This document shows, piece by piece, positions 1 to 61,111 of a stretch of DNA of 61,111 nt. The stretch is from Clostridia bacterium (lineage in GTDB: Bacteria; Bacillota; Clostridia; Oscillospirales; RGIG577): the NCBI GenBank assembly GCA_017513095.1, contig JAFWDJ010000010.1, positions 1 to 61,111 of the forward strand, given 5' to 3'. The translations under genes were made by a program, and so were the position numbers. Under the pieces are notes generated by a model, which made no database searches, was not told the origin of the DNA, and saw nothing but the letters and a program-made list of their open reading frames with translations. The first letter of the stretch is position 1. Each line of letters opens with the position of its first letter.

Positions 1-786
1 GAATTTACGCCCGACGGCACGGACAATACGTCATACAAACTCAACGTGACGTGCGACGGCAAGACGGTAAGCGGCTTCGGCGGCAACATGAAGCTTACGC
101 TTCCCTACCGGGCCGACGAAAACGAGGACGCGGACCGCATAACCGTTTCAAAGGACGGTGACGAAAGCAGTCTCGACGGCGGCTACGACAGAACGACCGG
201 CAAGGCGACGGCGAACGCATCGGGCGACAGCGGACGCTTCGTTCTCGGATACGCTCCCTTCCCCTACACCGACGTCGACGAAGACAGCTACTGCTACGAC
301 GCGGTAGACTGGGCCGACTTAAACGGCATAACCGAGGGCACCGGCGAAGACTCGTTCAGCCCCGACAGCACCTGCACCCGCGCTCAGATGGTAACATTCA
401 TCTGGAGGGCCGAGGGAAGCCCCGAGCCTGTGATAGAGAGCGCACCGTTTACGGATATCGACGAAGGCGCGTACTACTACAAGGCTGTGCTTTGGGCATA
501 CGAGAACGGCATTGCGAAGGGCGTATCCGTTGACCTCTTTGACCCGAACGGCACAGTAACGCGCGCACAGAGCGTGACGTTCCTCTGCCGCACGCTCGGA
601 GGCACGGCGACGGGCGAAAATCCGTTCATCGACGTATCGCCCGAGGCGTACTACTATGACGCGGTAATCTGGGCGGCACAGAGCGGCATTGCGGCAGGCA
701 CCGGCGAGGGCAGATTCAGCCCCGACGCACCCTGCCTGCGCGCACAGATCGTGACGTTCCTCTACCGCGCGTACGGCGAACGATAA
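1..786 (+). CDS. SLH-domain cell-surface protein, C-terminal part (5' end outside window)
   Basis: The frame is open from base 1, so only the last 261 residues are present. The first 85 or so residues look like the end of a beta-rich extracellular domain rich in Asp, Gly and Thr. Three S-layer homology repeats follow, at about 88-140, 150-200 and 210-260. Each has the family pattern: FxDVxxxxYYYDAVxWA, then GIxxGTGxxxFSPD, then a TRAQxVTFLxR helix. SLH triplets bind pyruvylated secondary cell-wall polymers, so the protein should sit on the cell surface. The catalytic or binding head lies upstream and cannot be named. A strong terminator follows the stop codon. Confidence is high for the SLH assignment and nil for the head. 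Confidence 0.93.
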   Translation, partial: EFTPDGTDNTSYKLNVTCDGKTVSGFGGNMKLTLPYRADENEDADRITVSKDGDESSLDGGYDRTTGKATANASGDSGRFVLGYAPFPYTDVDEDSYCYDAVDWADLNGITEGTGEDSFSPDSTCTRAQMVTFIWRAEGSPEPVIESAPFTDIDEGAYYYKAVLWAYENGIAKGVSVDLFDPNGTVTRAQSVTFLCRTLGGTATGENPFIDVSPEAYYYDAVIWAAQSGIAAGTGEGRFSPDAPCLRAQIVTFLYRAYGER

Positions 787-809
787 AACGAAAAACCGAT
801 AACTCCCTG

Positions 810-841
810 ACCGGGGACAGCAAAAGCTGTCCCCGGTTTTT
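810..841 (+). terminator. Rho-independent terminator after SLH gene
   Basis: A 12-bp stem (ACCGGGGACAGC with GCTGTCCCCGGT) has an AAAA loop and is followed by a T run. It lies 24 bases after the SLH stop codon and separates that gene from the sporulation pair downstream. Confidence 0.9.
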
Positions 842-910
842 ACTTTCTTTATGAATAAAACGCGGTCGGTCGAAATATAATGCAGTATAAAACACGAAGG
901 AGTGACACAG

Positions 911-2485
911 ATGGAGCTTGAGCTGCAAAAAGAAAAGATCGGCACAAACAAAAAAATCTACGCCGGCCGCGCGGAGCACATCGAAACTGCGGAGATAATA
1001 GTACCCGACTATCTGCCCGACGCCCGCGCCGTTATATCTTCACAGGCCCGTATAAACATAAAGGACAAATCGGCCGCAGACGGTAAGATAACGATTAACG
1101 GGGAAATATGCTTCACGGCGCTGATTTCGGCCGACGGCGGCAATATCCCCGTCTGTGCCTCGGGACGCGCGCCGTTTAAGGAGGTTTTCCCTGTACCCGG
1201 CGAGACTTTGAAAACGTTCGTAAAGGTGCGCGCGAGCCTCGGTCAAAGCGAGGCGCACGTTATAAATTCGCGCAAAATAGGCTTCCGCGCCGTTGCGGAA
1301 ATAGACGTTTCGGCCTTCGAGCCCGAAAGCCTCGACACGGTAAGCGGCTTTTCGTCGGACATACATATCGAATCGCTTAAAACGCCGCAAAGTCTCTGTC
1401 TTTTTTCATCGTACGGCGAAAAGCAGTTCGTCATAGAGGAAGACCTGTTTCTGCCGCAGACGAAGCCGTCGGCAAAGGAGCTTCTATCCTATCGCGCGTC
1501 GCTTTTCCCCGAGGACGTAAAGCTCATCTCGAATAAGGCCATAATAAAGGGCACGGCGAAGATTTTTGTCCTATATCTTGGTGACGAGGACGAAAGCGCG
1601 CTTGAAACGTTTGAAAGCGAAATTCCCTTTTCACTTATAGCCGACGCGGCCGGTGTGGACGAGACGCACGAGGCGGAAACGGTCTTTTCGATATCCGACG
1701 TGTCGGTAAGCATGGCACATGGCCAAAGCGGGCGCACCGTTTCGGTAAGCATTTCCGCCCTCGCCTGCGTCTCCGCGTATAGGCGCGTAAGCCTTGAAAG
1801 CATAACCGAAGCGTTTTCAACGACGCACGAACTTAAATTAAAAAGTGACGATTCTCCCGTTTTAAGCCTGTTTGAAACGAAAAGAACGCCTATAAGCATA
1901 AGAGACGCCATATCCCCGCCCGAAGGGACGGTCATATCAAAGGTATTGGACGTATGCGGTGAGCTTTCCGCCTTCGACGCGGAGTATAGGGCGGGCGAAA
2001 TAAGACTTTCGGCGGGCGTTGACGTGCGTGCGCTGTGCATAGGAAGCGACGGGGCCGCATTCTGCCTTATGCGCACGCTTCCCGTAAGCCTAACGGTCAC
2101 AACAAACGCCGAAAAAGCGGAGGCGGAGATCGTAAACCCATTCTTCGAGATAAGCCATAACCTCAATATGTCCGGCGAGATCGAAATAAAGCTTCACGGC
2201 GAGGCTGTGATACATATATTCGAGCATGCGCCGTTTACACGCATATCCGCGGCGGAGGCGACAGAAAAAACGGGCGAAGACGACAGCGCGCGCCCCGCGC
2301 TTTTCGCCTGCTTTCCCGAAAAGGGCGAGACCGTTTGGAATATCGCTAAAAAGTATTCGGCTTCGCCCGACGATATCATCGGAGCAAATAAGCTTTCCTG
2401 CGGCGTACAGTCGGTTTTGGAAACGTCTCGCGTGCTTCTCATACCGCGAACGCGGCCGTCGGAAAAGAAGCAAAAGGAGGAATAA
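911..2485 (+). CDS. SPOCS (DUF3794) and LysM domain sporulation protein
   Basis: This 524-residue protein opens with a DUF3794/SPOCS domain (MELELQKEKIG..., with VPDYLPDARAV around residue 35). The middle holds further beta-rich SPOCS-like sequence. The C-terminus is a LysM peptidoglycan-binding module at about 465-515, including GETVWNIAKKYS and VLLIPR. SPOCS/LysM proteins are typical of spore-forming Clostridia and are thought to act in the spore envelope; the exact role is not known. ATG 911 is chosen because GAAGGAG at 896-902 sits 8 bases before it, whereas GTG 902 overlaps that site. spoIVA starts 2 bases after the stop, so the two are probably co-transcribed in the mother cell. Confidence 0.9.
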   Translation: MELELQKEKIGTNKKIYAGRAEHIETAEIIVPDYLPDARAVISSQARINIKDKSAADGKITINGEICFTALISADGGNIPVCASGRAPFKEVFPVPGETLKTFVKVRASLGQSEAHVINSRKIGFRAVAEIDVSAFEPESLDTVSGFSSDIHIESLKTPQSLCLFSSYGEKQFVIEEDLFLPQTKPSAKELLSYRASLFPEDVKLISNKAIIKGTAKIFVLYLGDEDESALETFESEIPFSLIADAAGVDETHEAETVFSISDVSVSMAHGQSGRTVSVSISALACVSAYRRVSLESITEAFSTTHELKLKSDDSPVLSLFETKRTPISIRDAISPPEGTVISKVLDVCGELSAFDAEYRAGEIRLSAGVDVRALCIGSDGAAFCLMRTLPVSLTVTTNAEKAEAEIVNPFFEISHNLNMSGEIEIKLHGEAVIHIFEHAPFTRISAAEATEKTGEDDSARPALFACFPEKGETVWNIAKKYSASPDDIIGANKLSCGVQSVLETSRVLLIPRTRPSEKKQKEE

Positions 2486-2487
2486 TA

Positions 2488-3966
2488 ATGGACGAATATA
2501 ACCTCTATCAAAACATAGCCAAGCGCACGGGCAGCGACATATACATAGGCGTCGTGGGCCCCGTGAGAACGGGAAAATCGACGTTCATAAAGCGTTTCAT
2601 GGAAACGCTCGTCATACCGAACATAGAAAACAAATTCCGCCGCGAGCGCGCGTACGACGAGCTGCCGCAAAGCGCGTCGGGGCGCACGATAATGACGACC
2701 GAGCCGAAATTCATCCCCGAGGAGGCCGTTGAGGTGACCCTAAGCGGCAACGCCTCGTTCAACGTGCGCATGATAGACTGCGTGGGCTACGTTGTTGACG
2801 GCGCTCTCGGTCAGGACGAGGACGGCCGCGAACGCATGGTAGAGACGCCGTGGTCGCCCGAGCCCGTAAGCTTTACCGCGGCCGCCGAAACGGGCACTAA
2901 AAAGGTCATAACGGAGCACTCGACGATAGGACTTATGATAACGACCGACGGCAGCTTTACAGATATACCGCGCGCCTCCTACGAGGAAGCGGAAAGGCGC
3001 GTAATATCGGAGCTTCTGGCCATAAACAAGCCGTTCGTGATACTTGTAAACTCTGCGCATCCGAAGGACGCGGAGGCCGTGAATCTTGCGAACGCGCTGA
3101 GCGGTGAATACGGCGTTCCTGCGCTCTGTGTCAACTGCATGGAGCTTGGCGAGGACGATATAAAAAGAATAATAGAAAAAATACTCTTTGAATTCCCGAT
3201 AAAGGAGCTTGCCTTTTTTCTGCCCGACTGGCTTTCGGCGCTGCCGGAGGGACATTGGCTGTGGCAGACGCTCTTTGAGAGCGTAAGAGAGGCCTTAGGC
3301 TCGATAAAGAAGATAAACGCCGCGCAGAGCATAGTCGAAAAAATCGCGTCGGGCGAAAAAATAAAGGAGGGCGAGCTTAAAAAGATAGACCTCGGCTGCG
3401 GGCGCGTCGACGTGCGGCTCTCTTTAGACAAATCGCTTTATTACCGCATACTTTCCGACGAGACGGGGCTTTCTATCGGCTCCGATGCGGAGCTTATCGG
3501 CATGATGAAGGAGCTTTCTGCGGCGAAAAAAGAATACGATAAGATTGCCTGCGCAATAAGCGAGGTGAAAAATACGGGCTACGGCATCGTTCATCCGACA
3601 GTTGAGGAAATGACTCTGGAGGAGCCGTCCATAGTAAAGCAGGGCGGCAGATACGGCGTGAAGCTCTGCGCCTCCGCGCCGTCTATACACATGATACGCG
3701 CCGACATTAAGACGGAGGTGAGCCCCATCGTCGGCAGCGAAAAGCAGTCGGAGGATCTTGTGAATTATCTTTTGAGCGAATTCGAGGTGGACCCCGCGAA
3801 GATCTGGGACTCGAATATCTTCGGGAAATCGCTTCACGAGCTTGTAAACGAGGGCTTAAACAACAAGCTCTACAAAATGCCCGCGCCCGCGCGCCTAAAG
3901 CTTCAGGAAACGCTGGAGCGGATAATAAACGACGGCTCAAACGGGCTGATATGCATAATACTATAA
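2488..3966 (+). CDS. spoIVA: Stage IV sporulation protein A (spore coat morphogenetic ATPase)
   Basis: The 492-residue product is full length for SpoIVA. The N-terminus reads MDEYNLYQNIAKRTGSDIYI and is followed by the Walker A loop GPVRTGKST at about 24-32. The C-terminus ends GLICIIL, matching the conserved tail that contacts the forespore membrane. SpoIVA hydrolyses ATP and polymerises into the basal layer of the spore coat around the forespore. An AAGGAGG site at about 2474-2480 precedes the ATG, inside the end of the upstream SPOCS/LysM gene, so translation is probably coupled. A bidirectional terminator follows immediately. Identification is very secure. Confidence 0.98.
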   Translation: MDEYNLYQNIAKRTGSDIYIGVVGPVRTGKSTFIKRFMETLVIPNIENKFRRERAYDELPQSASGRTIMTTEPKFIPEEAVEVTLSGNASFNVRMIDCVGYVVDGALGQDEDGRERMVETPWSPEPVSFTAAAETGTKKVITEHSTIGLMITTDGSFTDIPRASYEEAERRVISELLAINKPFVILVNSAHPKDAEAVNLANALSGEYGVPALCVNCMELGEDDIKRIIEKILFEFPIKELAFFLPDWLSALPEGHWLWQTLFESVREALGSIKKINAAQSIVEKIASGEKIKEGELKKIDLGCGRVDVRLSLDKSLYYRILSDETGLSIGSDAELIGMMKELSAAKKEYDKIACAISEVKNTGYGIVHPTVEEMTLEEPSIVKQGGRYGVKLCASAPSIHMIRADIKTEVSPIVGSEKQSEDLVNYLLSEFEVDPAKIWDSNIFGKSLHELVNEGLNNKLYKMPAPARLKLQETLERIINDGSNGLICIIL

Positions 3967-3995
3967 CAAAAGACCCGCTTCGGCGGGTCTTTTGT
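3966..3995. terminator. Bidirectional terminator between spoIVA and degV
   Basis: A 13-bp perfect stem (ACAAAAGACCCGC with GCGGGTCTTTTGT) closes on a TTCG tetraloop. The A/T-rich stem ends give a U tract on both strands, so it can end the convergent spoIVA and fhs-to-degV transcripts. Confidence 0.93.
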
Positions 3996-4009
3996 TATAA
4001 ATCCTTGTC

Positions 4010-4885
4010 TTACGGGTGTCTGTCGCTGCCCATATAGAATATGGTAAACAGGCCGGGGCCGCAGTGCGCGCCTATGATGACGCCGAGGCCGCAGATCTTT
4101 ACTTCCTTTACGGTCGGGAACATTTCAAGCACCTTCGCCTTCATAAATTCGGCGTCGGCCATGCAGTCGGCGTGATTTATAAGCACTGTCTGACCGTCGG
4201 GCTCCTTTAAATCGGTTTTCATCGATTCGAGTATGCGGTTTAAGGCAATCTTTCTTCCGCGCGCCTTCGACGCAACGGTAAGCGAGCCGTCGTCCGGCAC
4301 GTAAAGAACGGGCTTTATCGAAAGCATGGAGCCGATAAGCGCCGCCGCGTTCGACACGCGTCCGCCGCGCTTTAAATATTCAAGGTCGTCAACGGTGAAG
4401 CGGTGTATTACCTTTAACTTGTTGGCCTCAATCCACGCTACCGTCTCGTCGAAGCTCTTGCCTGCGTCTCTAAGCTCGATTACCTTGAAAACGAGCAGTC
4501 CGAGTCCGCCCGATACGCAGCGCGTATCGACGTTGCAGAAGCGCTGATTCGGGTATTTCTCCTGTATCTGCGCCGTGGCCTCGGCCGCATTCATATACGA
4601 CGTTGAAAGCTTCTGCGACATATCGAGGAATATAACGTCCTTGCCCGTCGCCATGAGCTTCTCGAAAAATTCGAGATACGAATACGTATTTATCATCGAA
4701 GTCGTGGGCGCCGCTCCCGCGCGCATTTTCTTATATACCTCGGTCTTCGTCTCCTCGCGGCAGTCGTCCTCGTATAATTCGTCGTTCATTATATAAGTAT
4801 AGCTTATAAACGGAACGTCGTGCTCCTCCAGAAACTCTCTCGGCAGATCGGCCGTCGATGCGGTAGCGATTATGTAATCAGCCAT
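4010..4885 (-). CDS. DegV family fatty-acid-binding protein
   Basis: The 291-residue protein has the DegV fold signature. It starts MADYIIATASTADLP, has the conserved EFFEKLMATGKDVIFLDMS region, and VSGGLGLLVFK and LKRGGRVSN segments. DegV/FakB proteins bind a fatty acid and present it to the FakA kinase to make acyl-phosphate for phospholipid synthesis. No FakA homologue is seen nearby, so the paralogue's ligand is unknown. The start ATG follows a GGGAGGT site. The gene is last in the run fhs-tsaE-tsaB-rpiB-degV, 35 bases after rpiB, and ends at the bidirectional terminator. Confidence 0.93.
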   Translation of the reverse strand: MADYIIATASTADLPREFLEEHDVPFISYTYIMNDELYEDDCREETKTEVYKKMRAGAAPTTSMINTYSYLEFFEKLMATGKDVIFLDMSQKLSTSYMNAAEATAQIQEKYPNQRFCNVDTRCVSGGLGLLVFKVIELRDAGKSFDETVAWIEANKLKVIHRFTVDDLEYLKRGGRVSNAAALIGSMLSIKPVLYVPDDGSLTVASKARGRKIALNRILESMKTDLKEPDGQTVLINHADCMADAEFMKAKVLEMFPTVKEVKICGLGVIIGAHCGPGLFTIFYMGSDRHP

Positions 4886-4920
4886 ATTATACCTCCCTTA
4901 TGTATATAAAATTTAATATA

Positions 4921-5361
4921 TTATCGTTCAAGCGCGGATATCTTTTCGATACGCTTTACGTGGCGCTCCCCTTCAAACTCCGTTGAAAGATAAGCGTCCA
5001 CAAGCTCCAGCGCAAGGCCGTGTCCCACGACGCGCTCGCCGAAGCAGAGAATGTTCGCGTTGTTGTGCGCCCTGCACATCTTCGCGGAAAACGTATCGGA
5101 AACGCACGCCGCGCGTATGCCCTTTATCTTGTTTGCGGCTATCGACACTCCAATGCCCGTGCCGCATATAAGTATGCCGCATTCGCATTCGCCCGAGGCC
5201 ACCGCCCGTCCCACGAGCGCGGCATAGTCGGGATAATCGCACGATTCGTCGGAATACGTGCCGTAATCCTTAACCTCGCACCCCAATTCCTTGAGGTGCG
5301 CCATGACTTCTCCTTTTAAATGAAATCCTCCGTGATCACTGCCAATAGCTATTCTTTTCAT
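4921..5361 (-). CDS. rpiB: Ribose-5-phosphate isomerase B
   Basis: The 146-residue enzyme interconverts ribose 5-phosphate and ribulose 5-phosphate in the pentose phosphate pathway. It opens MKRIAIGSDHGGFHLK, with the conserved Asp-His pair of the family. It carries ICGTGIGVSIAANK, containing the catalytic-base cysteine, and CRAHNNANILCFGERVVG, which binds phosphate. Length is standard for RpiB (about 145-150). The start codon overlaps the tsaB stop by four bases (ATGA), so the two are translationally coupled. The related LacA/LacB or allose isomerases are less likely because no sugar-utilisation genes are nearby. Confidence 0.95.
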   Translation of the reverse strand: MKRIAIGSDHGGFHLKGEVMAHLKELGCEVKDYGTYSDESCDYPDYAALVGRAVASGECECGILICGTGIGVSIAANKIKGIRAACVSDTFSAKMCRAHNNANILCFGERVVGHGLALELVDAYLSTEFEGERHVKRIEKISALER

Positions 5362-6071
5362 TTCCCCGTATTGTCCCCTTTGTGCTTTTTTTCATATTCA
5401 CGCTCGGCCTGAGACAGCCTTAAATAATTTACGTCAAGCTGACTTGCCGGAACGCATTTCCCCTCTTTATACATATAAAACGCCGCGCGCGCGACTGATA
5501 CGGCGTTTTGAAGTCTCGCCGTTTCGTTCGCCATGCTGACATTTTTAATGTCCCTTAAAGCCTCGTATGAAAGCTCGGCCCCGTCGCCCGTAAGTATAAC
5601 GGAGCAGTCAAATTTCAAAAGCTCTTCCCTTAAATCCGCCGTGCTTATCGCACGGTCGGGCGTAAGGCGGCAAAAGCCGCACGGATTTATCTCAAACAAT
5701 GCGTTATATACCTGATTGTTCCTCGCGTCCATAACGGCGCAGCATACTCCGCCAAAGCCCTCTGCGTTACGCGCAAGCGCCTCGAGCGTCGATACTCCGG
5801 CACACATCACGTCCCGCCCGAACGCAAGCCCCTTTACAAGCGACACGCCTATGCGCACGCCCGTAAACGAGCCGGGCCCGTTCGATACCGCGAAAAGCCC
5901 TACGTCATCTATCGTGAGATTCGCGTTTTTTAGCGCCTGGTCGACAAGCGTCAAAAGCGTCTGCGAATGCGTAAGCGCTGTATTTAAAAATACGTGGCTT
6001 AAAGGCTTTTCATCGTCGCACACGGCGGCTGCGGCCGCCTTCGCCGTCGAATCTACCGAAAGGATTATCAT
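5358..6071 (-). CDS. tsaB: tRNA threonylcarbamoyladenosine biosynthesis protein TsaB
   Basis: The 237-residue protein is TsaB, the inactive-kinase-fold partner of TsaD in making t6A at position 37 of ANN-decoding tRNAs. It starts MIILSVDSTAKAAAAAV and has the diagnostic SNGPGSFTGVRIGVSLVKGL stretch. The ATG at 6071 is chosen because GGGAGGTG lies a few bases upstream. A longer in-frame extension encodes an Arg-rich tail that is only the antisense-like overlap with tsaE. The start overlaps the tsaE stop and the end overlaps the rpiB start, both as ATGA, so tsaE-tsaB-rpiB is one tight operon. The partner TsaD is not in the window. Confidence 0.96.
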   Translation of the reverse strand: MIILSVDSTAKAAAAAVCDDEKPLSHVFLNTALTHSQTLLTLVDQALKNANLTIDDVGLFAVSNGPGSFTGVRIGVSLVKGLAFGRDVMCAGVSTLEALARNAEGFGGVCCAVMDARNNQVYNALFEINPCGFCRLTPDRAISTADLREELLKFDCSVILTGDGAELSYEALRDIKNVSMANETARLQNAVSVARAAFYMYKEGKCVPASQLDVNYLRLSQAEREYEKKHKGDNTGK

Positions 6072-6508
6072 AACGGAGCACCTCCCGCGCGCGTAATAAT
6101 TATGCGGCGCGCGCGTTCGTCGCCGTCGGTAAGCGTAATCGTGACGTCGTAGCGGTCGTCGGGGAGAAAGTCTTTTATATACTCGCTCCACTCAATCGCG
6201 CACACGCCGTCGCCGCCCGCGTATTCGAAATAGCCGACGTCGCTCAGCGCGTCCTCGTCGGCGTCCTCAAGGCGGTACATGTCGAAGTGATAAAGAGTCG
6301 TGTCGCCCTCATACTCGTTTAATATAACGAACGTGGGGCTCGTCACGTGCTCACTCACGCCCAGCGCGCGCGCGATGCCGCGCACGAACGCCGTTTTGCC
6401 CGCGCCAAGGTCGCCGAAAAGCGCCACGACGTCGCCCGCCTTTAAGCGCTTCGCAAATTCGGCCGCGATATATTCGGTTTGTTTTTGTGAGTTAGAAAAG
6501 TATTCCAT
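6068..6508 (-). CDS. tsaE: tRNA threonylcarbamoyladenosine biosynthesis ATPase TsaE
   Basis: The 146-residue P-loop protein has Walker A GDLGAGKTAFVRGIA at about 33-47. It also has TSPTFVILNEYEG, FDMYRLEDADE and the IEWSEYI motif, all typical of TsaE. TsaE is the ATPase that cycles the TsaB-TsaD complex during t6A formation. The ATG has an AAGGGA site and lies 6 bases after the fhs stop codon, so it shares the fhs transcript. Its own stop overlaps the tsaB start. Confidence 0.96.
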   Translation of the reverse strand: MEYFSNSQKQTEYIAAEFAKRLKAGDVVALFGDLGAGKTAFVRGIARALGVSEHVTSPTFVILNEYEGDTTLYHFDMYRLEDADEDALSDVGYFEYAGGDGVCAIEWSEYIKDFLPDDRYDVTITLTDGDERARRIIITRAGGAPL

Positions 6509-6514
6509 AATCCC

Positions 6515-8182
6515 TTAAAACAGTCCCGATATCTCCATGTTTTCGTCTATGTCTATATTCTCCGCCGCCGGAAGCTTCGGAAGGCCAGGCATCGTCATGA
6601 TATCTCCCGTGAGCACAACGATAAAGCCAGCGCCCGTTTTGGGCACGATCTCCTTTACGGTTATCGCAAAGCCCTCGGGGCGGCCGAGCTTTTCGGGGTC
6701 GTCCGAAAGCGAATACTGCGTCTTCGCCATACACACGGGCAGCGTATCAAGCCCGCGCCTCTTTATCTCCGAAAGCATCCTCTGCGCGCCCGTCGAAAAG
6801 ACTACCTCGGACGCGCCGTATATATTTTTGGCTATTTTCTCTATTTTTACTTTCGTCGTATCTTCTTCGTCGTAGGTATGCGAAAAATCCGACGGCTTTT
6901 CGCATAAGTCGACTACCGCGCGCGCAAGCTCCTCGGAGCCCGCGCCGCCCTTTTCGAAGGCGCGCGAGATCACCATAGGCACGCCCTCGCTCTCGCAAAG
7001 GGCTCTTATCTGCGCCGTTTCGTCCTCGGTATCCTTATGAAAATGATTTAGCACCACGACGGTATTTACGCCGAACGATTTTAGGTTCCTTATATGGGCA
7101 AGAAGGTTCTTAAGCCCTTCCTTGACCGCCTTTACGTTTTCAAAGCCCAGATCAGCCTTTTTAACGCCGCCGTTGTATTTGAGCGCGCGCACCGTTGCAA
7201 CAAGCACGACGCAGTCGGGCGTTTTGCCTATCTTAGGGCAGACGATATTTAAAAACTTCTCCGCGCCCAGATCCGCGCCGAATCCCGCCTCGGTCACCGT
7301 ATAATCGGCAAGCGAAAGCGCAAGCTTTGTCGCAATCAGCGAATTGCAGCCGTGCGCGATATTCGCGAACGGGCCTCCATGGATGAGGCACGGCGTATTT
7401 TCAAGCGTCTGCACTAAATTGGGAAGCACCGCGTCCTTCATAAGCGCCGCCATCGCGCCGTGAACTTTGAGCTCGCGGCATTTTACGGGCTCTCCGTCGT
7501 ACGTATAGCCCACCGTGATATCGCCGAAGCGCTCCTTTAAGTCTGATATGTCGGACGCAAGACAGAGCACTGCCATTATCTCGCTTGCCACGGTTATCAT
7601 AAATCTGTCCTCGCGCGGCATTCCGTTGGGCTTTCCGCCGAGACCGACAACGACCGAACGCAGAACACGGTCGTTCATGTCCATAACGCGGCCGAAGACC
7701 ACCCTGCGCGGGTCAAGCCTGAGCGCGTTGCCCTGCTGGATATGGTTGTCTATAACGGCGCACAAAAGGTTGTTTGCGGCGGTAACGGCGTGCATATCGC
7801 CCGTGAAGTGTAAGTTTATATCCTCCATCGGAACGACCTGCGCGTATCCTCCGCCCGCAGCGCCGCCCTTCATGCCGAACACGGGGCCGAGCGACGGCTC
7901 GCGAAGCGTTATAATCGCGTTCTTGCCGATGCGCGCAAGCGCCTCGCCGAGGCCCACGCTCATCGTCGTCTTTCCCTCGCCCGCGGGGGTGGGATTTATC
8001 GCCGTAACGAGAATAAGGCGTCCGAACGGCTTCTTGCCCTCGCGCTTTATCGCCGCGGCCGAAATTTTTGCTTTATATTTTCCGTAAAGCTCCAGATCGT
8101 CCCCCGTAAGACCAAGCTTCTTTCCTACATCCGCGATCGGGAGCATTTTCGCGTTTTTTGCTATATCTATATCGCTCTGCAA
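6515..8182 (-). CDS. fhs: Formate-tetrahydrofolate ligase
   Basis: The 555-residue enzyme joins formate to tetrahydrofolate using ATP, giving 10-formyl-THF. In anaerobes this feeds purine synthesis or the methyl branch of acetogenesis. Visible motifs include the P-loop [25 protein letters not shown], the HFTGDMHA stretch, and a C-terminal [18 protein letters not shown] at 8182 is chosen: AAAGGAG lies about 9 bases upstream and the 555-residue product beginning [15 protein letters not shown] matches the family length. A longer in-frame extension would have no comparable site. It is the first gene of the fhs-tsaE-tsaB-rpiB-degV run. Confidence 0.96.
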
Positions 8183-8280
8183 AACAAATGCTCCTTTAAT
8201 AATTTTCTTCTGATTTTTTATTTTATCATATGTAAACAATCATTTCAAGGAAAAACGCTCTATTTTGTTAAAAAGAAAAC

Positions 8281-8308
8281 ATGCGGCAGGGGTTTTTTCC
8301 GTGCCGCA
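8281..8308 (-). terminator. Terminator after the tautomerase gene
   Basis: On the minus strand TGCGGCA pairs with TGCCGCA around a 13-base loop and is followed by GTTTTCTTTTT. It should end the short tautomerase transcript before fhs. Confidence 0.72.
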
Positions 8309-8329
8309 CGCCTTTTTTCTGCTTTAATA

Positions 8330-8557
8330 CTACTTTTTTGCCTCGCCCTTGTAAAAATAGAGCTCCTCGGGCTTTGCGCTGATGACGTTCTTGTCATACT
8401 CAAGCCAATCCTCGCGCTTTACCTCTCCGAAGGTAACATAGCAGTACTCCTTCGGTACGGGCGCAGCCTCAACGAGAGCGTTAAGAAGCGCCTCTGCTAT
8501 CTTTTTCTTGTTGGCCTCGTCTCTTCCGGGTATCGAATCGATGTGGATATGCGGCAT
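8330..8557 (-). CDS. 4-oxalocrotonate tautomerase-family small protein
   Basis: The 75-residue protein starts MPHIHIDSIPGRDEANKKK. Proline directly after the start Met is the catalytic base of the tautomerase superfamily once Met is removed. The family adopts a short beta-alpha-beta fold and assembles as multimers. ATG 8557 is preferred because GAAGGAGG lies 7 bases upstream; a start six codons earlier would bury the proline. No aromatic-degradation genes are nearby, so the substrate is unknown. It appears to be a monocistronic gene closed by its own terminator. Confidence 0.88.
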   Translation of the reverse strand: MPHIHIDSIPGRDEANKKKIAEALLNALVEAAPVPKEYCYVTFGEVKREDWLEYDKNVISAKPEELYFYKGEAKK

Positions 8558-8677
8558 ATTGTTTTCCTCCTTCAAATTATTTTATATAAAACAAAAAATC
8601 ATGCTTTTTTAAATATAATACCATACCTTCGCGCCGTTTGAAATACATTTTTGAAAAATTGCGAAATAATCGGCGCC

Positions 8678-10447
8678 CTACTTAGTCAGGGGCTCGGCTA
8701 TTATGGTCTTCTGGCGCACGTAATAGACCATGCCGGGCTTTTTGCCCGCCGCGCGCTTTACGTTCTTTACCTGAGTATAATCCACTTCCACCTTGGGCGA
8801 CTTCGACGCGGCGCAGTTTAGGGCCGCGGCGCGCGCGGCGTACATAAGCGTTTCGTCGTCGACGTCGTAATAAGGCGCGCAGATTATGACGTGGGCGCCG
8901 GGGATGTTTTTCGCGTGAAGCCACACGTATTCGGGACGCGCCCACTCGAGCGTGAGATAATCGTTTTGAAGATTGTTCTTCCCGCACAGTATGCGCACGC
9001 CTTTTGGCGACGTATATTCAAGAAACGAGAATGACTGCTTTTTCGGGATTTTTTTCTTATTCTTCCCCTTCGCCTTCGCGCCGTCCGATTTGTTCTGATA
9101 ATAGCCTCCCTCGGTAAGCTCCTCCTTTATCTGAGAAAGCGCGGCGGCGCCGTCTGCGCGGGAGAGCGATTCGAGCACCGTCTCAAGATACAAAAGCTCG
9201 GCGCGCGTTTTCTCTGTCTGCTCGCAAAGATAGCTTTCGGCAGACTTTTTTCTTCTGTACGCCTTATAATACTTCTGCGCGTTCTGAGACGGTGTGAGGC
9301 GCGTGTCAAGCGGTATCGTAATCTTCGGCGCGCCCTCCTTGAAATAATTCTCGGCTGTAAGCTCGTCGTCGCCCTTTTCCATCCGGTAGACGTTCGCGGT
9401 TATAAGGTCGCCGTAAAGCTTTAAGCTCTCGCGGTCGCGCGCGTCTGAAAGCTCCGAAAGCTGAAGATTCAGCTTTTTCGAGGCGCGCTCGATATTGTTT
9501 GAAACGAGCCTGTGAAGCTCCGCCGTGCGGCGCGCGTGAATGTCGGCCTCGTCGCGCGCGGCGTAAAACTCGTCGAGCAGCGCGCAGAACGAATCAAAGC
9601 GGCGCGCCTCGAAGCGCGCGCCGTACTGCGTTATCGCCGTATACGAAAAATACGCGGGCTTATGCGTCTCCCTGTCCGAAAGCATGAACGGCTCCGCCCC
9701 GCCGTGCGCGGCGCTGTAAAAAGCTTCGTGCGCCGCATCCGAAAGCCTCAAAAGCCTTTCGTCGTCCGCTTCGCAAAGCTTGACCCCGAGCATATCGGCG
9801 CGGTACGCTATCTCGCGCGACACTATCGGTGAAAGGCCCGAAAAGCAGTCAAGCAGCGCCTTTTCCGCCGCCAGATTTGAAAAAGCATCACAAAAAAGCG
9901 CGCGTTTTATCTCATCCGCGGAGAGGTCGAGCGCCAAAATCTTGTTCTGAGGCGGCGGCGCCTCGTATTTAAGCTTCGGCAGCACGAGACGCTGCGAGCT
10001 CGTCGTAAGGTCGACGCGCTTCATCGAGTCGATTATTATACCCTTCTCGTCGACGAAAATAACGTTTGAAAAGCGCCCCATTATCTCAACTATGAGGCTT
10101 TTTTGCACCTTATAGCCAAGCTCATCGTAGGCCTCGAAGCGTATCTTTACGGCGCGTTCCACGCCGTCTTGCACAACGTCCGAGATGCGCGCGCCGCCAA
10201 GATGCTTGCGAAGCAGCATACAGAACATCGGCGCGGCAATCGGATTTTCGCGCGAGGCCTTCGTAAAATGAACGCGTGCGCTGTTCGGATTGGAGCAGAT
10301 GAGAAGCCTCCCGGAGCCCTCCTTCGTATGAAGCGATATAATAAGCTCGTCGCGCTGCGGCTGGTTTATTCGCTCCACCCTCGCGCCCGCGCATCTATTT
10401 TTAAGTTCGGCGCAAAGTCCGTAAAGAAAAATACCGTCAAGTGACAT
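8678..10447 (-). CDS. rqcH: NFACT-family ribosome quality control protein RqcH
   Basis: The 589-residue protein starts MSLDGIFLYGLCAELKNRC and has the NFACT-N region with RINQPQRDELIISLH. Next come a helix-hairpin-helix area and a long coiled coil at about 290-430. The NFACT-R domain at about 475-589 has GKNNLQNDYLTL and WLHAKNIPGAHVII. RqcH binds obstructed 50S subunits and recruits tRNA-Ala to add C-terminal alanine tails that mark stalled chains for degradation. It was formerly called fibronectin-binding protein. The ATG follows a CGGGGAT site. It lies downstream of a small unknown gene with a 25-base gap. Confidence 0.96.
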   Translation of the reverse strand: MSLDGIFLYGLCAELKNRCAGARVERINQPQRDELIISLHTKEGSGRLLICSNPNSARVHFTKASRENPIAAPMFCMLLRKHLGGARISDVVQDGVERAVKIRFEAYDELGYKVQKSLIVEIMGRFSNVIFVDEKGIIIDSMKRVDLTTSSQRLVLPKLKYEAPPPQNKILALDLSADEIKRALFCDAFSNLAAEKALLDCFSGLSPIVSREIAYRADMLGVKLCEADDERLLRLSDAAHEAFYSAAHGGAEPFMLSDRETHKPAYFSYTAITQYGARFEARRFDSFCALLDEFYAARDEADIHARRTAELHRLVSNNIERASKKLNLQLSELSDARDRESLKLYGDLITANVYRMEKGDDELTAENYFKEGAPKITIPLDTRLTPSQNAQKYYKAYRRKKSAESYLCEQTEKTRAELLYLETVLESLSRADGAAALSQIKEELTEGGYYQNKSDGAKAKGKNKKKIPKKQSFSFLEYTSPKGVRILCGKNNLQNDYLTLEWARPEYVWLHAKNIPGAHVIICAPYYDVDDETLMYAARAAALNCAASKSPKVEVDYTQVKNVKRAAGKKPGMVYYVRQKTIIAEPLTK

Positions 10448-10472
10448 GTTTATCCCCGATCAAAGAATGATT

Positions 10473-10688
10473 TTAAAACTTCTTCTTATAACACTTATCA
10501 AACGAGCTGTCGAGCGGATTATTGAAACCGCGGTCGCCAAAGTCGTTTTTACTCGGGAGCGACTGCAACGCGGAGCCGTGCGTCGTTATCATCACCGCAC
10601 CGCCAAGATTTTGAACGCGAAGTATCAGGCCGCAATACTCATTGTTGATATAAAGCTGCTTATTTCGGAGTTCGTTAAGCTTTTCCAT
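10473..10688 (-). CDS. Small hypothetical protein, 71 residues
   Basis: The product begins MEKLNELRNKQLYINNEYCG and includes LILRVQNLGGAVMITTHGSA. The ATG at 10688 follows GAGGTGATT at a normal distance; a GTG three codons earlier lies inside that site. I do not recognise a family. There is no signal peptide, membrane segment or metal motif. The C-terminal 25 residues are polar and basic and look disordered. It lies 19 bases after the subtilase stop and 25 bases before rqcH, all on the minus strand, so it may be co-transcribed with either. Confidence 0.6.
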   Translation of the reverse strand: MEKLNELRNKQLYINNEYCGLILRVQNLGGAVMITTHGSALQSLPSKNDFGDRGFNNPLDSSFDKCYKKKF

Positions 10689-10707
10689 CTTAATCACCTC
10701 GGATTAT

Positions 10708-12198
10708 TTATCCGCGCGTAAGCATGGCTGCCGCCTGCGAGCGCGTTATATCGCTCTTCGGCAGAAATTCGCCCTTGTCCGTGCCTGTTATTATCCCGCT
10801 TTCGGTCGCCCATAAGACGGCCTCGCGCGCGTAATCGGAAACGTTTCGCTTATCGGTAAACGAAAGCGCCTCAAAGTCCCCGTCCGCGCTCTCCCCCGAC
10901 AGTCGGTAAAGCATTACGCAGAAATCCTCGCGCGTTATATGCTCGGCGGGATGAAAGCTGCCGTCCGCGTAGCCCTTTACAACGCCGTTTTCATAAGCCC
11001 ACGAAATCGGGTCGCTGTACCACGCGTTTGTCTGGACGTCGTTAAACGAGACGGCTCCGCGCGGGATGCTCTGCCCGCCCGCCTTTCTCTGAAGCACCGC
11101 AGCCGTCATGGCGCGCGTGAGAGGCTCGTCCGGTGAAAAGGCGTCGACGCGCACGCCGTTCATATAGCCGTGGCTCACTGCCTCCGATACGGCGGAATAA
11201 TACCACGCGTCCGTGTTTATATCGGTAAATCCGAGCGTTTTGTCGTTCATCATCTCAACGCAGTACGAAAGCGCGGCTTCGGCGTTGATTATGCCGTAAC
11301 CGTATGCGAAATCATATGCCTGTCCTGTCGGTTTCGTCGCCGTTTTTATGAGTATCCTTCGCACCTGAGCGGGCGTAAGATACGGATTTGTGTGAAAAAG
11401 ATCGGCCGCAAGCGCCGAAACGTAGGCCGTGGAATACGACGTGCCGCTGACGCGCACAAACTCGCCGCCGCCCTGCACCGCCGCCGCGATAATGTCAACG
11501 CCGTTCGCGGTTATCATCACACTTTCGTTGCGCTGCGAAAATGACGCGACGACGCCCTCGCCGTCGACCGCGCCGACGCCTATTACAGTATCGTAGGCCG
11601 CCGGATAATAAAGGGCGCTCGGTACGTTTTCATTGGCGTTGCCCACGGCCGACACCACAACGACGCCGCGGCTCTCGGCGTAATCGAGCGCGGCCTTTAA
11701 ATATTTATTGTCGCCGGCGATGCCCGCGCTTATGTTTATAACGCGGCAGCCGTAAACGTCGACGGCCTCGTAAATCGCCGTGCACATGAGCGGTATCATG
11801 CCGCTCTCAAGCATTTCGGGAGTATCGCTGAAATATACGAGCGGCACGAGCACCGCATATTCGCTTGCCGAGGGCACGCCCGCCGTGCGCCCCGACGCGC
11901 CTATTATAATACTCGCTATATACGTCCCGTGTCCCACAAGGTCGTGCGTGTCGCCGTTTTTAAGGACGTAGTTTCTGCCCTCTAAAATCCTGCCCGAATC
12001 CATGAGGCCGAGCTCGTTTGATATTCCCGTATCTATAAGCGCGATCCTCACCTGATCGCCCGCCGTTTCCTGCGCAAAAAGCGAAACCTCGCTCCCGCCT
12101 TGCTGCGGCGTTTCATCCGAAGCTTCCGCAAAGCCCGCAGCACAGATAATTATCGCAAAGATAAGCGCGAACGCGCTTACGCGAAGTAATCTCGTCAT
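10708..12198 (-). CDS. Secreted subtilisin-like serine protease with C-terminal SLH repeats
   Basis: The 496-residue protein has a signal peptide (MTRLLRVSAFALIFAIIICA..., likely cleaved after AGFAEA). An S8 peptidase domain follows. The catalytic triad is visible: Asp56 in ALIDTG, His90 in GHGTY and Ser254 in SGTSYSTA, with oxyanion Asn187 in VGNANEN. Three SLH repeats fill about 320-496 (TDINTDAWYYSAV, NDVQTNAWYSDPI, TDKRNVSDYAREAV). It should be a cell-wall-anchored protease processing surface or exported proteins. There is little room for a propeptide, since Asp56 is close to the signal peptide. The gene is divergent from clpB. Confidence 0.95.
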   Translation of the reverse strand: MTRLLRVSAFALIFAIIICAAGFAEASDETPQQGGSEVSLFAQETAGDQVRIALIDTGISNELGLMDSGRILEGRNYVLKNGDTHDLVGHGTYIASIIIGASGRTAGVPSASEYAVLVPLVYFSDTPEMLESGMIPLMCTAIYEAVDVYGCRVINISAGIAGDNKYLKAALDYAESRGVVVVSAVGNANENVPSALYYPAAYDTVIGVGAVDGEGVVASFSQRNESVMITANGVDIIAAAVQGGGEFVRVSGTSYSTAYVSALAADLFHTNPYLTPAQVRRILIKTATKPTGQAYDFAYGYGIINAEAALSYCVEMMNDKTLGFTDINTDAWYYSAVSEAVSHGYMNGVRVDAFSPDEPLTRAMTAAVLQRKAGGQSIPRGAVSFNDVQTNAWYSDPISWAYENGVVKGYADGSFHPAEHITREDFCVMLYRLSGESADGDFEALSFTDKRNVSDYAREAVLWATESGIITGTDKGEFLPKSDITRSQAAAMLTRG

Positions 12199-12277
12199 CG
12201 TAGTGTTCCTCTTGAATCTCCTGTGTTACTACCTATTTAATTATAATTCATAGCGCGACGCGTGTCAACAAATCTAT

Positions 12278-12304
12278 TTAGCACTCGACGCGTTAGAGTG
12301 CTGA
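12278..12304 (+). promoter_or_regulatory. CIRCE operator (HrcA binding site) upstream of clpB
   Basis: The sequence reads TTAGCACTC, nine bases, GAGTGCTGA. This is the CIRCE inverted repeat with only one base away from the consensus right arm GAGTGCTAA. HrcA represses heat-shock genes from this site. It lies 100 bases before the clpB start and about 80 bases before the divergent protease start. Confidence 0.93.
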
Positions 12305-12403
12305 TAATTTACATTGCGTTCATAAATTATAGCGCGATTTGAAACAATTATGACCTACAATCTAACCATAAAAGATATTTCTTCTGACAAAGGAGGATGC
12401 ACC

Positions 12404-15001
12404 ATGAATGCACAGAAATTTACTCAAAGATCACTCAAGGCCATACAGGACGCGCAGAGCGTCGTACTGGAGTACCAGAACAACCAGATGGACGAGGAGC
12501 ATCTTTTATATGCCCTCGTTTCGCAGAACGACGGCCTTATAAGGGAGCTTCTTATAAAGATGGGCGTAAGTGCCGACGCGTTAAAGCGCGACACGCTTCG
12601 CGAAATTGAAAAGCTGCCGCGCGTTACGGGCCCCGGACGCGCAGCCGATAAGTTCTACATTTCGGCCGACCTCGACACGCTCTTTGTAGCCGCTGAGAAG
12701 CTGGCCGAAAACATGCAGGACGAATACGTATCGGTCGAGCATCTTTTTTTGTGCCTGCTTGAAAAGCCGAACGCCACGGTTAATGCACTGTTTTCGCGGC
12801 ACAACGTAAAGAAGGATGCCTTCTTAAAGGAGCTTCAGAGCGTGCGCGGCAATGCGCGCGTAACGAGCGACACCCCCGAGGAGAGCTACGACGCGCTCAA
12901 GAAATACGGCGAAGACCTCGTCGAGCGCGCGCGCAATCAGAAGCTCGACCCCGTTATCGGGCGCGATGAGGAGATACGAAACGTTATACGCATACTTTCG
13001 CGCAAATCGAAAAACAACCCCGTGCTCATCGGCGAACCGGGCGTCGGCAAGACGGCCATTGCCGAGGGGCTTGCGCAGCGCATCGTGCGCGGCGACGTGC
13101 CGCAGTCGCTTCGCGACAAGACGATATTCTCGCTCGACATGGGCTCGCTCATCGCGGGCGCGAAGTTCCGCGGCGAGTTTGAGGAGCGTTTAAAGGCCGT
13201 TTTAAACGAGGTAAAGAAAAGCGACGGTCAGATAATCCTGTTCATCGACGAGCTTCACACGATCGTCGGCGCGGGCGCGACCGAGGGCGCGATGGACGCG
13301 GGCAATCTTTTAAAGCCGATGCTTGCGCGCGGCGAGCTTCACTGCATAGGCGCGACGACGCTCAACGAATACAGAAAGTATATAGAAAAGGATGCCGCGC
13401 TCGAACGCCGCTTCCAGCCCGTTTTGGTTGACGAGCCGAGCGTTGAGGATACCATAGCAATACTTCGCGGACTCAAGGAGCGTTACGAGGTATACCACGG
13501 CGTAAAAATACAGGACCAGGCGATAATCGCCGCCGCCACGCTTTCAAACCGCTACATCACCGACAGATTCCTGCCCGACAAGGCCATCGACCTTATAGAC
13601 GAGGCTTGCGCGATGATACGCACGGAGATAGACTCCATGCCCACGGAGCTTGACGTGATACAAAGAAAGATAATCCAGCACGAGATCGAGGAAGCCGCCC
13701 TCAAAAAAGAGGACGACCGCATCTCAAAGGAGCATCTTGCCGAAATACAGAAGGAGCTCTCCGAAATGCGCGCCGAGTTCGACGCGATGAAGGCAAAATG
13801 GGAGAACGAAAAGACCTCGATAGGCAAGGTGCAGAAGCTGCGCGAGGAGATCGAGCGCGTGAACTCCGAGATAGAGATGGCGCAGAACGATTACGACCTC
13901 GACCGCGCCGCACAGCTCAAATACGGCGAGCTGCCGAAGCTTCAAAAAGAGCTTGCCGAGGCCGAATCCGGCGGCGAAGGCGCGGAAAAGCACACCACGC
14001 TGCTTCGCGACAAGGTCACCGAGGAGGAGATAGCAAAGATAATCGAGCGCTGGACCGGCATCCCCGTATCGCGGCTCGTCGAAAGCGAGCGCGACAAGCT
14101 CTTAAACCTCGAGGAAACGCTCCACAAGCGCGTTGTAGGTCAGGACGAGGCAGTCCGCATCGTAAGCGAGGCCATAATCCGTTCGCGCGCGGGCATTCAG
14201 GACCCGAACCGTCCGATAGGCTCGTTCCTCTTCTTAGGCCCCACGGGCGTGGGCAAGACGGAGCTTGCGAAGGCGCTTGCGCAGAATCTTTTCGACGACG
14301 AAAAGAACATCGTGCGCATCGATATGTCGGAATATATGGAGAAGTTCTCCGTATCGCGCCTCATCGGAGCGCCTCCCGGATACGTGGGCTACGAGGAGGG
14401 CGGCCAGCTTACCGAGGCCGTTCGCCGCAAGCCGTACAGCGTCGTGCTCTTCGACGAGATCGAAAAGGCGCACCCCGACGTATTCAATATACTGCTTCAG
14501 GTGCTCGACGACGGCCGTATAACCGACTCGCAGGGCCGCACGGTCGACTTTAAGAATACGATAATCATACTCACCTCGAACTTAGGCTCCACGTATATCC
14601 TCGAGGGCATAACGCCCGACGGCGAGATATCCGAGAGCGCGTCCGCGAAGGTATCGGAGCTTCTTAAGCACACGTTCCGTCCGGAGTTTTTGAACCGTAT
14701 CGACGAGACCGTATTCTATAAGCCGCTCACGCGCGACAACATCGTAAAGATAGTCGACCTGCAGCTTGCCGACGTAAACCGCCGTCTTGCCGACAAGGAG
14801 CTTGTATGCGTGCTTACCGACCGCGCGAAGGAGCACGTCGTAAACGAGAGCTACGACCCGTCCTACGGCGCGCGCCCGCTTAAGAGATACATCCAGCGTC
14901 ACATCGAGACGCTTCTCGGACGCACGATATTAAAGGACGACGTCGCCCCCGGCACGACGCTCACCGTGGACGTCGAAAACGGCGAATTTGTAGTAAAATA
15001 A
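12404..15001 (+). CDS. clpB: ATP-dependent disaggregase ClpB
   Basis: The 865-residue Hsp100 chaperone pulls polypeptides out of aggregates with DnaK. It has the Clp N-domain repeats at about 1-145 and AAA1 with Walker [10 protein letters not shown] and Walker [11 protein letters not shown] coiled-coil middle domain at about 400-520 distinguishes ClpB from ClpA/C. AAA2 has [10 protein letters not shown] and the C-terminal domain [18 protein letters not shown] 12404 is chosen because AAGGAGGA precedes it by the right distance. Eighteen extra in-frame codons upstream lack a site. The CIRCE operator upstream implies HrcA control and induction by heat. Confidence 0.98.
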
Positions 15002-15023
15002 ATCACTGTTTAATGATTACAAA

Positions 15024-15054
15024 AAACTTCCAGTTTCTCACTGGAAGTTTTTTT
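15024..15054 (+). terminator. Terminator after clpB
   Basis: AAACTTCCAG pairs with CTGGAAGTTT around a 7-base loop and runs into TTTT. It sits directly before the promoter of the next gene. Confidence 0.9.
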
Positions 15055-15055
15055 G

Positions 15056-15084
15056 TTGACAACAGCTTTATTATATACTATAAT
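15056..15084 (+). promoter_or_regulatory. Consensus sigma-A promoter for the ThiF-like gene
   Basis: TTGACA at 15056-15061 and TATAAT at 15079-15084 are separated by exactly 17 bases. The match is perfect and lies 44 bases before the start codon. Confidence 0.92.
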
Positions 15085-15127
15085 TCCTATTAAACATATC
15101 TGTTTACAAGTTTTAGGGGGGGTAATT

Positions 15128-15934
15128 ATGGCATTTTCAAAAGAAGAGCTCTCGCGCTATTCGCGCCACTTCGTTCTGCCCGAGATAGGCGTAATTGGGC
15201 AGAAAAAGCTTCTTTCCTCAAGTGTGCTCGTCATCGGCGCGGGGGCGCTCGGCTCCGCTTCCCTCATGTATCTTGCGGCGGCGGGCGTGGGAATGATAGG
15301 CGTAGCCGATTTTGACCGCGTGGAGCTTTCAAATCTTCAGCGTCAGATAATCCATAACACCAAGAGCGTGGGCGAATATAAAACTGAGTCGGCCAAAAGG
15401 GCACTTAACGCGATAAATCCCGGCGTCGAGGTGGTAAGGGTGAACCAAAGGCTCGACGCGGACAATATCATTCCAATCATCGCAGACTATGATTTCATAC
15501 TTGACTGCACCGACAGATTTTCAACGAAATTTCTCATAAACGACGCCTGCGTCATCGCAAAAAAGCCCTTCTCCCACGCAGGCGTAATAAAATTCGGGGG
15601 GCAGAGCATAACTTATGTACCCGGCGAGGGGCCATGTCTTCGCTGCATCTTAGGCGCTCCGCCGAAGGACGAAGGACTCACATGCTCCACCGCCGGAGTG
15701 CTCGGTGCCGCAACCGGACTCATGGGCTGTGTGCAGGCTTCGGAAGCCGTAAAGTACATAACGGGCGCGGGCGGTCTTCTTCTGGGCAAAGTATTCTCCT
15801 TCGACCTGCTCACGCCGAAATTCAGGGTATACGACGGATTTGAGCACTCCGATGAATGCAGGGTATGCAACGGCGCGGAAGCGTCGTTCCTTACGGGCAA
15901 CCGCGCCGAATACGAAGACGACTGCGAGGGTTAA
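15128..15934 (+). CDS. ThiF/MoeB/HesA-family E1-like adenylyltransferase
   Basis: The 268-residue protein has the family opening MAFSKEELSRYSRHFVLPEI. The nucleotide-binding GAGALGSASLMYLAAAGVG is at about 35-53. RQIIHNTKSVGEYKTESA and the catalytic-region LTCSTAGVLGAATGLMGCV follow. Two Cys pairs, CLRC and CRVC, should bind structural zinc. Such enzymes adenylate the C-terminal Gly-Gly of a ubiquitin-like sulfur carrier (ThiS, MoaD) before sulfur transfer. It lacks a fused rhodanese, but one is encoded 11 bases downstream. No ThiS/MoaD gene is in the window, so the pathway (thiamine, molybdopterin or other) is open. AGGGGGGT precedes ATG 15128. Confidence 0.92.
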   Translation: MAFSKEELSRYSRHFVLPEIGVIGQKKLLSSSVLVIGAGALGSASLMYLAAAGVGMIGVADFDRVELSNLQRQIIHNTKSVGEYKTESAKRALNAINPGVEVVRVNQRLDADNIIPIIADYDFILDCTDRFSTKFLINDACVIAKKPFSHAGVIKFGGQSITYVPGEGPCLRCILGAPPKDEGLTCSTAGVLGAATGLMGCVQASEAVKYITGAGGLLLGKVFSFDLLTPKFRVYDGFEHSDECRVCNGAEASFLTGNRAEYEDDCEG

Positions 15935-15945
15935 GGAGGCTCACT

Positions 15946-16254
15946 ATGGAAAGCGAAGTAGATATCTGTGAATTTGTGGAGAACCGTCCCCCCGACGCGA
16001 TACTTCTCGATGTGCGTGAAAAGATAACCTTCTCCCACGGCAACATTCCCGGCTCCGTGAACATTCCCCTCGACGAACTGTCCGAGCTTTACTCACTTCC
16101 GAAGGACAAAAAGATATACGTCTACTGTCAGGCTGATATTTTCAGCAAGGAGGTAGTTTATCTTCTCAGGGATGAGGGGTACGAGGCGTACAATCTCTCC
16201 GGCGGGTACAGAAAGTATCTCCTTGAATACCTCCTTTCAAAAAAGACGCTGTAA
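15946..16254 (+). CDS. Stand-alone rhodanese-like sulfurtransferase
   Basis: The 102-residue protein is a single rhodanese domain. It has LLDVREKITFSHGNIPGSVN and the active-site loop YVYCQADIFSKEVVYLL, whose Cys would carry the persulfide. The end is LSGGYRKYLLEYLLSKK. The ATG is preceded by TAAGGAGG and lies 11 bases after the ThiF-like stop, so the two are co-transcribed from the consensus promoter. It most likely supplies sulfur to the carrier activated by the E1-like partner, replacing the rhodanese domain fused in MOCS3-type proteins. This link is inferred from context. Confidence 0.9.
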   Translation: MESEVDICEFVENRPPDAILLDVREKITFSHGNIPGSVNIPLDELSELYSLPKDKKIYVYCQADIFSKEVVYLLRDEGYEAYNLSGGYRKYLLEYLLSKKTL

Positions 16255-16260
16255 TATTAA

Positions 16261-16287
16261 AGCTGCAGACCCGTGGGGTCTGCAGCT
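16261..16287. terminator. Hairpin terminator after rhodanese gene
   Basis: A perfect 12-bp stem (AGCTGCAGACCC with GGGTCTGCAGCT) closes on GTG. The T tracts on both sides are short, so it may work as a weak bidirectional terminator between convergent genes. Confidence 0.75.
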
Positions 16288-16300
16288 CTTTGCGGGGCGT

Positions 16301-16747
16301 TCACTTTTCGCCCTTTAGCTCATCGCGCACTTCCATGAGTATCTTTCCAAGCTCGTTTCTGCCCTCTCCCTTAACGGTGCCCCAGAATCTGTCGCCATGA
16401 TTATTGCCTTCCTCAAGGTATGCGTCATCTGTATCCAAAAGCAGCTTGGTCAGATCTGTTTGAAAGCTTCTGTTCCTGGTGAATTTATCACGCACCAGGG
16501 TGCGCATTACGTCGATCTTTATCTCTTCCCAATCGGGACGAAGCTTGAGCTTCCTGCCACAGGCTTTTGCTTCTTTGGGCGTAGGACATACCTGAAACGT
16601 TATTCTTTTCTGCATATCCAATGTTTTGGCTGCCTGAAAAGCATGCTCTACAGAAGGAAATATCATGCCTTCATATTCCACTAAGCAGGGATAAAAATTT
16701 GATAAAAACGCATTTTTTCCTCTGAAACTCTTTATTGCTTTAGCCAT
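16301..16747 (-). CDS. NADAR (YbiA-like) family protein
   Basis: The 148-residue protein has the NADAR signature: FRGKNAFLSNFYPC at the start, MIFPSVEHAFQAAKT, and NNHGDRFWGTVKGEGRNELG near the end. Family members cleave N-glycosidic bonds in damaged riboflavin intermediates, and others act on ADP-ribose or NAD derivatives. The conserved Glu-His pair in SVEHAFQA and the Trp in RFWG are present. No riboflavin genes or macrodomain partner lies nearby, so its substrate cannot be assigned. An AAAGGAGTG site precedes the ATG. It appears monocistronic and convergent with the rhodanese gene. Confidence 0.9.
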   Translation of the reverse strand: MAKAIKSFRGKNAFLSNFYPCLVEYEGMIFPSVEHAFQAAKTLDMQKRITFQVCPTPKEAKACGRKLKLRPDWEEIKIDVMRTLVRDKFTRNRSFQTDLTKLLLDTDDAYLEEGNNHGDRFWGTVKGEGRNELGKILMEVRDELKGEK

Positions 16748-16842
16748 CTTTCATACACTCCTTTGTTTTTTTCTATTGTAATAATACCGCGGCGCATGTA
16801 CCAAAATCGGTACATCCGCGCTTTACCGCGGACAAATATTTA

Positions 16843-16874
16843 AGGGAGACCGCTTCATTGCGAAGAGTCTCCCT
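16843..16874 (-). terminator. Terminator after transglutaminase-SLH gene
   Basis: AGGGAGAC and GTCTCCCT pair across a 16-base loop that can itself pair partly (CGCTTC with GAAG). On the minus strand the stem runs into TTAAATATTT. Confidence 0.6.
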
Positions 16875-16903
16875 GTTTAGGCTTGCTTTTTAAATCTTGC
16901 GCC

Positions 16904-18256
16904 TTACTTCCCCGACGTTTCGACGGCTATTTTCAGCGCCGCCTCGCGCGTCATGGACGCAAGCGGCGCGAACGTGTTGTTCCCGACGCCGTTTATTACG
17001 CCCTCTCCGACGAAGAAGTAGATGTAATTCTTCGCCCACGCGCCTATCTGCGCGTCGTCCGAGAAGGGCGGAACGCCGGCGCTCTCAAGCTCCGCGCCCG
17101 ACTTAACCGAACCCGTCCTGCAAAGCTCGTACACGCGGCCGAGCATTGTAGCCGCCTGCTCGCGCGTGAGCGTGCCCTGCGGCGCGAAAAGACCGGCGCC
17201 CATGCCGTTTACAACGCCTAAGGCGTATGCCTTCAATACGTTCTCGTCGTTCGTATCGGTAAACGGATTTTCACCCGACGCCGCGGGCGCCGCCTTGCCC
17301 GAAAGCTTCTCGTAAAGCTTTACCGACACCGCGGCAAACTCCGCTCTCGTTATATTCTCGGTAAGGTCGGCGTTTAAAAGCACGTCGGGCATAAGGCCGC
17401 CGTCGTAGGCGCGTTTCATGTAATCCTTCGCCCAGTCGCTGCAGTTCTCCCACGGTGCAAGGTCCTTCGGCACGGCCGAGGCCTCATACATCGCCGCCAC
17501 GTCCGCCGCGTGGGATTTGAGTATATCGGCATAGGTGTGATCGAAGCTGTGCTGCTTTGACCACGCGGCGGTGTCCTCGATCATGAAATACTGATAATCG
17601 AGCTTGCCGCTTCTTACATAGTTCGCGTGATCCATCCTCACGTCGAACCAGTAATACTTGCCGTCAACGAGGACGTAGTTCCACTTGTGCTCGACCTTTG
17701 AGCCGTCGCCGTTTATAAACTCGCCGTCGATTAAGCGGCAGTCGAAGCCGAGATGCCCCAAAAGCACCGCGAACAGCGCCGAAAAGTGCGCGCAGTTGCC
17801 CGTGCGCGTAAGCATCATATCATATGCGAAGCTCGCAATATATCCGCGCGAGTCATAAGAAAGGAATATCGAGCCGTCGTTCGCCCGTGGCATGTATTCG
17901 TCCTCAAGGTCCTTTCTTAAAACTATCTCGCCGCGGTCAAGCTTTTTAAGCATCGCGTTATAGTACGTCTGTACAGCGGGCTCTATCGCGTCCTCGTCAA
18001 AGTAATACGTGCCGTCCCAGCCGTCGCGCCTGCAGTTTTTAAGTATCCAGTCGTGCACCGCGCGTATCTGCTCGGTGGGCGTCTTTCCCTCGGTAGGTAT
18101 CTCCTTTAGAATTTCATCCGCCATATAGTCGATATCGGCGTAGCCAATGTAGATGGGTATGCTGCCGTAGGCGGCCGTTTTTGCCGTCGCGCTCATCGGA
18201 AGCAGCAAAAGAAGCATTACTGCCGCAAGCGCAATCGAAATTATCTTCCTCGTCAT
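16904..18256 (-). CDS. Secreted transglutaminase-like protein with SLH repeats
   Basis: The 450-residue protein has a signal peptide (MTRKIISIALAAVMLLLLLP..., likely cleaved near SATAK). A transglutaminase-core domain occupies about 40-240. The Cys of the triad is in TGNCAHFSALFAVLLGHLGF, the His in EHKWNYVLVDGKYYWFDV and the Asp in FDVRMDH. Three SLH repeats follow at about 270-450. Bacterial secreted transglutaminase-like proteins are mostly cysteine proteases or amidases, so it may cut or crosslink surface proteins. GGGGGAT precedes the ATG. It lies 15 bases after the Nif3-family gene and may be read from the trmK transcript. Confidence 0.93.
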   Translation of the reverse strand: MTRKIISIALAAVMLLLLLPMSATAKTAAYGSIPIYIGYADIDYMADEILKEIPTEGKTPTEQIRAVHDWILKNCRRDGWDGTYYFDEDAIEPAVQTYYNAMLKKLDRGEIVLRKDLEDEYMPRANDGSIFLSYDSRGYIASFAYDMMLTRTGNCAHFSALFAVLLGHLGFDCRLIDGEFINGDGSKVEHKWNYVLVDGKYYWFDVRMDHANYVRSGKLDYQYFMIEDTAAWSKQHSFDHTYADILKSHAADVAAMYEASAVPKDLAPWENCSDWAKDYMKRAYDGGLMPDVLLNADLTENITRAEFAAVSVKLYEKLSGKAAPAASGENPFTDTNDENVLKAYALGVVNGMGAGLFAPQGTLTREQAATMLGRVYELCRTGSVKSGAELESAGVPPFSDDAQIGAWAKNYIYFFVGEGVINGVGNNTFAPLASMTREAALKIAVETSGK

Positions 18257-18271
18257 AAATATCCCCCCGTT

Positions 18272-19363
18272 TTAAATATACCGTTCGCACGCTGTGTGCG
18301 TTTCGCTCTTTTTAACGTACAGGTCCCCGAAGCTTGCGATAAGTTCGGCAAGAGGCGGTATCGCCACGTCCTCCGTCTGAAAATGGCCTGCCGCTATGAC
18401 GGACATTCCGGCCTCCTTCGCATCGAGCATCTCATGATACTTCGCGTCGCCCGTTACGAAAACGTCGGCTCCCGCCGCCTGCGCCTCGGGTATTAAAAAC
18501 GCGCACGAGCCGCCGCCCACGGCGACCGTTCTTATCCTGTCGCAGCTTTTAACGAATCTTACGCGCTCGCACGAAAGGCGCTCCTTTACAAGGCGCGCAA
18601 AGTCGAGAAAATCCGTCTCGTCTGTCTCTCCTATCTTGCCGTATCCGAATACCTCCTTCGGATAGTCGATATCGTAAAGGTCGAACGCCGGCTCCTCATA
18701 CGGATGCGCGGCACGCATGGCGGATACTATTTCGCCCGCCTTCACCTTCGGGAGTATCACCTCAAGCTTTACCTCATGAACGCTCTCGCGCTTTTCAGCC
18801 TCTCCTATATACGGATGCGCATCCGTCGACGGCGTAAACGTCCCCGTGCCCTCCGACGAAAACGAGCATTCGCCGTATTCGCCCAAACGTCCCGCGCCGT
18901 GCGAAAAGAGCGCTTCGGCCACGCGCTCTTTATCCTCCGCGGGCACGAATACGCAAAGCTTCATGTACGTTTCGACACGCGACTCGCCGAACACGCGCAC
19001 GTTCTTAAGCCCCAGCGTTTTCGCAAGCACAGTGCCCACGCCGCACCGCGCCGAGTCGTAATTTGTGTGCATGGATATGACGGCGACGTCGTTCTTTATA
19101 AGCTCGGTTATGACCCTCGAAAGCGGGTCCCTGTCCGTAATGCTCTTAATCGGTGAAAATATAAGCGGATGGTGCGACACTATAAGGTCAAACTTACCCT
19201 TTACCGCCTCGCGCGCGACGTCCGCGGTCACGTCAAGCGTGACGAGCACGCGGCCGACCTCTTTATTCGTATCGCCCAAAAGAAATCCCGAGTTGTCCCA
19301 ATCCTCCTTAATGCGTATGGGCATGTGCTCACAAAGTCTGTCGTAAATCTCACGGGCTTTCAC
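18272..19363 (-). CDS. Nif3-like dinuclear metal-centre protein (YqfO type)
   Basis: The 363-residue protein has the Nif3/YqfO pattern: KEDWDNSGFLLGD near the start and VSHHPLIFSPIKSI with the metal-binding His pair. A YqfO-type insert occupies about 125-230, and the C-terminal metal site is AGHFQTED. These hexameric proteins bind two metals. A GTP cyclohydrolase I-like activity has been proposed for some, but the role in Firmicutes is unsettled. The GTG start follows GGGAGGAG and overlaps the trmK stop by 14 bases. The trmK-nif3 pairing is the usual Firmicute arrangement. Confidence 0.94.
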   Translation of the reverse strand: MKAREIYDRLCEHMPIRIKEDWDNSGFLLGDTNKEVGRVLVTLDVTADVAREAVKGKFDLIVSHHPLIFSPIKSITDRDPLSRVITELIKNDVAVISMHTNYDSARCGVGTVLAKTLGLKNVRVFGESRVETYMKLCVFVPAEDKERVAEALFSHGAGRLGEYGECSFSSEGTGTFTPSTDAHPYIGEAEKRESVHEVKLEVILPKVKAGEIVSAMRAAHPYEEPAFDLYDIDYPKEVFGYGKIGETDETDFLDFARLVKERLSCERVRFVKSCDRIRTVAVGGGSCAFLIPEAQAAGADVFVTGDAKYHEMLDAKEAGMSVIAAGHFQTEDVAIPPLAELIASFGDLYVKKSETHTACERYI

Positions 19364-20060
19364 TTTGAATCTCCTCCCTAAGCTTTTTCATAGCGTCAAT
19401 AAGCTCTTCTGTCTCCCGCGCGCGCTCGGTCTGACCCGAACGAAGAAGGCCCGCGCGTATCTTCTCATGCTCGCGTATCCTTCTTGCAAGAAGCTCCGAA
19501 AGAAGCGCGTCGCGCTCCTCAACGAGGCGCTTTCCGATGTAGTAATACACCTCGGGGCAGTGTAAATGTACGCCCGTAAGGCGCACCCTCATCGCCGTAT
19601 AAATATGCCCCGCGTCCCTTGAGAGACGCTCCTCTTCAATCGAGAAGCCGTTTTCGCAAAGATACCGCCTTAAATCCTCCACCGAGGACTGCGGCTGAAG
19701 TATGAACGTCTGTTCGTTCGTTATGCGCGCTTTGTATTCATCTATAATCTTCGCTATCGTCTCGCCGCCCATTCCGGCGATTATAAAAACCTTCACGCCC
19801 TCGCCGATAACGCCCGTAAGCCCGGGCGCAAGCACGGTGCGAACGCCTTCTTCGCATCCGAAGCGGGCGATGTTCGCGCGCGCGGCCGCAAGCGGGCCTT
19901 CTCTTATGTCGCTTGCAAACACACGCGCGGCCTTTCCCGAAATATATAAATTTACGGCAAGCTGCGCATGGTCGCAGCCTATATCGGCGGCCGCGGCGGA
20001 CTTCGGCGTCATATCGAAGACCGTCTTAAGCCGTTCGCTCAACTTTGGCGCCTTTTTCAT
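19350..20060 (-). CDS. trmK: tRNA (adenine(22)-N1)-methyltransferase
   Basis: The 236-residue SAM-dependent methyltransferase makes m1A22 in tRNA. It begins MKKAPKLSERLKTVFDM. The SAM-binding ADIGCDHAQLAVNL is followed by ASDIREGPLAAARANI and IAGMGGETI. A coiled-coil C-terminal domain at about 170-236 is typical of TrmK. ATG 20060 has GAGGGG just upstream; a GTG two codons earlier is inside that site. It is the first gene of trmK-nif3-transglutaminase. A terminator of the preceding gene lies directly upstream. Confidence 0.95.
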   Translation of the reverse strand: MKKAPKLSERLKTVFDMTPKSAAAADIGCDHAQLAVNLYISGKAARVFASDIREGPLAAARANIARFGCEEGVRTVLAPGLTGVIGEGVKVFIIAGMGGETIAKIIDEYKARITNEQTFILQPQSSVEDLRRYLCENGFSIEEERLSRDAGHIYTAMRVRLTGVHLHCPEVYYYIGKRLVEERDALLSELLARRIREHEKIRAGLLRSGQTERARETEELIDAMKKLREEIQSESP

Positions 20061-20079
20061 AAACACCCCTCAAATTATG

Positions 20080-20107
20080 AAAAAAGCTACCGACGTTCGG
20101 TAGCTTT
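20080..20107 (-). terminator. Terminator after DUF1858 gene
   Basis: An 11-bp stem (AAAGCTACCGA with TCGGTAGCTTT) with a 3-base loop is followed on the minus strand by TTTTTT. It separates the DUF1858 gene from trmK. Confidence 0.9.
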
Positions 20108-20126
20108 GAAATCAGGATCTATAGGC

Positions 20127-20333
20127 TTAAAGCTCGGATAAATACTGATTAAGGTTTTCGATAAGCTCGTCGGCGTCGGTGCCGTGAACCATGCAGGCCT
20201 GCTCTATCGTCTCTCTGCGCGACATCGGGCAGCCCAGGCAGTGCATGCCGATATCGAGAAAGAACTTTGCGGTGCCCTTATCCATCGCTAAAACCTGTTC
20301 AATGGTGTTCTTCTTCGTAACCGTGTATTCCAT
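20127..20333 (-). CDS. DUF1858-domain small redox-type protein
   Basis: The 68-residue protein matches DUF1858. It contains AMDKGTAKFFLDIGMHCLGC, then PMSRRETIEQACMVHG and an acidic C-terminus. The CLGC pair is the proposed redox disulfide, and such proteins are often linked to hybrid-cluster proteins or iron-sulfur metabolism in anaerobes. No such partner lies nearby. An AGGAGGC site precedes the ATG. The gene is monocistronic, with terminators on both sides. Confidence 0.88.
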   Translation of the reverse strand: MEYTVTKKNTIEQVLAMDKGTAKFFLDIGMHCLGCPMSRRETIEQACMVHGTDADELIENLNQYLSEL

Positions 20334-20432
20334 CGGTGTTTGCCTCCTAATTTAGAATTTTTATTGATAATATAATATACCCGTTTTATAAAATTTGCAA
20401 GCGGTTTTAATTGCGAATTTTGTTTTTAACGC

Positions 20433-20466
20433 AAAAAAAGAGCGGCTTAATTTCTTAAGACGCCCC
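20433..20466 (-). terminator. Terminator after zinc-ribbon gene
   Basis: On the minus strand GGGCGTCTTAA pairs with TTAAGCCGCTC, with two G-U pairs and a GAAA loop, then TTTTTTT follows. Confidence 0.8.
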
Positions 20467-20497
20467 TTTAATAGCCGACTGCTTTTTCTAATAAGAC

Positions 20498-20791
20498 TTA
20501 TGCGTTCTCAGCCGCAGCAGCATCCTTCTGCTTCTGGAAGCATTCGCTGCAATAGATAGGTCTGTCGTTTCTCGGTTTGAACGGAACTCTTGCCTCTTTT
20601 CCGCATGCCGCGCATATTGCAGTGTGATATTCCTTGGGGGGCTTATCTGCGTTCTTGCGGTTCTGACGGCAGGTTCTGCATCTCTGCGGTTCGTTCATAA
20701 ACCCTTTCTCTGCGTAAAATTCCTGTTCGCCTGCAGTGAATACAAACTCTTCGCCGCATTCTTTGCATACCAGTGTCTTGTCAGTGTACAT
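20498..20791 (-). CDS. Small zinc-ribbon protein
   Basis: The 97-residue protein has two zinc-ribbon units. The first is CKECGEEFVF with CRTCRQNR, the second CAACGKEARVPF with CSECFQKQ. The second unit resembles CxxC-type DNA- or RNA-binding ribbons found in many Clostridia beside sigma factors. The middle is rich in Lys and Arg and the C-terminus is acidic and alanine-rich. A GAGGT site precedes the ATG. It lies downstream of the sigH-like gene with the tRNA-like sequence at 20828-20890 in between, and its own terminator follows. The function is unknown; transcription- or translation-associated binding is an inference. Confidence 0.85.
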   Translation of the reverse strand: MYTDKTLVCKECGEEFVFTAGEQEFYAEKGFMNEPQRCRTCRQNRKNADKPPKEYHTAICAACGKEARVPFKPRNDRPIYCSECFQKQKDAAAAENA

Positions 20792-20827
20792 TAGTTTTAC
20801 CTCGCTTTAAAAATATGTTTATAAGAT

Positions 20828-20890
20828 AACCCCGACCGGACTTCAACCGGCACCTCTGAAAACCAGTGCTCTCTTTTAAGCTACCAGGGT
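20828..20890 (-). other. Degenerate tRNA-like sequence
   Basis: Read on the minus strand, ACCCTGG (from 20890) can pair with TCGGGGT (to 20829) as a seven-pair acceptor-like stem with G-U pairs. TA then precedes a D-arm (GCTT with GAGC) with only a 6-base loop lacking the GG pair. An anticodon-like region GGTTTTCAGA follows, flanked by CACT and GGTG. A T-arm of CCGG, TTGAAGT, CCGG completes it. At 63 nt it is too short, has no variable loop, and the T-loop has G in place of C56. It resembles a tRNA with an internal deletion. It could be a decayed tRNA or a tRNA mimic in the leader of the zinc-ribbon gene. Confidence 0.55.
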
Positions 20891-20926
20891 AAATATTTAA
20901 AGTCAAACTCAAATAAGGCTTATGCC

Positions 20927-21574
20927 TCAAGCCTGTCTTCGACCCTTTGTATAATGATTACGCAGTTTTCGTTTTACTCTGAAAACGGCGTTGGCAACTG
21001 ATTTTTCGGTTTTGCCGATCGCTTCCGAGATCTCCTCATAGGACATTCCCCGAAGATAGCAGATCAGGACATTTTTTTCAAGCGGAGTAAGTAGATCCTC
21101 AAGATCATGCATGGTAATGCGCTCGTCCTCGCGTCTTATGACAAGACTTTCGGGATCGACCGTCCATCCATACGCAAAAGCCTGTAAAAGCCCGTCCGTG
21201 TGCTCGTCCCAAGCCATGTCGGGACCCACCGAAACATAGAAATTAAGCGGACTGTGCTTCTTTCGCGAAGCGGACTTCACGGCCGAAGCTATCCTGTTGT
21301 TTACACACGTATTTGCAAACTTTAAAAAACTTTTTCCCTTTTCGCTGTCATAATTCATGACAGCCATAAAAAGACCTATCATTCCCTCTTGTATTACATC
21401 GTCGCGCTCCCCGCCCGCGAAATAATACGCACGCGAAACGGCGCGAACCATGCCGGACAACTCAATCAGCACCTTCTCAAGCGATTTTTCATCGCCGGAC
21501 TGCGCCTTTTCGGCAAGCGCCGCAAGCTCGTCGTCTGAAAGCCGCAAAGCCTTCAAAGCGGTCTTGTCTTTCAC
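20927..21574 (-). CDS. sigH: SigH-like RNA polymerase sigma factor
   Basis: The 215-residue sigma-70 family protein has region 2 with GGERDDVIQEGMIGLFMAVM and YDSEKGKSFLKFANTCVNNR, the pattern of sporulation sigma-H. Region 4 is at about 155-205 (LTPLEKNVLICYLRGMSYEE and IGKTEKSVANAVFRVKRKL). GTG 21574 is chosen because the upstream in-frame codons coincide with a perfect promoter and because GGTGG sits 7 bases before it. SigH starts the sporulation programme and stationary-phase gene expression. It could instead be a paralogous sigma factor of the same group, as it is not next to rpmG-secE-nusG. Confidence 0.85.
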   Translation of the reverse strand: MKDKTALKALRLSDDELAALAEKAQSGDEKSLEKVLIELSGMVRAVSRAYYFAGGERDDVIQEGMIGLFMAVMNYDSEKGKSFLKFANTCVNNRIASAVKSASRKKHSPLNFYVSVGPDMAWDEHTDGLLQAFAYGWTVDPESLVIRREDERITMHDLEDLLTPLEKNVLICYLRGMSYEEISEAIGKTEKSVANAVFRVKRKLRNHYTKGRRQA

Positions 21575-21605
21575 TGCCTCACCACCGACATAATGTATTA
21601 TAGTG

Positions 21606-21634
21606 ATTATATTATCTTTTTTATATGTTGTCAA
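21606..21634 (-). promoter_or_regulatory. Consensus sigma-A promoter for the sigH-like gene
   Basis: On the minus strand TTGACA (21634-21629) and TATAAT (21611-21606) are 17 bases apart, a perfect match, 31 bases before the chosen GTG start. Confidence 0.88.
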
Positions 21635-21813
21635 GTAAATTAAATTTTAAAATTATATTACGAATATTTTTGTTGAAAGCGACAATCATATATGATTTTT
21701 TTAAAAAATCGTTTCTATTATCATCATTTTTGTTAATTTCTCCTATTCAAGCGCCCGAAAATGTGATAAAATAATAAAAAAACGAAAAAAGAAATCATTG
21801 GGAGGAAAAGAAT

Positions 21814-22044
21814 ATGGATAAAATTTATATCGAAAATCCTTTTTCGGCGGGCAAGTTCGAGCTTTCGGGCGGCGACAATTTAAAGGAGGCGGCTGCTGAT
21901 TTTAAAAGCATGCTCGACGCCGCGGAAGAAAAAATGGAGAGCTCCATAAATACCACCGTGGAGTTTCTGGCATGGGACGAGATAGACCGCGCCGTATTGA
22001 AGATGATAAATGTATACCACGTGGACGTAAAAGAAGTATATTGA
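21814..22044 (+). CDS. Hypothetical protein, 76 residues
   Basis: The product begins MDKIYIENPFSAGKFELSGG and ends MINVYHVDVKEVY. GGGAGGAAAAG precedes the ATG, which supports real translation. It has no signal peptide, membrane segment or Cys. The sequence is acidic, with a helical stretch (AAADFKSMLDAAEEKMESSI) in the middle. I do not recognise a family. It is divergent from the sigH-like gene and ends 65 bases before the promoter of the tRNA-Thr genes. No clear terminator was seen. Confidence 0.7.
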   Translation: MDKIYIENPFSAGKFELSGGDNLKEAAADFKSMLDAAEEKMESSINTTVEFLAWDEIDRAVLKMINVYHVDVKEVY

Positions 22045-22109
22045 GAACGCTTTAAGACTGCGGCATAAATTCGTTGTCAGGATTTTTTCAAGCAAAGTTG
22101 AAAATTATC

Positions 22110-22138
22110 TTGACAACGGGTTTTTTATTTTATATAAT
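22110..22138 (+). promoter_or_regulatory. Consensus sigma-A promoter for tRNA-Thr pair
   Basis: TTGACA at 22110-22115 and TATAAT at 22133-22138 with a 17-base spacer lie 22 bases before the first tRNA. A perfect promoter is expected for stable RNA. Confidence 0.93.
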
Positions 22139-22159
22139 AGCTAATGTTCTCAAATAAAC

Positions 22160-22235
22160 GCTGTCTTAGCTCAGAAGGTAGAGCACATCCTTGGTAAGGA
22201 TGAGGTCGGCAGTTCGACTCTGCTAGACAGCTCCA
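22160..22235 (+). tRNA. tRNA-Thr (anticodon GGT)
   Basis: A complete cloverleaf is visible: acceptor GCTGTCT with AGACAGC, D-arm GCTC with GAGC, anticodon stem CATCC with GGATG around TTGGTAA, and T-arm GGCAG/TTCGACT/CTGCT (one G-U closing pair). The 3' CCA is encoded. Anticodon GGT reads ACC and ACU threonine codons. Confidence 0.97.
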
Positions 22236-22248
22236 ATCAATGCGATGT

Positions 22249-22270
22249 ATGCGGGATTTATGTCCCGCAT
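22249..22270 (+). other. Spacer hairpin between the two tRNAs
   Basis: ATGCGGGA pairs with TCCCGCAT around a 6-base loop in the 39-base spacer. There is no T run, so it is more likely a processing or folding element of the tRNA precursor than a terminator. Confidence 0.5.
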
Positions 22271-22274
22271 ATAT

Positions 22275-22350
22275 GCTACCGTGGCTCAGCAGGTAGAGCA
22301 GCTCACTCGTAATGAGCAGGTCGTCCGTTCGAATCGGATCGGTAGCTCCA
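22275..22350 (+). tRNA. tRNA-Thr (anticodon CGT)
   Basis: The acceptor is GCTACCG with CGGTAGC, the D-arm GCTC with GAGC, and the anticodon stem GCTCA with TGAGC around CTCGTAA. The T-arm is GTCCG/TTCGAAT/CGGAT with one G-U. CCA is encoded. Anticodon CGT reads ACG. Confidence 0.97.
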
Positions 22351-22351
22351 A

Positions 22352-22384
22352 AGCGGAAGTTCGTTTTACGAACTTCCGCTTTTT
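22352..22384 (+). terminator. Terminator of the tRNA-Thr operon
   Basis: A 13-bp perfect stem (AGCGGAAGTTCGT with ACGAACTTCCGCT) with a TTT loop runs into a T tract directly after the second tRNA. Confidence 0.95.
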
Positions 22385-22445
22385 CGCGGCTTTGACTTAA
22401 ATATAACCAAAAATAAGATTTTTTCGCCGTTTTTTATTATTACAT

Positions 22446-22476
22446 TTGACATATTTTCAAAATGTGATATTATAAT
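22446..22476 (+). promoter_or_regulatory. Probable promoter of the LuxR-type regulator
   Basis: TTGACA at 22446-22451 is followed by overlapping -10 candidates TATTAT (16-base spacer) and TATAAT (19-base spacer). The start codon is 66 bases downstream. Confidence 0.6.
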
Positions 22477-22541
22477 ATTTGAAATAATTTTATATGATAG
22501 TATTCATACTGTCACATGGGTTTTTCGGAAAGTGAGTTATT

Positions 22542-25034
22542 ATGCCTAAACAGAAGAAATACGATACGAATACATTATACTTCAGAAAACAGGTCAGAGA
22601 TAAAATAAAAAAGATACCCGAGTATCCCGTAACGTACGTAAGCGCGCCTTCGGGATTCGGCAAGACGGTAGCGCTTAAGGACTTTTTCGACAAGCTTGCC
22701 GCTCCGAGAGTCTTTTTTATAACGGTAAGCGACTATTATCCGCAGGAGGCATGGTCAAAGGTATGCCTTGCCATTCAGAAATTCGACAAGACCTCCGGCG
22801 AGCTGCTTTTAAGGATAGGATGTCCCACGGAGGATACCCTGGAGGACGCCATCAAGATAATCGACACCATCTACTGCCCCGATGAGATGTATATAATCAT
22901 CGACAATTACGAGCTCTTAAATCCCCACATCTCGGGCGACGTCATTTCCGCTTTTGCCGACCATAACGCGGGCGGTCTTCACATCGTTTTGATTTCGAGA
23001 AACGAGGACGTTGACTTTGCCGCTTTTAAATCTCAGATACTGTGGATCTCACAGGATGATTTCAGATTCCGCTCCGACGACATAAAGGCATATTTTTCGC
23101 GCGTCGGCGCCCGCATAAGCGACGAGGACGCGGAGGCGCTCTGCGATACGACGAAAGGCATGGCGGCGGCCGTGCATCTCAATCTCTTAATACTTATCAA
23201 AACTAACGCGATTGCCGATGCGTCCGACATGAACGAGCTTGTGCGCACGGCGCTTTTCGATCCGCTCAGCGACGAGGTAAAGGACAGGCTTATCTTATGC
23301 AGCTTCTTTGACTTCTTCACACTTGCGCAGGCAAGCGCTGTGCTCGGTATAAATACGCCCGTCGAGTCTCCCGAGGAGCTTTTCGGTGAAAATACGCTTG
23401 TGCGCTTCGACGAAGCGCGCGGCACGGTGCTTTTCCACAACTTCCTTCGCGATATGCTCATAAGAGAGTTCCTAAAGCGCGATGACGACTTCAGGCGCAA
23501 GGTCGTAAAGGCCGTGGGTGACTGGTACCGCGAGCATGATGAGCTTATACCGATAGTCAAGCTCTGCATACGCGCGGAGGAGCCCGAAATGGCGCTCTCA
23601 GCCATCGCCGAATGCGGCACGCTCATAATCGAGCGCTTCCACGACCCCGTAATAACGAACTTTATAAAGCACGTCGATAAAAAGATTTTAAACGCGAATC
23701 CCGAGGCCATGAGCGTTATCGCGATGGCGCATTACTCGCTTAACGAATTCTTCGAGTATTATCGGATGATAGACCGCATAAAGGCGGTGCTCAACTCCGG
23801 CACGCTGTCAAAGGAAGTGGCGCATTACGTTTCCGGCATGTATTATATGCTGGAGGCCTTCGCAAGATTCAACCGCATCGACGAAATGGCCGAATATCAC
23901 GCGCGCGGCTACGTGCTTTTAGGCGACAAAGCAAAGACGATGGTCGGCACCGGCCGTCTCTGGACGGGCGGCGCGATATCCGTGCTTTATATGTTCCACC
24001 GTGAGCCGGGTCTTTTAAATCAGACGATAGACGAGCTTGAGCGCATGCTTGAAACGTATTACCGCCTTTCAAACAATCACGGCTACCCCGCCGAGCTCGT
24101 TATGCGAGCCGAGGCAATGTTCTTGCGCGGCGAATATGAAAACGCCTACGTTCTCGCAAAGCAGGCGTACGGCCTTGCGGAGTCGCAGGGAATGAAGGAA
24201 ATAATGCTTGCCGCGGCGTTTTTGCTCTCGCGCACGACGTTCATGCGCGGCGACGGCGAGCAGATGTATAAGATAATTTTGAACCTCGAGGTCGATATCA
24301 TAGAAAACGCCGTCGACGCGCAGCTCTATCCGTCGATAAAGCTTTGCCAGGCGTGGGCCAACATGCGATACGGCTACTTCGACTCCATCCCCGAATGGAT
24401 AAAGGAGGGGCGCTACGGAAAGCACTTAAACTTCATCGCGCAGCCTAACGCCGACATCGTACACGGCGCGTGCCTCATCTTCTCGGGACAGCACAGGCGG
24501 TATCTCGCAAGCTTCGACAAGATCATGCGGCGCGCCTCCTACTTCCCGACCGTTATGGCGCAGATTTACGCCTACGTTCACGCGGCGATAGCGCACGAAA
24601 GGCTGGGACATAAAAAAGAAGCCGAGGAAATGCTGAGCCTCGCGCTCAAAACGGCAATCCCCGACCGCATCTATCTGCCGTTCGTTGAATACGGCGACCG
24701 CACGCTTACGATACTTGAGCGCGTCGATCTTTCCGAGGAGCATAAAGAGAAGATACGCGAGCTCGTTTCCTATGGCATCGAATCGTACAAAAAGACCGTC
24801 GCCATGCTCAAAAAGCTCGGCGTCGGCCTTACGAAGCGCGAATACGAGGTGGCTTATTTCGCATCCAAGGGCTTAAATAACCGCGAGATAGCGCAGCGTC
24901 TGTCGATATCCCAGTCCACGGTTAAGCGCGAGCTTGAGCGCATTTACGAAAAGGGCGGCATCGAGTCGCGCGTACAGCTCCCCGCAATGCTGCTTCGAAA
25001 CAAGCCCTACGATTACAGGGGCAAGACTTATTAA
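22542..25034 (+). CDS. MalT-like LuxR-family transcriptional regulator (STAND type)
   Basis: The 830-residue protein has a nucleotide-binding N-terminus with Walker A-like SAPSGFGKTVAL at about 34-45 and Walker B-like MYIIIDNYELL near 125. A long helical repeat region follows at about 330-750. The C-terminal LuxR-type helix-turn-helix is at about 765-825: LTKREYEVAYFASKGLNNRE, then IAQRLSISQSTVKRELERIY. MalT-type STAND regulators bind an effector and ATP, oligomerise and activate transcription. No target or sugar operon lies next to it, so the signal is unknown. The stop overlaps the end of the convergent YdcF gene by four bases. Confidence 0.92.
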   Translation: MPKQKKYDTNTLYFRKQVRDKIKKIPEYPVTYVSAPSGFGKTVALKDFFDKLAAPRVFFITVSDYYPQEAWSKVCLAIQKFDKTSGELLLRIGCPTEDTLEDAIKIIDTIYCPDEMYIIIDNYELLNPHISGDVISAFADHNAGGLHIVLISRNEDVDFAAFKSQILWISQDDFRFRSDDIKAYFSRVGARISDEDAEALCDTTKGMAAAVHLNLLILIKTNAIADASDMNELVRTALFDPLSDEVKDRLILCSFFDFFTLAQASAVLGINTPVESPEELFGENTLVRFDEARGTVLFHNFLRDMLIREFLKRDDDFRRKVVKAVGDWYREHDELIPIVKLCIRAEEPEMALSAIAECGTLIIERFHDPVITNFIKHVDKKILNANPEAMSVIAMAHYSLNEFFEYYRMIDRIKAVLNSGTLSKEVAHYVSGMYYMLEAFARFNRIDEMAEYHARGYVLLGDKAKTMVGTGRLWTGGAISVLYMFHREPGLLNQTIDELERMLETYYRLSNNHGYPAELVMRAEAMFLRGEYENAYVLAKQAYGLAESQGMKEIMLAAAFLLSRTTFMRGDGEQMYKIILNLEVDIIENAVDAQLYPSIKLCQAWANMRYGYFDSIPEWIKEGRYGKHLNFIAQPNADIVHGACLIFSGQHRRYLASFDKIMRRASYFPTVMAQIYAYVHAAIAHERLGHKKEAEEMLSLALKTAIPDRIYLPFVEYGDRTLTILERVDLSEEHKEKIRELVSYGIESYKKTVAMLKKLGVGLTKREYEVAYFASKGLNNREIAQRLSISQSTVKRELERIYEKGGIESRVQLPAMLLRNKPYDYRGKTY

Positions 25035-25801
25035 AAGAGCCTGCCCGTTATAATGAGCCCCGTCACGGAAAAATATTCGCGTATGTGGTATATAATTTTA
25101 AGATATAGATACGGCGTTTCGGCGGAAACGCCGTATGCTTTTATTCCGCGAAGCGAAGCAAGGCGGCACGAGCGCCACAGATGGAACTCATTCGTCACAA
25201 CGGCCGCGCCGCCGTCCGCACAAATCCCCTCCGCCTTGATGAGCGCCTTTGAGAAATCCATGTTCTCTATCGTATTGCGCGAGGCGTCCTCCATGTAAAG
25301 ACGTCCTTCGTCTATCCCCTTCTTTATAAGCCAATCATGCATTGCCTGAGCCTCGGATACGAACTCGCCCTCGCCGCGGCCGCCCGAAAGCACGGCGACG
25401 GCTTCGGGATTATTTAAAAGCAGATCGTACGCCGCGCTAAGGCGAGACACCATGCAAAGCGACGGCGTATATCCGTTTACGCCCGTGCCGAGCACGATGA
25501 TGCACGAGGCGTTTTCGGCCTCGGGATTCGTTTTTTCGCCGGAGATTATAAAGCCCTCGACTATTATAAAGCTTATAAGCCAGCATACAAGCCCGGCGCG
25601 CCCGACGCGAAGTATTATCCGCGCGGAGCGTGAACGCTCAGACCTTACCGCAGCGGCGGCCAGTATTGCCATGCCCGCGCCGAAGCAGAAAAAGAAAAAC
25701 GCTCCGAAACGCGCGCCCGTAAGGAAGCAGCACGCGCCCGCGCATAATAATGACAGCGCGGAAAGAATAATATACAGAATTTTTTCATGCGTTTTTGCCA
25801 T
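25031..25801 (-). CDS. YdcF/SanA-family (DUF218) membrane protein
   Basis: The 256-residue protein starts with hydrophobic segments, about 9-30 and 33-50, and another at about 68-90. The DUF218 domain follows (CIIVLGTGVNGYTPSLCMVS, AVLSGGRGEGEFVSEAQAMHD, DASRNTIENMDFSKAL and VTNEFHLWRS). DUF218 proteins are thought to act in envelope biogenesis or vancomycin tolerance, with the domain near the membrane. The GGAGG site is clear. It is convergent with the LuxR-type gene, and no partner is seen. Confidence 0.9.
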   Translation of the reverse strand: MAKTHEKILYIILSALSLLCAGACCFLTGARFGAFFFFCFGAGMAILAAAAVRSERSRSARIILRVGRAGLVCWLISFIIVEGFIISGEKTNPEAENASCIIVLGTGVNGYTPSLCMVSRLSAAYDLLLNNPEAVAVLSGGRGEGEFVSEAQAMHDWLIKKGIDEGRLYMEDASRNTIENMDFSKALIKAEGICADGGAAVVTNEFHLWRSCRLASLRGIKAYGVSAETPYLYLKIIYHIREYFSVTGLIITGRLF

Positions 25802-25902
25802 TTCGTCCTCCGGTCCTTCGTTTGTCCTTACGACGAATTATAACCGGATTTCGTTCGGCGCAGACAAGCCGCGGCGAAAAATTAACAAATCGTTTACAAA
25901 GC

Positions 25903-25925
25903 GCGCGCCTTAGTTCGGCGGCGCG
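25903..25925 (-). terminator. Possible terminator overlapping the end of spoVG
   Basis: On the minus strand GCGCGCC and GGCGCGC pair around the stop codon, followed by a short TTTG. The T tract is weak. Confidence 0.4.
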
Positions 25926-26188
25926 CTTTCGTTTTCACACGCCCTCTTATATTCCGCGATGAGCGTTTCGGAGATATACTTGCGCGCCTGCGCGTTTATC
26001 GGATGCGCGACGTCCTTATACGCGCCGAGGGCATTCTTCTTTGACGGCATGGCGACGAACAGCCTGTCGCCGCCGTCGATTATCTTTATATCGTGCACCG
26101 CTATTTCGTCATCGAACGTGACTGACATCACGGCGCGCAGTCTGTTTTCGTTCGTAAGTTTCCTTATCTTTACATCAGTTATCCTCAA
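25910..26188 (-). CDS. spoVG: Septation/RNA-binding regulator SpoVG
   Basis: The 92-residue protein follows the SpoVG pattern: RITDVKIRKLTNENRLRAVM, then VHDIKIIDGGDRLFVAMPSK, then YKDVAHPINAQARKYI. SpoVG binds nucleic acid and affects asymmetric septation, capsule and virulence genes in Firmicutes. TTG 26188 is chosen because GGGGTG lies about 9 bases before it and the product then begins MRITDVK like other SpoVG proteins. A TTG ten codons earlier would add residues unlike the family. It is divergent from murC. Confidence 0.94.
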   Translation of the reverse strand: MRITDVKIRKLTNENRLRAVMSVTFDDEIAVHDIKIIDGGDRLFVAMPSKKNALGAYKDVAHPINAQARKYISETLIAEYKRACENESAPPN

Positions 26189-26318
26189 AATGGCATACAC
26201 CCCGATCTTTTTGGCCAAAATTCAAAGTTTTTTCGCATTTGCTGTTTATATTTTCTTTCAGATGCAATATAATATTCGTGGTATATTTTAATTTAAACTT
26301 TGAAGGGAGCACCCCGTT

Positions 26319-27719
26319 TTGACCCACGAACAATTAAAAGACGAACTTGAAGCGCATCTCAAGGATGCGAAGCATATACATTTTATCGGCATCGGCGGCA
26401 TAAGCATGAGCGCGCTGGCCGAGATACTTATCCTGCGCGGCTATACCGTGACGGGCTCCGACATAAGGGAAAGCCACCTTACGGAGTCGCTGCGCGGCCA
26501 GGGCGCAAAGATTTATATAGGCCACGATTCGGCAAACGTATTCGGCTCCGACGTCGTTATATACACGGCCGCCGTTAAGGCGGACAACCCCGAGCGTGCG
26601 CAGGCCGCTTCGATGAATATCCCCTCGTATGAGCGCGCCGTACTTTTGGGCGTTATCATGCGCGGATACAAGCATTCCATAGGCGTATCGGGCACCCACG
26701 GCAAAACCACAACGACCTCGATGATATCGCAGATACTTATCGCGGAAAACCTCGACCCGACGTGTCTTGTCGGCGGCGTACTCTCCTCCATAGGCGGAAA
26801 CATAAGGGTAGGCGCGTCGGATTATCTCGTCACCGAGGCGTGCGAATACGTCGACAGCTTTCTTTCCATGTCCCCGAACATTGCCGTCGTTTTGAACGTC
26901 GAGGAGGACCACCTCGATTACTTCACGGGCGGCATTGAGCAGATAAAGGCCTCTTTTCGACAGTTCGTAGGCCTCTGCGGGCCCGCGGGACTTGCCGTGG
27001 CGTGCGGCGACGACAAAAACGCGCGCGAGGTGGTCTCCGACGCGAAGTGCCGCGTGATCCTCTACGGCATCGACTCTGACGGCCTCGACATTCAGGCTAA
27101 AAATATAAAGACGGGCGAAAACCGCTGCCCCGAATTTGACGTATATTACAGAGGCCACTTTTACGCGCACATAAATTTAAGCATACCCGGCACCCACAAC
27201 ATACTAAACACCCTTGCCTGCTGCGGCGTATGTACGGCGCTCGGCATATCGCCCGAGGCGTTCGCCGCGGGCGTTGAGGGCTTCTACGGCACGCGCCGCC
27301 GCTTCGAGCGTGTGGGACAGATAAACGGCGCCGACATCATAGACGACTACGCTCACCATCCCACCGAGATACGCGCGACGCTCACGGCGGCGAAGGCGAT
27401 GAATTACGATAAGATTTACTGCGTATTCCAGCCGCACACCTTCTCGCGCACGATAGCCTTTTTCGACGAATTCATCGACGCGCTGAAGCTGGCGGACATA
27501 ACCGTTTACGCGGAGATATACCCCGCGCGCGAAAAGAACCTCACGGGCATATCGTCCTACGACCTTGCGATACGCGCCGAGAACGGGCTTTACTTCCAGA
27601 GCTTCGAGATGATAGCGCGCTACATCCGCTCCGTTGCAAAGCCGGGCGACCTTATCATTACAATGGGCGCGGGCAGCGTGTACGAGGTATATCAGATGCT
27701 TCTCGGTGAAAAGAAGTAG
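26319..27719 (+). CDS. murC: UDP-N-acetylmuramate-L-alanine ligase
   Basis: The 466-residue cytosolic enzyme adds L-Ala to UDP-MurNAc in peptidoglycan synthesis. The N-terminal Rossmann motif HFIGIGGISMSALAEIL precedes the ATP loop GVSGTHGKTTTTSM at about 123-136. NVEEDHLDYF and DDYAHHPTEIRATL complete the Mur ligase pattern. The start is TTG at 26319 with GAAGGGAG about 9 bases upstream. A strong terminator follows 15 bases after the stop, so it appears to be a single-gene unit. Identification is very secure. Confidence 0.97.
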   Translation: MTHEQLKDELEAHLKDAKHIHFIGIGGISMSALAEILILRGYTVTGSDIRESHLTESLRGQGAKIYIGHDSANVFGSDVVIYTAAVKADNPERAQAASMNIPSYERAVLLGVIMRGYKHSIGVSGTHGKTTTTSMISQILIAENLDPTCLVGGVLSSIGGNIRVGASDYLVTEACEYVDSFLSMSPNIAVVLNVEEDHLDYFTGGIEQIKASFRQFVGLCGPAGLAVACGDDKNAREVVSDAKCRVILYGIDSDGLDIQAKNIKTGENRCPEFDVYYRGHFYAHINLSIPGTHNILNTLACCGVCTALGISPEAFAAGVEGFYGTRRRFERVGQINGADIIDDYAHHPTEIRATLTAAKAMNYDKIYCVFQPHTFSRTIAFFDEFIDALKLADITVYAEIYPAREKNLTGISSYDLAIRAENGLYFQSFEMIARYIRSVAKPGDLIITMGAGSVYEVYQMLLGEKK

Positions 27720-27734
27720 GAATGATTTAAAAAA

Positions 27735-27757
27735 GGCGGGGTCTCCCGCCTTTTTTT
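27735..27757 (+). terminator. Terminator after murC
   Basis: GGCGGG pairs with CCCGCC around GTCT; a run of As before and seven Ts after extend it. Confidence 0.92.
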
Positions 27758-27822
27758 GATTTTCCACCGGCAGAATGCGCCAAAAAAATTTTGTCAAAAC
27801 ACGTCTCTTGTCTTAAATCCGA

Positions 27823-27851
27823 TTGACTTAATAATTTTGCGGTGATATAAT
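27823..27851 (+). promoter_or_regulatory. Sigma-A promoter for the small exporter gene
   Basis: TTGACT at 27823-27828 and TATAAT at 27846-27851 have a 17-base spacer. The ATG is 36 bases downstream. Confidence 0.85.
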
Positions 27852-27886
27852 CAGTCAGTAAAACATTTATGCTTTTGAGGTAATCG

Positions 27887-28378
27887 ATGCAGGCTCTTTT
27901 TAATATGGACGCCGGACTTTGGGAAATATTATCGGTATTTTTCCTTTCGATGATCCCCGTGTTTGAGCTGCGCGGAGCCATTCCACTGGCCGCAGGACTC
28001 GGTATGCCGTTTCCGGAAAGCTATATTATCTGCGTGATAGGCAATATGGTACCCGTACCGTTCATAATGCTTTTCGCCCGTGCGATAATCAAATGGCTCA
28101 AACGCTTCCCGCAGTTCGATCGCTTCATTTTATGGATTGAACGCAAGGTAGAAAAAAACAAGGCCAGGATCCTTCGGTTCTCGGTCTTCGGGCTTATAGT
28201 TTTCGTAATGCTGCCGCTTCCCGGCACGGGAGCGTGGACGGGAGCGCTTGTTGCGACTTTTCTTGATATGCGCCTTCGCACCGCCATACCGAGCATACTT
28301 ATAGGCGTGCTCATATCGGGCCTTATAATGAGCGGCATATCGTACGGCTTTTTGAGCTTTCTTGATTTTATTAAATAA
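27887..28378 (+). CDS. Small multidrug-export-family (COG2426) membrane protein
   Basis: The 163-residue protein has hydrophobic segments at about 12-30, 40-65, 98-125 and 130-155. The conserved motifs PVFELRGAIPLAAGLGMP near residue 25 and LPLPGTGAWTGALVATFLDM near 108 are typical of this family. The re-entrant-like GTG and PxPF motifs resemble DedA-type proteins. The multidrug name is only an annotation tradition, and the cargo is unknown. metK starts 41 bases after the stop and could share the transcript. Confidence 0.87.
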   Translation: MQALFNMDAGLWEILSVFFLSMIPVFELRGAIPLAAGLGMPFPESYIICVIGNMVPVPFIMLFARAIIKWLKRFPQFDRFILWIERKVEKNKARILRFSVFGLIVFVMLPLPGTGAWTGALVATFLDMRLRTAIPSILIGVLISGLIMSGISYGFLSFLDFIK

Positions 28379-28419
28379 AAACCGGGGGACATACCCCGTA
28401 TGAGGAGGAATTTTAAAAC

Positions 28420-29607
28420 ATGTCTAAGAAAATGATTTTCACATCGGAATCCGTTACCGAGGGACATCCCGACAAGGTGTGCGATCAGATCGCCGACAGC
28501 GTTCTCGACGCCATCATAGAAAAGGACCCCACGGCCCGCGTTGCATGTGAAGTCGCAGTAACCACCGGCCTTGTGCTCGTTATGGGCGAAATAACCACCA
28601 ACGCGAATATAGATATACCCAAGCTTGCAAGAAGCGTTATTGCCGACATCGGTTACAAGGACAAGCGCTGGGGCTTCGACGCCGACACCTGCGCAGTTAT
28701 AACCTCCATAGACGAGCAGTCTCCCGATATCGCAATGGGCGTAAACCTCGCAAGCGAGGCCAAGGAAGGCAAGGATACCGACGATCAGGGCGGCGCAGGC
28801 GACCAGGGCCTTATGTTCGGCTACGCGTGCGACGAAACGCCCGAGCTTATGCCGCTTCCCATTTCGCTGGCTCACAAGCTTGCAAAGCAGCTCACGAAGG
28901 TCAGAAAGGACGGCACCCTTTCGTATCTTGGCCCCGACGGCAAGACTCAGGTCACCGTTGAATACGAAAACGACAAGCCCGTTCGCATAAATACCATCGT
29001 CGTATCCTCTCAGCACAGCGCCGACGTTTCTCTTGACAAGATTCGCGCTGACGTTATCAAATACGTTATAGAGCCCATCGTTGACAAGAGCCTTATGGAC
29101 GCGGATACGAAAATATTTGTAAATCCGACGGGACGCTTCGTTGTCGGCGGCCCCGAGGGCGACTCCGGCGTTACCGGAAGAAAGATTATAGTTGACACCT
29201 ACGGCGGATACGCGCGTCACGGCGGCGGCGCGTTCTCCGGCAAGGACCCGACGAAGGTTGACAGAAGCGCGGCTTACGCTGCACGCTACATAGCAAAGAA
29301 CGTCGTTGCGGCAGGTCTTGCTTCGCGCTGCGAGGTGCAGATAGCTTACGCCATCGGCGTTGCGAAGCCCGTATCCGTTCTCGTTGAGACGTTCGGCACC
29401 AATAAGATACCCCAGGAGCAGATCGAGGCGCTCGTTGACAAGCATTTCGACCTCCGCCCGACGCAGATAATAAAGACGCTCGATTTAAGAAAGCCGATAT
29501 ACAGAAATCTCGCGGCTTACGGCCATCTCGGAAGAGAAGAGCTCGGACTTAAATTCGAGCAGACCGACAAGGCCGAAATCCTTGCAAAAGAAGCAGGCTT
29601 AAAGTAA
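28420..29607 (+). CDS. metK: S-adenosylmethionine synthetase
   Basis: The 395-residue enzyme makes SAM from methionine and ATP. It starts [20 protein letters not shown] and has the methionine-loop [13 protein letters not shown]. The P-loop-like [20 protein letters not shown] and [20 protein letters not shown] complete the signature. AGGAGGAA precedes the ATG. No SAM riboswitch fits in the 41 bases before it, so any control must come from the upstream promoter. A terminator follows. Confidence 0.98.
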
Positions 29608-29625
29608 TCGCGTATAGATTTAAAG

Positions 29626-29655
29626 GCTCCGGAGCATACGCTTCGGAGCTTTTTT
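29626..29655 (+). terminator. Terminator after metK
   Basis: GCTCCG pairs with CGGAGC across a 12-base loop and is followed by TTTTTT. Confidence 0.82.
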
Positions 29656-29723
29656 GCTTTTTTAGGCAAAGTGTGATAAAATAAATATATTAAACTATTC
29701 TCCACCCCTTCGGAGGAAACGCT

Positions 29724-31961
29724 ATGGACAAAACCGAAAAACTGAGCGGTACTGTAAGCGATATATTATATCAGAACGAGGAAAACGGCTACGTCGTGTG
29801 CGAGGTGGCCCTGCCCGACAGCGATATCGTCATGGTCGGAACCATGCCCTATCTCATGGTCGGCGAGGGTATAACAGCGGAGGGCGTATACGTAAATCAC
29901 GCCTCCTACGGAAAGCAGTTCCGCGTCATCTCGTGCGAACGCACGCTGCCTTCCACCGAAAAGGCGATGCGAAGCTTTCTTGCGTCGGGCGCGATAAAGG
30001 GCATCGGCGAGGTGCTGGCGGGACGCATCGTGGACGAGTTCGGCGAGGCCACGTTCGATATAATAGCCGACTCCCCCGTCTTGCTTGCGTCCATTCAGGG
30101 CATAACGAAGAAAAAGGCCGAGGAGATAGGCAAAATTTTCAACTACCGCATGGGCATAAAGCGCGTCATCGAGGAGTTTACGAAGCTGGGGCTTACGCCC
30201 GAGCAGGCCGTCGCGGCCTATTCCGTATACGGAAACGACGCGCCGATGCTCTTAAAGCAGAATCCCTACATCGTATGCCGCACGGGCATTGACGTGAGCT
30301 TTGAAACGGCGGACAGGATAGCGAAGGAGTTGGGCTTCGACCTTGGCGATACGCGTCGCGTTCGTGCGGCGATACTTCATATACTCGCCCACAATCTCCA
30401 AAACGGCCATACTTATATTCCGAAGCTCAAGCTTACGGCCGTCGCCGCAAATTTACTCGAGGGCTTTGAGGAGGACGAGATACTTGAGATAATCGAGGAT
30501 ATGTTCTCGGACGGCGAGGTCGTTATAACCGAATCCGAGCGTCACGACTGCGTATTTCTGCCGCGGCTTTACGAGGCGGAAAGCTTCGTTGCGGCGCGCG
30601 TGGCGCAGATGGCGAACGACGAAACGGATTACGGCGAGGACATCGACGCGCTCATCGACGAAACCGAAGCGGAAACGGGCATCGAATACGCCGTAATGCA
30701 GCGCGAGGCCGTAAAGCACGCCGCCGCGCGCCGCTTCATGGTGCTCACGGGCGGCCCCGGCACGGGCAAAACGACTACGGTGAACGCCATGATAGATATG
30801 TTCGAGGCACTCGGCAAAAAGGTGGCGCTCTGCGCGCCCACGGGACGCGCCGCACAGCGTATGACGCAGCTTTCGGGGCGCGAGGCGAAGACGATACACC
30901 GTTTACTCGAGGTAAAGCCGATGGAGGGCGGTCTTACGCCCGAATTTGCGCGCAACGAACGCCGCCCGCTCTCGGCCGACGTCGTAATCGCGGACGAATG
31001 CTCGATGATAGACATACTGCTCATGGAGGCGCTCATGCGCGCACTCAAAAGAGGGGCGCATCTCATACTCGTAGGCGACTACAATCAGCTTCCTTCGGTC
31101 GGCGCGGGCAACGTACTGCTTGATATAATCGAGTCCGAATGCGCCGACGTCGTAGAGCTCGACGAGATATTCCGCCAGGCGGCGCAGAGCAATATCATAG
31201 TATCGTCGCACGGCATATTAAACGGCGAATATCCCATACTCGACCGCAGGGAGGGCGACTTTTTCTTCCTCTACGTTGACGACGAGGAGCTCGGCGCGAA
31301 AAAGGCGGCCGATCTCATCGCGCGCCGCCTGCCGAAGGCCTACGGCTACGACCCGTTCACAGATATACAGATAATAACGCCCACAAAGCTCGGCGCTTTG
31401 GGCACAAAAGAATTAAACGCCCGCCTTCAGGAGCGGCTGAACCCCTCGTTTTCGATGCCGCATATAAAGCGGCGCGACGTCGTATTAAAGCTTGGCGACA
31501 AGGTTATGCAGACGAAGAACAATTATGACATTGAGTGGATAAAAAAGTCTGACGGCATAAGCTCCACGGGCGTTTTCAACGGCGATATAGGCCGCGTGGC
31601 GCAGATAGACGCGGCGCACGAAATTCTCGTCGTTGACTACGAAGATAAGCTGGCGACTTACCCGTTCTCGAGCATCGGCGAGCTTGAGCTCGCGTACGCG
31701 ATAACGGTGCACAAAAGCCAGGGCAGCGAATTCGACGCGGTCATCCTGCCGCTTTACCACTGCCCCGTCCGCCTTAGAAACCGCGAGATACTCTACACCG
31801 CGTTCACGCGCGCGAAGGAGCTTCTCGTCGTCGTGGGCGACTATGAAACGCTTACGCAGATGGTGGACAATCTGAAGCACTCGAAGCGCTATACGCTGCT
31901 TCGCGAGATGATACAGACGCTCGTCATGGAGAGCACCGACGACGACATGACATTATTTTAG
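29724..31961 (+). CDS. recD2: RecD2-type ATP-dependent DNA helicase
   Basis: The 745-residue superfamily 1B helicase moves 5' to 3' on single-stranded DNA and acts in repair without RecBC. An N-terminal OB-like region is followed by helix-hairpin-helix units (GAIKGIGEVLAGRIV, IQGITKKKAEEIG). Walker A is GGPGTGKTTTVNAM and motif II is IADECSMIDILL. DYNQLPSVGAGNVLLDII and the C-terminal AITVHKSQGSEFDAVILPLY follow. Length is usual for RecD2. CGGAGGAA precedes the ATG. Copy A of the repeat element begins two bases after its stop codon. Confidence 0.96.
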   Translation: MDKTEKLSGTVSDILYQNEENGYVVCEVALPDSDIVMVGTMPYLMVGEGITAEGVYVNHASYGKQFRVISCERTLPSTEKAMRSFLASGAIKGIGEVLAGRIVDEFGEATFDIIADSPVLLASIQGITKKKAEEIGKIFNYRMGIKRVIEEFTKLGLTPEQAVAAYSVYGNDAPMLLKQNPYIVCRTGIDVSFETADRIAKELGFDLGDTRRVRAAILHILAHNLQNGHTYIPKLKLTAVAANLLEGFEEDEILEIIEDMFSDGEVVITESERHDCVFLPRLYEAESFVAARVAQMANDETDYGEDIDALIDETEAETGIEYAVMQREAVKHAAARRFMVLTGGPGTGKTTTVNAMIDMFEALGKKVALCAPTGRAAQRMTQLSGREAKTIHRLLEVKPMEGGLTPEFARNERRPLSADVVIADECSMIDILLMEALMRALKRGAHLILVGDYNQLPSVGAGNVLLDIIESECADVVELDEIFRQAAQSNIIVSSHGILNGEYPILDRREGDFFFLYVDDEELGAKKAADLIARRLPKAYGYDPFTDIQIITPTKLGALGTKELNARLQERLNPSFSMPHIKRRDVVLKLGDKVMQTKNNYDIEWIKKSDGISSTGVFNGDIGRVAQIDAAHEILVVDYEDKLATYPFSSIGELELAYAITVHKSQGSEFDAVILPLYHCPVRLRNREILYTAFTRAKELLVVVGDYETLTQMVDNLKHSKRYTLLREMIQTLVMESTDDDMTLF

Positions 31962-31963
31962 CG

Positions 31964-32186
31964 GACGCCAAAAAAGGGCCAGACCGCCGAAAGGGATTAA
32001 ATAATAGATTAAAAAAACGCGTGCATGTTTTTTAATAATCAAAGCCCAATGCTCATCGTTTCAAAGCAGCTTTTGCGCCGTAACCTTCGGGTTACGGCGT
32101 TTTCGGCTATGTGTCGATTGCCTTCTCTACCGTATAACATACGCCGACGCTCGGCAATCGACAATTCTGACCTCTTTTTTGACGCC
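31964..32186 (+). repeat. Repeat element copy A (about 223 bp, structured)
   Basis: This stretch is the same family as 46801-47028 read on the minus strand. The ends are imperfect inverted repeats: GACGCCAAAAAAGGGCC at the left and GACCTCTTTTTTGACGCC at the right. Inside are a hairpin with a TTCG loop (CGCCGTAACC with GGTTACGGCG, 32076-32099) and a 10-bp outer stem, GTCGATTGCC (32113-32122) with GGCAATCGAC (32153-32162). A small inner hairpin is CGTAT/AAC/ATACG. No open frame of note is present. It fits a MITE-like element or a structured RNA. It begins 2 bases after the recD2 stop. Confidence 0.82.
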
Positions 32187-32204
32187 CCATAGACGCGGAC
32201 GCCA

Positions 32205-32237
32205 AAAGCGGCAGATGCAAAATGCATCTGCCGCTTT
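32205..32237. terminator. Bidirectional terminator between recD2/repeat and the flavoprotein gene
   Basis: A 14-bp perfect stem (AAAGCGGCAGATGC with GCATCTGCCGCTTT) with an AAAAT loop; the stem ends supply T tracts on both strands. Confidence 0.9.
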
Positions 32238-32248
32238 ATTTTATAAGT

Positions 32249-32725
32249 TTATGCTTCGTTTACGATTTTTCCCGTTATGTGCTCAGGTATAAGCTCAAAG
32301 CACAGCGTTGCCGCGCCGAATTTCTTTATCTCCTCTTCGATATATTCCGTATCCTTCGTAAATTTAAGGCTCAAATTCCGCGCCGCGTCCATCGCGCGCT
32401 CATAATCGTCGATGAATTTTACCCTGCCGAACACGATGACGCACTTTATATTGAGCGCCCACTCGCCCTCTTTTCTAAATCCCGAGTCGTAAACGCAGAA
32501 CGAGACCTTGTCGCATCTTTTCAGCGCGTCTATCTTATGCCCCTTCTTGCCCGAGTGAAAATAAAGCCGGCCGTCCTCCTCGCTGTACCAGTGATTTAAT
32601 GGCATCCCGTAAGGGTATCCGTCGTCGCCGATGACCGAAAGAACTCCGCGCGGCTCGGCCTTTAAGATTTCTATGCATTCTTCTTTTGTGAGTTTTTGTT
32701 TTATCCTCGAAACTTCTCTGAACAT
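32249..32725 (-). CDS. Pyridoxamine 5'-phosphate oxidase-family (split-barrel flavin-binding) protein
   Basis: The 158-residue protein has the split-barrel flavin-binding fold pattern of NimA-like proteins. It has ILKAEPRGVLSVIGDDGYPY, then MPLNHWYSEEDGRLYFHSGK and KGHKIDALKRCDKVSFCVYD. Relatives bind FMN or a haem-like cofactor and reduce small molecules such as nitroimidazoles. The exact substrate here is unknown. ATG 32725 follows TTGGAGGG; an ATG five codons earlier lies before that site. It is 64 bases after an RHH gene on the same strand and may share its transcript. Confidence 0.88.
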   Translation of the reverse strand: MFREVSRIKQKLTKEECIEILKAEPRGVLSVIGDDGYPYGMPLNHWYSEEDGRLYFHSGKKGHKIDALKRCDKVSFCVYDSGFRKEGEWALNIKCVIVFGRVKFIDDYERAMDAARNLSLKFTKDTEYIEEEIKKFGAATLCFELIPEHITGKIVNEA

Positions 32726-32789
32726 CCGGGCGCCCTCCAATTTCCGCTTTTTCTTAAATGATACACCGCGCGCCGCCGTTTGTCACGCT

Positions 32790-32975
32790 TTATTTTATCT
32801 CCACGTTCTCCACACCGTATTCAAGTATGATATTTATTATTTCGTTGCGCGAATAGCTGCACTCCTTTGCTATCCTGTCAAGCTCGGCCAAAGTCTCCTC
32901 GCGGATGCGTACGGAGATAACCTTCGTGCCGTCCTCCCCGCGTCGTTTTATAATCAAAGGCTCGTTTGTCATCAT
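32790..32975 (-). CDS. Ribbon-helix-helix (CopG-like) DNA-binding protein
   Basis: The roughly 61-residue protein has the RHH pattern: TKVISVRIREETLAELDRIA forms the strand and first helix, and SYSRNEIINIILEYGV the second helix. Such proteins bind DNA as dimers and often repress their own operon. AGGAGGTG precedes the ATG pair at 32975 and 32972; either may be used. No toxin partner is obvious. The gene is divergent from the AT-rich coiled-coil gene at 33230, so it could control that gene or the flavoprotein gene downstream. Confidence 0.82.
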   Translation of the reverse strand: MMTNEPLIIKRRGEDGTKVISVRIREETLAELDRIAKECSYSRNEIINIILEYGVENVEIK

Positions 32976-33007
32976 GCGCACCTCCTGTTGTCTATGTTTG
33001 TTTTAAA

Positions 33008-33037
33008 TTGACAGAAAATCGTTTTGTATGATATAAT
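33008..33037 (+). promoter_or_regulatory. Promoter reading toward the coiled-coil gene
   Basis: TTGACA at 33008-33013 and TATAAT at 33032-33037 have an 18-base spacer. It leaves a leader of about 185 bases before the start at 33230. Confidence 0.75.
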
Positions 33038-33229
33038 TAGATATATAACGAGATATGTATTTGTAGTGTAATAGAGCATGTGTTTTGTGTTTTTTTGATA
33101 ACTTGCATCGAAAAAAGGTAAAATGGATTGCCTCTCAATGCCGTTGCCATCCCAGCAAATATAATTAGCGAAAAAACATTAACACTCTATATTGTGATAA
33201 TTTTATAAATTTCTGAAAGGATGCATTTT

Positions 33230-35017
33230 ATGCTTAAAGATGAAAATTACGAAAAAAGAATGGACAAAAAAATAGCCGCTGAAAATGCGCGAAAGAAAAA
33301 ATATGGCGTTGATTCGTGGCATATTCCCAAAAGAGATTCAAAACGTATATGCATCTATGAAAAAGGCAAAGGCAACCCTGACTGGGAAGTTCAGGTTATG
33401 ATTTGCAAAAAATGCGGCACAGAAAGATATTTTGCTCAACCATTTTCTTACAGGGATACTCGTTTTCATTTTATCGATGCTGATAAAAACTACGATGTGT
33501 ACACGTGCCCCGTTTGCGGAAGTAAAGATTATGCTTATCTTGATTGGCATACAAGGTTTTTAAACACCCCGGTACCAGCATATGGCTCAAAAAGCTATAA
33601 AAAAGAACTTGATGGTTGGTTTGATTCATGTTACTTTAAAATTCAATTAAACGATATTGAACAAGCCGAAAAGAAAACGATTGATAAACAACTCATATAT
33701 GACAAAGAGATTACAGCAAGTACTTCATCAAGTGTCGAAAAAATAAATGGCTCTCCCGATCTGTTAAAGAAATTCATTCTTTATCTCATCAATTTGGAGA
33801 TGACTATTTACGCCACGGCAAATCGGCTTGATAGATTATACTTTGAACAATTAAGAACATCCCGAAAAGCAGTTTTTGCAGAAATCGCCGCCATGGATAT
33901 ACTTAAAGAAATCGAAAAGAAAGTTAACGATACTGAGAATTCAAAAAATAGAATTCAAGATAAAATAAAACTGGCACAAAAAGAATTGGAAGGTATTGAT
34001 ACTGCCATAAATGCAGCACAGGAAAAGGTTGATTCCGCCAAGAGTGGATTAAAGAAAGCAAAAGAAAATCTTAAAAGCATCAAAAATGAAGTAAAGGAAA
34101 TTGAAAACTCCCCCTTGCCTGACAACCCATCAAAACCCGAGGAGCCTGTCTATGCAAAGCCCGGACTTTTCAACAAGAAAAAAGTATTGGCTGAAAACGA
34201 ACGTTTAAAACTTCAATACGAAGACGAACTCAGCGAATATGAACGCAAGCTTTCCGAATACAATAACGAATCTGAAAAACGCCAAAAGGCAAAGAAAAGA
34301 TTAGCCGATGCCGAAAGAAAAGCTTATTCAGCAAAAAACGAATTGACTACCGCCGAAAGCGAACTGAAGCTTGCACAGGACAGCCCGGCAAGAATCACTA
34401 ATGATATCGAAAGCCTTAAAAAGGAAATCGAACTGTTAGAGAAAGATACTGAGCGTTTTCGGAAAGAAATTGAAAAACAACAAAACGCACGCGGTTTGTC
34501 TCCCGAACAAAAAATAAAAAACACTGTTGATGACGAAATAAAACTGGCCGAAGATTTGCTTGAAAAGTCTTATAAGGCACGCAATGAACTTTATGCCAGC
34601 AATATTGTTTTCGGTAAATACCGCGATATAGTCGCGCTTACCACGTTTTATGAATATCTTATGTCGGGACGCTGCACGAGCCTAGAGGGGCCGAACGGAG
34701 CATATAATTTATATGAATCCGAAGTACGTGCCAACATGATAATATCACAGCTTTCCACTATAATAGAAAAGCTTGAAGACATCAAAAAGAATCAGTACAT
34801 GATTTATAGCGAATTGCAAACAATCAACACAAATTTAGAAACCTTGTCATCAAAGATGGATAGCATGATGAGTGCGGTTGCCTTTATCGGCAGCAACACG
34901 GCACAAATCGCAAATAATACCGCCTATATCGCCTACAATACCGAAGTCACCGCGTTCTATTCAAAGAAAAACGCGGAGCTAACCGATGCATTAGGATATC
35001 TTGCGGCGTTTAAATAA
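33230..35017 (+). CDS. AT-rich zinc-ribbon and coiled-coil protein of unknown function
   Basis: The 595-residue protein begins MLKDENYEKRMDKKIAAENA. A zinc ribbon occupies about 60-105 (CKKCGTERYF and CPVCGSKDYAYL). A long coiled coil follows at about 215-430, broken by a Pro-rich linker (NSPLPDNPSKPEEPVYAKPG). The C-terminus has YLMSGRCTSLEGPNGAYNLY and a heptad-like Asn-rich tail. There is no signal peptide or membrane segment. Codons are A/T-rich (AAA, GAA, AAT, ATT), clearly unlike neighbours, so it was probably acquired. ATG 33230 has GAAAGGA about 9 bases upstream. I do not know its function. The C-terminal YxxSGRC...GAYN motif seems worth a family search. Confidence 0.85.
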   Translation: MLKDENYEKRMDKKIAAENARKKKYGVDSWHIPKRDSKRICIYEKGKGNPDWEVQVMICKKCGTERYFAQPFSYRDTRFHFIDADKNYDVYTCPVCGSKDYAYLDWHTRFLNTPVPAYGSKSYKKELDGWFDSCYFKIQLNDIEQAEKKTIDKQLIYDKEITASTSSSVEKINGSPDLLKKFILYLINLEMTIYATANRLDRLYFEQLRTSRKAVFAEIAAMDILKEIEKKVNDTENSKNRIQDKIKLAQKELEGIDTAINAAQEKVDSAKSGLKKAKENLKSIKNEVKEIENSPLPDNPSKPEEPVYAKPGLFNKKKVLAENERLKLQYEDELSEYERKLSEYNNESEKRQKAKKRLADAERKAYSAKNELTTAESELKLAQDSPARITNDIESLKKEIELLEKDTERFRKEIEKQQNARGLSPEQKIKNTVDDEIKLAEDLLEKSYKARNELYASNIVFGKYRDIVALTTFYEYLMSGRCTSLEGPNGAYNLYESEVRANMIISQLSTIIEKLEDIKKNQYMIYSELQTINTNLETLSSKMDSMMSAVAFIGSNTAQIANNTAYIAYNTEVTAFYSKKNAELTDALGYLAAFK

Positions 35018-35031
35018 TCACTATCCTCCCC

Positions 35032-35061
35032 CGAGGACGGCGCCTGCCGTCCTCGTTTTTT
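35032..35061 (+). terminator. Terminator after the coiled-coil gene
   Basis: A 10-bp stem (CGAGGACGGC with GCCGTCCTCG) with GCCT loop is followed by TTTTTT. Confidence 0.93.
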
Positions 35062-35066
35062 ATGCC

Positions 35067-35095
35067 TTGCCGCGCGCGGGTTTGTATGATATACT
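35067..35095 (+). promoter_or_regulatory. Probable promoter of the DUF3795 gene
   Basis: TTGCCG at 35067-35072 and TATACT at 35090-35095 are 17 bases apart, 36 bases before the ATG. Confidence 0.6.
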
Positions 35096-35130
35096 TATAT
35101 TATAAAAATCCTGCCTTTGGGGGTAGACCT

Positions 35131-35442
35131 ATGGACCTAAAAATAAATATGGCCTGCTGCGGCTGGAATTGCGACGGCTGCGCGCGATACGGCACGGAAT
35201 GCGACGGCTGCAACAACAGCCACGGCGCGCCCGCGCACGTTTGCGACTTCAATACGGAGATGTGCCCGATATACGCCTGCTGCGTCGTAGAAAACGAGCT
35301 GCCCGACTGCTCGCCCTGTCCCGAATTCCCCTGCAGGCTTTACGATACCGTCATAAGCCCCTCGCTTCCCGAGCATGACAGAGAAAGCGCGCTTTTCCCG
35401 CGCAAAATAATGCTCGGCGCGACGCGTCACCCGTATTCATGA
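35131..35442 (+). CDS. DUF3795-type cysteine-rich protein
   Basis: The 103-residue protein contains the DUF3795 Cys pattern: ACCGWNCDGCARYGTECDGC, then CDFNTEMCPIYACC and CSPCPEFPCRLYD. With more than twelve Cys in a short chain it probably binds zinc or an iron-sulfur cluster. GGGGGT precedes ATG 35131, and a start 23 codons earlier lies in promoter sequence. The family is widespread in anaerobes with no settled function. The C-terminus after EFPCRLYD departs from the usual longer form, so the protein may be slightly shortened. Confidence 0.82.
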   Translation: MDLKINMACCGWNCDGCARYGTECDGCNNSHGAPAHVCDFNTEMCPIYACCVVENELPDCSPCPEFPCRLYDTVISPSLPEHDRESALFPRKIMLGATRHPYS

Positions 35443-35477
35443 AAACCATAAAAATATAATATAAGGAGCGAAAAAAA

Positions 35478-36275
35478 ATGTACAGCGGAAATCACATCAA
35501 ATTTGACATTATCGAAGATCGCGTAGGCGTTCTCACCCTCTGCAATCCCAAGAAAATGAACACCATGTCGCAGACGTATTTCGACGAGATGGCCGAGCTT
35601 CAGCCCCAGATCACGAAGAAAATAGCCGACGGCGACGTCCGCGCTATCGCGGTAGTTGCCGAGGGCAAGCATTTCAGCGCCGGCATCGACCTCAATTTCT
35701 TAAATATCGCAAACCCGAAGTGGGCGTTTAAGAACCTTCACAACGAGCAGATGTTAAACGAATACTGGGATCGCTGCAACGTGCCCGTTGTATGCGGCGT
35801 ACAGGGCGTGTGCATCGGCGCCGGCTTTGAGCTTGCGCTCTGGTGCGACTTCCGCATCGCGACCGAAAAGACGCGCTTCTCCATGCCCGAGGTCAAATAC
35901 GGCCTTGCGCCCGACATCGGCGGCGGCGTAAGACTGACGAAGCTTATCGGTCCCGCGCGCGCAAAGTACATGGTACTCACCTGCGACGAGGTAGTCGGCC
36001 GCGAAGCGCTCGAATACGGCATAGTTGAAAAGATAGTTCCCGCCGAGGAGCTCTACGACACAACGATAGCAATGGCGAGAAAGATGGCAAAGCAGCCGCC
36101 GCTCTCCGTTCAGATAGCGAAGAAATGCGTAAATGCGGCTAAGGAAAGCTCGCAGGCCGCAGCGCTTCTCGCCGAGGAGATACAGTGTGTGCTCTGCCTC
36201 GACACGCCCGACATGAAGGAAGCCATCGCCGCATTCCTTGAAAAGCGCGAGCCGAACTTCAAGGGCCTTGACTAA
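35478..36275 (+). CDS. Enoyl-CoA hydratase/isomerase (crotonase) family protein
   Basis: The 265-residue protein has the crotonase oxyanion-hole motifs GKHFSAGIDLNFL at about 65-77 and GVCIGAGFELALWCDFRIA near 112. Both Glu positions of classical hydratases are present: GAGFE and MPEVKYGLAPDIGGG. Active members hydrate enoyl-CoAs, isomerise dienoyl-CoAs or cleave acyl-CoA substrates. The Asp in PDIGGG recalls dienoyl-CoA isomerases, so hydratase versus isomerase cannot be decided. It stands alone, with no thiolase or acyl-CoA dehydrogenase nearby. AAGGAG precedes the ATG. Confidence 0.92.
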   Translation: MYSGNHIKFDIIEDRVGVLTLCNPKKMNTMSQTYFDEMAELQPQITKKIADGDVRAIAVVAEGKHFSAGIDLNFLNIANPKWAFKNLHNEQMLNEYWDRCNVPVVCGVQGVCIGAGFELALWCDFRIATEKTRFSMPEVKYGLAPDIGGGVRLTKLIGPARAKYMVLTCDEVVGREALEYGIVEKIVPAEELYDTTIAMARKMAKQPPLSVQIAKKCVNAAKESSQAAALLAEEIQCVLCLDTPDMKEAIAAFLEKREPNFKGLD

Positions 36276-36330
36276 GCAAAATAAAGCATGACCGGTATTC
36301 CCGGCTCATTGCATGATAAGTGAAATATTA

Positions 36331-36363
36331 AACAGGCGCGGCCGTTTAGGTCGCGCCTGTTTT
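36331..36363. terminator. Terminator between crotonase and LOG genes
   Basis: AACAGGCGCG pairs with CGCGCCTGTT across an 11-base loop and is followed by TTG. Pairing extends to T-rich sequence on both strands, so it may serve the convergent genes. Confidence 0.85.
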
Positions 36364-36386
36364 GTCTTTGCCCGTAAAATCATCGT

Positions 36387-36941
36387 TTAAGGGGTATCCT
36401 GTATTTCGATGCCGTTTAGTATTTCTTCGATTTCGGAAATCCCGCTTACAAAACGGATGTCTTTCTGTTTTATTTTTGAAGACAAATCATATGAAAGCAT
36501 CGTATTAAGAAGCTCCTTAAGGCAATTATAATAGCCGTCAAGATTATAGATAATACAAGGTGAATCAATAAGCTTCAGTGAAACGAGCGCCATTATCTCC
36601 GAGATCTCTTCGAGCGTTCCTATTCCTCCGGGAAAGGCTATAAAAGCGTCTCCGAGCTCTATCATTTTTGCCTTTCTCTCGGACATATTTTCAGTCACAA
36701 TAAGTTTTGTTATATCATTATGCTGAAGCTCTCTGTCAACAAACATCTGCGGCTCAACGCCGATGACCGTTCCTCCCGAGGCAAGCACACTGTCCGCAAG
36801 AATGCCCATAAGCCCGATTTTTGAGCCGCCGTAGACAAGCGTATCGCCTCTTTGTCCGATAAATGCTCCGAGTTCCTTTATTGCCGATATAAAATTGTCG
36901 CTGTTCCCCTTACTCGAGCCAAGGTATACTGTTATGTTCAT
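36387..36941 (-). CDS. LOG-family (TIGR00730) nucleotide phosphoribohydrolase-like protein
   Basis: The 184-residue Rossmann protein starts MNITVYLGSSKGN and has LVYGGSKIGLMGILADSVL. The hallmark FPGGIGTLEEISEIM is near residue 103, and MSERKAKMIELGDAF contains the conserved Arg-Lys. LOG proteins remove ribose 5-phosphate from cytokinin nucleotides in plants; bacterial members act on AMP-like nucleotides. They are often misnamed lysine decarboxylases. No clear ribosome binding site precedes the ATG. Codons are more A/T-rich than those of glnS next door. Confidence 0.92.
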   Translation of the reverse strand: MNITVYLGSSKGNSDNFISAIKELGAFIGQRGDTLVYGGSKIGLMGILADSVLASGGTVIGVEPQMFVDRELQHNDITKLIVTENMSERKAKMIELGDAFIAFPGGIGTLEEISEIMALVSLKLIDSPCIIYNLDGYYNCLKELLNTMLSYDLSSKIKQKDIRFVSGISEIEEILNGIEIQDTP

Positions 36942-36964
36942 AATTATTAACTATGTTAAAAGTG

Positions 36965-36988
36965 AAAAGGCGCTCCCTTCGAAGCGCC
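36965..36988 (-). terminator. Terminator after glnS
   Basis: On the minus strand GGCGCT pairs with AGCGCC across an 8-base loop and is followed by TTTTC. Confidence 0.8.
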
Positions 36989-37003
36989 CCGTTTAACACT
37001 GAA

Positions 37004-38665
37004 TTACTTCTTCTTTTTAAAGCTGTCCTTGAGCGCGACCGTTCTGTTGAAAATGACATTGTCAGGCGTCGAGGTCTTGTCAACGCAGAAGTAGCCGTGG
37101 CGCATGAACTGGAACGTGTCGCCCGGTTTAAGCCCGCCTAAGCTGTTTTCAAGCTTGCAGCCCGTCAGGGTCACCTTCGAGTTGGGATTTAACGCCTCGT
37201 GATAATCGTCGAACACGTCGGGGTCAGCCTCCTTGAAAAGGCGCTCGTACATATCGACCTGAACGTCCTTCGCGTGTGCCGCCGATACCCAGTGGATCGT
37301 ACCGCGCACCTTGCGGCCGTCCTCGCTCCAGCCGCCCTTCGTCGCGGGGTCGTATGTCGCGTGAACTTCAACTACGTTTCCGTTTTCGTCCTTCACGGCA
37401 TGGGTGCAGGTCACGTAATAAGCGTGGCGCAGGCGCACCTCGTTGCCCGGGAAGAGACGGTAATAGCCCTTGGGCGGCGTATCCGTAAAGTCGGTGCGCT
37501 CGATGTAGAGCTCGCGCGAGAACGGCAGACTGCGTTTGCCGAGATCCTCGCGGTCGGGGTGGTATTCGCCCTCGACGTACTCAACTTCGTTTTCGGGGTA
37601 ATTGTCTATAACGAGCTTTACAGGGTCAAGCACCGCCATTACGCGCTTTGCGCTCTCGGAAAGGCGGTTTCTTACGCAGAACTCGAGGAATTCATAGTCA
37701 ACGACGCTGTTCGTCTTTGAAACGCCGTTCTTCTCGATAAACTCGATAACGGCCTCGGGCGGATAGCCGAGTCTTCTTATGCCGCGAAGCGTGGGCAGAC
37801 GCGGGTCGTCCCAGTCGGAGACTATCCCCTGCTCGATAAGCTCGCGGAGCTTGCGCTTCGACATGACGGTATACGTCATATTGAGGCGCGCAAATTCTAT
37901 CTGGCGCGACGGATACGGCGCGTCGGCGTTCTTTATCACCCAGTCGTAGAGCGGGCGGTGATCCTCAAATTCAAGCGAGCAGAGCGAGTGCGTAACGCCC
38001 TCGTACGAGTCGGAAAGCGGATGCGCGAAGTCGTACATCGGATATACGCAGTATTTCTCGCCCGTGCGGTGATGATTTGCGAAAAGTATGCGGTATATAA
38101 CGGGGTCGCGCATATTGAGATTGTTGGACGCCATATCTATCTTTGCGCGAAGCACGTGGCTGCCCTCGGGAAATTCGCCCGCCTTCATGCGGTTGAAAAG
38201 GTCCAGGTTCTCCTCTACGGTGCGGTTTCTGTACGGGCTCTCGCGGCCGGGCTCCTTTAAGGTGCCGCGGTATTCGCGAATCTCGTCCGCCGTAAGGTCG
38301 CAGACGTAGGCAAGGCCCTTATTTATAAGCCTGTACGCGCATTCCAGAAGGAAGTCGTAATAATCGGACGCGTAGAAGATATTCGCATACTCGAAGCCGA
38401 GCCAGTGAATGTCCTCCTTTATCGCATCGACGTATTCAACGTCCTCCTTCGTGGGGTTCGTGTCGTCAAGGCGGAGATTGCATATGCCGTTATATTTTTT
38501 GGCCGTTTCAAAGTCTATATATATCGCCTTCGCGTGGCCTATATGAAGATAGCCGTTGGGCTCGGGCGGGAAACGTGTCTGTATATGGTCCGCTTTGCCC
38601 TCTTTTAAGTCCTGTTCTATAAAATCATGTATAAAATTAGTCGGGGTTTTTATTTCTTCGCTCAT
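37004..38665 (-). CDS. glnS: Glutamine-tRNA ligase
   Basis: The 553-residue class I synthetase charges tRNA-Gln directly. The HIGH-type motif is in YLHIGHAKAIYIDF at about 39-52, after RFPPEPNG. The KMSKS-type motif is VMSKRKL near 270. The anticodon-binding beta-barrels fill about 340-553. Length is standard. Most Firmicutes make Gln-tRNA by GatCAB, so a GlnRS suggests a lineage that acquired it; this occurs in several Clostridia. GGGAGGCG precedes the ATG. No T-box fits, since the promoter at 38696-38724 leaves only a very short leader. Confidence 0.97.
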   Translation of the reverse strand: MSEEIKTPTNFIHDFIEQDLKEGKADHIQTRFPPEPNGYLHIGHAKAIYIDFETAKKYNGICNLRLDDTNPTKEDVEYVDAIKEDIHWLGFEYANIFYASDYYDFLLECAYRLINKGLAYVCDLTADEIREYRGTLKEPGRESPYRNRTVEENLDLFNRMKAGEFPEGSHVLRAKIDMASNNLNMRDPVIYRILFANHHRTGEKYCVYPMYDFAHPLSDSYEGVTHSLCSLEFEDHRPLYDWVIKNADAPYPSRQIEFARLNMTYTVMSKRKLRELIEQGIVSDWDDPRLPTLRGIRRLGYPPEAVIEFIEKNGVSKTNSVVDYEFLEFCVRNRLSESAKRVMAVLDPVKLVIDNYPENEVEYVEGEYHPDREDLGKRSLPFSRELYIERTDFTDTPPKGYYRLFPGNEVRLRHAYYVTCTHAVKDENGNVVEVHATYDPATKGGWSEDGRKVRGTIHWVSAAHAKDVQVDMYERLFKEADPDVFDDYHEALNPNSKVTLTGCKLENSLGGLKPGDTFQFMRHGYFCVDKTSTPDNVIFNRTVALKDSFKKKK

Positions 38666-38695
38666 ACTGCGCCTCCCATAAAAATTCTGGCAAAT

Positions 38696-38724
38696 AGTAT
38701 ATCACAAACCGGCGCAAATATCAA
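38696..38724 (-). promoter_or_regulatory. Sigma-A promoter of glnS
   Basis: On the minus strand TTGATA (38724-38719) and TATACT (38701-38696) have a 17-base spacer, 30 bases before the ATG. Confidence 0.8.
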
Positions 38725-38769
38725 TGATTTCTCTGCGAAAACAGGCAAAATAAATGATACGTTAAAAGC

Positions 38770-38799
38770 TTGACAAAATACCTGTGATTTCGGTATATT
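38770..38799 (+). promoter_or_regulatory. Promoter of the rubrerythrin gene
   Basis: TTGACA at 38770-38775 and TATATT at 38794-38799 have an 18-base spacer. An inverted repeat GTTG/TGCG/CAAC lies just downstream, followed by AATTATTATAT, which resembles half of a PerR box. The operator idea is weak. Confidence 0.65.
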
Positions 38800-38843
38800 A
38801 TAGTTGTGCGCAACAATTATTATATTCGATAGGAGGAATAATT

Positions 38844-39389
38844 ATGGCAAAGTTTGTATGTTCAATCTGCGGTTATACTCACGAGGGCGACGCTCCTCCG
38901 GAGAAGTGCCCCCAGTGCAAGGCCCCCGCATCGAAGTTTGTAGAAGTTAAAGAAGGCGTTTTGGAATTTGCCGACGAGCACAGAATCGGCGTGGCAAAGG
39001 ACGTTGACCCGAGAATAGTCGAGGGTCTTCAGCAGAATTTCATGGGCGAGTGCACCGAGGTCGGCATGTATCTCGCTATGAGCCGTCAGGCTGACCGCGA
39101 AGGTTATCCCGAGGTTGCCGAGGCTTACAAGAGAATAGCTTTCGAGGAAGCGGAGCACGCTGCAAAGTTTGCTGAGCTTCTTGGCGAAGTTGTTTACGCC
39201 GACACGAAGAAGAATCTGCAGCTGCGCGTTGACGCAGAGCATGGCGCAACGGCAGGCAAGAAGGAGCTTGCAACGCTTGCAAAGCAGTTAAACCTCGACG
39301 CTATCCACGACACCGTTCACGAGATGGCGAAGGACGAGGCGCGTCACGGCAAGGCATTTTTGGGCCTCTTAAACAGATACTTCAAGTAA
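38844..39389 (+). CDS. Rubrerythrin with N-terminal rubredoxin domain
   Basis: The 181-residue protein has a rubredoxin-type iron site at the N-terminus ([20 protein letters not shown]) and a ferritin-like di-iron domain behind it. That domain has the Glu pair in [28 protein letters not shown] and [16 protein letters not shown]. The reversed domain order is that of reverse rubrerythrins, which reduce peroxide in clostridia with electrons from NADH-rubredoxin reductases. ATG 38844 follows AGGAGG; 20 codons upstream in frame are leader. A 39-codon membrane peptide gene lies 34 bases downstream in the same unit. Confidence 0.96.
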
Positions 39390-39423
39390 GATAAAAGCAT
39401 TTTCGCGCAAAAAGGAGACCATC

Positions 39424-39543
39424 ATGAAAAAAGGGAACGTAATAAAAGATCTCTTGGTGCTATGGCTCGCTTTGTCTGCGCTTGTATGCGCGGCCATTCA
39501 CCTGCATATCTCTCTTAATATGCTGGCAGACAGAGAGGCATAA
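39424..39543 (+). CDS. 39-residue membrane peptide downstream of rubrerythrin
   Basis: The short frame starts MKKGNVIKDLLVLWLALSAL and continues VCAAIHLHISLNMLADREA. AAAGGAG lies 8 bases before the ATG. Lys-rich N-terminus and one hydrophobic segment (about 9-27) suggest a single-pass membrane peptide, with the C-terminus ending in an acidic, basic patch. It sits 34 bases after the rubrerythrin stop and a strong terminator follows, so it is probably the second gene of the unit. No family is recognised. Confidence 0.65.
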   Translation: MKKGNVIKDLLVLWLALSALVCAAIHLHISLNMLADREA

Positions 39544-39572
39544 GCATACGGCTTTTAATTCAAGCATTTCAC

Positions 39573-39606
39573 AAAGGAGCGAGGGCGACCTTGCTCCTTT
39601 ATTTTT
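39573..39606 (+). terminator. Terminator after the membrane peptide gene
   Basis: AAAGGAGC pairs with GCTCCTTT with an inner AGG/CCT pairing, then ATTTTTT follows. Confidence 0.88.
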
Positions 39607-39691
39607 TAGAAAAAGGTGTAACAAAAGGTGTAATTTTTTCTTGTTATCATCCACTTCGCAATAGGCAAAGTGTATATTCAAACAGGGCGCA

Positions 39692-39730
39692 AAAGGCAGG
39701 TAATTCCGATTGATTACCTGCCTTTCTTTT
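39692..39730. terminator. Terminator-like hairpin before the zinc-ribbon membrane gene's end
   Basis: A 13-bp stem (AAAGGCAGGTAAT with ATTACCTGCCTTT) and 8-base loop lead into TTTCTTTTTC on the plus strand and into TTTTG on the minus strand. It may end the 40892-39819 transcript. Confidence 0.8.
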
Positions 39731-39818
39731 TCGCCTCTAAATCCCATGATTTTGGGGCTGTTTCGACAAACCCATAATGAAGCTAAACCGTTCAAATCGA
39801 CCCATCCGGCAATAGGCG

Positions 39819-40892
39819 TCAGTAAACAATGGTCAGATCGTCGCTGTTGAAATAGACCATGACGCTGCGACCTCCGGAGCCTTCAGCCCAATATTCGGCA
39901 TAAATTTTACGTTCCGTTTTTTGCGACGTTATTCCGGTTAAGAGCACAATCGTTCCGTCCGGAATCTCCAATTCTTCGCCGTTCACATTAACGGGACGAT
40001 ATTCGCTGACCTGCCTGTATTCCGCTATTAAGGCTCCATACTTTGGCGCAGAATCTATTCTGTCCTGCCACGTCCAATAAGGTACCGAGGAATAATTTTG
40101 GATAGCGATATAGTAGCGTGATTTGTCATCCTTCCGTTCGACAAGCAAATAAGAAGGCTTACTGTAATGTCCCCCCAACTGATCGCGTACAACGACTTCC
40201 GTTTTATGAGGCAGCGATCCGGTTTTGATCCAAAAAAAACCGATATACTTATAAGTCGGCGCAGTCCAAAGCTCCTTGTCTTGGAAATCGTCCGAATTTT
40301 TAATAATATATTCCTCTCTTTCGGAAATCACAACGTAACCGCTCTCTCCTCTGTAATTCGTAAGGTAACTCTTGTTGTTACTCAAGTGATAAGGCATTAC
40401 CGGTACCACGGAGTTGAACACTGCTAAAAAAACAGATATGTATATAAGGCTTGCAGCTGCCATGATTGATATGCGGGCGACTTCCCCCAGCTTCTTATGC
40501 TTCGACATTACCATTGCCAGAGGTAGCGGGAAAATGAATATCCAGCCCAAAAGCCATAATAACCACGGCCGGCGTTCCTTTTTGACCGGCTCGGGCTCGG
40601 CGGGCGTTTCCCGCGGCGGATTATATTTCGGGGATTCTCTGTAATCGTCCCTCGGAGGCGGGGTATAATGCGTCTGCGAGGAGGAAGAGGCCTTCTTTGC
40701 TTCCGCCTGCGCGCGCTGTCTGCCTTTTTCAAAGTTGTAGCCGACTTCCTCTGCGTCCTCAACTCTTATGGTCCGCACTTCATAGTCGATCAAAAGCACG
40801 GCTCCGCAATGCTCGCAGTGCGCTTGTGTATTCGACGGGTCGACCTTCAGCACCGCTCCGCAGCGCGGGCATAACAATTCTATCAGTTTCAT
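39819..40892 (-). CDS. Zinc-ribbon membrane protein of unknown function
   Basis: The 357-residue protein has an N-terminal zinc ribbon (LLCPRCGAVLKVD with CEHCGAVLLIDYEV, residues 9-40). A charged, Pro-rich linker at about 65-108 follows. Two membrane segments are at about 110-130 (PWLLWLLGWIFIFPLPLAMV) and 138-165. The C-terminal 190 residues look extracellular and beta-rich, with TNYRGESGYVVISEREEYII and YRPVNVNGEELEIPDGTIVL. AAGGAGG precedes the ATG. No family name is certain. Ribbon-plus-membrane proteins of this sort are common in gut Clostridia, with unknown roles. The gene is less GC-rich than its neighbours. Confidence 0.82.
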   Translation of the reverse strand: MKLIELLCPRCGAVLKVDPSNTQAHCEHCGAVLLIDYEVRTIRVEDAEEVGYNFEKGRQRAQAEAKKASSSSQTHYTPPPRDDYRESPKYNPPRETPAEPEPVKKERRPWLLWLLGWIFIFPLPLAMVMSKHKKLGEVARISIMAAASLIYISVFLAVFNSVVPVMPYHLSNNKSYLTNYRGESGYVVISEREEYIIKNSDDFQDKELWTAPTYKYIGFFWIKTGSLPHKTEVVVRDQLGGHYSKPSYLLVERKDDKSRYYIAIQNYSSVPYWTWQDRIDSAPKYGALIAEYRQVSEYRPVNVNGEELEIPDGTIVLLTGITSQKTERKIYAEYWAEGSGGRSVMVYFNSDDLTIVY

Positions 40893-40937
40893 AATGCCTC
40901 CTCCTTTCCGCTAAAGCGTTACGTTTTTAACCCTGTT

Positions 40938-41846
40938 TCACTTCACCTCGACCGGGGCGGCCGTGTTCGCGCGCACGATGCGCGCGAAGGCTTCGGCGTC
41001 GGCTTTGTCCATAAATTTATCGCGGTCGTACTTCGACGCTTTGCCGAAGCGCAGGCGCTTCGATACGCCGAGCGGATGGTACGGCTCTATCTCTATTCTG
41101 ATTACGCCGCTGTGAGTCTCGGCGAGCGCGGCGATGGTTTCGGCGTGCTCTGTGCGGTCGTTCTTCCCCGGTATAAGCGGACAGCGAAGCACGATTTGCT
41201 TGCCGCACTCGGAGAGGAGCCGCAGATTTGCAAGAATCGGCGTATTGTCAACGCCCGTAAACTCGATATGGCGCTCGCGCGACGTTTCCTTTATGTCGAA
41301 CAGGAAAAGATCGACATAATCAATCAGCGCCCTGAAGCTCTCCTGTGAGGCGTAGCCGCTCGTTTCCATGCAGGTGGAAAGGCCGCGCCTTTTTGCCTCG
41401 GCAAGTATGGCCTTGGAAAACGACGGCTGAAACATCGGCTCGCCGCCGGAGAGCGTAACGCCTCCCCCGCTCGTTTTAAAGAACGTTTCGTCCTTCATGG
41501 CCTCATCAAGGACCTCGGATGCGTTCATCCTCCTTCCGACGAGCTCGAGCGCGCCGAAAAAGCACGCCTCGGCGCATTTGCCGCACGCGATGCACGCCCC
41601 GCGGTCGAATGTATGGCCGTTTTCGTCCGCCCTATGGCATCCCTTCGGGCACACGGCGGCGCAGCGTCCGCACATGGCGCACTTTTTTTCAAGAAACGAT
41701 ATCTCCGGCTTCGGTGACAGCCCCTCGGGATTGTGGCACCACATGCATTCGAGCGGACAGCCCTTTAAGAATATGTTCGTGCGAATGCCGGGCCCGTCGT
41801 GTATCGAAAACCGCTGAATATCGAATATAACTCCCGTTTCGTTCAT
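40938..41846 (-). CDS. Glycyl radical enzyme activase (radical SAM)
   Basis: The 302-residue protein carries RFSIHDGPGIRTNIFLKGCP and the radical SAM cluster CPLECMWC (CxxxCxxC) at about 30-37. Two extra 4Fe-4S ferredoxin motifs follow: CAMCGRCAAVCPKGC and CIACGKCAEACFFGA. GGGVTLSGGEPMFQP and CMETSGYA continue the PflA-type fold. It abstracts a hydrogen from a Gly of its partner. It starts 15 bases after the stop of the glycyl radical enzyme upstream, so the two form one operon. The ferredoxin insert is the kind found in activases of dehydratase-type and decarboxylase-type enzymes, rather than classical PflA. Confidence 0.96.
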   Translation of the reverse strand: MNETGVIFDIQRFSIHDGPGIRTNIFLKGCPLECMWCHNPEGLSPKPEISFLEKKCAMCGRCAAVCPKGCHRADENGHTFDRGACIACGKCAEACFFGALELVGRRMNASEVLDEAMKDETFFKTSGGGVTLSGGEPMFQPSFSKAILAEAKRRGLSTCMETSGYASQESFRALIDYVDLFLFDIKETSRERHIEFTGVDNTPILANLRLLSECGKQIVLRCPLIPGKNDRTEHAETIAALAETHSGVIRIEIEPYHPLGVSKRLRFGKASKYDRDKFMDKADAEAFARIVRANTAAPVEVK

Positions 41847-41861
41847 AACGTCCGGCTCCCT

Positions 41862-43955
41862 TTAAAGCTTCGTGCGCTCTATTATCTCCTGCTGCTGCCA
41901 CTTCGCGACGTTGATAAAATATTCGGAGAAGCCGAAAAGTCTTACCGTGAGCGTCCTGTACGCCTGGGGATTTGCAAGCGCCGCTTCAAGCGTCGCGCGG
42001 TCAACGACGGTGAGCGCCGTATGTATGCCGCCTATATCAAAGTAGCCCTTCGTTATCGCGCCTATCATTTCGGGCGTAACGGGATTTGAGAACGTAAGGT
42101 TAATGCCGCCGGACGCGGTGCGCGTAAGCGGCAGCTTCGCTACCGATTTTAAAAGCGCCGTTACGCCCTTTTTATCCGCGCCGTACACGGGCGACTGATT
42201 CTCCGAGAACGCCTCGCCGCGCTTTCTGCCGTCCGGAGTCGCCTCCATTGCCCAACCGAAGTTGTTGTGATGGTTGAGCGAGTAGAACGAGCCGATCGGC
42301 ACGTAATTTTCGGGCCACTGCATCTCCTCTATCGCGTCCAAAACGGCGCTCATCGCCGCGTTCGCATATCTGTCGCCGTCCTCGTCGTCGTTTCCGAATT
42401 TGGGGAATCTGTTCTTAAGCTCCGCCCAGAGAAGCGGCTCACCCTCGAAATTATTGCGAAGGATTTCAACGAACTGCGGAAGCGTGCAGCGCTTCTCCTT
42501 AAATACGAGCTTGTCAACGGCCGTTATCGAGTCTATTACCGTGGCCGCGCCGCAGAGGTATACGTTTACGAGATGGCGGTCAACGCCGCCCTCGAGCGGA
42601 TAGCGGCACGTCTCGGCGCAGTTGCCCATGAACATGCCGTCGAACGTATGTCCGAGGCGGTCGAGAACGCGCCATATCGTGAAATTGCCCACCGTGAGCC
42701 GCAGATCGTTTTCAAACGTCTTTCGCGCCTCGGCCTTGAAAAGCGCGATAAGCTCCTCGGCCGAATTTATATCGGGCACGTCGCCGCCATTCACGCCGAG
42801 CACGTTGTTGAGCCACTGGGGCATGGGCAGGTACCATTCGTTTCTTATGAGCCGCCAGTTTAAATCAACGCAGCAGCAGCCCGAGAACGTGTGATCCGCC
42901 GCTATTTCGGGCGGTATGCCCTTTTTCACGAGCGTATTGAACACGAGCCTGTCGTTGTATATATGCATCTTGTCCGTGACCTTCGAGATCGTGCTGTACA
43001 CCTGAGCGGCGAAGTCGGGGTCGGCCTCCTCGTTTACCCTGTTTACTATTACAGGCTCGGGCATATTAGATATTTCCTCCGCGCGAAGGATGGCGTACGA
43101 CATGGCGTTCGACATGGGACGGCCGTTCTCGTCAAGGCCGCCAAGCGTCATGTACTGCTTGCTTGCGCGCGACGGTATCGCCTTCATCGGCGGGTTGTAC
43201 ATACCGATGCCGCACATGAAGTTCGGCATAACGAGGAAGAACGCGATTATCGCGTCAAGCTCGTCCTGCGTTTTGCCGTCCGCGAGATCCTTTTCGTAGA
43301 AGCGGTTTAAGTACTGGTCGGGGCGGCCGAAGCCGTAGTCGCGCGCGCCGACTACGCAGCTTGCGATAAAGTGGATGAACCACACGCTCTGAAGCGCGGA
43401 AAACAGGTCGTACGCGGGCTCCATCGGCACGACGGAAAGCGCTCGCGCAATGCGCCCGAAGCGCTCCTTCGCCTCGCCCTCGGATGCGTCGGCTCTCTCT
43501 TTTGCGGCCTGCGAATAGCGGCGCGCGAAGTTCTCAATGCCTTCATATATGATGCGCGAATTTACTGCGAACATCTTCGACTCCACGTCGCCGAGCTCCG
43601 ATGCGCGCTTTTCGATGTTCTCCACTATCGTGCGCACGCCGAGAGTCAAAATATCGTTGTATCTTAAATGAATGTGGCCGGGATTGTCGATGACGTTAGT
43701 GTGCGGCACATTAGTCCACGACGGGTCGGGATGCGCCTCGACCATGCGTCCCGCGAATACGTCCTCGTCGAAGAACGCCGGCGACAGTTCTTTTAACATA
43801 GTCGCAATTATCTCGGCATATCCGGGGCGTCTTATGATGTACGCCTTTGAAAGGCGTTCCAGAATAGCCTCGCGTTCGTAATAGCAGCACAGGTTGTCGG
43901 AAGTTAAATACCGCTCCTTCAGCGCGTCCATAAGCCTTAAATCGGTCTGTGTCAT
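41862..43955 (-). CDS. Glycyl radical enzyme of uncertain substrate (PFL/GDH superfamily)
   Basis: The 697-residue protein has the C-terminal Gly-radical loop LTVRLFGFSEYFIN, with Gly675 as the radical site. The active-site stretch is HTFSGCCCVDLNW, Cys360-362 then Val-Asp364. In most superfamily members this is GCxE or CC, so Cys362 is the probable thiyl site and Asp364 occupies the usual Glu position. The length is short for PFL (about 750) or glycerol/choline-type enzymes (about 790-840). NPGHIHLRYNDILTLGVRTI and IYNDRLVFNTL support the family. AGGAGGAA precedes the ATG and the activase follows. Substrate class cannot be inferred from context. Confidence 0.93.
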   Translation of the reverse strand: MTQTDLRLMDALKERYLTSDNLCCYYEREAILERLSKAYIIRRPGYAEIIATMLKELSPAFFDEDVFAGRMVEAHPDPSWTNVPHTNVIDNPGHIHLRYNDILTLGVRTIVENIEKRASELGDVESKMFAVNSRIIYEGIENFARRYSQAAKERADASEGEAKERFGRIARALSVVPMEPAYDLFSALQSVWFIHFIASCVVGARDYGFGRPDQYLNRFYEKDLADGKTQDELDAIIAFFLVMPNFMCGIGMYNPPMKAIPSRASKQYMTLGGLDENGRPMSNAMSYAILRAEEISNMPEPVIVNRVNEEADPDFAAQVYSTISKVTDKMHIYNDRLVFNTLVKKGIPPEIAADHTFSGCCCVDLNWRLIRNEWYLPMPQWLNNVLGVNGGDVPDINSAEELIALFKAEARKTFENDLRLTVGNFTIWRVLDRLGHTFDGMFMGNCAETCRYPLEGGVDRHLVNVYLCGAATVIDSITAVDKLVFKEKRCTLPQFVEILRNNFEGEPLLWAELKNRFPKFGNDDEDGDRYANAAMSAVLDAIEEMQWPENYVPIGSFYSLNHHNNFGWAMEATPDGRKRGEAFSENQSPVYGADKKGVTALLKSVAKLPLTRTASGGINLTFSNPVTPEMIGAITKGYFDIGGIHTALTVVDRATLEAALANPQAYRTLTVRLFGFSEYFINVAKWQQQEIIERTKL

Positions 43956-43990
43956 ACGTATTCCTCCTCATCGTTTTATATCTTAATTTT

Positions 43991-44018
43991 ATTATATGCA
44001 TAGCCCGCGTTTGTTCAA
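43991..44018 (-). promoter_or_regulatory. Possible promoter of the glycyl radical enzyme operon
   Basis: On the minus strand TTGAAC (44018-44013) and TATAAT (43996-43991) are 16 bases apart, about 36 bases before the start codon. Confidence 0.6.
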
Positions 44019-44173
44019 AAACGCCAATATTTCTAATTAAATCTTAATAAAAATAGTCATTTTTGTCAAGAAAATCACTGCTATTATTTTAATGCGCCAA
44101 CAGTCCCGAAAATACGACTCAGTCTCAAATCCCCTCCCGGTTTTCGCAGTTTCAAAAGATGCTGCGCGGTAAT

Positions 44174-44203
44174 TGCGGAGCCGTGCTTCTGTGTGGTATA
44201 ATG
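44174..44203 (+). promoter_or_regulatory. Possible promoter of the lipase-like gene
   Basis: TTGCGG at 44174-44179 and TATAAT at 44198-44203 are 18 bases apart, leaving a leader of about 120 bases. Confidence 0.5.
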
Positions 44204-44330
44204 AAATCAATAAGTATGCGCAGCTATGCGCCGCGCCATGCCTTTTCAAACGACGTCGAATGGTACGACTATAATACGACGACACGTTTTGAATACGACG
44301 GTTTAATTTTCATTTCGGGAGGAATACATT

Positions 44331-45818
44331 ATGAAGCACAGAGCGCTTAAGCTTATCTCATTTATTCTGCTCGCGGCGATGCTTGCGGCCGTTCTGCCGC
44401 TCGGCGCGCTTGCCGGGCACGTGGAATTATCTTCGTACGAATACGGGACGGCAGAGTATTATTCCTACGTAAGCGGGCGTTTTATCTCCGACCGCTATTA
44501 TTACAGCGACCTCTTTTTCTCGGGCGACCCCGCCGAAAAAAACGACGAGCTTGCCCTTATCTCCGCCCGCCTTTCGAGCGCGTCGACGGACGATACGCAT
44601 GGTGCTGCGCTTTTAAAAAAGCTCGGATTTTCTGACGTTGCCGTAAAGAAGTATCAAAGCGAGAATGCCGACGACTGCGCATACACTACGGGCAGAAAAA
44701 CGATTTCGATTGACGGCACGGAATATACGCTTATAGCCGTCTCCGTTCAAAGCTCCGAATACGGCCTTAAGGGCTGGCTTCAGAACGTGAGCGTGAACAA
44801 CGCCGCAAGCGCCGATTCGTCCGCGTGGACGAAAACCGATGGGCAGGGCGGCGACCATGCCGCGTACCGCATAGCCGCGGAGAGTATTACAGCCGACCTT
44901 TCAGCCGGAGATATAGATGAAAAAACAATAATCTGGATTTGCGGCCAGAGCCGCGGCGGCGGCATTGCAAACCTCGCGGCGGCGTATATAGCCCGCGGCC
45001 TTAAAACGAAGGACGGCATCGCAAGCCCCGTCGTTTTTGCCTACACCTTTGAGGCTCCCGCGACGACCTCGAATACAGAGGACGCGGCCGATGCCGTATA
45101 CGCCTGCATTCACAACTACGTCTGCGACGACGACATCGTAACGATGGTGCCCATGTGGGGCATGGTGCGCTACGGAACGGACGTCATATACAACACTGCG
45201 GACGTTGCCGACGTTATAGCGGCGCTTGTAAAGCAGAATCCCGACGCAGAAGCTTACACCCGCGAATACGACGTCGACACGCTGGACGGCGACGTCAAGG
45301 CGTTCGCTGAGGATATTCTGGCGAAGCTTTTATTATCCGTGCCCACGCGCGGGGATTATTCCGCGCCGAAATCCGACAGCTTCACGCAGGACGGCAAAAA
45401 GACGGAAATAGAATACTGCTATCAAAACGGGCTTCGGGCGCTTTGCACCGTCGTTTCAGGCGGTGAGGGCGACGTTTCGGAAAATCTGTCCTCCGTTTTT
45501 GAAAACCGCGAGGCCGCGCCGCTTATCACCTACGGCTATATGGAGGAAGTGTACGCAAATGAGAAAAACCCCGAAAACAAGGACGAGCTTTTAAGCGACG
45601 CCGCAAAGAAGCGCTGGGAAGCGGCGGGCATTTTATACGACGCCGCGTGCGCGCAGATGACGCCCGATTTCGACCGTTCGGACATGTACGCCCTTGTGAA
45701 GCTCGCGGGTCCCCTTCTCATTAACACGAAAAAGGTGACCGGCGAGGGCGCCGAGCTTCCCGTATACGACGACGAGTTCGCCGAAAAGGGATACCGCGGC
45801 TATTTCAACCTTGCATGA
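44331..45818 (+). CDS. Secreted lipase-like alpha/beta hydrolase (first part of split gene)
   Basis: The 495-residue product has a signal peptide (MKHRALKLISFILLAAMLAA, likely cleaved after LGALA). An alpha/beta hydrolase of the lipase class 3/Mbeg1-like type follows, with nucleophile Ser207 in WICGQSRGGGIANL. Asp in a later HNYVCDDDIVTMVPMWGMV and other acids could complete the triad. GGAGGAA precedes the ATG. The frame ends at TGA 45816-45818 after GYRGYFNLA. The reading frame stays open in the same phase through 46730 and encodes three SLH repeats. It is probably one surface lipase gene broken by a nonsense codon. Confidence 0.88.
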   Translation: MKHRALKLISFILLAAMLAAVLPLGALAGHVELSSYEYGTAEYYSYVSGRFISDRYYYSDLFFSGDPAEKNDELALISARLSSASTDDTHGAALLKKLGFSDVAVKKYQSENADDCAYTTGRKTISIDGTEYTLIAVSVQSSEYGLKGWLQNVSVNNAASADSSAWTKTDGQGGDHAAYRIAAESITADLSAGDIDEKTIIWICGQSRGGGIANLAAAYIARGLKTKDGIASPVVFAYTFEAPATTSNTEDAADAVYACIHNYVCDDDIVTMVPMWGMVRYGTDVIYNTADVADVIAALVKQNPDAEAYTREYDVDTLDGDVKAFAEDILAKLLLSVPTRGDYSAPKSDSFTQDGKKTEIEYCYQNGLRALCTVVSGGEGDVSENLSSVFENREAAPLITYGYMEEVYANEKNPENKDELLSDAAKKRWEAAGILYDAACAQMTPDFDRSDMYALVKLAGPLLINTKKVTGEGAELPVYDDEFAEKGYRGYFNLA

Positions 45819-45848
45819 CTTTTAAAGCTCACCTCGAAGAGCGGATAC

Positions 45849-46730
45849 GTGACGCTTTTATTCTCACATCCCGCCGATACGGTGATAGCACGCCTAAAGA
45901 TGCTTGCCCCCGCTCCCGCTTTTGACGATCCACTTATCATAGTCGTCGAGCCGAACATTTCAGGCGGTCCCGGCGGCAGGCCGAAAGGCGATACGGCCAC
46001 GGTTTACGGCGTCGGTGAAGGAAACGCCGTAAACACGCAGACAGATATAGACATGACCGTCCCCGGCGACAAGATAATAGACGTAACGCTTCCGCAAAAC
46101 AGCGCCGCGACTTATATCCGCCTGACGGTAAGAGGCGCTTCTTCGGGCACGGTGGCCGCGATACTCAAAGACGACGGCTCGCGCGAGATAATAAAGGAGA
46201 CCGTTTTATGCGACGGCGTTACGCTTTCGTTCCCGCTTAAAGAGAGCGCGCGTGTGCAGATTATAAACAACGAAATAAGCTTCACCGACGTTCCCGCCGA
46301 CAGCCCGTTTTACGACGCCGTGACGTTCGTTTCGGCGCGCGGCATATTCAACGGCGTGGGCGCGGGCTTGTTTGCACCGCAGGCGCCGATGACGCGCGGA
46401 ATGCTCATGACGGTCCTCGCGCGCTGCGACGGCGTTGACGCATACGGCGCCGACTGGCTTTTAAAGGGCGTGTCGTGGAGCGCGAAACTTGGCGTATTTG
46501 ACGGCGCGGACACGAACGCTGCGCTCACGAGAGAGCAGTTCATCATGCTTCTTTGGCTTTATGCAGGCTCCCCCTCATCCGAGGGCAGCGTTTCGGGTGA
46601 CGCCGCGGTATCGTGGGCAGAGGAAAACGGCATATTAAGCGGACTTGACGGCGGCGCGGCTCTTGTCGAGCCCGTAACGCGCGGACAGGCCGCGCAGATT
46701 ATCATGAATTATTACATGGCAAAGCATTAA
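45849..46730 (+). CDS. SLH-repeat part downstream of the in-frame TGA
   Basis: This frame is in phase with the lipase-like gene, ten codons after its TGA. It encodes a linker and beta domain at about 1-140. Three SLH repeats follow (FTDVPADSPFYDAVTFVSAR, then VSWSAKLGVFDGA, then AVSWAEENGILSG). GTG 45849 has only a weak AAGAG site, and the product has no signal peptide. Made alone it could not be exported, so it is more likely the 3' half of the same gene than a second gene. A terminator follows the stop. The SLH head-to-tail arrangement equals that of the protease and transglutaminase genes. Confidence 0.72.
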   Translation: MTLLFSHPADTVIARLKMLAPAPAFDDPLIIVVEPNISGGPGGRPKGDTATVYGVGEGNAVNTQTDIDMTVPGDKIIDVTLPQNSAATYIRLTVRGASSGTVAAILKDDGSREIIKETVLCDGVTLSFPLKESARVQIINNEISFTDVPADSPFYDAVTFVSARGIFNGVGAGLFAPQAPMTRGMLMTVLARCDGVDAYGADWLLKGVSWSAKLGVFDGADTNAALTREQFIMLLWLYAGSPSSEGSVSGDAAVSWAEENGILSGLDGGAALVEPVTRGQAAQIIMNYYMAKH

Positions 46731-46750
46731 AGGCGGCGCACGGCCATTAT

Positions 46751-46786
46751 AAAAGCTCCTCCGACAAAACGGTCGGGGGAGCTTTT
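46751..46786 (+). terminator. Terminator after the SLH fragment
   Basis: A 15-bp nearly perfect stem (AAAAGCTCCTCCGAC with GTCGGGGGAGCTTTT) with a 6-base loop and trailing Ts. Confidence 0.92.
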
Positions 46787-46800
46787 TGCGTCGTTGACAG

Positions 46801-47028
46801 GGCGTCAAAAAAGAGGTCGGAATTGACGATTGGCGAGCGTCGCCGTATTAAATACGGCAGAGAAGACAATCGTCGTATAGCCGCAAACGCCTCAACCCCG
46901 CGGGGTTGAGGCGAAAAAGCTACAGAGGGGCGACGTGCATAAGAATTTTCATTCGTAAACTTCATGAACACGGCTTCTCTTCTATTATTTTATCTTTTTC
47001 GGCGGTCCGGCCCTTTTTTGACGTCCCC
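46801..47028 (-). repeat. Repeat element copy B (about 228 bp, structured)
   Basis: Read on the minus strand this copy matches 31964-32186. The ends are GACGTCAAAAAAGGGCCGGA and, at the other side, GACCTCTTTTTTGACGCC. The internal hairpin is CGCCTCAACC with GGTTGAGGCG, differing from copy A at two pairs that both remain paired. The outer stem GACGATTG pairs with CAATCGTC. The small hairpin GCCGTAT/TTA/ATACGGC is longer than in copy A. The middle (about 45-100 in the element) has diverged. It starts 4 bases after the yunB stop codon, in the same orientation as yunB, just as copy A does after recD2. Confidence 0.82.
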
Positions 47029-47031
47029 GGC

Positions 47032-47751
47032 TCAGTGCATCTGATAATCGTTTATTATGCCTATCGTATCGCTTTTATCGCCTATAACGTATGTAAATCC
47101 GCTGGGCACGTCTCCTACTATCACCGTTTCGGCCGCGGTAATGCGCGAGCTTACGCGCGTTTTTACAAGCCTTCGCGGCAGTATCACGCTCACGTCGACA
47201 GAAACGTCAAGACAAATGCGGTGGCGCACCTGATTTATGCCGGCCGCGCGGAAATCGTTTGTAATATCCACGTTTACAAGGCTTACGGGCAAAAGCCTTA
47301 CGGGAATCTTCGGCCCGCGGTCTATCATCATCTCGTTTCCGAGTACCGTGCCGAGCCTTATACTGATATCCGAAGGCGAAATTTCGTTTACGGCGCGAAG
47401 TACGCTCTCCGACACGGCGGATTTTAATCTGTTTATCCTCACGGTATCGACCTGCATTGCGCTTATCTTTTTGTTTTCATCGTATGAAAACGTCACGAGG
47501 TCGTCGTAGCGTATATCCTCGCTTGAAAGCGTCTCCGATATCGCGCCGAACACGGCCTCGGAGCAGACGTAGTTTATCCGCGATACGGCCGCCGCTTCCA
47601 CTATCGGGGCAAAGCGTTTCTCGGCCGCGAGCATAAGCGCGACAACAAGAGCGCACGCCATCAAAAAAACGACGAGCCTATATACGGCGTCGCCGCGCCG
47701 CATGCCCGCATTTTTCGCTTTGCGTCGTTTTTTAAAGCCAGCGCGTCTCAC
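47032..47751 (-). CDS. yunB: Sporulation protein YunB
   Basis: The 239-residue protein has a basic N-terminus, then one membrane segment (VYRLVVFLMACALVVALML). The YunB domain has ISRINYVCSEAVFGAISE-type sequence and MQVDTVRINRLKSAVSESVL. It ends with LGTVLGNEMMIDRGPKIPVR and IPV-rich strands. YunB is made under sigma-E in the mother cell and is needed for efficient sporulation. GTG 47751 is chosen because GGGGGTG lies 6 bases upstream; GTG 47760 and a start further upstream are alternatives. It is divergent from the methyltransferase gene. The repeat copy follows its stop. Confidence 0.88.
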   Translation of the reverse strand: MRRAGFKKRRKAKNAGMRRGDAVYRLVVFLMACALVVALMLAAEKRFAPIVEAAAVSRINYVCSEAVFGAISETLSSEDIRYDDLVTFSYDENKKISAMQVDTVRINRLKSAVSESVLRAVNEISPSDISIRLGTVLGNEMMIDRGPKIPVRLLPVSLVNVDITNDFRAAGINQVRHRICLDVSVDVSVILPRRLVKTRVSSRITAAETVIVGDVPSGFTYVIGDKSDTIGIINDYQMH

Positions 47752-47838
47752 CCGTGTCACCCCCGATATATAATACTTATGTAAAAAACGCGCCAAACGT
47801 GATATAATTCTAAAAAAAGCAATCCGGGGATGATAAAA

Positions 47839-48990
47839 ATGGAGGAATTAAAAAACGCGCTCTCGCGCTTATTTGAAAAAGACATAATCCGCATGACCGT
47901 AAGCAACAGGAGAAGCCGGACAGAGGATGTGCCGAAGGTCGCAATACGCCCTGTTAAGCTTCGCGGGCGCACGCTTTTTCAGTTCGAGCGCATAATAAAC
48001 AATCAGGCCTTTCACGAGAATTTGAGCCGCGAGGACGCCGAAAGCGCTGTTTTTACGCTTCTTACGCGCGAATACCGCCAGCTTGACGCGCGCGCCGCGG
48101 GATATGATATCTCGATAAAATTATCGAAAAAAGAGAAGCTTTTATATTCGGAGAAGAAGACGCAGACTCAAAACGAGGCCGCAGACCACAACAGGACGAA
48201 AAAGTATATTTTAGGCGACGGCGAATTTTCGCCCGTGCTCTGCGAGCTCGGCGTTCAGACGAAGGACGGCCGCGTGGCCGCGCCGATGTACGACAAGTTC
48301 AAACAGATAAACCGCTTCCTTGAATTTATAGACGATATCGTATCGAAGGACGAAACCGAGGAATTCAAGATAATCGATTTCGGCTGCGGCAAGTCGTATC
48401 TTACGTTCCTCGTATACGAATATTTTATGAAAAAGGGACGAACGGTCCGTATAGTCGGCCTCGACTTAAAGCGCGACGTCATAGAAAAATGCCGCGATAT
48501 AGCGGCGCGTCACGGGTACGGCGGGCTTACTTTCGAGGTCGGCGACATCAAGGATTACTCGCCCGCCTTTTCGCCCGACATGGTCATATCGCTTCACGCC
48601 TGCGACACAGCGACAGATTTTGCGATTTACAACGCCGTAAGCTGGGGCGCGCGCTACATCCTCGCCATTCCCTGCTGCCAGCATGAGCTTAATCTTCAGG
48701 TCAAAAAGTCCGAAAGGCTTCTGTCGTCGTACGGCCTTATTCGCGAACGTTATCTGGCGCTTTCGACCGACGCGATACGCGCAAAGCTTTTGGAATACTC
48801 GGGCTACGACGTTTCCGTAATGGAATTCATCGACCTTGAACATTCGCCGAAGAACATAATGATACGCGCAAAAAAGCGCTCCGCGCCCGTAAGCGCCGAA
48901 AGGCGCACGCGTCTTTTGGGCGAGATCGAGGACTTTTTATCAGAGTACAACGTAACGCAGACGCTTCATACGCTTATAACGAAAAAATAA
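47839..48990 (+). CDS. SAM-dependent methyltransferase (METTL25/RRNAD1-like)
   Basis: The 383-residue protein has an N-terminal part (about 1-130) of unknown fold. A class I methyltransferase domain follows: FKIIDFGCGKSYLTFLVYEY at about 175-195, then VGLDLKRDVIEKCRDIA and VISLHACDTATDFAI. The PCCQHELN motif near 275 is typical of the PF13679 group related to METTL25/RRNAD1. RNA or protein is the likely substrate, but none is assigned. The ATG at 47839 has GGGG about 9 bases upstream; ATG 47830 overlaps it. A bidirectional terminator lies directly after the stop. Confidence 0.87.
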   Translation: MEELKNALSRLFEKDIIRMTVSNRRSRTEDVPKVAIRPVKLRGRTLFQFERIINNQAFHENLSREDAESAVFTLLTREYRQLDARAAGYDISIKLSKKEKLLYSEKKTQTQNEAADHNRTKKYILGDGEFSPVLCELGVQTKDGRVAAPMYDKFKQINRFLEFIDDIVSKDETEEFKIIDFGCGKSYLTFLVYEYFMKKGRTVRIVGLDLKRDVIEKCRDIAARHGYGGLTFEVGDIKDYSPAFSPDMVISLHACDTATDFAIYNAVSWGARYILAIPCCQHELNLQVKKSERLLSSYGLIRERYLALSTDAIRAKLLEYSGYDVSVMEFIDLEHSPKNIMIRAKKRSAPVSAERRTRLLGEIEDFLSEYNVTQTLHTLITKK

Positions 48991-49022
48991 AAGCGGCGGT
49001 GAGTTTTCACCGCCGCTTAATC
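48987..49022. terminator. Bidirectional terminator between methyltransferase and hpf
   Basis: A 12-bp stem (AAGCGGCGGTGA with TCACCGCCGCTT) has T-rich flanks on both strands (TTTTATTTTTT on the minus side). Confidence 0.92.
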
Positions 49023-49055
49023 TTTTTGAAACTGCCGGCACATGCCGGACGATCA

Positions 49056-49586
49056 TTATTCAATGGCCTCTATAATGGCGTAATTGCCGTCTTTTCTTCT
49101 ATATACGATGGAGTAAACTCCCGAAATGCTCTTGAACGTGAAGAAGTTGTGATTGAGCATGTTCATCTGAAGTATAGCTTCCTCGGCAGTCATCGGCTTT
49201 AACGGGAATTTCTTTACCTTGACTATGTTGAACTCGCCCTCTTCTTCAATGGGCTCCGCAGGTGCGACGTCGATCTCCGTCTTGTCAAATCCGCTTCTCA
49301 GTCTTTTCTCAAGACGCGTCTTGTTCTTGCGGATCTGCCTTTCAACGATATCGATGTCCTCGGAAAGCGATTCCATCATGTCCTTCGTTGTGCTCTGTGC
49401 GCGGAAAATGAGTGAGCCTTGGTAGATGGTCAGCTCAACTGTCTCTCTGTCACGTTCTCTTGTGATAGTGACGTTTGCCTTCGCCTCGCTTGTAAAGTAC
49501 TTGTCAAGCTTTTTGAGCTTTTTCTCGACCTTCTCCCTAAGCGAATCACCTAATTCAAACTTCCTTGCTGTGATTGTAATGTTCAT
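49056..49586 (-). CDS. hpf: Long-form ribosome hibernation promoting factor
   Basis: The 176-residue protein starts MNITITARKFELGDSLREKV and has an N-terminal HPF domain at about 1-100. A linker follows, and then a C-terminal dimerisation domain with VKVKKFPLKPMTAEEAILQM and NHNFFTFKS. Long HPF dimerises 70S ribosomes into 100S particles in stationary phase. ATG 49586 follows AAAGGAGTGA; ATG positions further upstream precede that site. The promoter at 49620-49647 lies about 34 bases upstream. It forms a single-gene unit. Confidence 0.97.
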   Translation of the reverse strand: MNITITARKFELGDSLREKVEKKLKKLDKYFTSEAKANVTITRERDRETVELTIYQGSLIFRAQSTTKDMMESLSEDIDIVERQIRKNKTRLEKRLRSGFDKTEIDVAPAEPIEEEGEFNIVKVKKFPLKPMTAEEAILQMNMLNHNFFTFKSISGVYSIVYRRKDGNYAIIEAIE

Positions 49587-49619
49587 AATCTCACTCCTTT
49601 GCATCATTTATGCAACTAT

Positions 49620-49647
49620 ATTATACAACAACCACGCCAAAAATCAA
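49620..49647 (-). promoter_or_regulatory. Sigma-A promoter of hpf
   Basis: On the minus strand TTGATT (49647-49642) and TATAAT (49625-49620) have a 16-base spacer. Confidence 0.75.
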
Positions 49648-49720
49648 GGCGCTTTTGTGAATTTTCACACATTTTTATAAAAAGGCCCGCTTCGCCGCGT
49701 ATCAGACGCCCGGATGTTCG

Positions 49721-49748
49721 TTGACACGGCCCATCGATTTGATATAAT
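49721..49748 (+). promoter_or_regulatory. Sigma-A promoter of sbcDC
   Basis: TTGACA at 49721-49726 and TATAAT at 49743-49748 have a 16-base spacer, 38 bases before the sbcD start. Confidence 0.85.
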
Positions 49749-49785
49749 GAAATCAATCAAAACAAATATTGGGATGTGACCGGCT

Positions 49786-50922
49786 ATGAAATTCATACAC
49801 CTTTCCGATCTTCATCTGGGAAAGCGCATCGACGCGTATTCCATGATTGAGGATCAAAAGTATATCCTCGATAAAATAATGAGCGTGATACTTACGGAGA
49901 AGCCCGACGGCATTATCGTCGCGGGCGACATATACGATAAAAGCGTGCCCTCCACGGAGGCCGTATCGCTCTTTGACGACTTTTTGTGCCGCCTCGTTTC
50001 GCACGATCTGCGCGTATTCTTGATAAGCGGCAACCACGACTCCGCAGAGCGCACGGCGTTCGCCTCGCGCATAATAAAAAGCAGCGGCGTATACGTCTCC
50101 CCCGTATACGACGGGCGCGTGGACCCCGTCATACTCTCCGACGAATACGGCGACGCGGCCGTGTATCTTCTGCCCTTTATAAAGCCGGCGCACGTGCGCG
50201 CCCGTTTCCCCGACGAAAAGATCGAAAGCTATACCGACGCCGTCGCGTGCGCCGTGCGCCATATGGATATAGACCCGGAGAGGCGCAATGTGCTCGTCGC
50301 CCACCAGTTCATCACGGGCGCGGATCGGTCCGAGTCGGAGGATATCCCGATAGGCGGCCTTGACAACGTGGACGTGTCGGTCTTCGCGGACTTCGATTAC
50401 GTTGCGCTCGGTCATCTGCACGGGCCGCAGAGCGTGGAACGCTCTTCCGTGCGCTACTGCGGCACGCCTCTTAAGTATTCCTTCTCGGAGGTCGAGCATA
50501 AAAAGAGCGTCACCGTCGTAGAGCTCGGAAAAAAAGGGGAGCTTTCCATACGAACGGTCCCGCTTACGCCGCTTCGCGACATGCGCGTGATACGTGGAAC
50601 GTATAACGAGCTTACGCTCCGCTCGAATTACGAGAATACGCCCACGGACGATTACTTAAAGGTGATACTTACCGACGAGGACGAGGAGTACGGCGTTATG
50701 GATAAGCTGAGAGCGATATATCCGAACATCATGAAGCTCGGCTACGACAATACGCGCACGAGAACGTCCGGCGACGTAAGCGCCGCGGCGGACGTCGCGC
50801 GAAAGTCGGAGCTTGAGCTTTTCGCCGAGTTCTACGAGCGGCAGAACGGCCGTCCTATGAACGAAAGCCAGTACGCGCTTTCGCAAAAGCTTCTCGAAGA
50901 AATAAAGGAGGGTGTGAAATGA
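49786..50922 (+). CDS. sbcD: Exonuclease subunit SbcD (Mre11-like)
   Basis: The 378-residue nuclease has the calcineurin-like metal motifs: HLSDLHLGKRI at the start, GDIYDKSVPS, SGNHDS and ALGHLHGPQ. With SbcC it opens DNA hairpins and trims blocked ends using ATP. AGGAGG-like GGGATGTG lies before the ATG. Its stop overlaps the sbcC start by four bases (ATGA), so the subunits are translated together. Confidence 0.97.
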   Translation: MKFIHLSDLHLGKRIDAYSMIEDQKYILDKIMSVILTEKPDGIIVAGDIYDKSVPSTEAVSLFDDFLCRLVSHDLRVFLISGNHDSAERTAFASRIIKSSGVYVSPVYDGRVDPVILSDEYGDAAVYLLPFIKPAHVRARFPDEKIESYTDAVACAVRHMDIDPERRNVLVAHQFITGADRSESEDIPIGGLDNVDVSVFADFDYVALGHLHGPQSVERSSVRYCGTPLKYSFSEVEHKKSVTVVELGKKGELSIRTVPLTPLRDMRVIRGTYNELTLRSNYENTPTDDYLKVILTDEDEEYGVMDKLRAIYPNIMKLGYDNTRTRTSGDVSAAADVARKSELELFAEFYERQNGRPMNESQYALSQKLLEEIKEGVK

Positions 50923-53702
50923 GACCCAAAAAGCTTACGATGAGCGCGTTCGGCCCGTACGCGAAAACGACCGTGCTCGATTTCGACCTTCTCGGTCCGG
51001 ACAGGATTTATCTCATCACGGGCGACACGGGCGCCGGCAAGACGACGATATTCGACGCCATCGCGTACGCGCTGTACGGCAAAGCGAGCGGCGACACGCG
51101 CGACGCCGCCATGCTTCGTTCAAAATACGCCGACAGCGGCACAAAGACCGAGGTCGAGCTTGTCTTTGATTATCGCGGCAGGGAATATACGGTGAAACGA
51201 AGCCCGCGTCAGATGCGCCCGAAAAAGAGAGGCGAAGGCCTTAAAGCAGACGACGAATTAAGCGAGCTTATCCTCCCCGACGGGCGCGTATTCACCGCAA
51301 AAAAAGAAGTTGACGAAAGAATAAAAGAGATACTCGGCGTGGACCGCGAGCAGTTTTCTCAGATAGCAATGATCGCGCAGGGCGAATTCAGAAAGCTGCT
51401 TCTTGCGGGCACAGAGGACCGTCAGAAAATATTCCGCAAGATATTCGGCACCGATGCGTACAGGGATTTTCAGAACCGCTTAAAGGACAAGGTGTCTGAG
51501 CTTAAAAGGGAGTGCGACAGCTCGGAGCAAAGCGTTTTACAGTATATGAGCGCCGCCCAGTGCGGCGAGGAAAATCCGCTGTACGCCGACTTCGCGCGTC
51601 TTTCCGGGAGCGAACATCTCGCCGACGAATTTGCGGAGCTTTTAAAAAGGCTTATCGACGAGGACGAAGCGGGTGAAAAAGCGGTCGGCGGCGAGATTGA
51701 AAAGGCCGACGACGCGCTTATCGAATTAAACAAAAAGCTTGCGAAGGCGGACGAGCGCATAGCGGCAAAGAAAGCGCTTGAGCGCACCGCGGACGAGCTT
51801 TCGGCGGCGCATCAGCGGCTTAAAGAGGCCGAGGAGGAGCTTTCGCGGGCAAACGATCAAAGGGGCGTTATAGAAGAATCCCAAAACGCCGCGAAGGAGA
51901 TCGAGCATTCAGTACCCGATTACGATAAATCGGACGATCTTTTAAAGCGCCTTGCCCAAAGCGAGAAGGAAGCAAAAAGGCTTATAAAGGAAGCGGAATC
52001 GGCAAAGGAGACGCTTTCGTCGCTTGAAAAAAAGCTTGGCGATCAAAAAAACGAGCGCCGCGGCCTTGACAACGCGGGCGAAAACAGGGCCCGCCTTACG
52101 GCCGAAAAGCAGGCTCTCGCCGAAAGGAAGCCGCGTTTTGAGGCGTTCATCAAGCAATGCGCCGCGCTTGACAATTTAAAAGCGGCTCTTTCGCTTTCAC
52201 AGCGTGAATACATGGACGCTGAAACAAAAGCCGCGGCCGACGCCGAAAACGAGGAACGCCTTCGCCGCGCCTTTAACGCGAACCGCGCAGGCATCATGGC
52301 CTCCGAGCTTAGCGACGGCGACCCCTGCCCCGTCTGCGGCTCGACCGTGCACCCGAACAAGGCGAAGAAAACCGTGGACGCGCCTTCGGAGGCCGATGTC
52401 GAAAAGGCCGAAAAGCAGGCCGAAAAGGCGCGAAAGAACGCAAGCGCCAAAAGCGTGAACGCGAACACGATAAAGGGTCAATACGACGCCGCACAAGAGG
52501 CGTTAAAAAAGAGCCAAAGCGAGCTTTTTGAAAGCGAATGCCCCGACGACGCCGCGTCGGCCGCAAAAGTACGCGTAAGCGATATAAACGCCGAAATACG
52601 TGCGCTTGACGCAAAAATCAAGGCGGAGGACGACAACATAAAAAGAAAAGAGGCGCTTGACAGGCTCATCCCCGAAACGGAGGACGCCATAAAAGCGACA
52701 AGAGACGAGCTGAGCGAAAAGAGCGAGAGAAAAACGGCGCTCGAGGCGTCTCAGGCGGAATTAAAGGAGCAGATAGAAAACCTGCGCGGCAGGCTCAAAT
52801 ACGAGTCAAAGCTCCACGCGCTAAGAAAAAAAGAGGAGCTTGAAAATATGGCGCAAAGGCTTCGAAAAGACATAGAAGCCGCCGAAGCGAAGTGCGGCGA
52901 GCAAAAGAGCGGGGTCGCGGGCCTCACGGGAAAGCTTGAGGAGCAAAAGAAGGCCGCCGAGGGCGATTCCTCGGATATCGGCGCCATAGAAAAAGAGAAG
53001 CAGGCCGCGTCGGAGGAAATAGCCGCCGTATCCGAAAAAAAGAGCATGCTTCAGGCCGAACGCGACGCCATAGTCGCGCGCAGGTCGGCAAACGAATACG
53101 CGCTCAAAAATACGGCGGTGTCCGCAAAGAAGCTTAAGGCAAAGAACGATGAGCTGAGCCTCGTCAAAGACCTTTCCGATACGGCAAACGGCACGATCTC
53201 GGGAGAGGACAAGGTAACGCTCGAAACGTATATCCTCATGACGTATTTTGAAAGAATTCTTAAGCGCGCGAACGTTCATCTGTTTCGAATGTCGAGCCAG
53301 CAGTATGAATTCTGCCGCAGTACCTCGGCCGAGAGCAAGCGAAGCCAGAGCGGTCTCGATTTAGACGTCCGCGATCACTACAACGGCTCCGTGCGTTCGG
53401 TAAAATCGCTTTCGGGCGGCGAATCGTTCATCGCGTCGCTTTCGCTCGCGCTCGGCATGTCCGAGGAGATAACGGCCTCGGCGGGCGGCGTCCATCTCGA
53501 CGCGATGTTCGTGGACGAGGGCTTCGGCTCCCTCGACCCGGACACCTTGAACGAGGCGATGAAGGCCTTAAACAACCTTACGGAAAACGACCGCCTCGTA
53601 GGCATTATCTCGCACGTCACGGAGCTTCGCGGGCGGATAGACAAGCAGATCGTCGTCACCAAGGAAAAGAGCGGCGGAAGCAGGATAGAGATAAAAGTAT
53701 AA
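50919..53702 (+). CDS. sbcC: Exonuclease subunit SbcC (Rad50-like SMC ATPase)
   Basis: The 927-residue SMC-type ATPase has Walker A GDTGAGKTTIFDAI at about 34-47. Long coiled coils flank a central zinc hook (DPCPVCGST, near 467-475). The signature motif LSGGESFIASLS and Walker B DAMFVDEGFGSLD are near the C-terminus. GAGGGTG before the ATG supports the start, which overlaps sbcD. The pair makes up the whole operon and a terminator follows at once. It tethers and cuts DNA with SbcD. Confidence 0.97.
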   Translation: MRPKKLTMSAFGPYAKTTVLDFDLLGPDRIYLITGDTGAGKTTIFDAIAYALYGKASGDTRDAAMLRSKYADSGTKTEVELVFDYRGREYTVKRSPRQMRPKKRGEGLKADDELSELILPDGRVFTAKKEVDERIKEILGVDREQFSQIAMIAQGEFRKLLLAGTEDRQKIFRKIFGTDAYRDFQNRLKDKVSELKRECDSSEQSVLQYMSAAQCGEENPLYADFARLSGSEHLADEFAELLKRLIDEDEAGEKAVGGEIEKADDALIELNKKLAKADERIAAKKALERTADELSAAHQRLKEAEEELSRANDQRGVIEESQNAAKEIEHSVPDYDKSDDLLKRLAQSEKEAKRLIKEAESAKETLSSLEKKLGDQKNERRGLDNAGENRARLTAEKQALAERKPRFEAFIKQCAALDNLKAALSLSQREYMDAETKAAADAENEERLRRAFNANRAGIMASELSDGDPCPVCGSTVHPNKAKKTVDAPSEADVEKAEKQAEKARKNASAKSVNANTIKGQYDAAQEALKKSQSELFESECPDDAASAAKVRVSDINAEIRALDAKIKAEDDNIKRKEALDRLIPETEDAIKATRDELSEKSERKTALEASQAELKEQIENLRGRLKYESKLHALRKKEELENMAQRLRKDIEAAEAKCGEQKSGVAGLTGKLEEQKKAAEGDSSDIGAIEKEKQAASEEIAAVSEKKSMLQAERDAIVARRSANEYALKNTAVSAKKLKAKNDELSLVKDLSDTANGTISGEDKVTLETYILMTYFERILKRANVHLFRMSSQQYEFCRSTSAESKRSQSGLDLDVRDHYNGSVRSVKSLSGGESFIASLSLALGMSEEITASAGGVHLDAMFVDEGFGSLDPDTLNEAMKALNNLTENDRLVGIISHVTELRGRIDKQIVVTKEKSGGSRIEIKV

Positions 53703-53707
53703 AAAAC

Positions 53708-53738
53708 GGGGAGAGCGGATTTTCGCTCTCCCCTTCCT
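53708..53738. terminator. Terminator after sbcC
   Basis: GGGGAGAGCG pairs with CGCTCTCCCC across GATTTT. The plus-strand T tract is interrupted (TTCCTCTT); the minus side ends in CCGTTTTTT and may serve the fumarase transcript. Confidence 0.85.
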
Positions 53739-53748
53739 CTTATAATCC

Positions 53749-54591
53749 CTATATTTCGGCCGTCTTATGGCGCGTTACGTGGCAGCTTATATTCACGGCG
53801 ACGGGCAGTCCCGCGATGTGCGTGGCGTACGTCTTAATCTTTACGCCGAGCGCCGTATTTTTGCCGCCGATGCCCTGCGGGCCCACGCCCGTTTTGTTTA
53901 TGCTCTCAAGCATACGACGCTCAAGCGCCGCATAGCGCGGGTTTTCATTCTCGAGGTCGAGCGGTATCTGAAGCGCCTCCTTTGAAAGCAGGGCGCACCG
54001 CTCGAACGTGCCGCCGATGCCCACGCCCACAACGACGGGCGGACACGGATTGCTGCCCGCCGAAACGACGCACTCCGTCACAAAGTTTACTATATCGTCC
54101 TCCGACGCCGCCGGAGTGAACATTTTAAGCCTGCTCATGTTCTCGCTTCCGAAGCCCTTGGGCGCGGCCGTGATTTTTACCTTGTCGCCGGGGACAATCG
54201 AATAATGGACGACGGCAGGCGTATTGTCGTCGGTGTTCCTTCTCTCGAGCGGGTCGGATACAACGCTCTTGCGAAGATATCCGCCGACGTATGCGCGCCG
54301 TACGCCCTCGTTTATCGCCTCGCCAAGAGCGCCGCCGACAAAGTGAACGTCCTGCCCTATCTCCATGAAAACGACCGCCATGCCCGTATCCTGACAAATC
54401 GGGACGTTTAAGTCCTTAGCGGCGTCAAGGTTATCAAGAAGGCTCTTTAGGATATTCCTGCCTGCGGGAGATATCTCACTCTCCCCTGCGCGGCGTATCG
54501 ACTGCTCAACGTCGCACGGCAGAAAAAGATTTGCCTCCACAAACAGCTTCTCAATCGTATCGCGTACACTTTTAACGTCTACTTCTCTCAT
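53749..54591 (-). CDS. Class I fumarate hydratase alpha subunit
   Basis: The 280-residue protein starts MREVDVKSVRDTIEKLFVEA. It contains VPICQDTGMAVVFMEIGQDV with a cluster Cys, VVSAGSNPCPPVVVGVGIGG with a second, and GGKNTALGVKIKTYATHIAG. SCHVTRHK at the end gives the third. The pattern is that of the alpha subunit of two-subunit 4Fe-4S fumarases or tartrate dehydratases (FumA-N). It should hydrate fumarate to malate, with a beta subunit. No beta-subunit gene lies in the window; downstream is the convergent sbcC. The start overlaps the amidohydrolase stop as ATGA, and AGGAGG precedes it. Confidence 0.93.
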   Translation of the reverse strand: MREVDVKSVRDTIEKLFVEANLFLPCDVEQSIRRAGESEISPAGRNILKSLLDNLDAAKDLNVPICQDTGMAVVFMEIGQDVHFVGGALGEAINEGVRRAYVGGYLRKSVVSDPLERRNTDDNTPAVVHYSIVPGDKVKITAAPKGFGSENMSRLKMFTPAASEDDIVNFVTECVVSAGSNPCPPVVVGVGIGGTFERCALLSKEALQIPLDLENENPRYAALERRMLESINKTGVGPQGIGGKNTALGVKIKTYATHIAGLPVAVNISCHVTRHKTAEI

Positions 54592-55769
54592 TTATGTAAA
54601 CCTCCTGTCGGCGCTTCCCATACGAGCGCGCCGTCCGAAAATACGTATTTCACCTTCGCGTCAAAATCCATAGGCTCGCCCTCGGTTATAACGATGTCGG
54701 CGTCCTTGCCCGCGGCAAGCGAGCCCACGCGGTCGTAAAGTCCGCAGATGCGCGCGGGCGCCGCCGTTATGGCATAAAGCGCCTCGTCGCGCGACAGCCC
54801 CGCTTTTACGTACATTATCGCGCAGAGTCTCAGATAATCTATGGGCGTTTCGGGATGGTCCGTTATTATCGAAAACTCAACGCCCGCCTCGGTAAGCTTT
54901 GCCGCCGCGTCAAGCGACAGATTCTTAAGCTCAGGCTTCGAGCGTCCCGCCATGACGGGGCCAAGCATCACGCGCGCGCCCATCTCGGAAAGCTCGCGCG
55001 CTATGATCGCCGCGTCGGTCGCGTGGACTATCACGGCGTCGAGCGAAAACTCGCGCGCGATTCTGAGCGCCGTGAAGATATCGTCGGCGCGGTGCGCGTG
55101 AAAATGCGCCTGAATCTCACGTTTGAGAAGCGGCACGAGGCTTTCGCACTTCATGTCAAACTCAGGCTCGTCAAGCTCGCTGTCCTCATGTGCGCGCTCC
55201 ATGTCGGCAAGATACCGCTGCGCCTTATAAAGGTTCTCTCTGATTATCGCCGCCGTAGCCATGCGCGTGGTGGGCGTCTGACTCTTTGCGTTGTATACGC
55301 CCTTCGGGTTCTCGCCCAGCGCGAATTTCACGGCCGCAGGCGCGCGAAGTATCATCTTATCTATTACGCGGCCGTGCGTTTTTATCGCCGCAAGCTGGCC
55401 GCCTATGGGATTTGCGCTGCCGGGGCCGGTTATGACCGTCGTGACGCCGCCCGAGAGAGCCTCCGAAAATCCCCGGTCGAGCGGATTTACGGCGTCTATC
55501 GCGCGAAGCTGCGGCGTGGCGGGGTCGGTGTCTTCGTTGCCGTCGTCGCCCTCGAAGCCGAGCGAATCCTCCCACATGCCGAGATGGCAGTGCGAATCGA
55601 CGAATCCGGGACAGGCGCAAAGTCCGCTCATATCGTGCGTGTCCGCGTCATTCGGCAGGGATGCGTCCATCGGCCCCACAGCGGCAATTTTTTTGTCCTT
55701 TATATGTATGAAGCCGCGTTTTACGGCTTCGCCTTCCATCGTGTAGATCTTCAAGTTAGTAAGGAGCAT
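54588..55769 (-). CDS. Amidohydrolase (imidazolonepropionase-like)
   Basis: The 393-residue metal-dependent hydrolase has the HxH motif in VDSHCHLGMWEDS at about 60, then GVTTVITGPGSANPIGGQLA. The Lys-type region at QTPTTRMATAAIIRENLYKA and HAHRADDIFTALRIA follow. VIVHATDAAII and IITDHPETPID supply further metal ligands, and the C-terminus has DADIVITEGEPMD. Relatives remove acyl groups from or open rings of amide compounds; COG1228-type members have varied substrates. The substrate is unknown here. AGAGG precedes the ATG. It lies 9 bases after trxB and overlaps fumarase alpha. Confidence 0.9.
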   Translation of the reverse strand: MLLTNLKIYTMEGEAVKRGFIHIKDKKIAAVGPMDASLPNDADTHDMSGLCACPGFVDSHCHLGMWEDSLGFEGDDGNEDTDPATPQLRAIDAVNPLDRGFSEALSGGVTTVITGPGSANPIGGQLAAIKTHGRVIDKMILRAPAAVKFALGENPKGVYNAKSQTPTTRMATAAIIRENLYKAQRYLADMERAHEDSELDEPEFDMKCESLVPLLKREIQAHFHAHRADDIFTALRIAREFSLDAVIVHATDAAIIARELSEMGARVMLGPVMAGRSKPELKNLSLDAAAKLTEAGVEFSIITDHPETPIDYLRLCAIMYVKAGLSRDEALYAITAAPARICGLYDRVGSLAAGKDADIVITEGEPMDFDAKVKYVFSDGALVWEAPTGGLHK

Positions 55770-55778
55770 AAAAACCTC

Positions 55779-56696
55779 TTATTCCGATAATTCTTCGTTT
55801 ATATAACGTCCCGCCATATGCGCGGCGATCGCGCCGTCCGCGGCGGCCGTCACTACCTGCCGCAACTGTTTTTTCCGTATGTCGCCCGCCGCGAAAATGC
55901 CGGGGACATTCGTTTTAAGCGTCTCGTCGGTGAGAATATAGCCCGCCTCGTCGAGCGTTATAAGGTCTTTTACTATGCCCGTCTCGGGCACGGTGCCGAC
56001 CGCGATGAACACGCCGTCCATGGGCAGCTCTTTTTCTTCCTTCGTTTTCACGTTTTGGGCGACTACCGTGTCGACCTTGAACTTGCCCGTGATGTTTGTA
56101 AGCACGGTGTCGTACATGACGTCTATCTTATCGTTCTCTAAAACGAGGCGCGATAGATGGCGCGCGCCTCTGAATTCGTCGCGGCGGTGCATAAGCGTCA
56201 CGCGGCTTGCGAAGTTTGAAAGATAGAGCGCGTCCTCAAGCGCCGTATTGCCGCCGCCCACGACCGTGACGTTTTTGCCTTTGAAGAAGTTTCCGTCGCA
56301 CGTGGCGCAGTACGATACGCCGCTTCCCGTGAAGCGTTCCTCGCCGTTTACGCCGAGCTTCCGCCTGTATGCGCCCATCGCGAGAACCACGGCGCGCGCT
56401 TTTAGCGTCGCGTTTTCACATACGACCTCCTTTTCGGCGCCGAGGTCGCGTATCTTTTTTACGTCTGCCTCCAAAAATTCGCACCCGAGCGCCTCGGCGC
56501 TGCCGCGCATGGCCTCTGCAAGGTCAAAACCGCTTATTTCCTTTATGCCCGGATAATTCTCTATGGAATAAGTCGTCGTCATCTGGCCGCCTATAAAGCC
56601 GCGCTCGACTATGGCGCACGAAAGCCCCGCCCTGCGCGCATATATGGCGCACGAAAGGCCCGCGGGCCCGCCGCCTATTATGATTATATCGTACAA
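55779..56696 (-). CDS. trxB: Thioredoxin reductase
   Basis: The 305-residue flavoprotein has the FAD motif IIIGGGPAGLSCAIYARRAG at the start and the redox pair CATCDGNFFKG at about 134-144. The NADPH motif VVGGGNTALEDALYLSNFA and GIFAAGDIRKKQLRQVVTAA complete the family pattern. It passes electrons from NADPH to thioredoxin. The start is TTG at 56696 with GAGGAGG about 8 bases upstream. The gene heads trxB-amidohydrolase-fumarase alpha, with close spacing. An upstream terminator isolates it from yabR. Confidence 0.96.
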   Translation of the reverse strand: MYDIIIIGGGPAGLSCAIYARRAGLSCAIVERGFIGGQMTTTYSIENYPGIKEISGFDLAEAMRGSAEALGCEFLEADVKKIRDLGAEKEVVCENATLKARAVVLAMGAYRRKLGVNGEERFTGSGVSYCATCDGNFFKGKNVTVVGGGNTALEDALYLSNFASRVTLMHRRDEFRGARHLSRLVLENDKIDVMYDTVLTNITGKFKVDTVVAQNVKTKEEKELPMDGVFIAVGTVPETGIVKDLITLDEAGYILTDETLKTNVPGIFAAGDIRKKQLRQVVTAAADGAIAAHMAGRYINEELSE

Positions 56697-56752
56697 TGTA
56701 TCTCCTCCTCTTTTTTGCTATTCTAATCCGAATGCGCACCGAAAATACAAAA

Positions 56753-56782
56753 CAGGGACGCCAAGAAAGCTTAGCGTCCCCA
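56753..56782 (-). terminator. Terminator after yabR
   Basis: On the minus strand GGGACGC pairs with GCGTCCC across a 12-base loop and is followed by TGTTTTG. Confidence 0.8.
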
Positions 56783-56788
56783 AAAATC

Positions 56789-57289
56789 TTAATATCTTCC
56801 CGATGTGCCGCGTCTCGACACTGCGCCGCGCTTGGATTCCATGTACTTTTTAAGGTCATGCATCTTTTCGTCGCTGTCCTGCTTAAAGCGGTTCATCTTC
56901 TCCTCAAAAGTAAGGCTTTCCTGATCCTTTCTGAGCGGTTCGAAATCAATTTGAATCGGAGTTATATTTGCCGCGCTCTGTCTTTGCTTTGCTTTGCGCG
57001 CGGGGGCCTTTTCGCCCGAAGACGGCTTCTGTGCGCCCGTCTTTGCTTCCTCGGACGGCGGCACCTGCTTCATCGAAAGACTTATCTTTCCGTCCTCGCC
57101 GATGCCTATGATCTTCACCTTAACGATTTGGTTGTCGCTTACATGGTCACGGATGTCCTTTACAAAGGTGTGCGTTATCTCCGATATATGTACCATACCG
57201 GACTTGCCGCCGCCCAGCGCGACAAAAGCGCCGAACTTTGTAATGCCCGTAACGCGGCCCTCCAAAACAGAGCCTACCTCCAGATTCAT
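56789..57289 (-). CDS. yabR: S1 RNA-binding domain protein (YabR type)
   Basis: The 166-residue protein has one S1 domain at about 1-75 (EGRVTGITKFGAFVALGGGK, SGMVHISEITHTFV, KISLSMKQVPP). A Lys/Ala-rich linker and a C-terminal charged tail with RKDQESLTFEEKMNRFKQDS follow. S1 domains bind single-stranded RNA. Position after divIC fits the yabP-yabQ-divIC-yabR order of Firmicutes, where this gene ends the cluster. AAGGAGG precedes the ATG. The exact RNA target is unknown. Confidence 0.9.
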   Translation of the reverse strand: MNLEVGSVLEGRVTGITKFGAFVALGGGKSGMVHISEITHTFVKDIRDHVSDNQIVKVKIIGIGEDGKISLSMKQVPPSEEAKTGAQKPSSGEKAPARKAKQRQSAANITPIQIDFEPLRKDQESLTFEEKMNRFKQDSDEKMHDLKKYMESKRGAVSRRGTSGRY

Positions 57290-57336
57290 AAGTTGATAAA
57301 TCCTCCTTAAATTTTAAAATAACCTTTATTTTAATT

Positions 57337-57633
57337 TTAATTGCTGTCTACGTTTACGAATACGCGCTCGTTGGGATAAGCAAGTCCAAGCTTTTCGCGG
57401 GCGACACGCTCGACGTATTCCGCGTCGATAGGCTGCTCGAGCGTGCGCTCAAGCTGCTCGTTTACGATCTTCTGCTCCTCCACCTGAACGCGCAGCGTCT
57501 CAAGATCGCGCGTCTTTTTCTCTATCATGGAGCCGAGCGTTGCCATCTGATAAAAAATATAAATTATAAAAGCCGCGAATACTATTATCAGCGCTATTCT
57601 CTTTCGTCCGTTTTTCCTGGGGGCACCTTCCAT
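57337..57633 (-). CDS. divIC: Septum formation initiator DivIC
   Basis: The 98-residue protein has one membrane segment (RIALIIVFAAFIIYIFYQM, about 10-30) and a periplasmic-side coiled coil (MIEKKTRDLETLRVQVEEQK). The C-terminal VERVAREKLGLAYPNERVFV is typical of FtsB/DivIC. It stabilises the divisome with FtsL and DivIB. ATG 57633 is chosen because GGAGG lies nine bases before it; ATG 57642 abuts the site. It sits between yabQ and yabR, the usual place. Confidence 0.94.
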   Translation of the reverse strand: MEGAPRKNGRKRIALIIVFAAFIIYIFYQMATLGSMIEKKTRDLETLRVQVEEQKIVNEQLERTLEQPIDAEYVERVAREKLGLAYPNERVFVNVDSN

Positions 57634-57669
57634 GATATCCATCCTCCGCAGCGGCACACAAAACGCTGC

Positions 57670-58179
57670 TCACTTTTCATCCGCAGTCACGCGTCTGCTT
57701 TTTTTGCGTATACCTAAAGAAAGTATAACAGACTTTATCTTAAATTTAAAGAGTTTTTTCAACAATCTCAAAAATTTTCCTTGCTTTTTTGCTCCCGATT
57801 TCGCTTTCCTTATTATCGGACGCAGCAAAAACGCAAACGGGCGCGTAAGTATATACACCGCCTTAATAAAAACGCCGAAGACCGCGCCCAAAACAAGAAG
57901 TACGGCGCGGCTCAGCGCGGCGAAATAAAGATAAGCGCCCAAAACGGCCCCTATTATCAAAAAGGCGCGAAGCTCCCCCGAATTTGTATTGTATACAAAA
58001 ACGAAAAGCGCCGCGCTCGCCGCAAGCCAAAAAAGAACGTCCTCTATCATCACGACGAAATTAAGATGGCGGATGCGCCGCCGTATGATCCTGAAAACGT
58101 CGTAAAAAAGCGCGGCGGCGGCCCCGAAAACCACGGAGTAAAGAAATACTATGGTCTGGTGCGCTATTGATATCCCCAT
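57670..58179 (-). CDS. yabQ: Spore cortex biosynthesis protein YabQ
   Basis: The 169-residue membrane protein begins MGISIAHQTIVFLYSVVFGA. It has segments at about 8-30, 44-65, 72-92 and 100-120, and RIIRRRIRHLNFVVMIEDVL between them. It ends with a basic tail. YabQ is a sigma-E-dependent protein of the outer forespore membrane needed for cortex formation. The start codon lies 4 bases after the yabP stop, without a strong ribosome binding site, so translation is probably coupled. An in-frame extension into yabP is not used. Confidence 0.9.
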   Translation of the reverse strand: MGISIAHQTIVFLYSVVFGAAAALFYDVFRIIRRRIRHLNFVVMIEDVLFWLAASAALFVFVYNTNSGELRAFLIIGAVLGAYLYFAALSRAVLLVLGAVFGVFIKAVYILTRPFAFLLRPIIRKAKSGAKKQGKFLRLLKKLFKFKIKSVILSLGIRKKSRRVTADEK

Positions 58180-58183
58180 GGCG

Positions 58184-58477
58184 CTATTTGAAGAGTCGCG
58201 ATATGAATCCGCCGCTCTCGCGCGGCGATGCAACGTCGGAATATTCAAAGCTGTCCATATCGCCTTCTATCATAACCTCGCCCGTATCGACGCTCAGCTT
58301 GTTAATCCTCAGTCCCGCGCCTTTTACGGTAAGCGCGCCCATCGCCGTTATGAGCGTCACGGTCGATTCGTCGAAGTTGTCCACGTCCTCCACGCCCGAC
58401 ACGCTTAATCTGCACCTGTTCTCCATGATAATATTGTGAGTCTGGTCCGCTTTTTTATAGTTTTTCTTTTCGTCCAT
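58184..58477 (-). CDS. yabP: Sporulation protein YabP
   Basis: The 97-residue protein contains NIIMENRCRLSVSGVEDVDN, then MGALTVKGAGLRINKLSVDT and GEVMIEGDMDSFEY. This is the YabP/YqfC pattern found next to yabQ. It is made under sigma-E and has a role in cortex assembly. GGCGGGG precedes the ATG. It heads the yabP-yabQ-divIC-yabR run, 53 bases after cca, which may be on the same transcript. Confidence 0.93.
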   Translation of the reverse strand: MDEKKNYKKADQTHNIIMENRCRLSVSGVEDVDNFDESTVTLITAMGALTVKGAGLRINKLSVDTGEVMIEGDMDSFEYSDVASPRESGGFISRLFK

Positions 58478-58530
58478 CCGAAGTCCCCGCCTTTCTTTTT
58501 TTGTAAAAATATATGAAGACTACGGATGCG

Positions 58531-59778
58531 TTATGTTTTATCGCGCCAATTTTTTGCGTAGGAAATAAGCTCGCCGCGCTCGTTTTTCACTTTGCCCTCT
58601 ATCACCGCCGAAAGAAGCGTATTAAGCGTCACGCCCATGCGCGGCGAGGGCGCGATGCCGATGGCGATAAGGTCACTCCCGTCTATTTTAAGGTCTTTTA
58701 TCGTTAGGCATTCGCCCGAAGCGATAAGCCGTGACGCCGTATCGAGCGCCGCCGTAAACTTTTCGGCGTTCGTATCATCCGACGCACATTGCGCCGCGGC
58801 GCGTTTTATCATAAGCGCGCCCGAAAGCGCGTCCTCGCCGAGGCGCGCGGCGGCAATTTTCAGCTCCGTCTCCGAAAGACCGTCCGTCGCAAGGTACGCC
58901 GAAATAATCGCGTCTGCGCGCATGCGCGCCGCGCGGTCGCTTTTAAGCGACAGAAACGTATCCCTCGCGCACTCCCTTGCGTCGGGCACTCCCGAGGAGA
59001 CGACAAGCGAGGCGACGCGCAGCACGAAATCAGGCGGCAGAAGTGACGCCGCCTCAGAGGCCGCACGAAGGCGCGCCTCGTCCGCGAAGCTAAGGCACGG
59101 CAGAAACGGCGAGAGAACGTCTTTGTATTCGATTATGACGCGCGCGGCGTTTTTGCCGCAGACGAGGCGCCTAAGCTCCTCATATATGCGTTCGCGCGCG
59201 ACGAACGACAAAAGGCCGCGGCAGGACATTACCGCCGCGCGCGTCCCGCCGTCGAGAGAAAACCCAAGCTCCGACGAAAACCTAAGCGCGCGCATGATTC
59301 GAAGCGCATCCTCGCGAAAGCGCGTCTCGGCGTCGCCGACGGTGCGGATGAGTCCCGCCTCAAGGTCGGCGCGGCCGCCGAATCGGTCGATGACGCCGCC
59401 GCTCGCGTCAAACGCGAGCGCGTTTATCGTAAAATCACGGCGCGATAGATCGTCCTTCAAATCGTCGGCGAAGTATACCTCGTCGGGACGGCGCATATCC
59501 GTATACGCGGCCTCGCGCCGAAACGTCGTAATCTCTATTTTTTCGCCGCCGACAAGCACGCCGATCGTGCCGTATTTTTTGCCGAGGTCAAAGCACTTAC
59601 AGTCGCCAAAAGCGCGCAGAATATCGTCTGGGCGCGCCGACGTCGTTATATCCCAGTCACTCGGGACGCGGCCGATGAGCGTATCGCGCACGCAGCCGCC
59701 CACGGGGTACGCCTCGAAGCCGCGCTCACTCAGGCGGCGCAGTACGAAGCGCACTTCGTCGGGGATATTATAGCTCAC
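58531..59778 (-). CDS. cca: CCA tRNA nucleotidyltransferase
   Basis: The 415-residue enzyme adds or repairs the 3' CCA of tRNA. It has the nucleotidyltransferase motif VGGCVRDTLIGRVPSDWDIT at about 26-45, DFTINALAFD near 115 and RFREDALRIMRALRFSSELG near 155. The C-terminal HD domain is not obvious. The start is GTG with GGGAGGCGG a few bases upstream. The tRNA-Thr genes in this window encode CCA, so the enzyme may mostly repair ends. It lies between a dehydrogenase-family gene and yabP. Confidence 0.95.
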   Translation of the reverse strand: MSYNIPDEVRFVLRRLSERGFEAYPVGGCVRDTLIGRVPSDWDITTSARPDDILRAFGDCKCFDLGKKYGTIGVLVGGEKIEITTFRREAAYTDMRRPDEVYFADDLKDDLSRRDFTINALAFDASGGVIDRFGGRADLEAGLIRTVGDAETRFREDALRIMRALRFSSELGFSLDGGTRAAVMSCRGLLSFVARERIYEELRRLVCGKNAARVIIEYKDVLSPFLPCLSFADEARLRAASEAASLLPPDFVLRVASLVVSSGVPDARECARDTFLSLKSDRAARMRADAIISAYLATDGLSETELKIAAARLGEDALSGALMIKRAAAQCASDDTNAEKFTAALDTASRLIASGECLTIKDLKIDGSDLIAIGIAPSPRMGVTLNTLLSAVIEGKVKNERGELISYAKNWRDKT

Positions 59779-59805
59779 AGGACCGCCTCCCTTCGTATAA
59801 AGAAA

Positions 59806-59830
59806 ACCGGCCGGAAAAAATCCGGACGGT
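59806..59830 (-). terminator. Terminator after the dehydrogenase-family gene
   Basis: On the minus strand ACCGTCCGG pairs with CCGGCCGGT across a 7-base loop and is followed by TTTTCTTT. Confidence 0.85.
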
Positions 59831-59854
59831 AATCCTTACATGCTTAAAAAAATC

Positions 59855-60880
59855 TTAAAACTTATTTATAACTACCTTCTCATACTTATGCGTATCGGTC
59901 ATAAGCTCCTCAAAGACGCTCTGAAGGTCATTAAGAGCCACGGACGCCGAATAATAGCGCTTCAAGTTGAGCTTCCTCGGATTGGCGCTCACGAGCTCTG
60001 CGACCTTATCGAAATCGGCCGGAGTATGAGCGTTGAACGGGCGTATGCGTATGAGTTTGGTGTTCAGCATAAAGAAGTTTATCGGCGCGCTCTTTTTATA
60101 CATGGCAAGCGTCGCAATAGTCGAATTGCGTCTTAGGGTAAGTATGCCCGTATTCATAAATCTCGCGTTGCCCGAGCACTCGAACTGAGCGTTTAAGCCG
60201 CGCGTATCCGAAAGTATTATGTCGATGATTTCCCTGTCCTCGGGGTCGAGTATCTTCGTCGTCTCGCCGTAGTCCATAAGATTCAAGGCGCGCGTCTTGT
60301 TCTTTTCAAATACGGCGATATACTTCGCGCCGAAGTATTTGCACCACATCGCAACGAGCGCGCCCATAATGCCGCCGCCGCTTATAAGTACCTTCCAGCC
60401 GGGCGAAACGCCCATCTCTTTAACCATATGATACGCGGTCGCCGCGGGCGAAAGCATAAGCCCCTCGAAATCGGTAAATCTGTCGGGTATCTTCTTTACG
60501 AATTCAGGTCTTGCCGCGAAGAATTCGGAAAACGTGCCGTGAGCCGTCTTGCTCTTGCCGGGCGTGTTGCGGTTCTTAAAGCACATATTCTCCTGCCCGC
60601 TTTTGCACAGCTCGCATTCCATGCAGGCCGCAAGCGGAAGCACGGTCACTCTGTCGCCCTCTTTTAAGTCGTCGCGCGGGCCGGGATTTACTACGGTACC
60701 CACTATTTCATGGCCCGGCACGGTCTCTGTTGTGATGTCGCCGAGCTCCCAGAGCGTTGTGTCGTATCCGGTGACGCCCGCGAGCTTTGTTTTTATTATT
60801 ACGCTCTTGCCGTCCGGCTCGAGGTCGGGTATCTGGGTCACTCCTATTTTTTCTTTGCCCAAAATCATAGCTGCGCGCAT
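59855..60880 (-). CDS. Zinc-binding dehydrogenase-family (MDR) protein lacking the catalytic Cys
   Basis: The 341-residue protein has the MDR fold: VPGHEIVGTVVNPG with the conserved His-Glu, and a structural zinc site CMECELCKSGQENMC. The Rossmann part has VLISGGGIMGALVAMWCKYF and DTRGLNAQFECSGN. In alcohol dehydrogenases the catalytic zinc Cys lies in a GxCGTD motif. Here the equivalent stretch reads AGVTGYDTTLWELG, so that Cys is replaced. It may bind NAD and a different metal site, or use another mechanism. No pathway partner lies nearby. GGGGG precedes the ATG. Confidence 0.9.
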   Translation of the reverse strand: MRAAMILGKEKIGVTQIPDLEPDGKSVIIKTKLAGVTGYDTTLWELGDITTETVPGHEIVGTVVNPGPRDDLKEGDRVTVLPLAACMECELCKSGQENMCFKNRNTPGKSKTAHGTFSEFFAARPEFVKKIPDRFTDFEGLMLSPAATAYHMVKEMGVSPGWKVLISGGGIMGALVAMWCKYFGAKYIAVFEKNKTRALNLMDYGETTKILDPEDREIIDIILSDTRGLNAQFECSGNARFMNTGILTLRRNSTIATLAMYKKSAPINFFMLNTKLIRIRPFNAHTPADFDKVAELVSANPRKLNLKRYYSASVALNDLQSVFEELMTDTHKYEKVVINKF

Positions 60881-60904
60881 GAGAAAACCCCCAAATCAAA
60901 AAAT

Positions 60905-60931
60905 AAAGACGGCACTAAACGTACCGTCTTT
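60905..60931 (-). terminator. Terminator between membrane protein and dehydrogenase-family gene
   Basis: On the minus strand AAAGACGG pairs with CCGTCTTT across an 11-base loop and is followed by ATTTTTTG. It ends the transcript from the truncated gene at 60969. Confidence 0.85.
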
Positions 60932-60968
60932 ATAATAGCGTATTTGATTTTGAAAATCAAGCCAAAGA

Positions 60969-61111
60969 TTAGATGGCTTCGCCAACTTCTCTCCAATACT
61001 TAGCTCTTGCTTTCTTACCTGCTGCGAACGTAACGATAACGAAGATAAGAGCAATGATGTTGCAGGCAGCGTTGAAGATGTAGGAGCCCATGTAGGAGCC
61101 TGCAGCCTCAA
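60969..61111 (-). CDS. C-terminal end of a membrane transport-like protein (5' part outside window)
   Basis: The last 46 residues are visible. The hydrophobic stretch SYMGSYIFNAACNIIALIFV and IVTFAAGKKARAKYWREVGE give a final membrane helix followed by a basic cytoplasmic tail, ending VGEAI. This fits the C-terminus of a multi-pass transporter such as an MFS member, but the family cannot be named from so little. Codons differ from those of nearby genes (GCT, CTT, GTT common), as often seen in highly expressed genes. A terminator follows 38 bases downstream. Confidence 0.7.
   Translation of the reverse strand, partial: EAAGSYMGSYIFNAACNIIALIFVIVTFAAGKKARAKYWREVGEAI

What the first reader, a model, noticed from the sequence alone, without database searches (positions are those of the whole stretch)
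31964..32186. Two diverged copies of a structured 225-bp element with compensatory changes
Copy A (31964-32186, plus) and copy B (46801-47028, minus) share both ends and most of the right half, with a diverged middle. In the hairpin CGCCGTAACC/GGTTACGGCG of A, B has CGCCTCAACC/GGTTGAGGCG, so two adjacent pairs changed on both arms and stay paired. The outer stem changes T-A to A-T likewise (GTCGATTG/CAATCGAC versus GACGATTG/CAATCGTC). This suggests selection on RNA or cruciform structure rather than simple repeats. I know of no named family that it fits.
Basis: partly seen in the sequence, partly recalled or inferred. Interest (0 to 1): 0.8.

Follow-up and report, generated by a model that had tools for sequence, protein, structure and literature searches.

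The report
Folded mobile repeat that invades terminators
The two copies are members of a small, strongly folded, gene-less transposable element (an IS1182-type MITE) that is scattered in many gut Clostridia, lands on the terminator hairpins at gene ends, usually duplicating the whole hairpin, and keeps a tiny hairpin tip almost unchanged while its stems change in matched pairs.

Summary
Copies A and B belong to a family with about 25 copies in this genome, found in 40 of 394 genomes of the order and 25 of 341 of the class. There is no Rfam match. The fold is a three-way junction: outer stem P1 made by the terminal repeats, P2 over variable hairpins, and P3 ending in the near-invariant tip CTCTRCCGTAY-n(3-5)-RTACGCCGACG. 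Covariation is strong: on 35 P3 hairpins not used to define the structure the score is 0.634 against 0.167 shuffled. It is not a free-standing RNA gene but a non-autonomous transposon. Among 118 copies with both flanks, 73 show exact direct duplications of at least 15 nt (0.16 expected), nearly all whole terminator hairpins. IS1182-family insertion sequences of the same order have the same ends (CAGnCTGTCrAAAAA) and the same hairpin duplications. In a sister species the A and B sites hold ordinary terminators and no element. A and B themselves have lost any duplication. IS1182-family targeting of hairpins is known, so this is a new variant of a known kind. Unexplained: why the P3 tip is conserved, also in elements with other terminal repeats. 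Mismatch asymmetry suggests that the reverse-complement strand is the one that folds.

The parts
31964..32186 (+). Copy A of the element, between the stop codon of a recD2-like helicase gene (29724-31961 +) and the convergent PNPOx-family gene (32249-32740 -)
31969..31983 (+). A: 5' arm of P1, at the left terminal repeat (CAAAAAAGGGCCAGA)
31986..31992 (+). A: 5' arm of P2 (GCCGAAA)
32076..32099 (+). A: hairpin CGCCGTAACC-TTCG-GGTTACGGCG, followed by TTTT (terminator-like on the + strand)
32101..32107 (+). A: 3' arm of P2 (TTTCGGC)
32112..32163 (+). A: P3 hairpin, stem arms 32112-32122 and 32153-32163
   Evidence: model R1 hit 32110-32165
32125..32149 (+). A: near-invariant P3 tip CTCTACCGTAT-AAC-ATACGCCGACG
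32166..32181 (+). A: 3' arm of P1 (TCTGACCTCTTTTTTG)
32205..32237 (.). Terminator hairpin of the convergent gene, right of A; also present at the orthologous place in a sister species (G002), so ancestral and not a target duplication
46801..47028 (-). Copy B of the element, between the ends of a yunB gene (47032-47796 -) and an SLH-domain gene (45849-46730 +)
46838..46862 (-). B: P3 tip CTCTGCCGTAT-TTA-ATACGGCGACG
   Evidence: model R1 hit 46822-46877
46751..46787 (.). Terminator-like hairpin right of B (AAAAGCTCC...GGAGCTTTT)
   Evidence: read directly

Best explanation
A and B are old copies of a gene-less, strongly folded transposable element: a MITE moved in trans by an IS1182-family DDE transposase. 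The transposase recognises the ends CAGnnTGTCrAAAAA. It selects targets by structure, namely the extruded stem-loop of an intrinsic terminator at a gene end. It joins the element at the 5' feet of the stem-loop on both strands, so that gap repair copies the whole hairpin to both sides. In old copies, as in this genome, one or both hairpin copies and the right-end hairpin are lost. Inside, P1 (from the ends), P2 and P3 form a three-way junction, and many families also carry a terminator-like hairpin that may make the insertion harmless. Shown: multicopy spread, ends, hairpin duplications, autonomous IS with the same ends and duplications, terminators at the empty sites of a sister species, covariation. 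Inferred: action of the transposase in trans, the strand-transfer geometry (a model published for IS1272), the harmless-insertion role. Not explained: the task of the conserved P3 tip.
For: About 25 copies in the own genome and up to 29 in others; many copies stop at contig ends, as dispersed repeats do. Of 118 copies with both flanks, 73 have exact direct repeats of at least 15 nt against 0.155 when flanks are paired across copies; nearly all are palindromic hairpins of 16-34 nt that differ from site to site. The end motif is strongly enriched in host genomes and absent from G002, which lacks the element. IS1182-family insertion sequences of the order (NCBIfam NF033551, 400 and 363 bits) have the same ends and 20-39 nt palindromic duplications in 13 copies; one lies in G394, which carries 29 copies of the element. 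Sister species G001 has an ordinary terminator and no element at both orthologous places. IS1272 and TnSha1, of the same family, insert into terminator hairpins (PMC4923244, PMC5678879).
Against: A and B have no clear hairpin duplication; 9 of 22 copies in this genome keep a hairpin directly on the left and only L004 keeps both copies. The only IS1182-family transposase found in this genome has different ends (GGGGCTGTGAAAAAA), so the enzyme that moved A and B is not identified here. Presence of such a transposase and of the element do not go together across genomes (6 of 40 element genomes, 53 of 394 overall). IS1272 is reported to delete part of the hairpin rather than duplicate it.
Confidence: 0.87

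Rival explanations
1. The interior is a functional non-coding RNA or single-stranded DNA structure, on the strand opposite to A's + strand, with a protein- or ligand-binding P3 tip; transposition only spreads it.
For: Tip nearly invariant while every P3 stem pair shows double changes. Same tip and layout in elements with other terminal repeats (GGGGCTGnCnCATTTAG in G181 and G235; GGGCGTGCG... in G401). Mismatches inside helices are A.C rather than G.T on the + strand: 24 against 3 over 21 stem clusters (p = 5e-5), and 33 against 4 in Watson-Crick-only folds of 35 genomes, as expected if the reverse complement is the folding strand.
Against: No convincing promoter for it at A or B. No Rfam match. 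Within families A.C and G.T are about equal (38 and 30), as for decaying repeats. Copy number and presence vary freely and G002 of the same genus has none.
Confidence: 0.35
2. Paired changes arise without selection, because DNA hairpin arms correct each other by template switching during replication, so a mobile palindrome stays palindromic.
For: Palindromic DNA with arms that change together; few wobble intermediates within helices; inverted arm variants in L016 and L022 fit such events.
Against: Does not explain the conserved unpaired tip bases, nor the strand asymmetry of mismatches.
Confidence: 0.4
3. A host-owned terminator or extragenic palindrome (REP/BOX-like) that serves as bidirectional terminator at gene ends.
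For: Lies at gene ends: convergent to divergent gene pairs 34 to 7. Interior terminator-like hairpin on the + strand in 19 of 35 genomes and on the - strand in 12, against 0.7 in shuffles.
Against: Target duplications, terminal repeats and patchy occurrence show invasion; a sister species uses ordinary terminators at the same places.
Confidence: 0.06

Closest known systems
IS1272 and TnSha1 (IS1182 family, staphylococci; PMC4923244, PMC5678879)
   Same: DDE transposase family; targets are hairpins of unrelated sequence, mostly terminators; both orientations occur
   Different: IS1272/TnSha1 replace or partly delete the hairpin and leave no duplication; here the whole hairpin is duplicated. IS1272 encodes its transposase; this element has no gene
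Bacterial MITEs in general (review PMC10969869), including RUP and SPRITE of pneumococcus
   Same: Short, gene-less, terminal inverted repeats, intergenic, folded transcripts predicted; SPRITE resembles a terminator
   Different: The passages read do not describe interiors with a near-invariant tip and covarying stems across a class; the target duplications given there are short (7-9 bp in QMITE2)
HEARO/IsrB-type RNAs and IS110 bridge RNAs (from memory; not tested as homologues beyond Rfam)
   Same: Structured non-coding sequence tied to a transposable element
   Different: No Rfam match; no guide loops or partner gene seen; hairpin target duplications do not fit IS110

Membership tests
IS1182-family MITE | Terminal inverted repeats shared with an autonomous IS1182-family element | tested here: met
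   CAGnnTGTCrAAAAA at the element's ends and at IS1182-family ends of the same order; in G000 the ends are decayed
IS1182-family MITE | No transposase gene; small size | tested here: met
   about 215-310 bp; no ORF of at least 80 aa lies wholly within A or B
IS1182-family MITE | Insertion into palindromes or terminator hairpins | tested here: met
   73 of 118 copies with duplications of at least 15 nt, nearly all hairpins; sister-species empty sites are terminators
IS1182-family MITE | Hairpin duplication at copies A and B themselves | tested here: not met
   no duplication at B; the 13 nt at A lie in the end repeat; both are assumed to be old copies
IS1182-family MITE | Matching transposase in the same genome | tested here: inconclusive
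   G000 has an IS1182-family IS with other ends; its NCBIfam score is 269.4 against a cut-off of 270
IS1182-family MITE | Transposition driven in trans by the IS1182 transposase | not testable with these tools
   needs a mobility assay
Rfam structured RNA family | Score above the gathering cut-off of any of 4227 families | tested here: not met
   window and 20 related loci, no match other than two tRNAs; weak matches only

The most novel reading that the evidence does not exclude
The P3 hairpin is a conserved functional nucleic-acid module, probably acting on the strand opposite to A's + strand as RNA or single-stranded DNA, that has been carried through the class Clostridia by several unrelated terminal-repeat types of gene-less transposons; its tip binds a conserved partner of the host or the transposase.
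Probability: 0.33. Interest if true: 0.82.

Novelty: new variant of a known kind. Interest (0 to 1): 0.62.

Why it matters
It gives natural-insertion evidence, over many independent sites, that an IS1182-type transposition selects targets by hairpin structure and can duplicate the whole hairpin, a pathway proposed only as a model alternative for IS1272. It also shows a gene-less transposon family, class-wide in Clostridia, with a covarying fold and a near-invariant tip of unknown use, which is a ready object for mobility and binding tests. The elements lie at many gene ends and may affect transcript 3' ends and termination there.

Tried and rejected
Rfam at gathering and at permissive thresholds: no match. 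IS200/605 or REP-type hairpin element: rejected, because ends and duplications are of DDE type. Group IIC intron (also lands at terminators, from memory): rejected because such introns leave no target duplication and no intron family matched in Rfam. Site-specific recombination core in P3: unlikely, since the loop varies from 3 to 5 nt and the closing pairs covary. P3 inside the autonomous IS: not found in 25 IS loci. Strong orientation bias: a first crude ORF call gave the left gene in sense in 70 of 87 and 36 '++' against 8 '--'; stricter calls give 31 against 13 (p = 0.01), and 16 against 9 (p = 0.23) for copies with duplications, so I treat it as weak. Association of element and transposase across genomes: none.

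Full report
What was claimed and whether it is there. Copies A and B are real and at the stated places. A BLAST of A against the own genome gives 37 pieces in about 25 places. Six pieces are in one sister species (G001) and none in another (G002). A and B fold with z -5.9 and -5.0.

Anatomy. In A's orientation the unit is: left end repeat; P1 5' arm; P2 5' arm (GCCGAAA); a fast-changing hairpin region; a GC-rich hairpin (CGCCGTAACC/GGTTACGGCG here, other sequences elsewhere); P2 3' arm (TTTCGGC); P3, whose tip is CTCTACCGTAT-n-ATACGCCGACG; P1 3' arm; and in complete copies a right-end hairpin made of two facing end repeats, CAGCGTGTCGAAA..TTTCGACACGCTG. Several copies in this genome carry an additional CCCCAAAAAA hairpin inside P3; in L016 and L022 it lies on the other side, with the arm inverted.

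Covariation. On 15 full copies of the genus, using A's own fold, 94.4% of cells pair; 10 pairs have changes on both sides against 2.7 in shuffles, and slid versions reach at most 2. On 26 P3 hairpins the score is 0.411 against 0.119. On 35 further hairpins, none used to define the structure, it is 0.634 against 0.167, with all 15 P3 stem pairs and 3 of 5 tip pairs changed on both sides somewhere. The tip keeps its unpaired bases nearly fixed.

Spread. The pattern of the tip hits mainly gut Oscillospiraceae and other Clostridia in a species-level genome collection, and two viral-collection contigs. A covariance model of P3 finds 40 of 394 genomes of the order (25 of 168 genera) and 25 of 341 of the class (20 of 203 genera), with up to 29 matches in a genome.

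It is a mobile element. In 118 copies with both flanks, 73 show an exact direct repeat of at least 15 nt between left and right flank, against 0.155 on average when flanks are paired across copies. The repeats are nearly all hairpins of the terminator kind and differ from copy to copy; a few are not, and come from tandem or neighbouring repeats such as those at L009, L033 and L158. The end motif is enriched in host genomes. G403 has a second gene-less element with the same ends and duplications but no P3. IS1182-family insertion sequences of the order carry the same ends and hairpin duplications of 20-39 nt at 13 copies, and transposases of two of these elements match the NCBIfam IS1182 model well above its cut-off. 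In G394 one such element lies in a genome rich in the gene-less one. In G001 the places of A and B hold ordinary terminators after the same genes.

Known background. TnSha1/IS1272, an IS1182-family element, inserts into terminator hairpins with partial deletion (PMC4923244). IS1272 replaces stem-loops, and a model pathway with joining at the 5' feet would duplicate the whole stem-loop (PMC5678879). The present data show that duplicated outcome in nature. I found no paper describing this element, but the paper library is only partly complete.

Which strand folds. Mismatches within helices are A.C far more often than G.T on A's + strand: 24 against 3 over 21 stem clusters, and 33 against 4 in Watson-Crick-only folds from 35 genomes. 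On the reverse complement these are G.U or G.T pairs. tRNA acceptor stems from the same loci give 7 G.U and 0 A.C, a small control. Within families the two kinds are nearly equal, as for decaying copies. I take this as suggestive of a folding strand opposite to A's + strand, as RNA or single-stranded DNA. The main caveat is that a few positions supply many of the counts.

Placement. Gene pairs around the copies are convergent 34 times and divergent 7 times. The element tends to run in the sense of the gene on its left, but only weakly under strict gene calls. The interior carries terminator-like hairpins on the + strand in 19 of 35 genomes and on the other strand in 12, against 0.7 in shuffles. 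A plausible reading is that the element brings a replacement terminator, which keeps insertions into terminators harmless. This is inference.

Verdict. A new IS1182-type MITE family with hairpin-duplicating, terminator-targeted insertion and a conserved, covarying interior. The interior's role, and whether selection or template switching keeps its arms paired, are open.

Noticed in passing
L016, L022 (G000:C35, G000:C42) versus L005, L015, L017-L020: P3 arm with an extra CCCCAAAAAA...TTTTTTGGGG hairpin, inverted in two copies, as if the arm had flipped or the insertion had occurred on the other side.
   Followed up: partly
L197, L198 (G403): A second, P3-less gene-less element of about 185 bp with the same ends and hairpin duplications; its interior contains a TGTCATTGCGAGCC...GGCAATCC repeat.
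   Followed up: partly
L246, L259, L260 (G181, G235): The same P3 tip and layout inside elements with ends GGGGCTGnCnCATTTAG; the matching autonomous element was not identified.
   Followed up: partly
L058, L141-L144 (G401, Candidatus Coliplasma caballi): P3 tip inside elements with ends GGGCGTGCG...TTAGGGA.
   Followed up: no
L009 (G000:C45:8748-9102): Element neighboured by a separate repeat unit (GCCGGTCCGGGACGTGCCGG...).
   Followed up: no
L216 (G000:C42, about 147 kb): Own-genome IS1182-family element with ends GGGGCTGTGAAAAAA and a right-end palindromic hairpin of similar design to the MITE's right end.
   Followed up: partly
L061, L062 (IMG/VR contigs): Two nearly identical copies of the element on contigs classed as viral.
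   Followed up: no
L046 (G399): A shrunken copy that is one long palindrome around the P3 tip, P2 domain lost.
   Followed up: no
window 22160-22232 and 22275-22347: Two adjacent tRNA genes, the only Rfam matches in the window.
   Followed up: no
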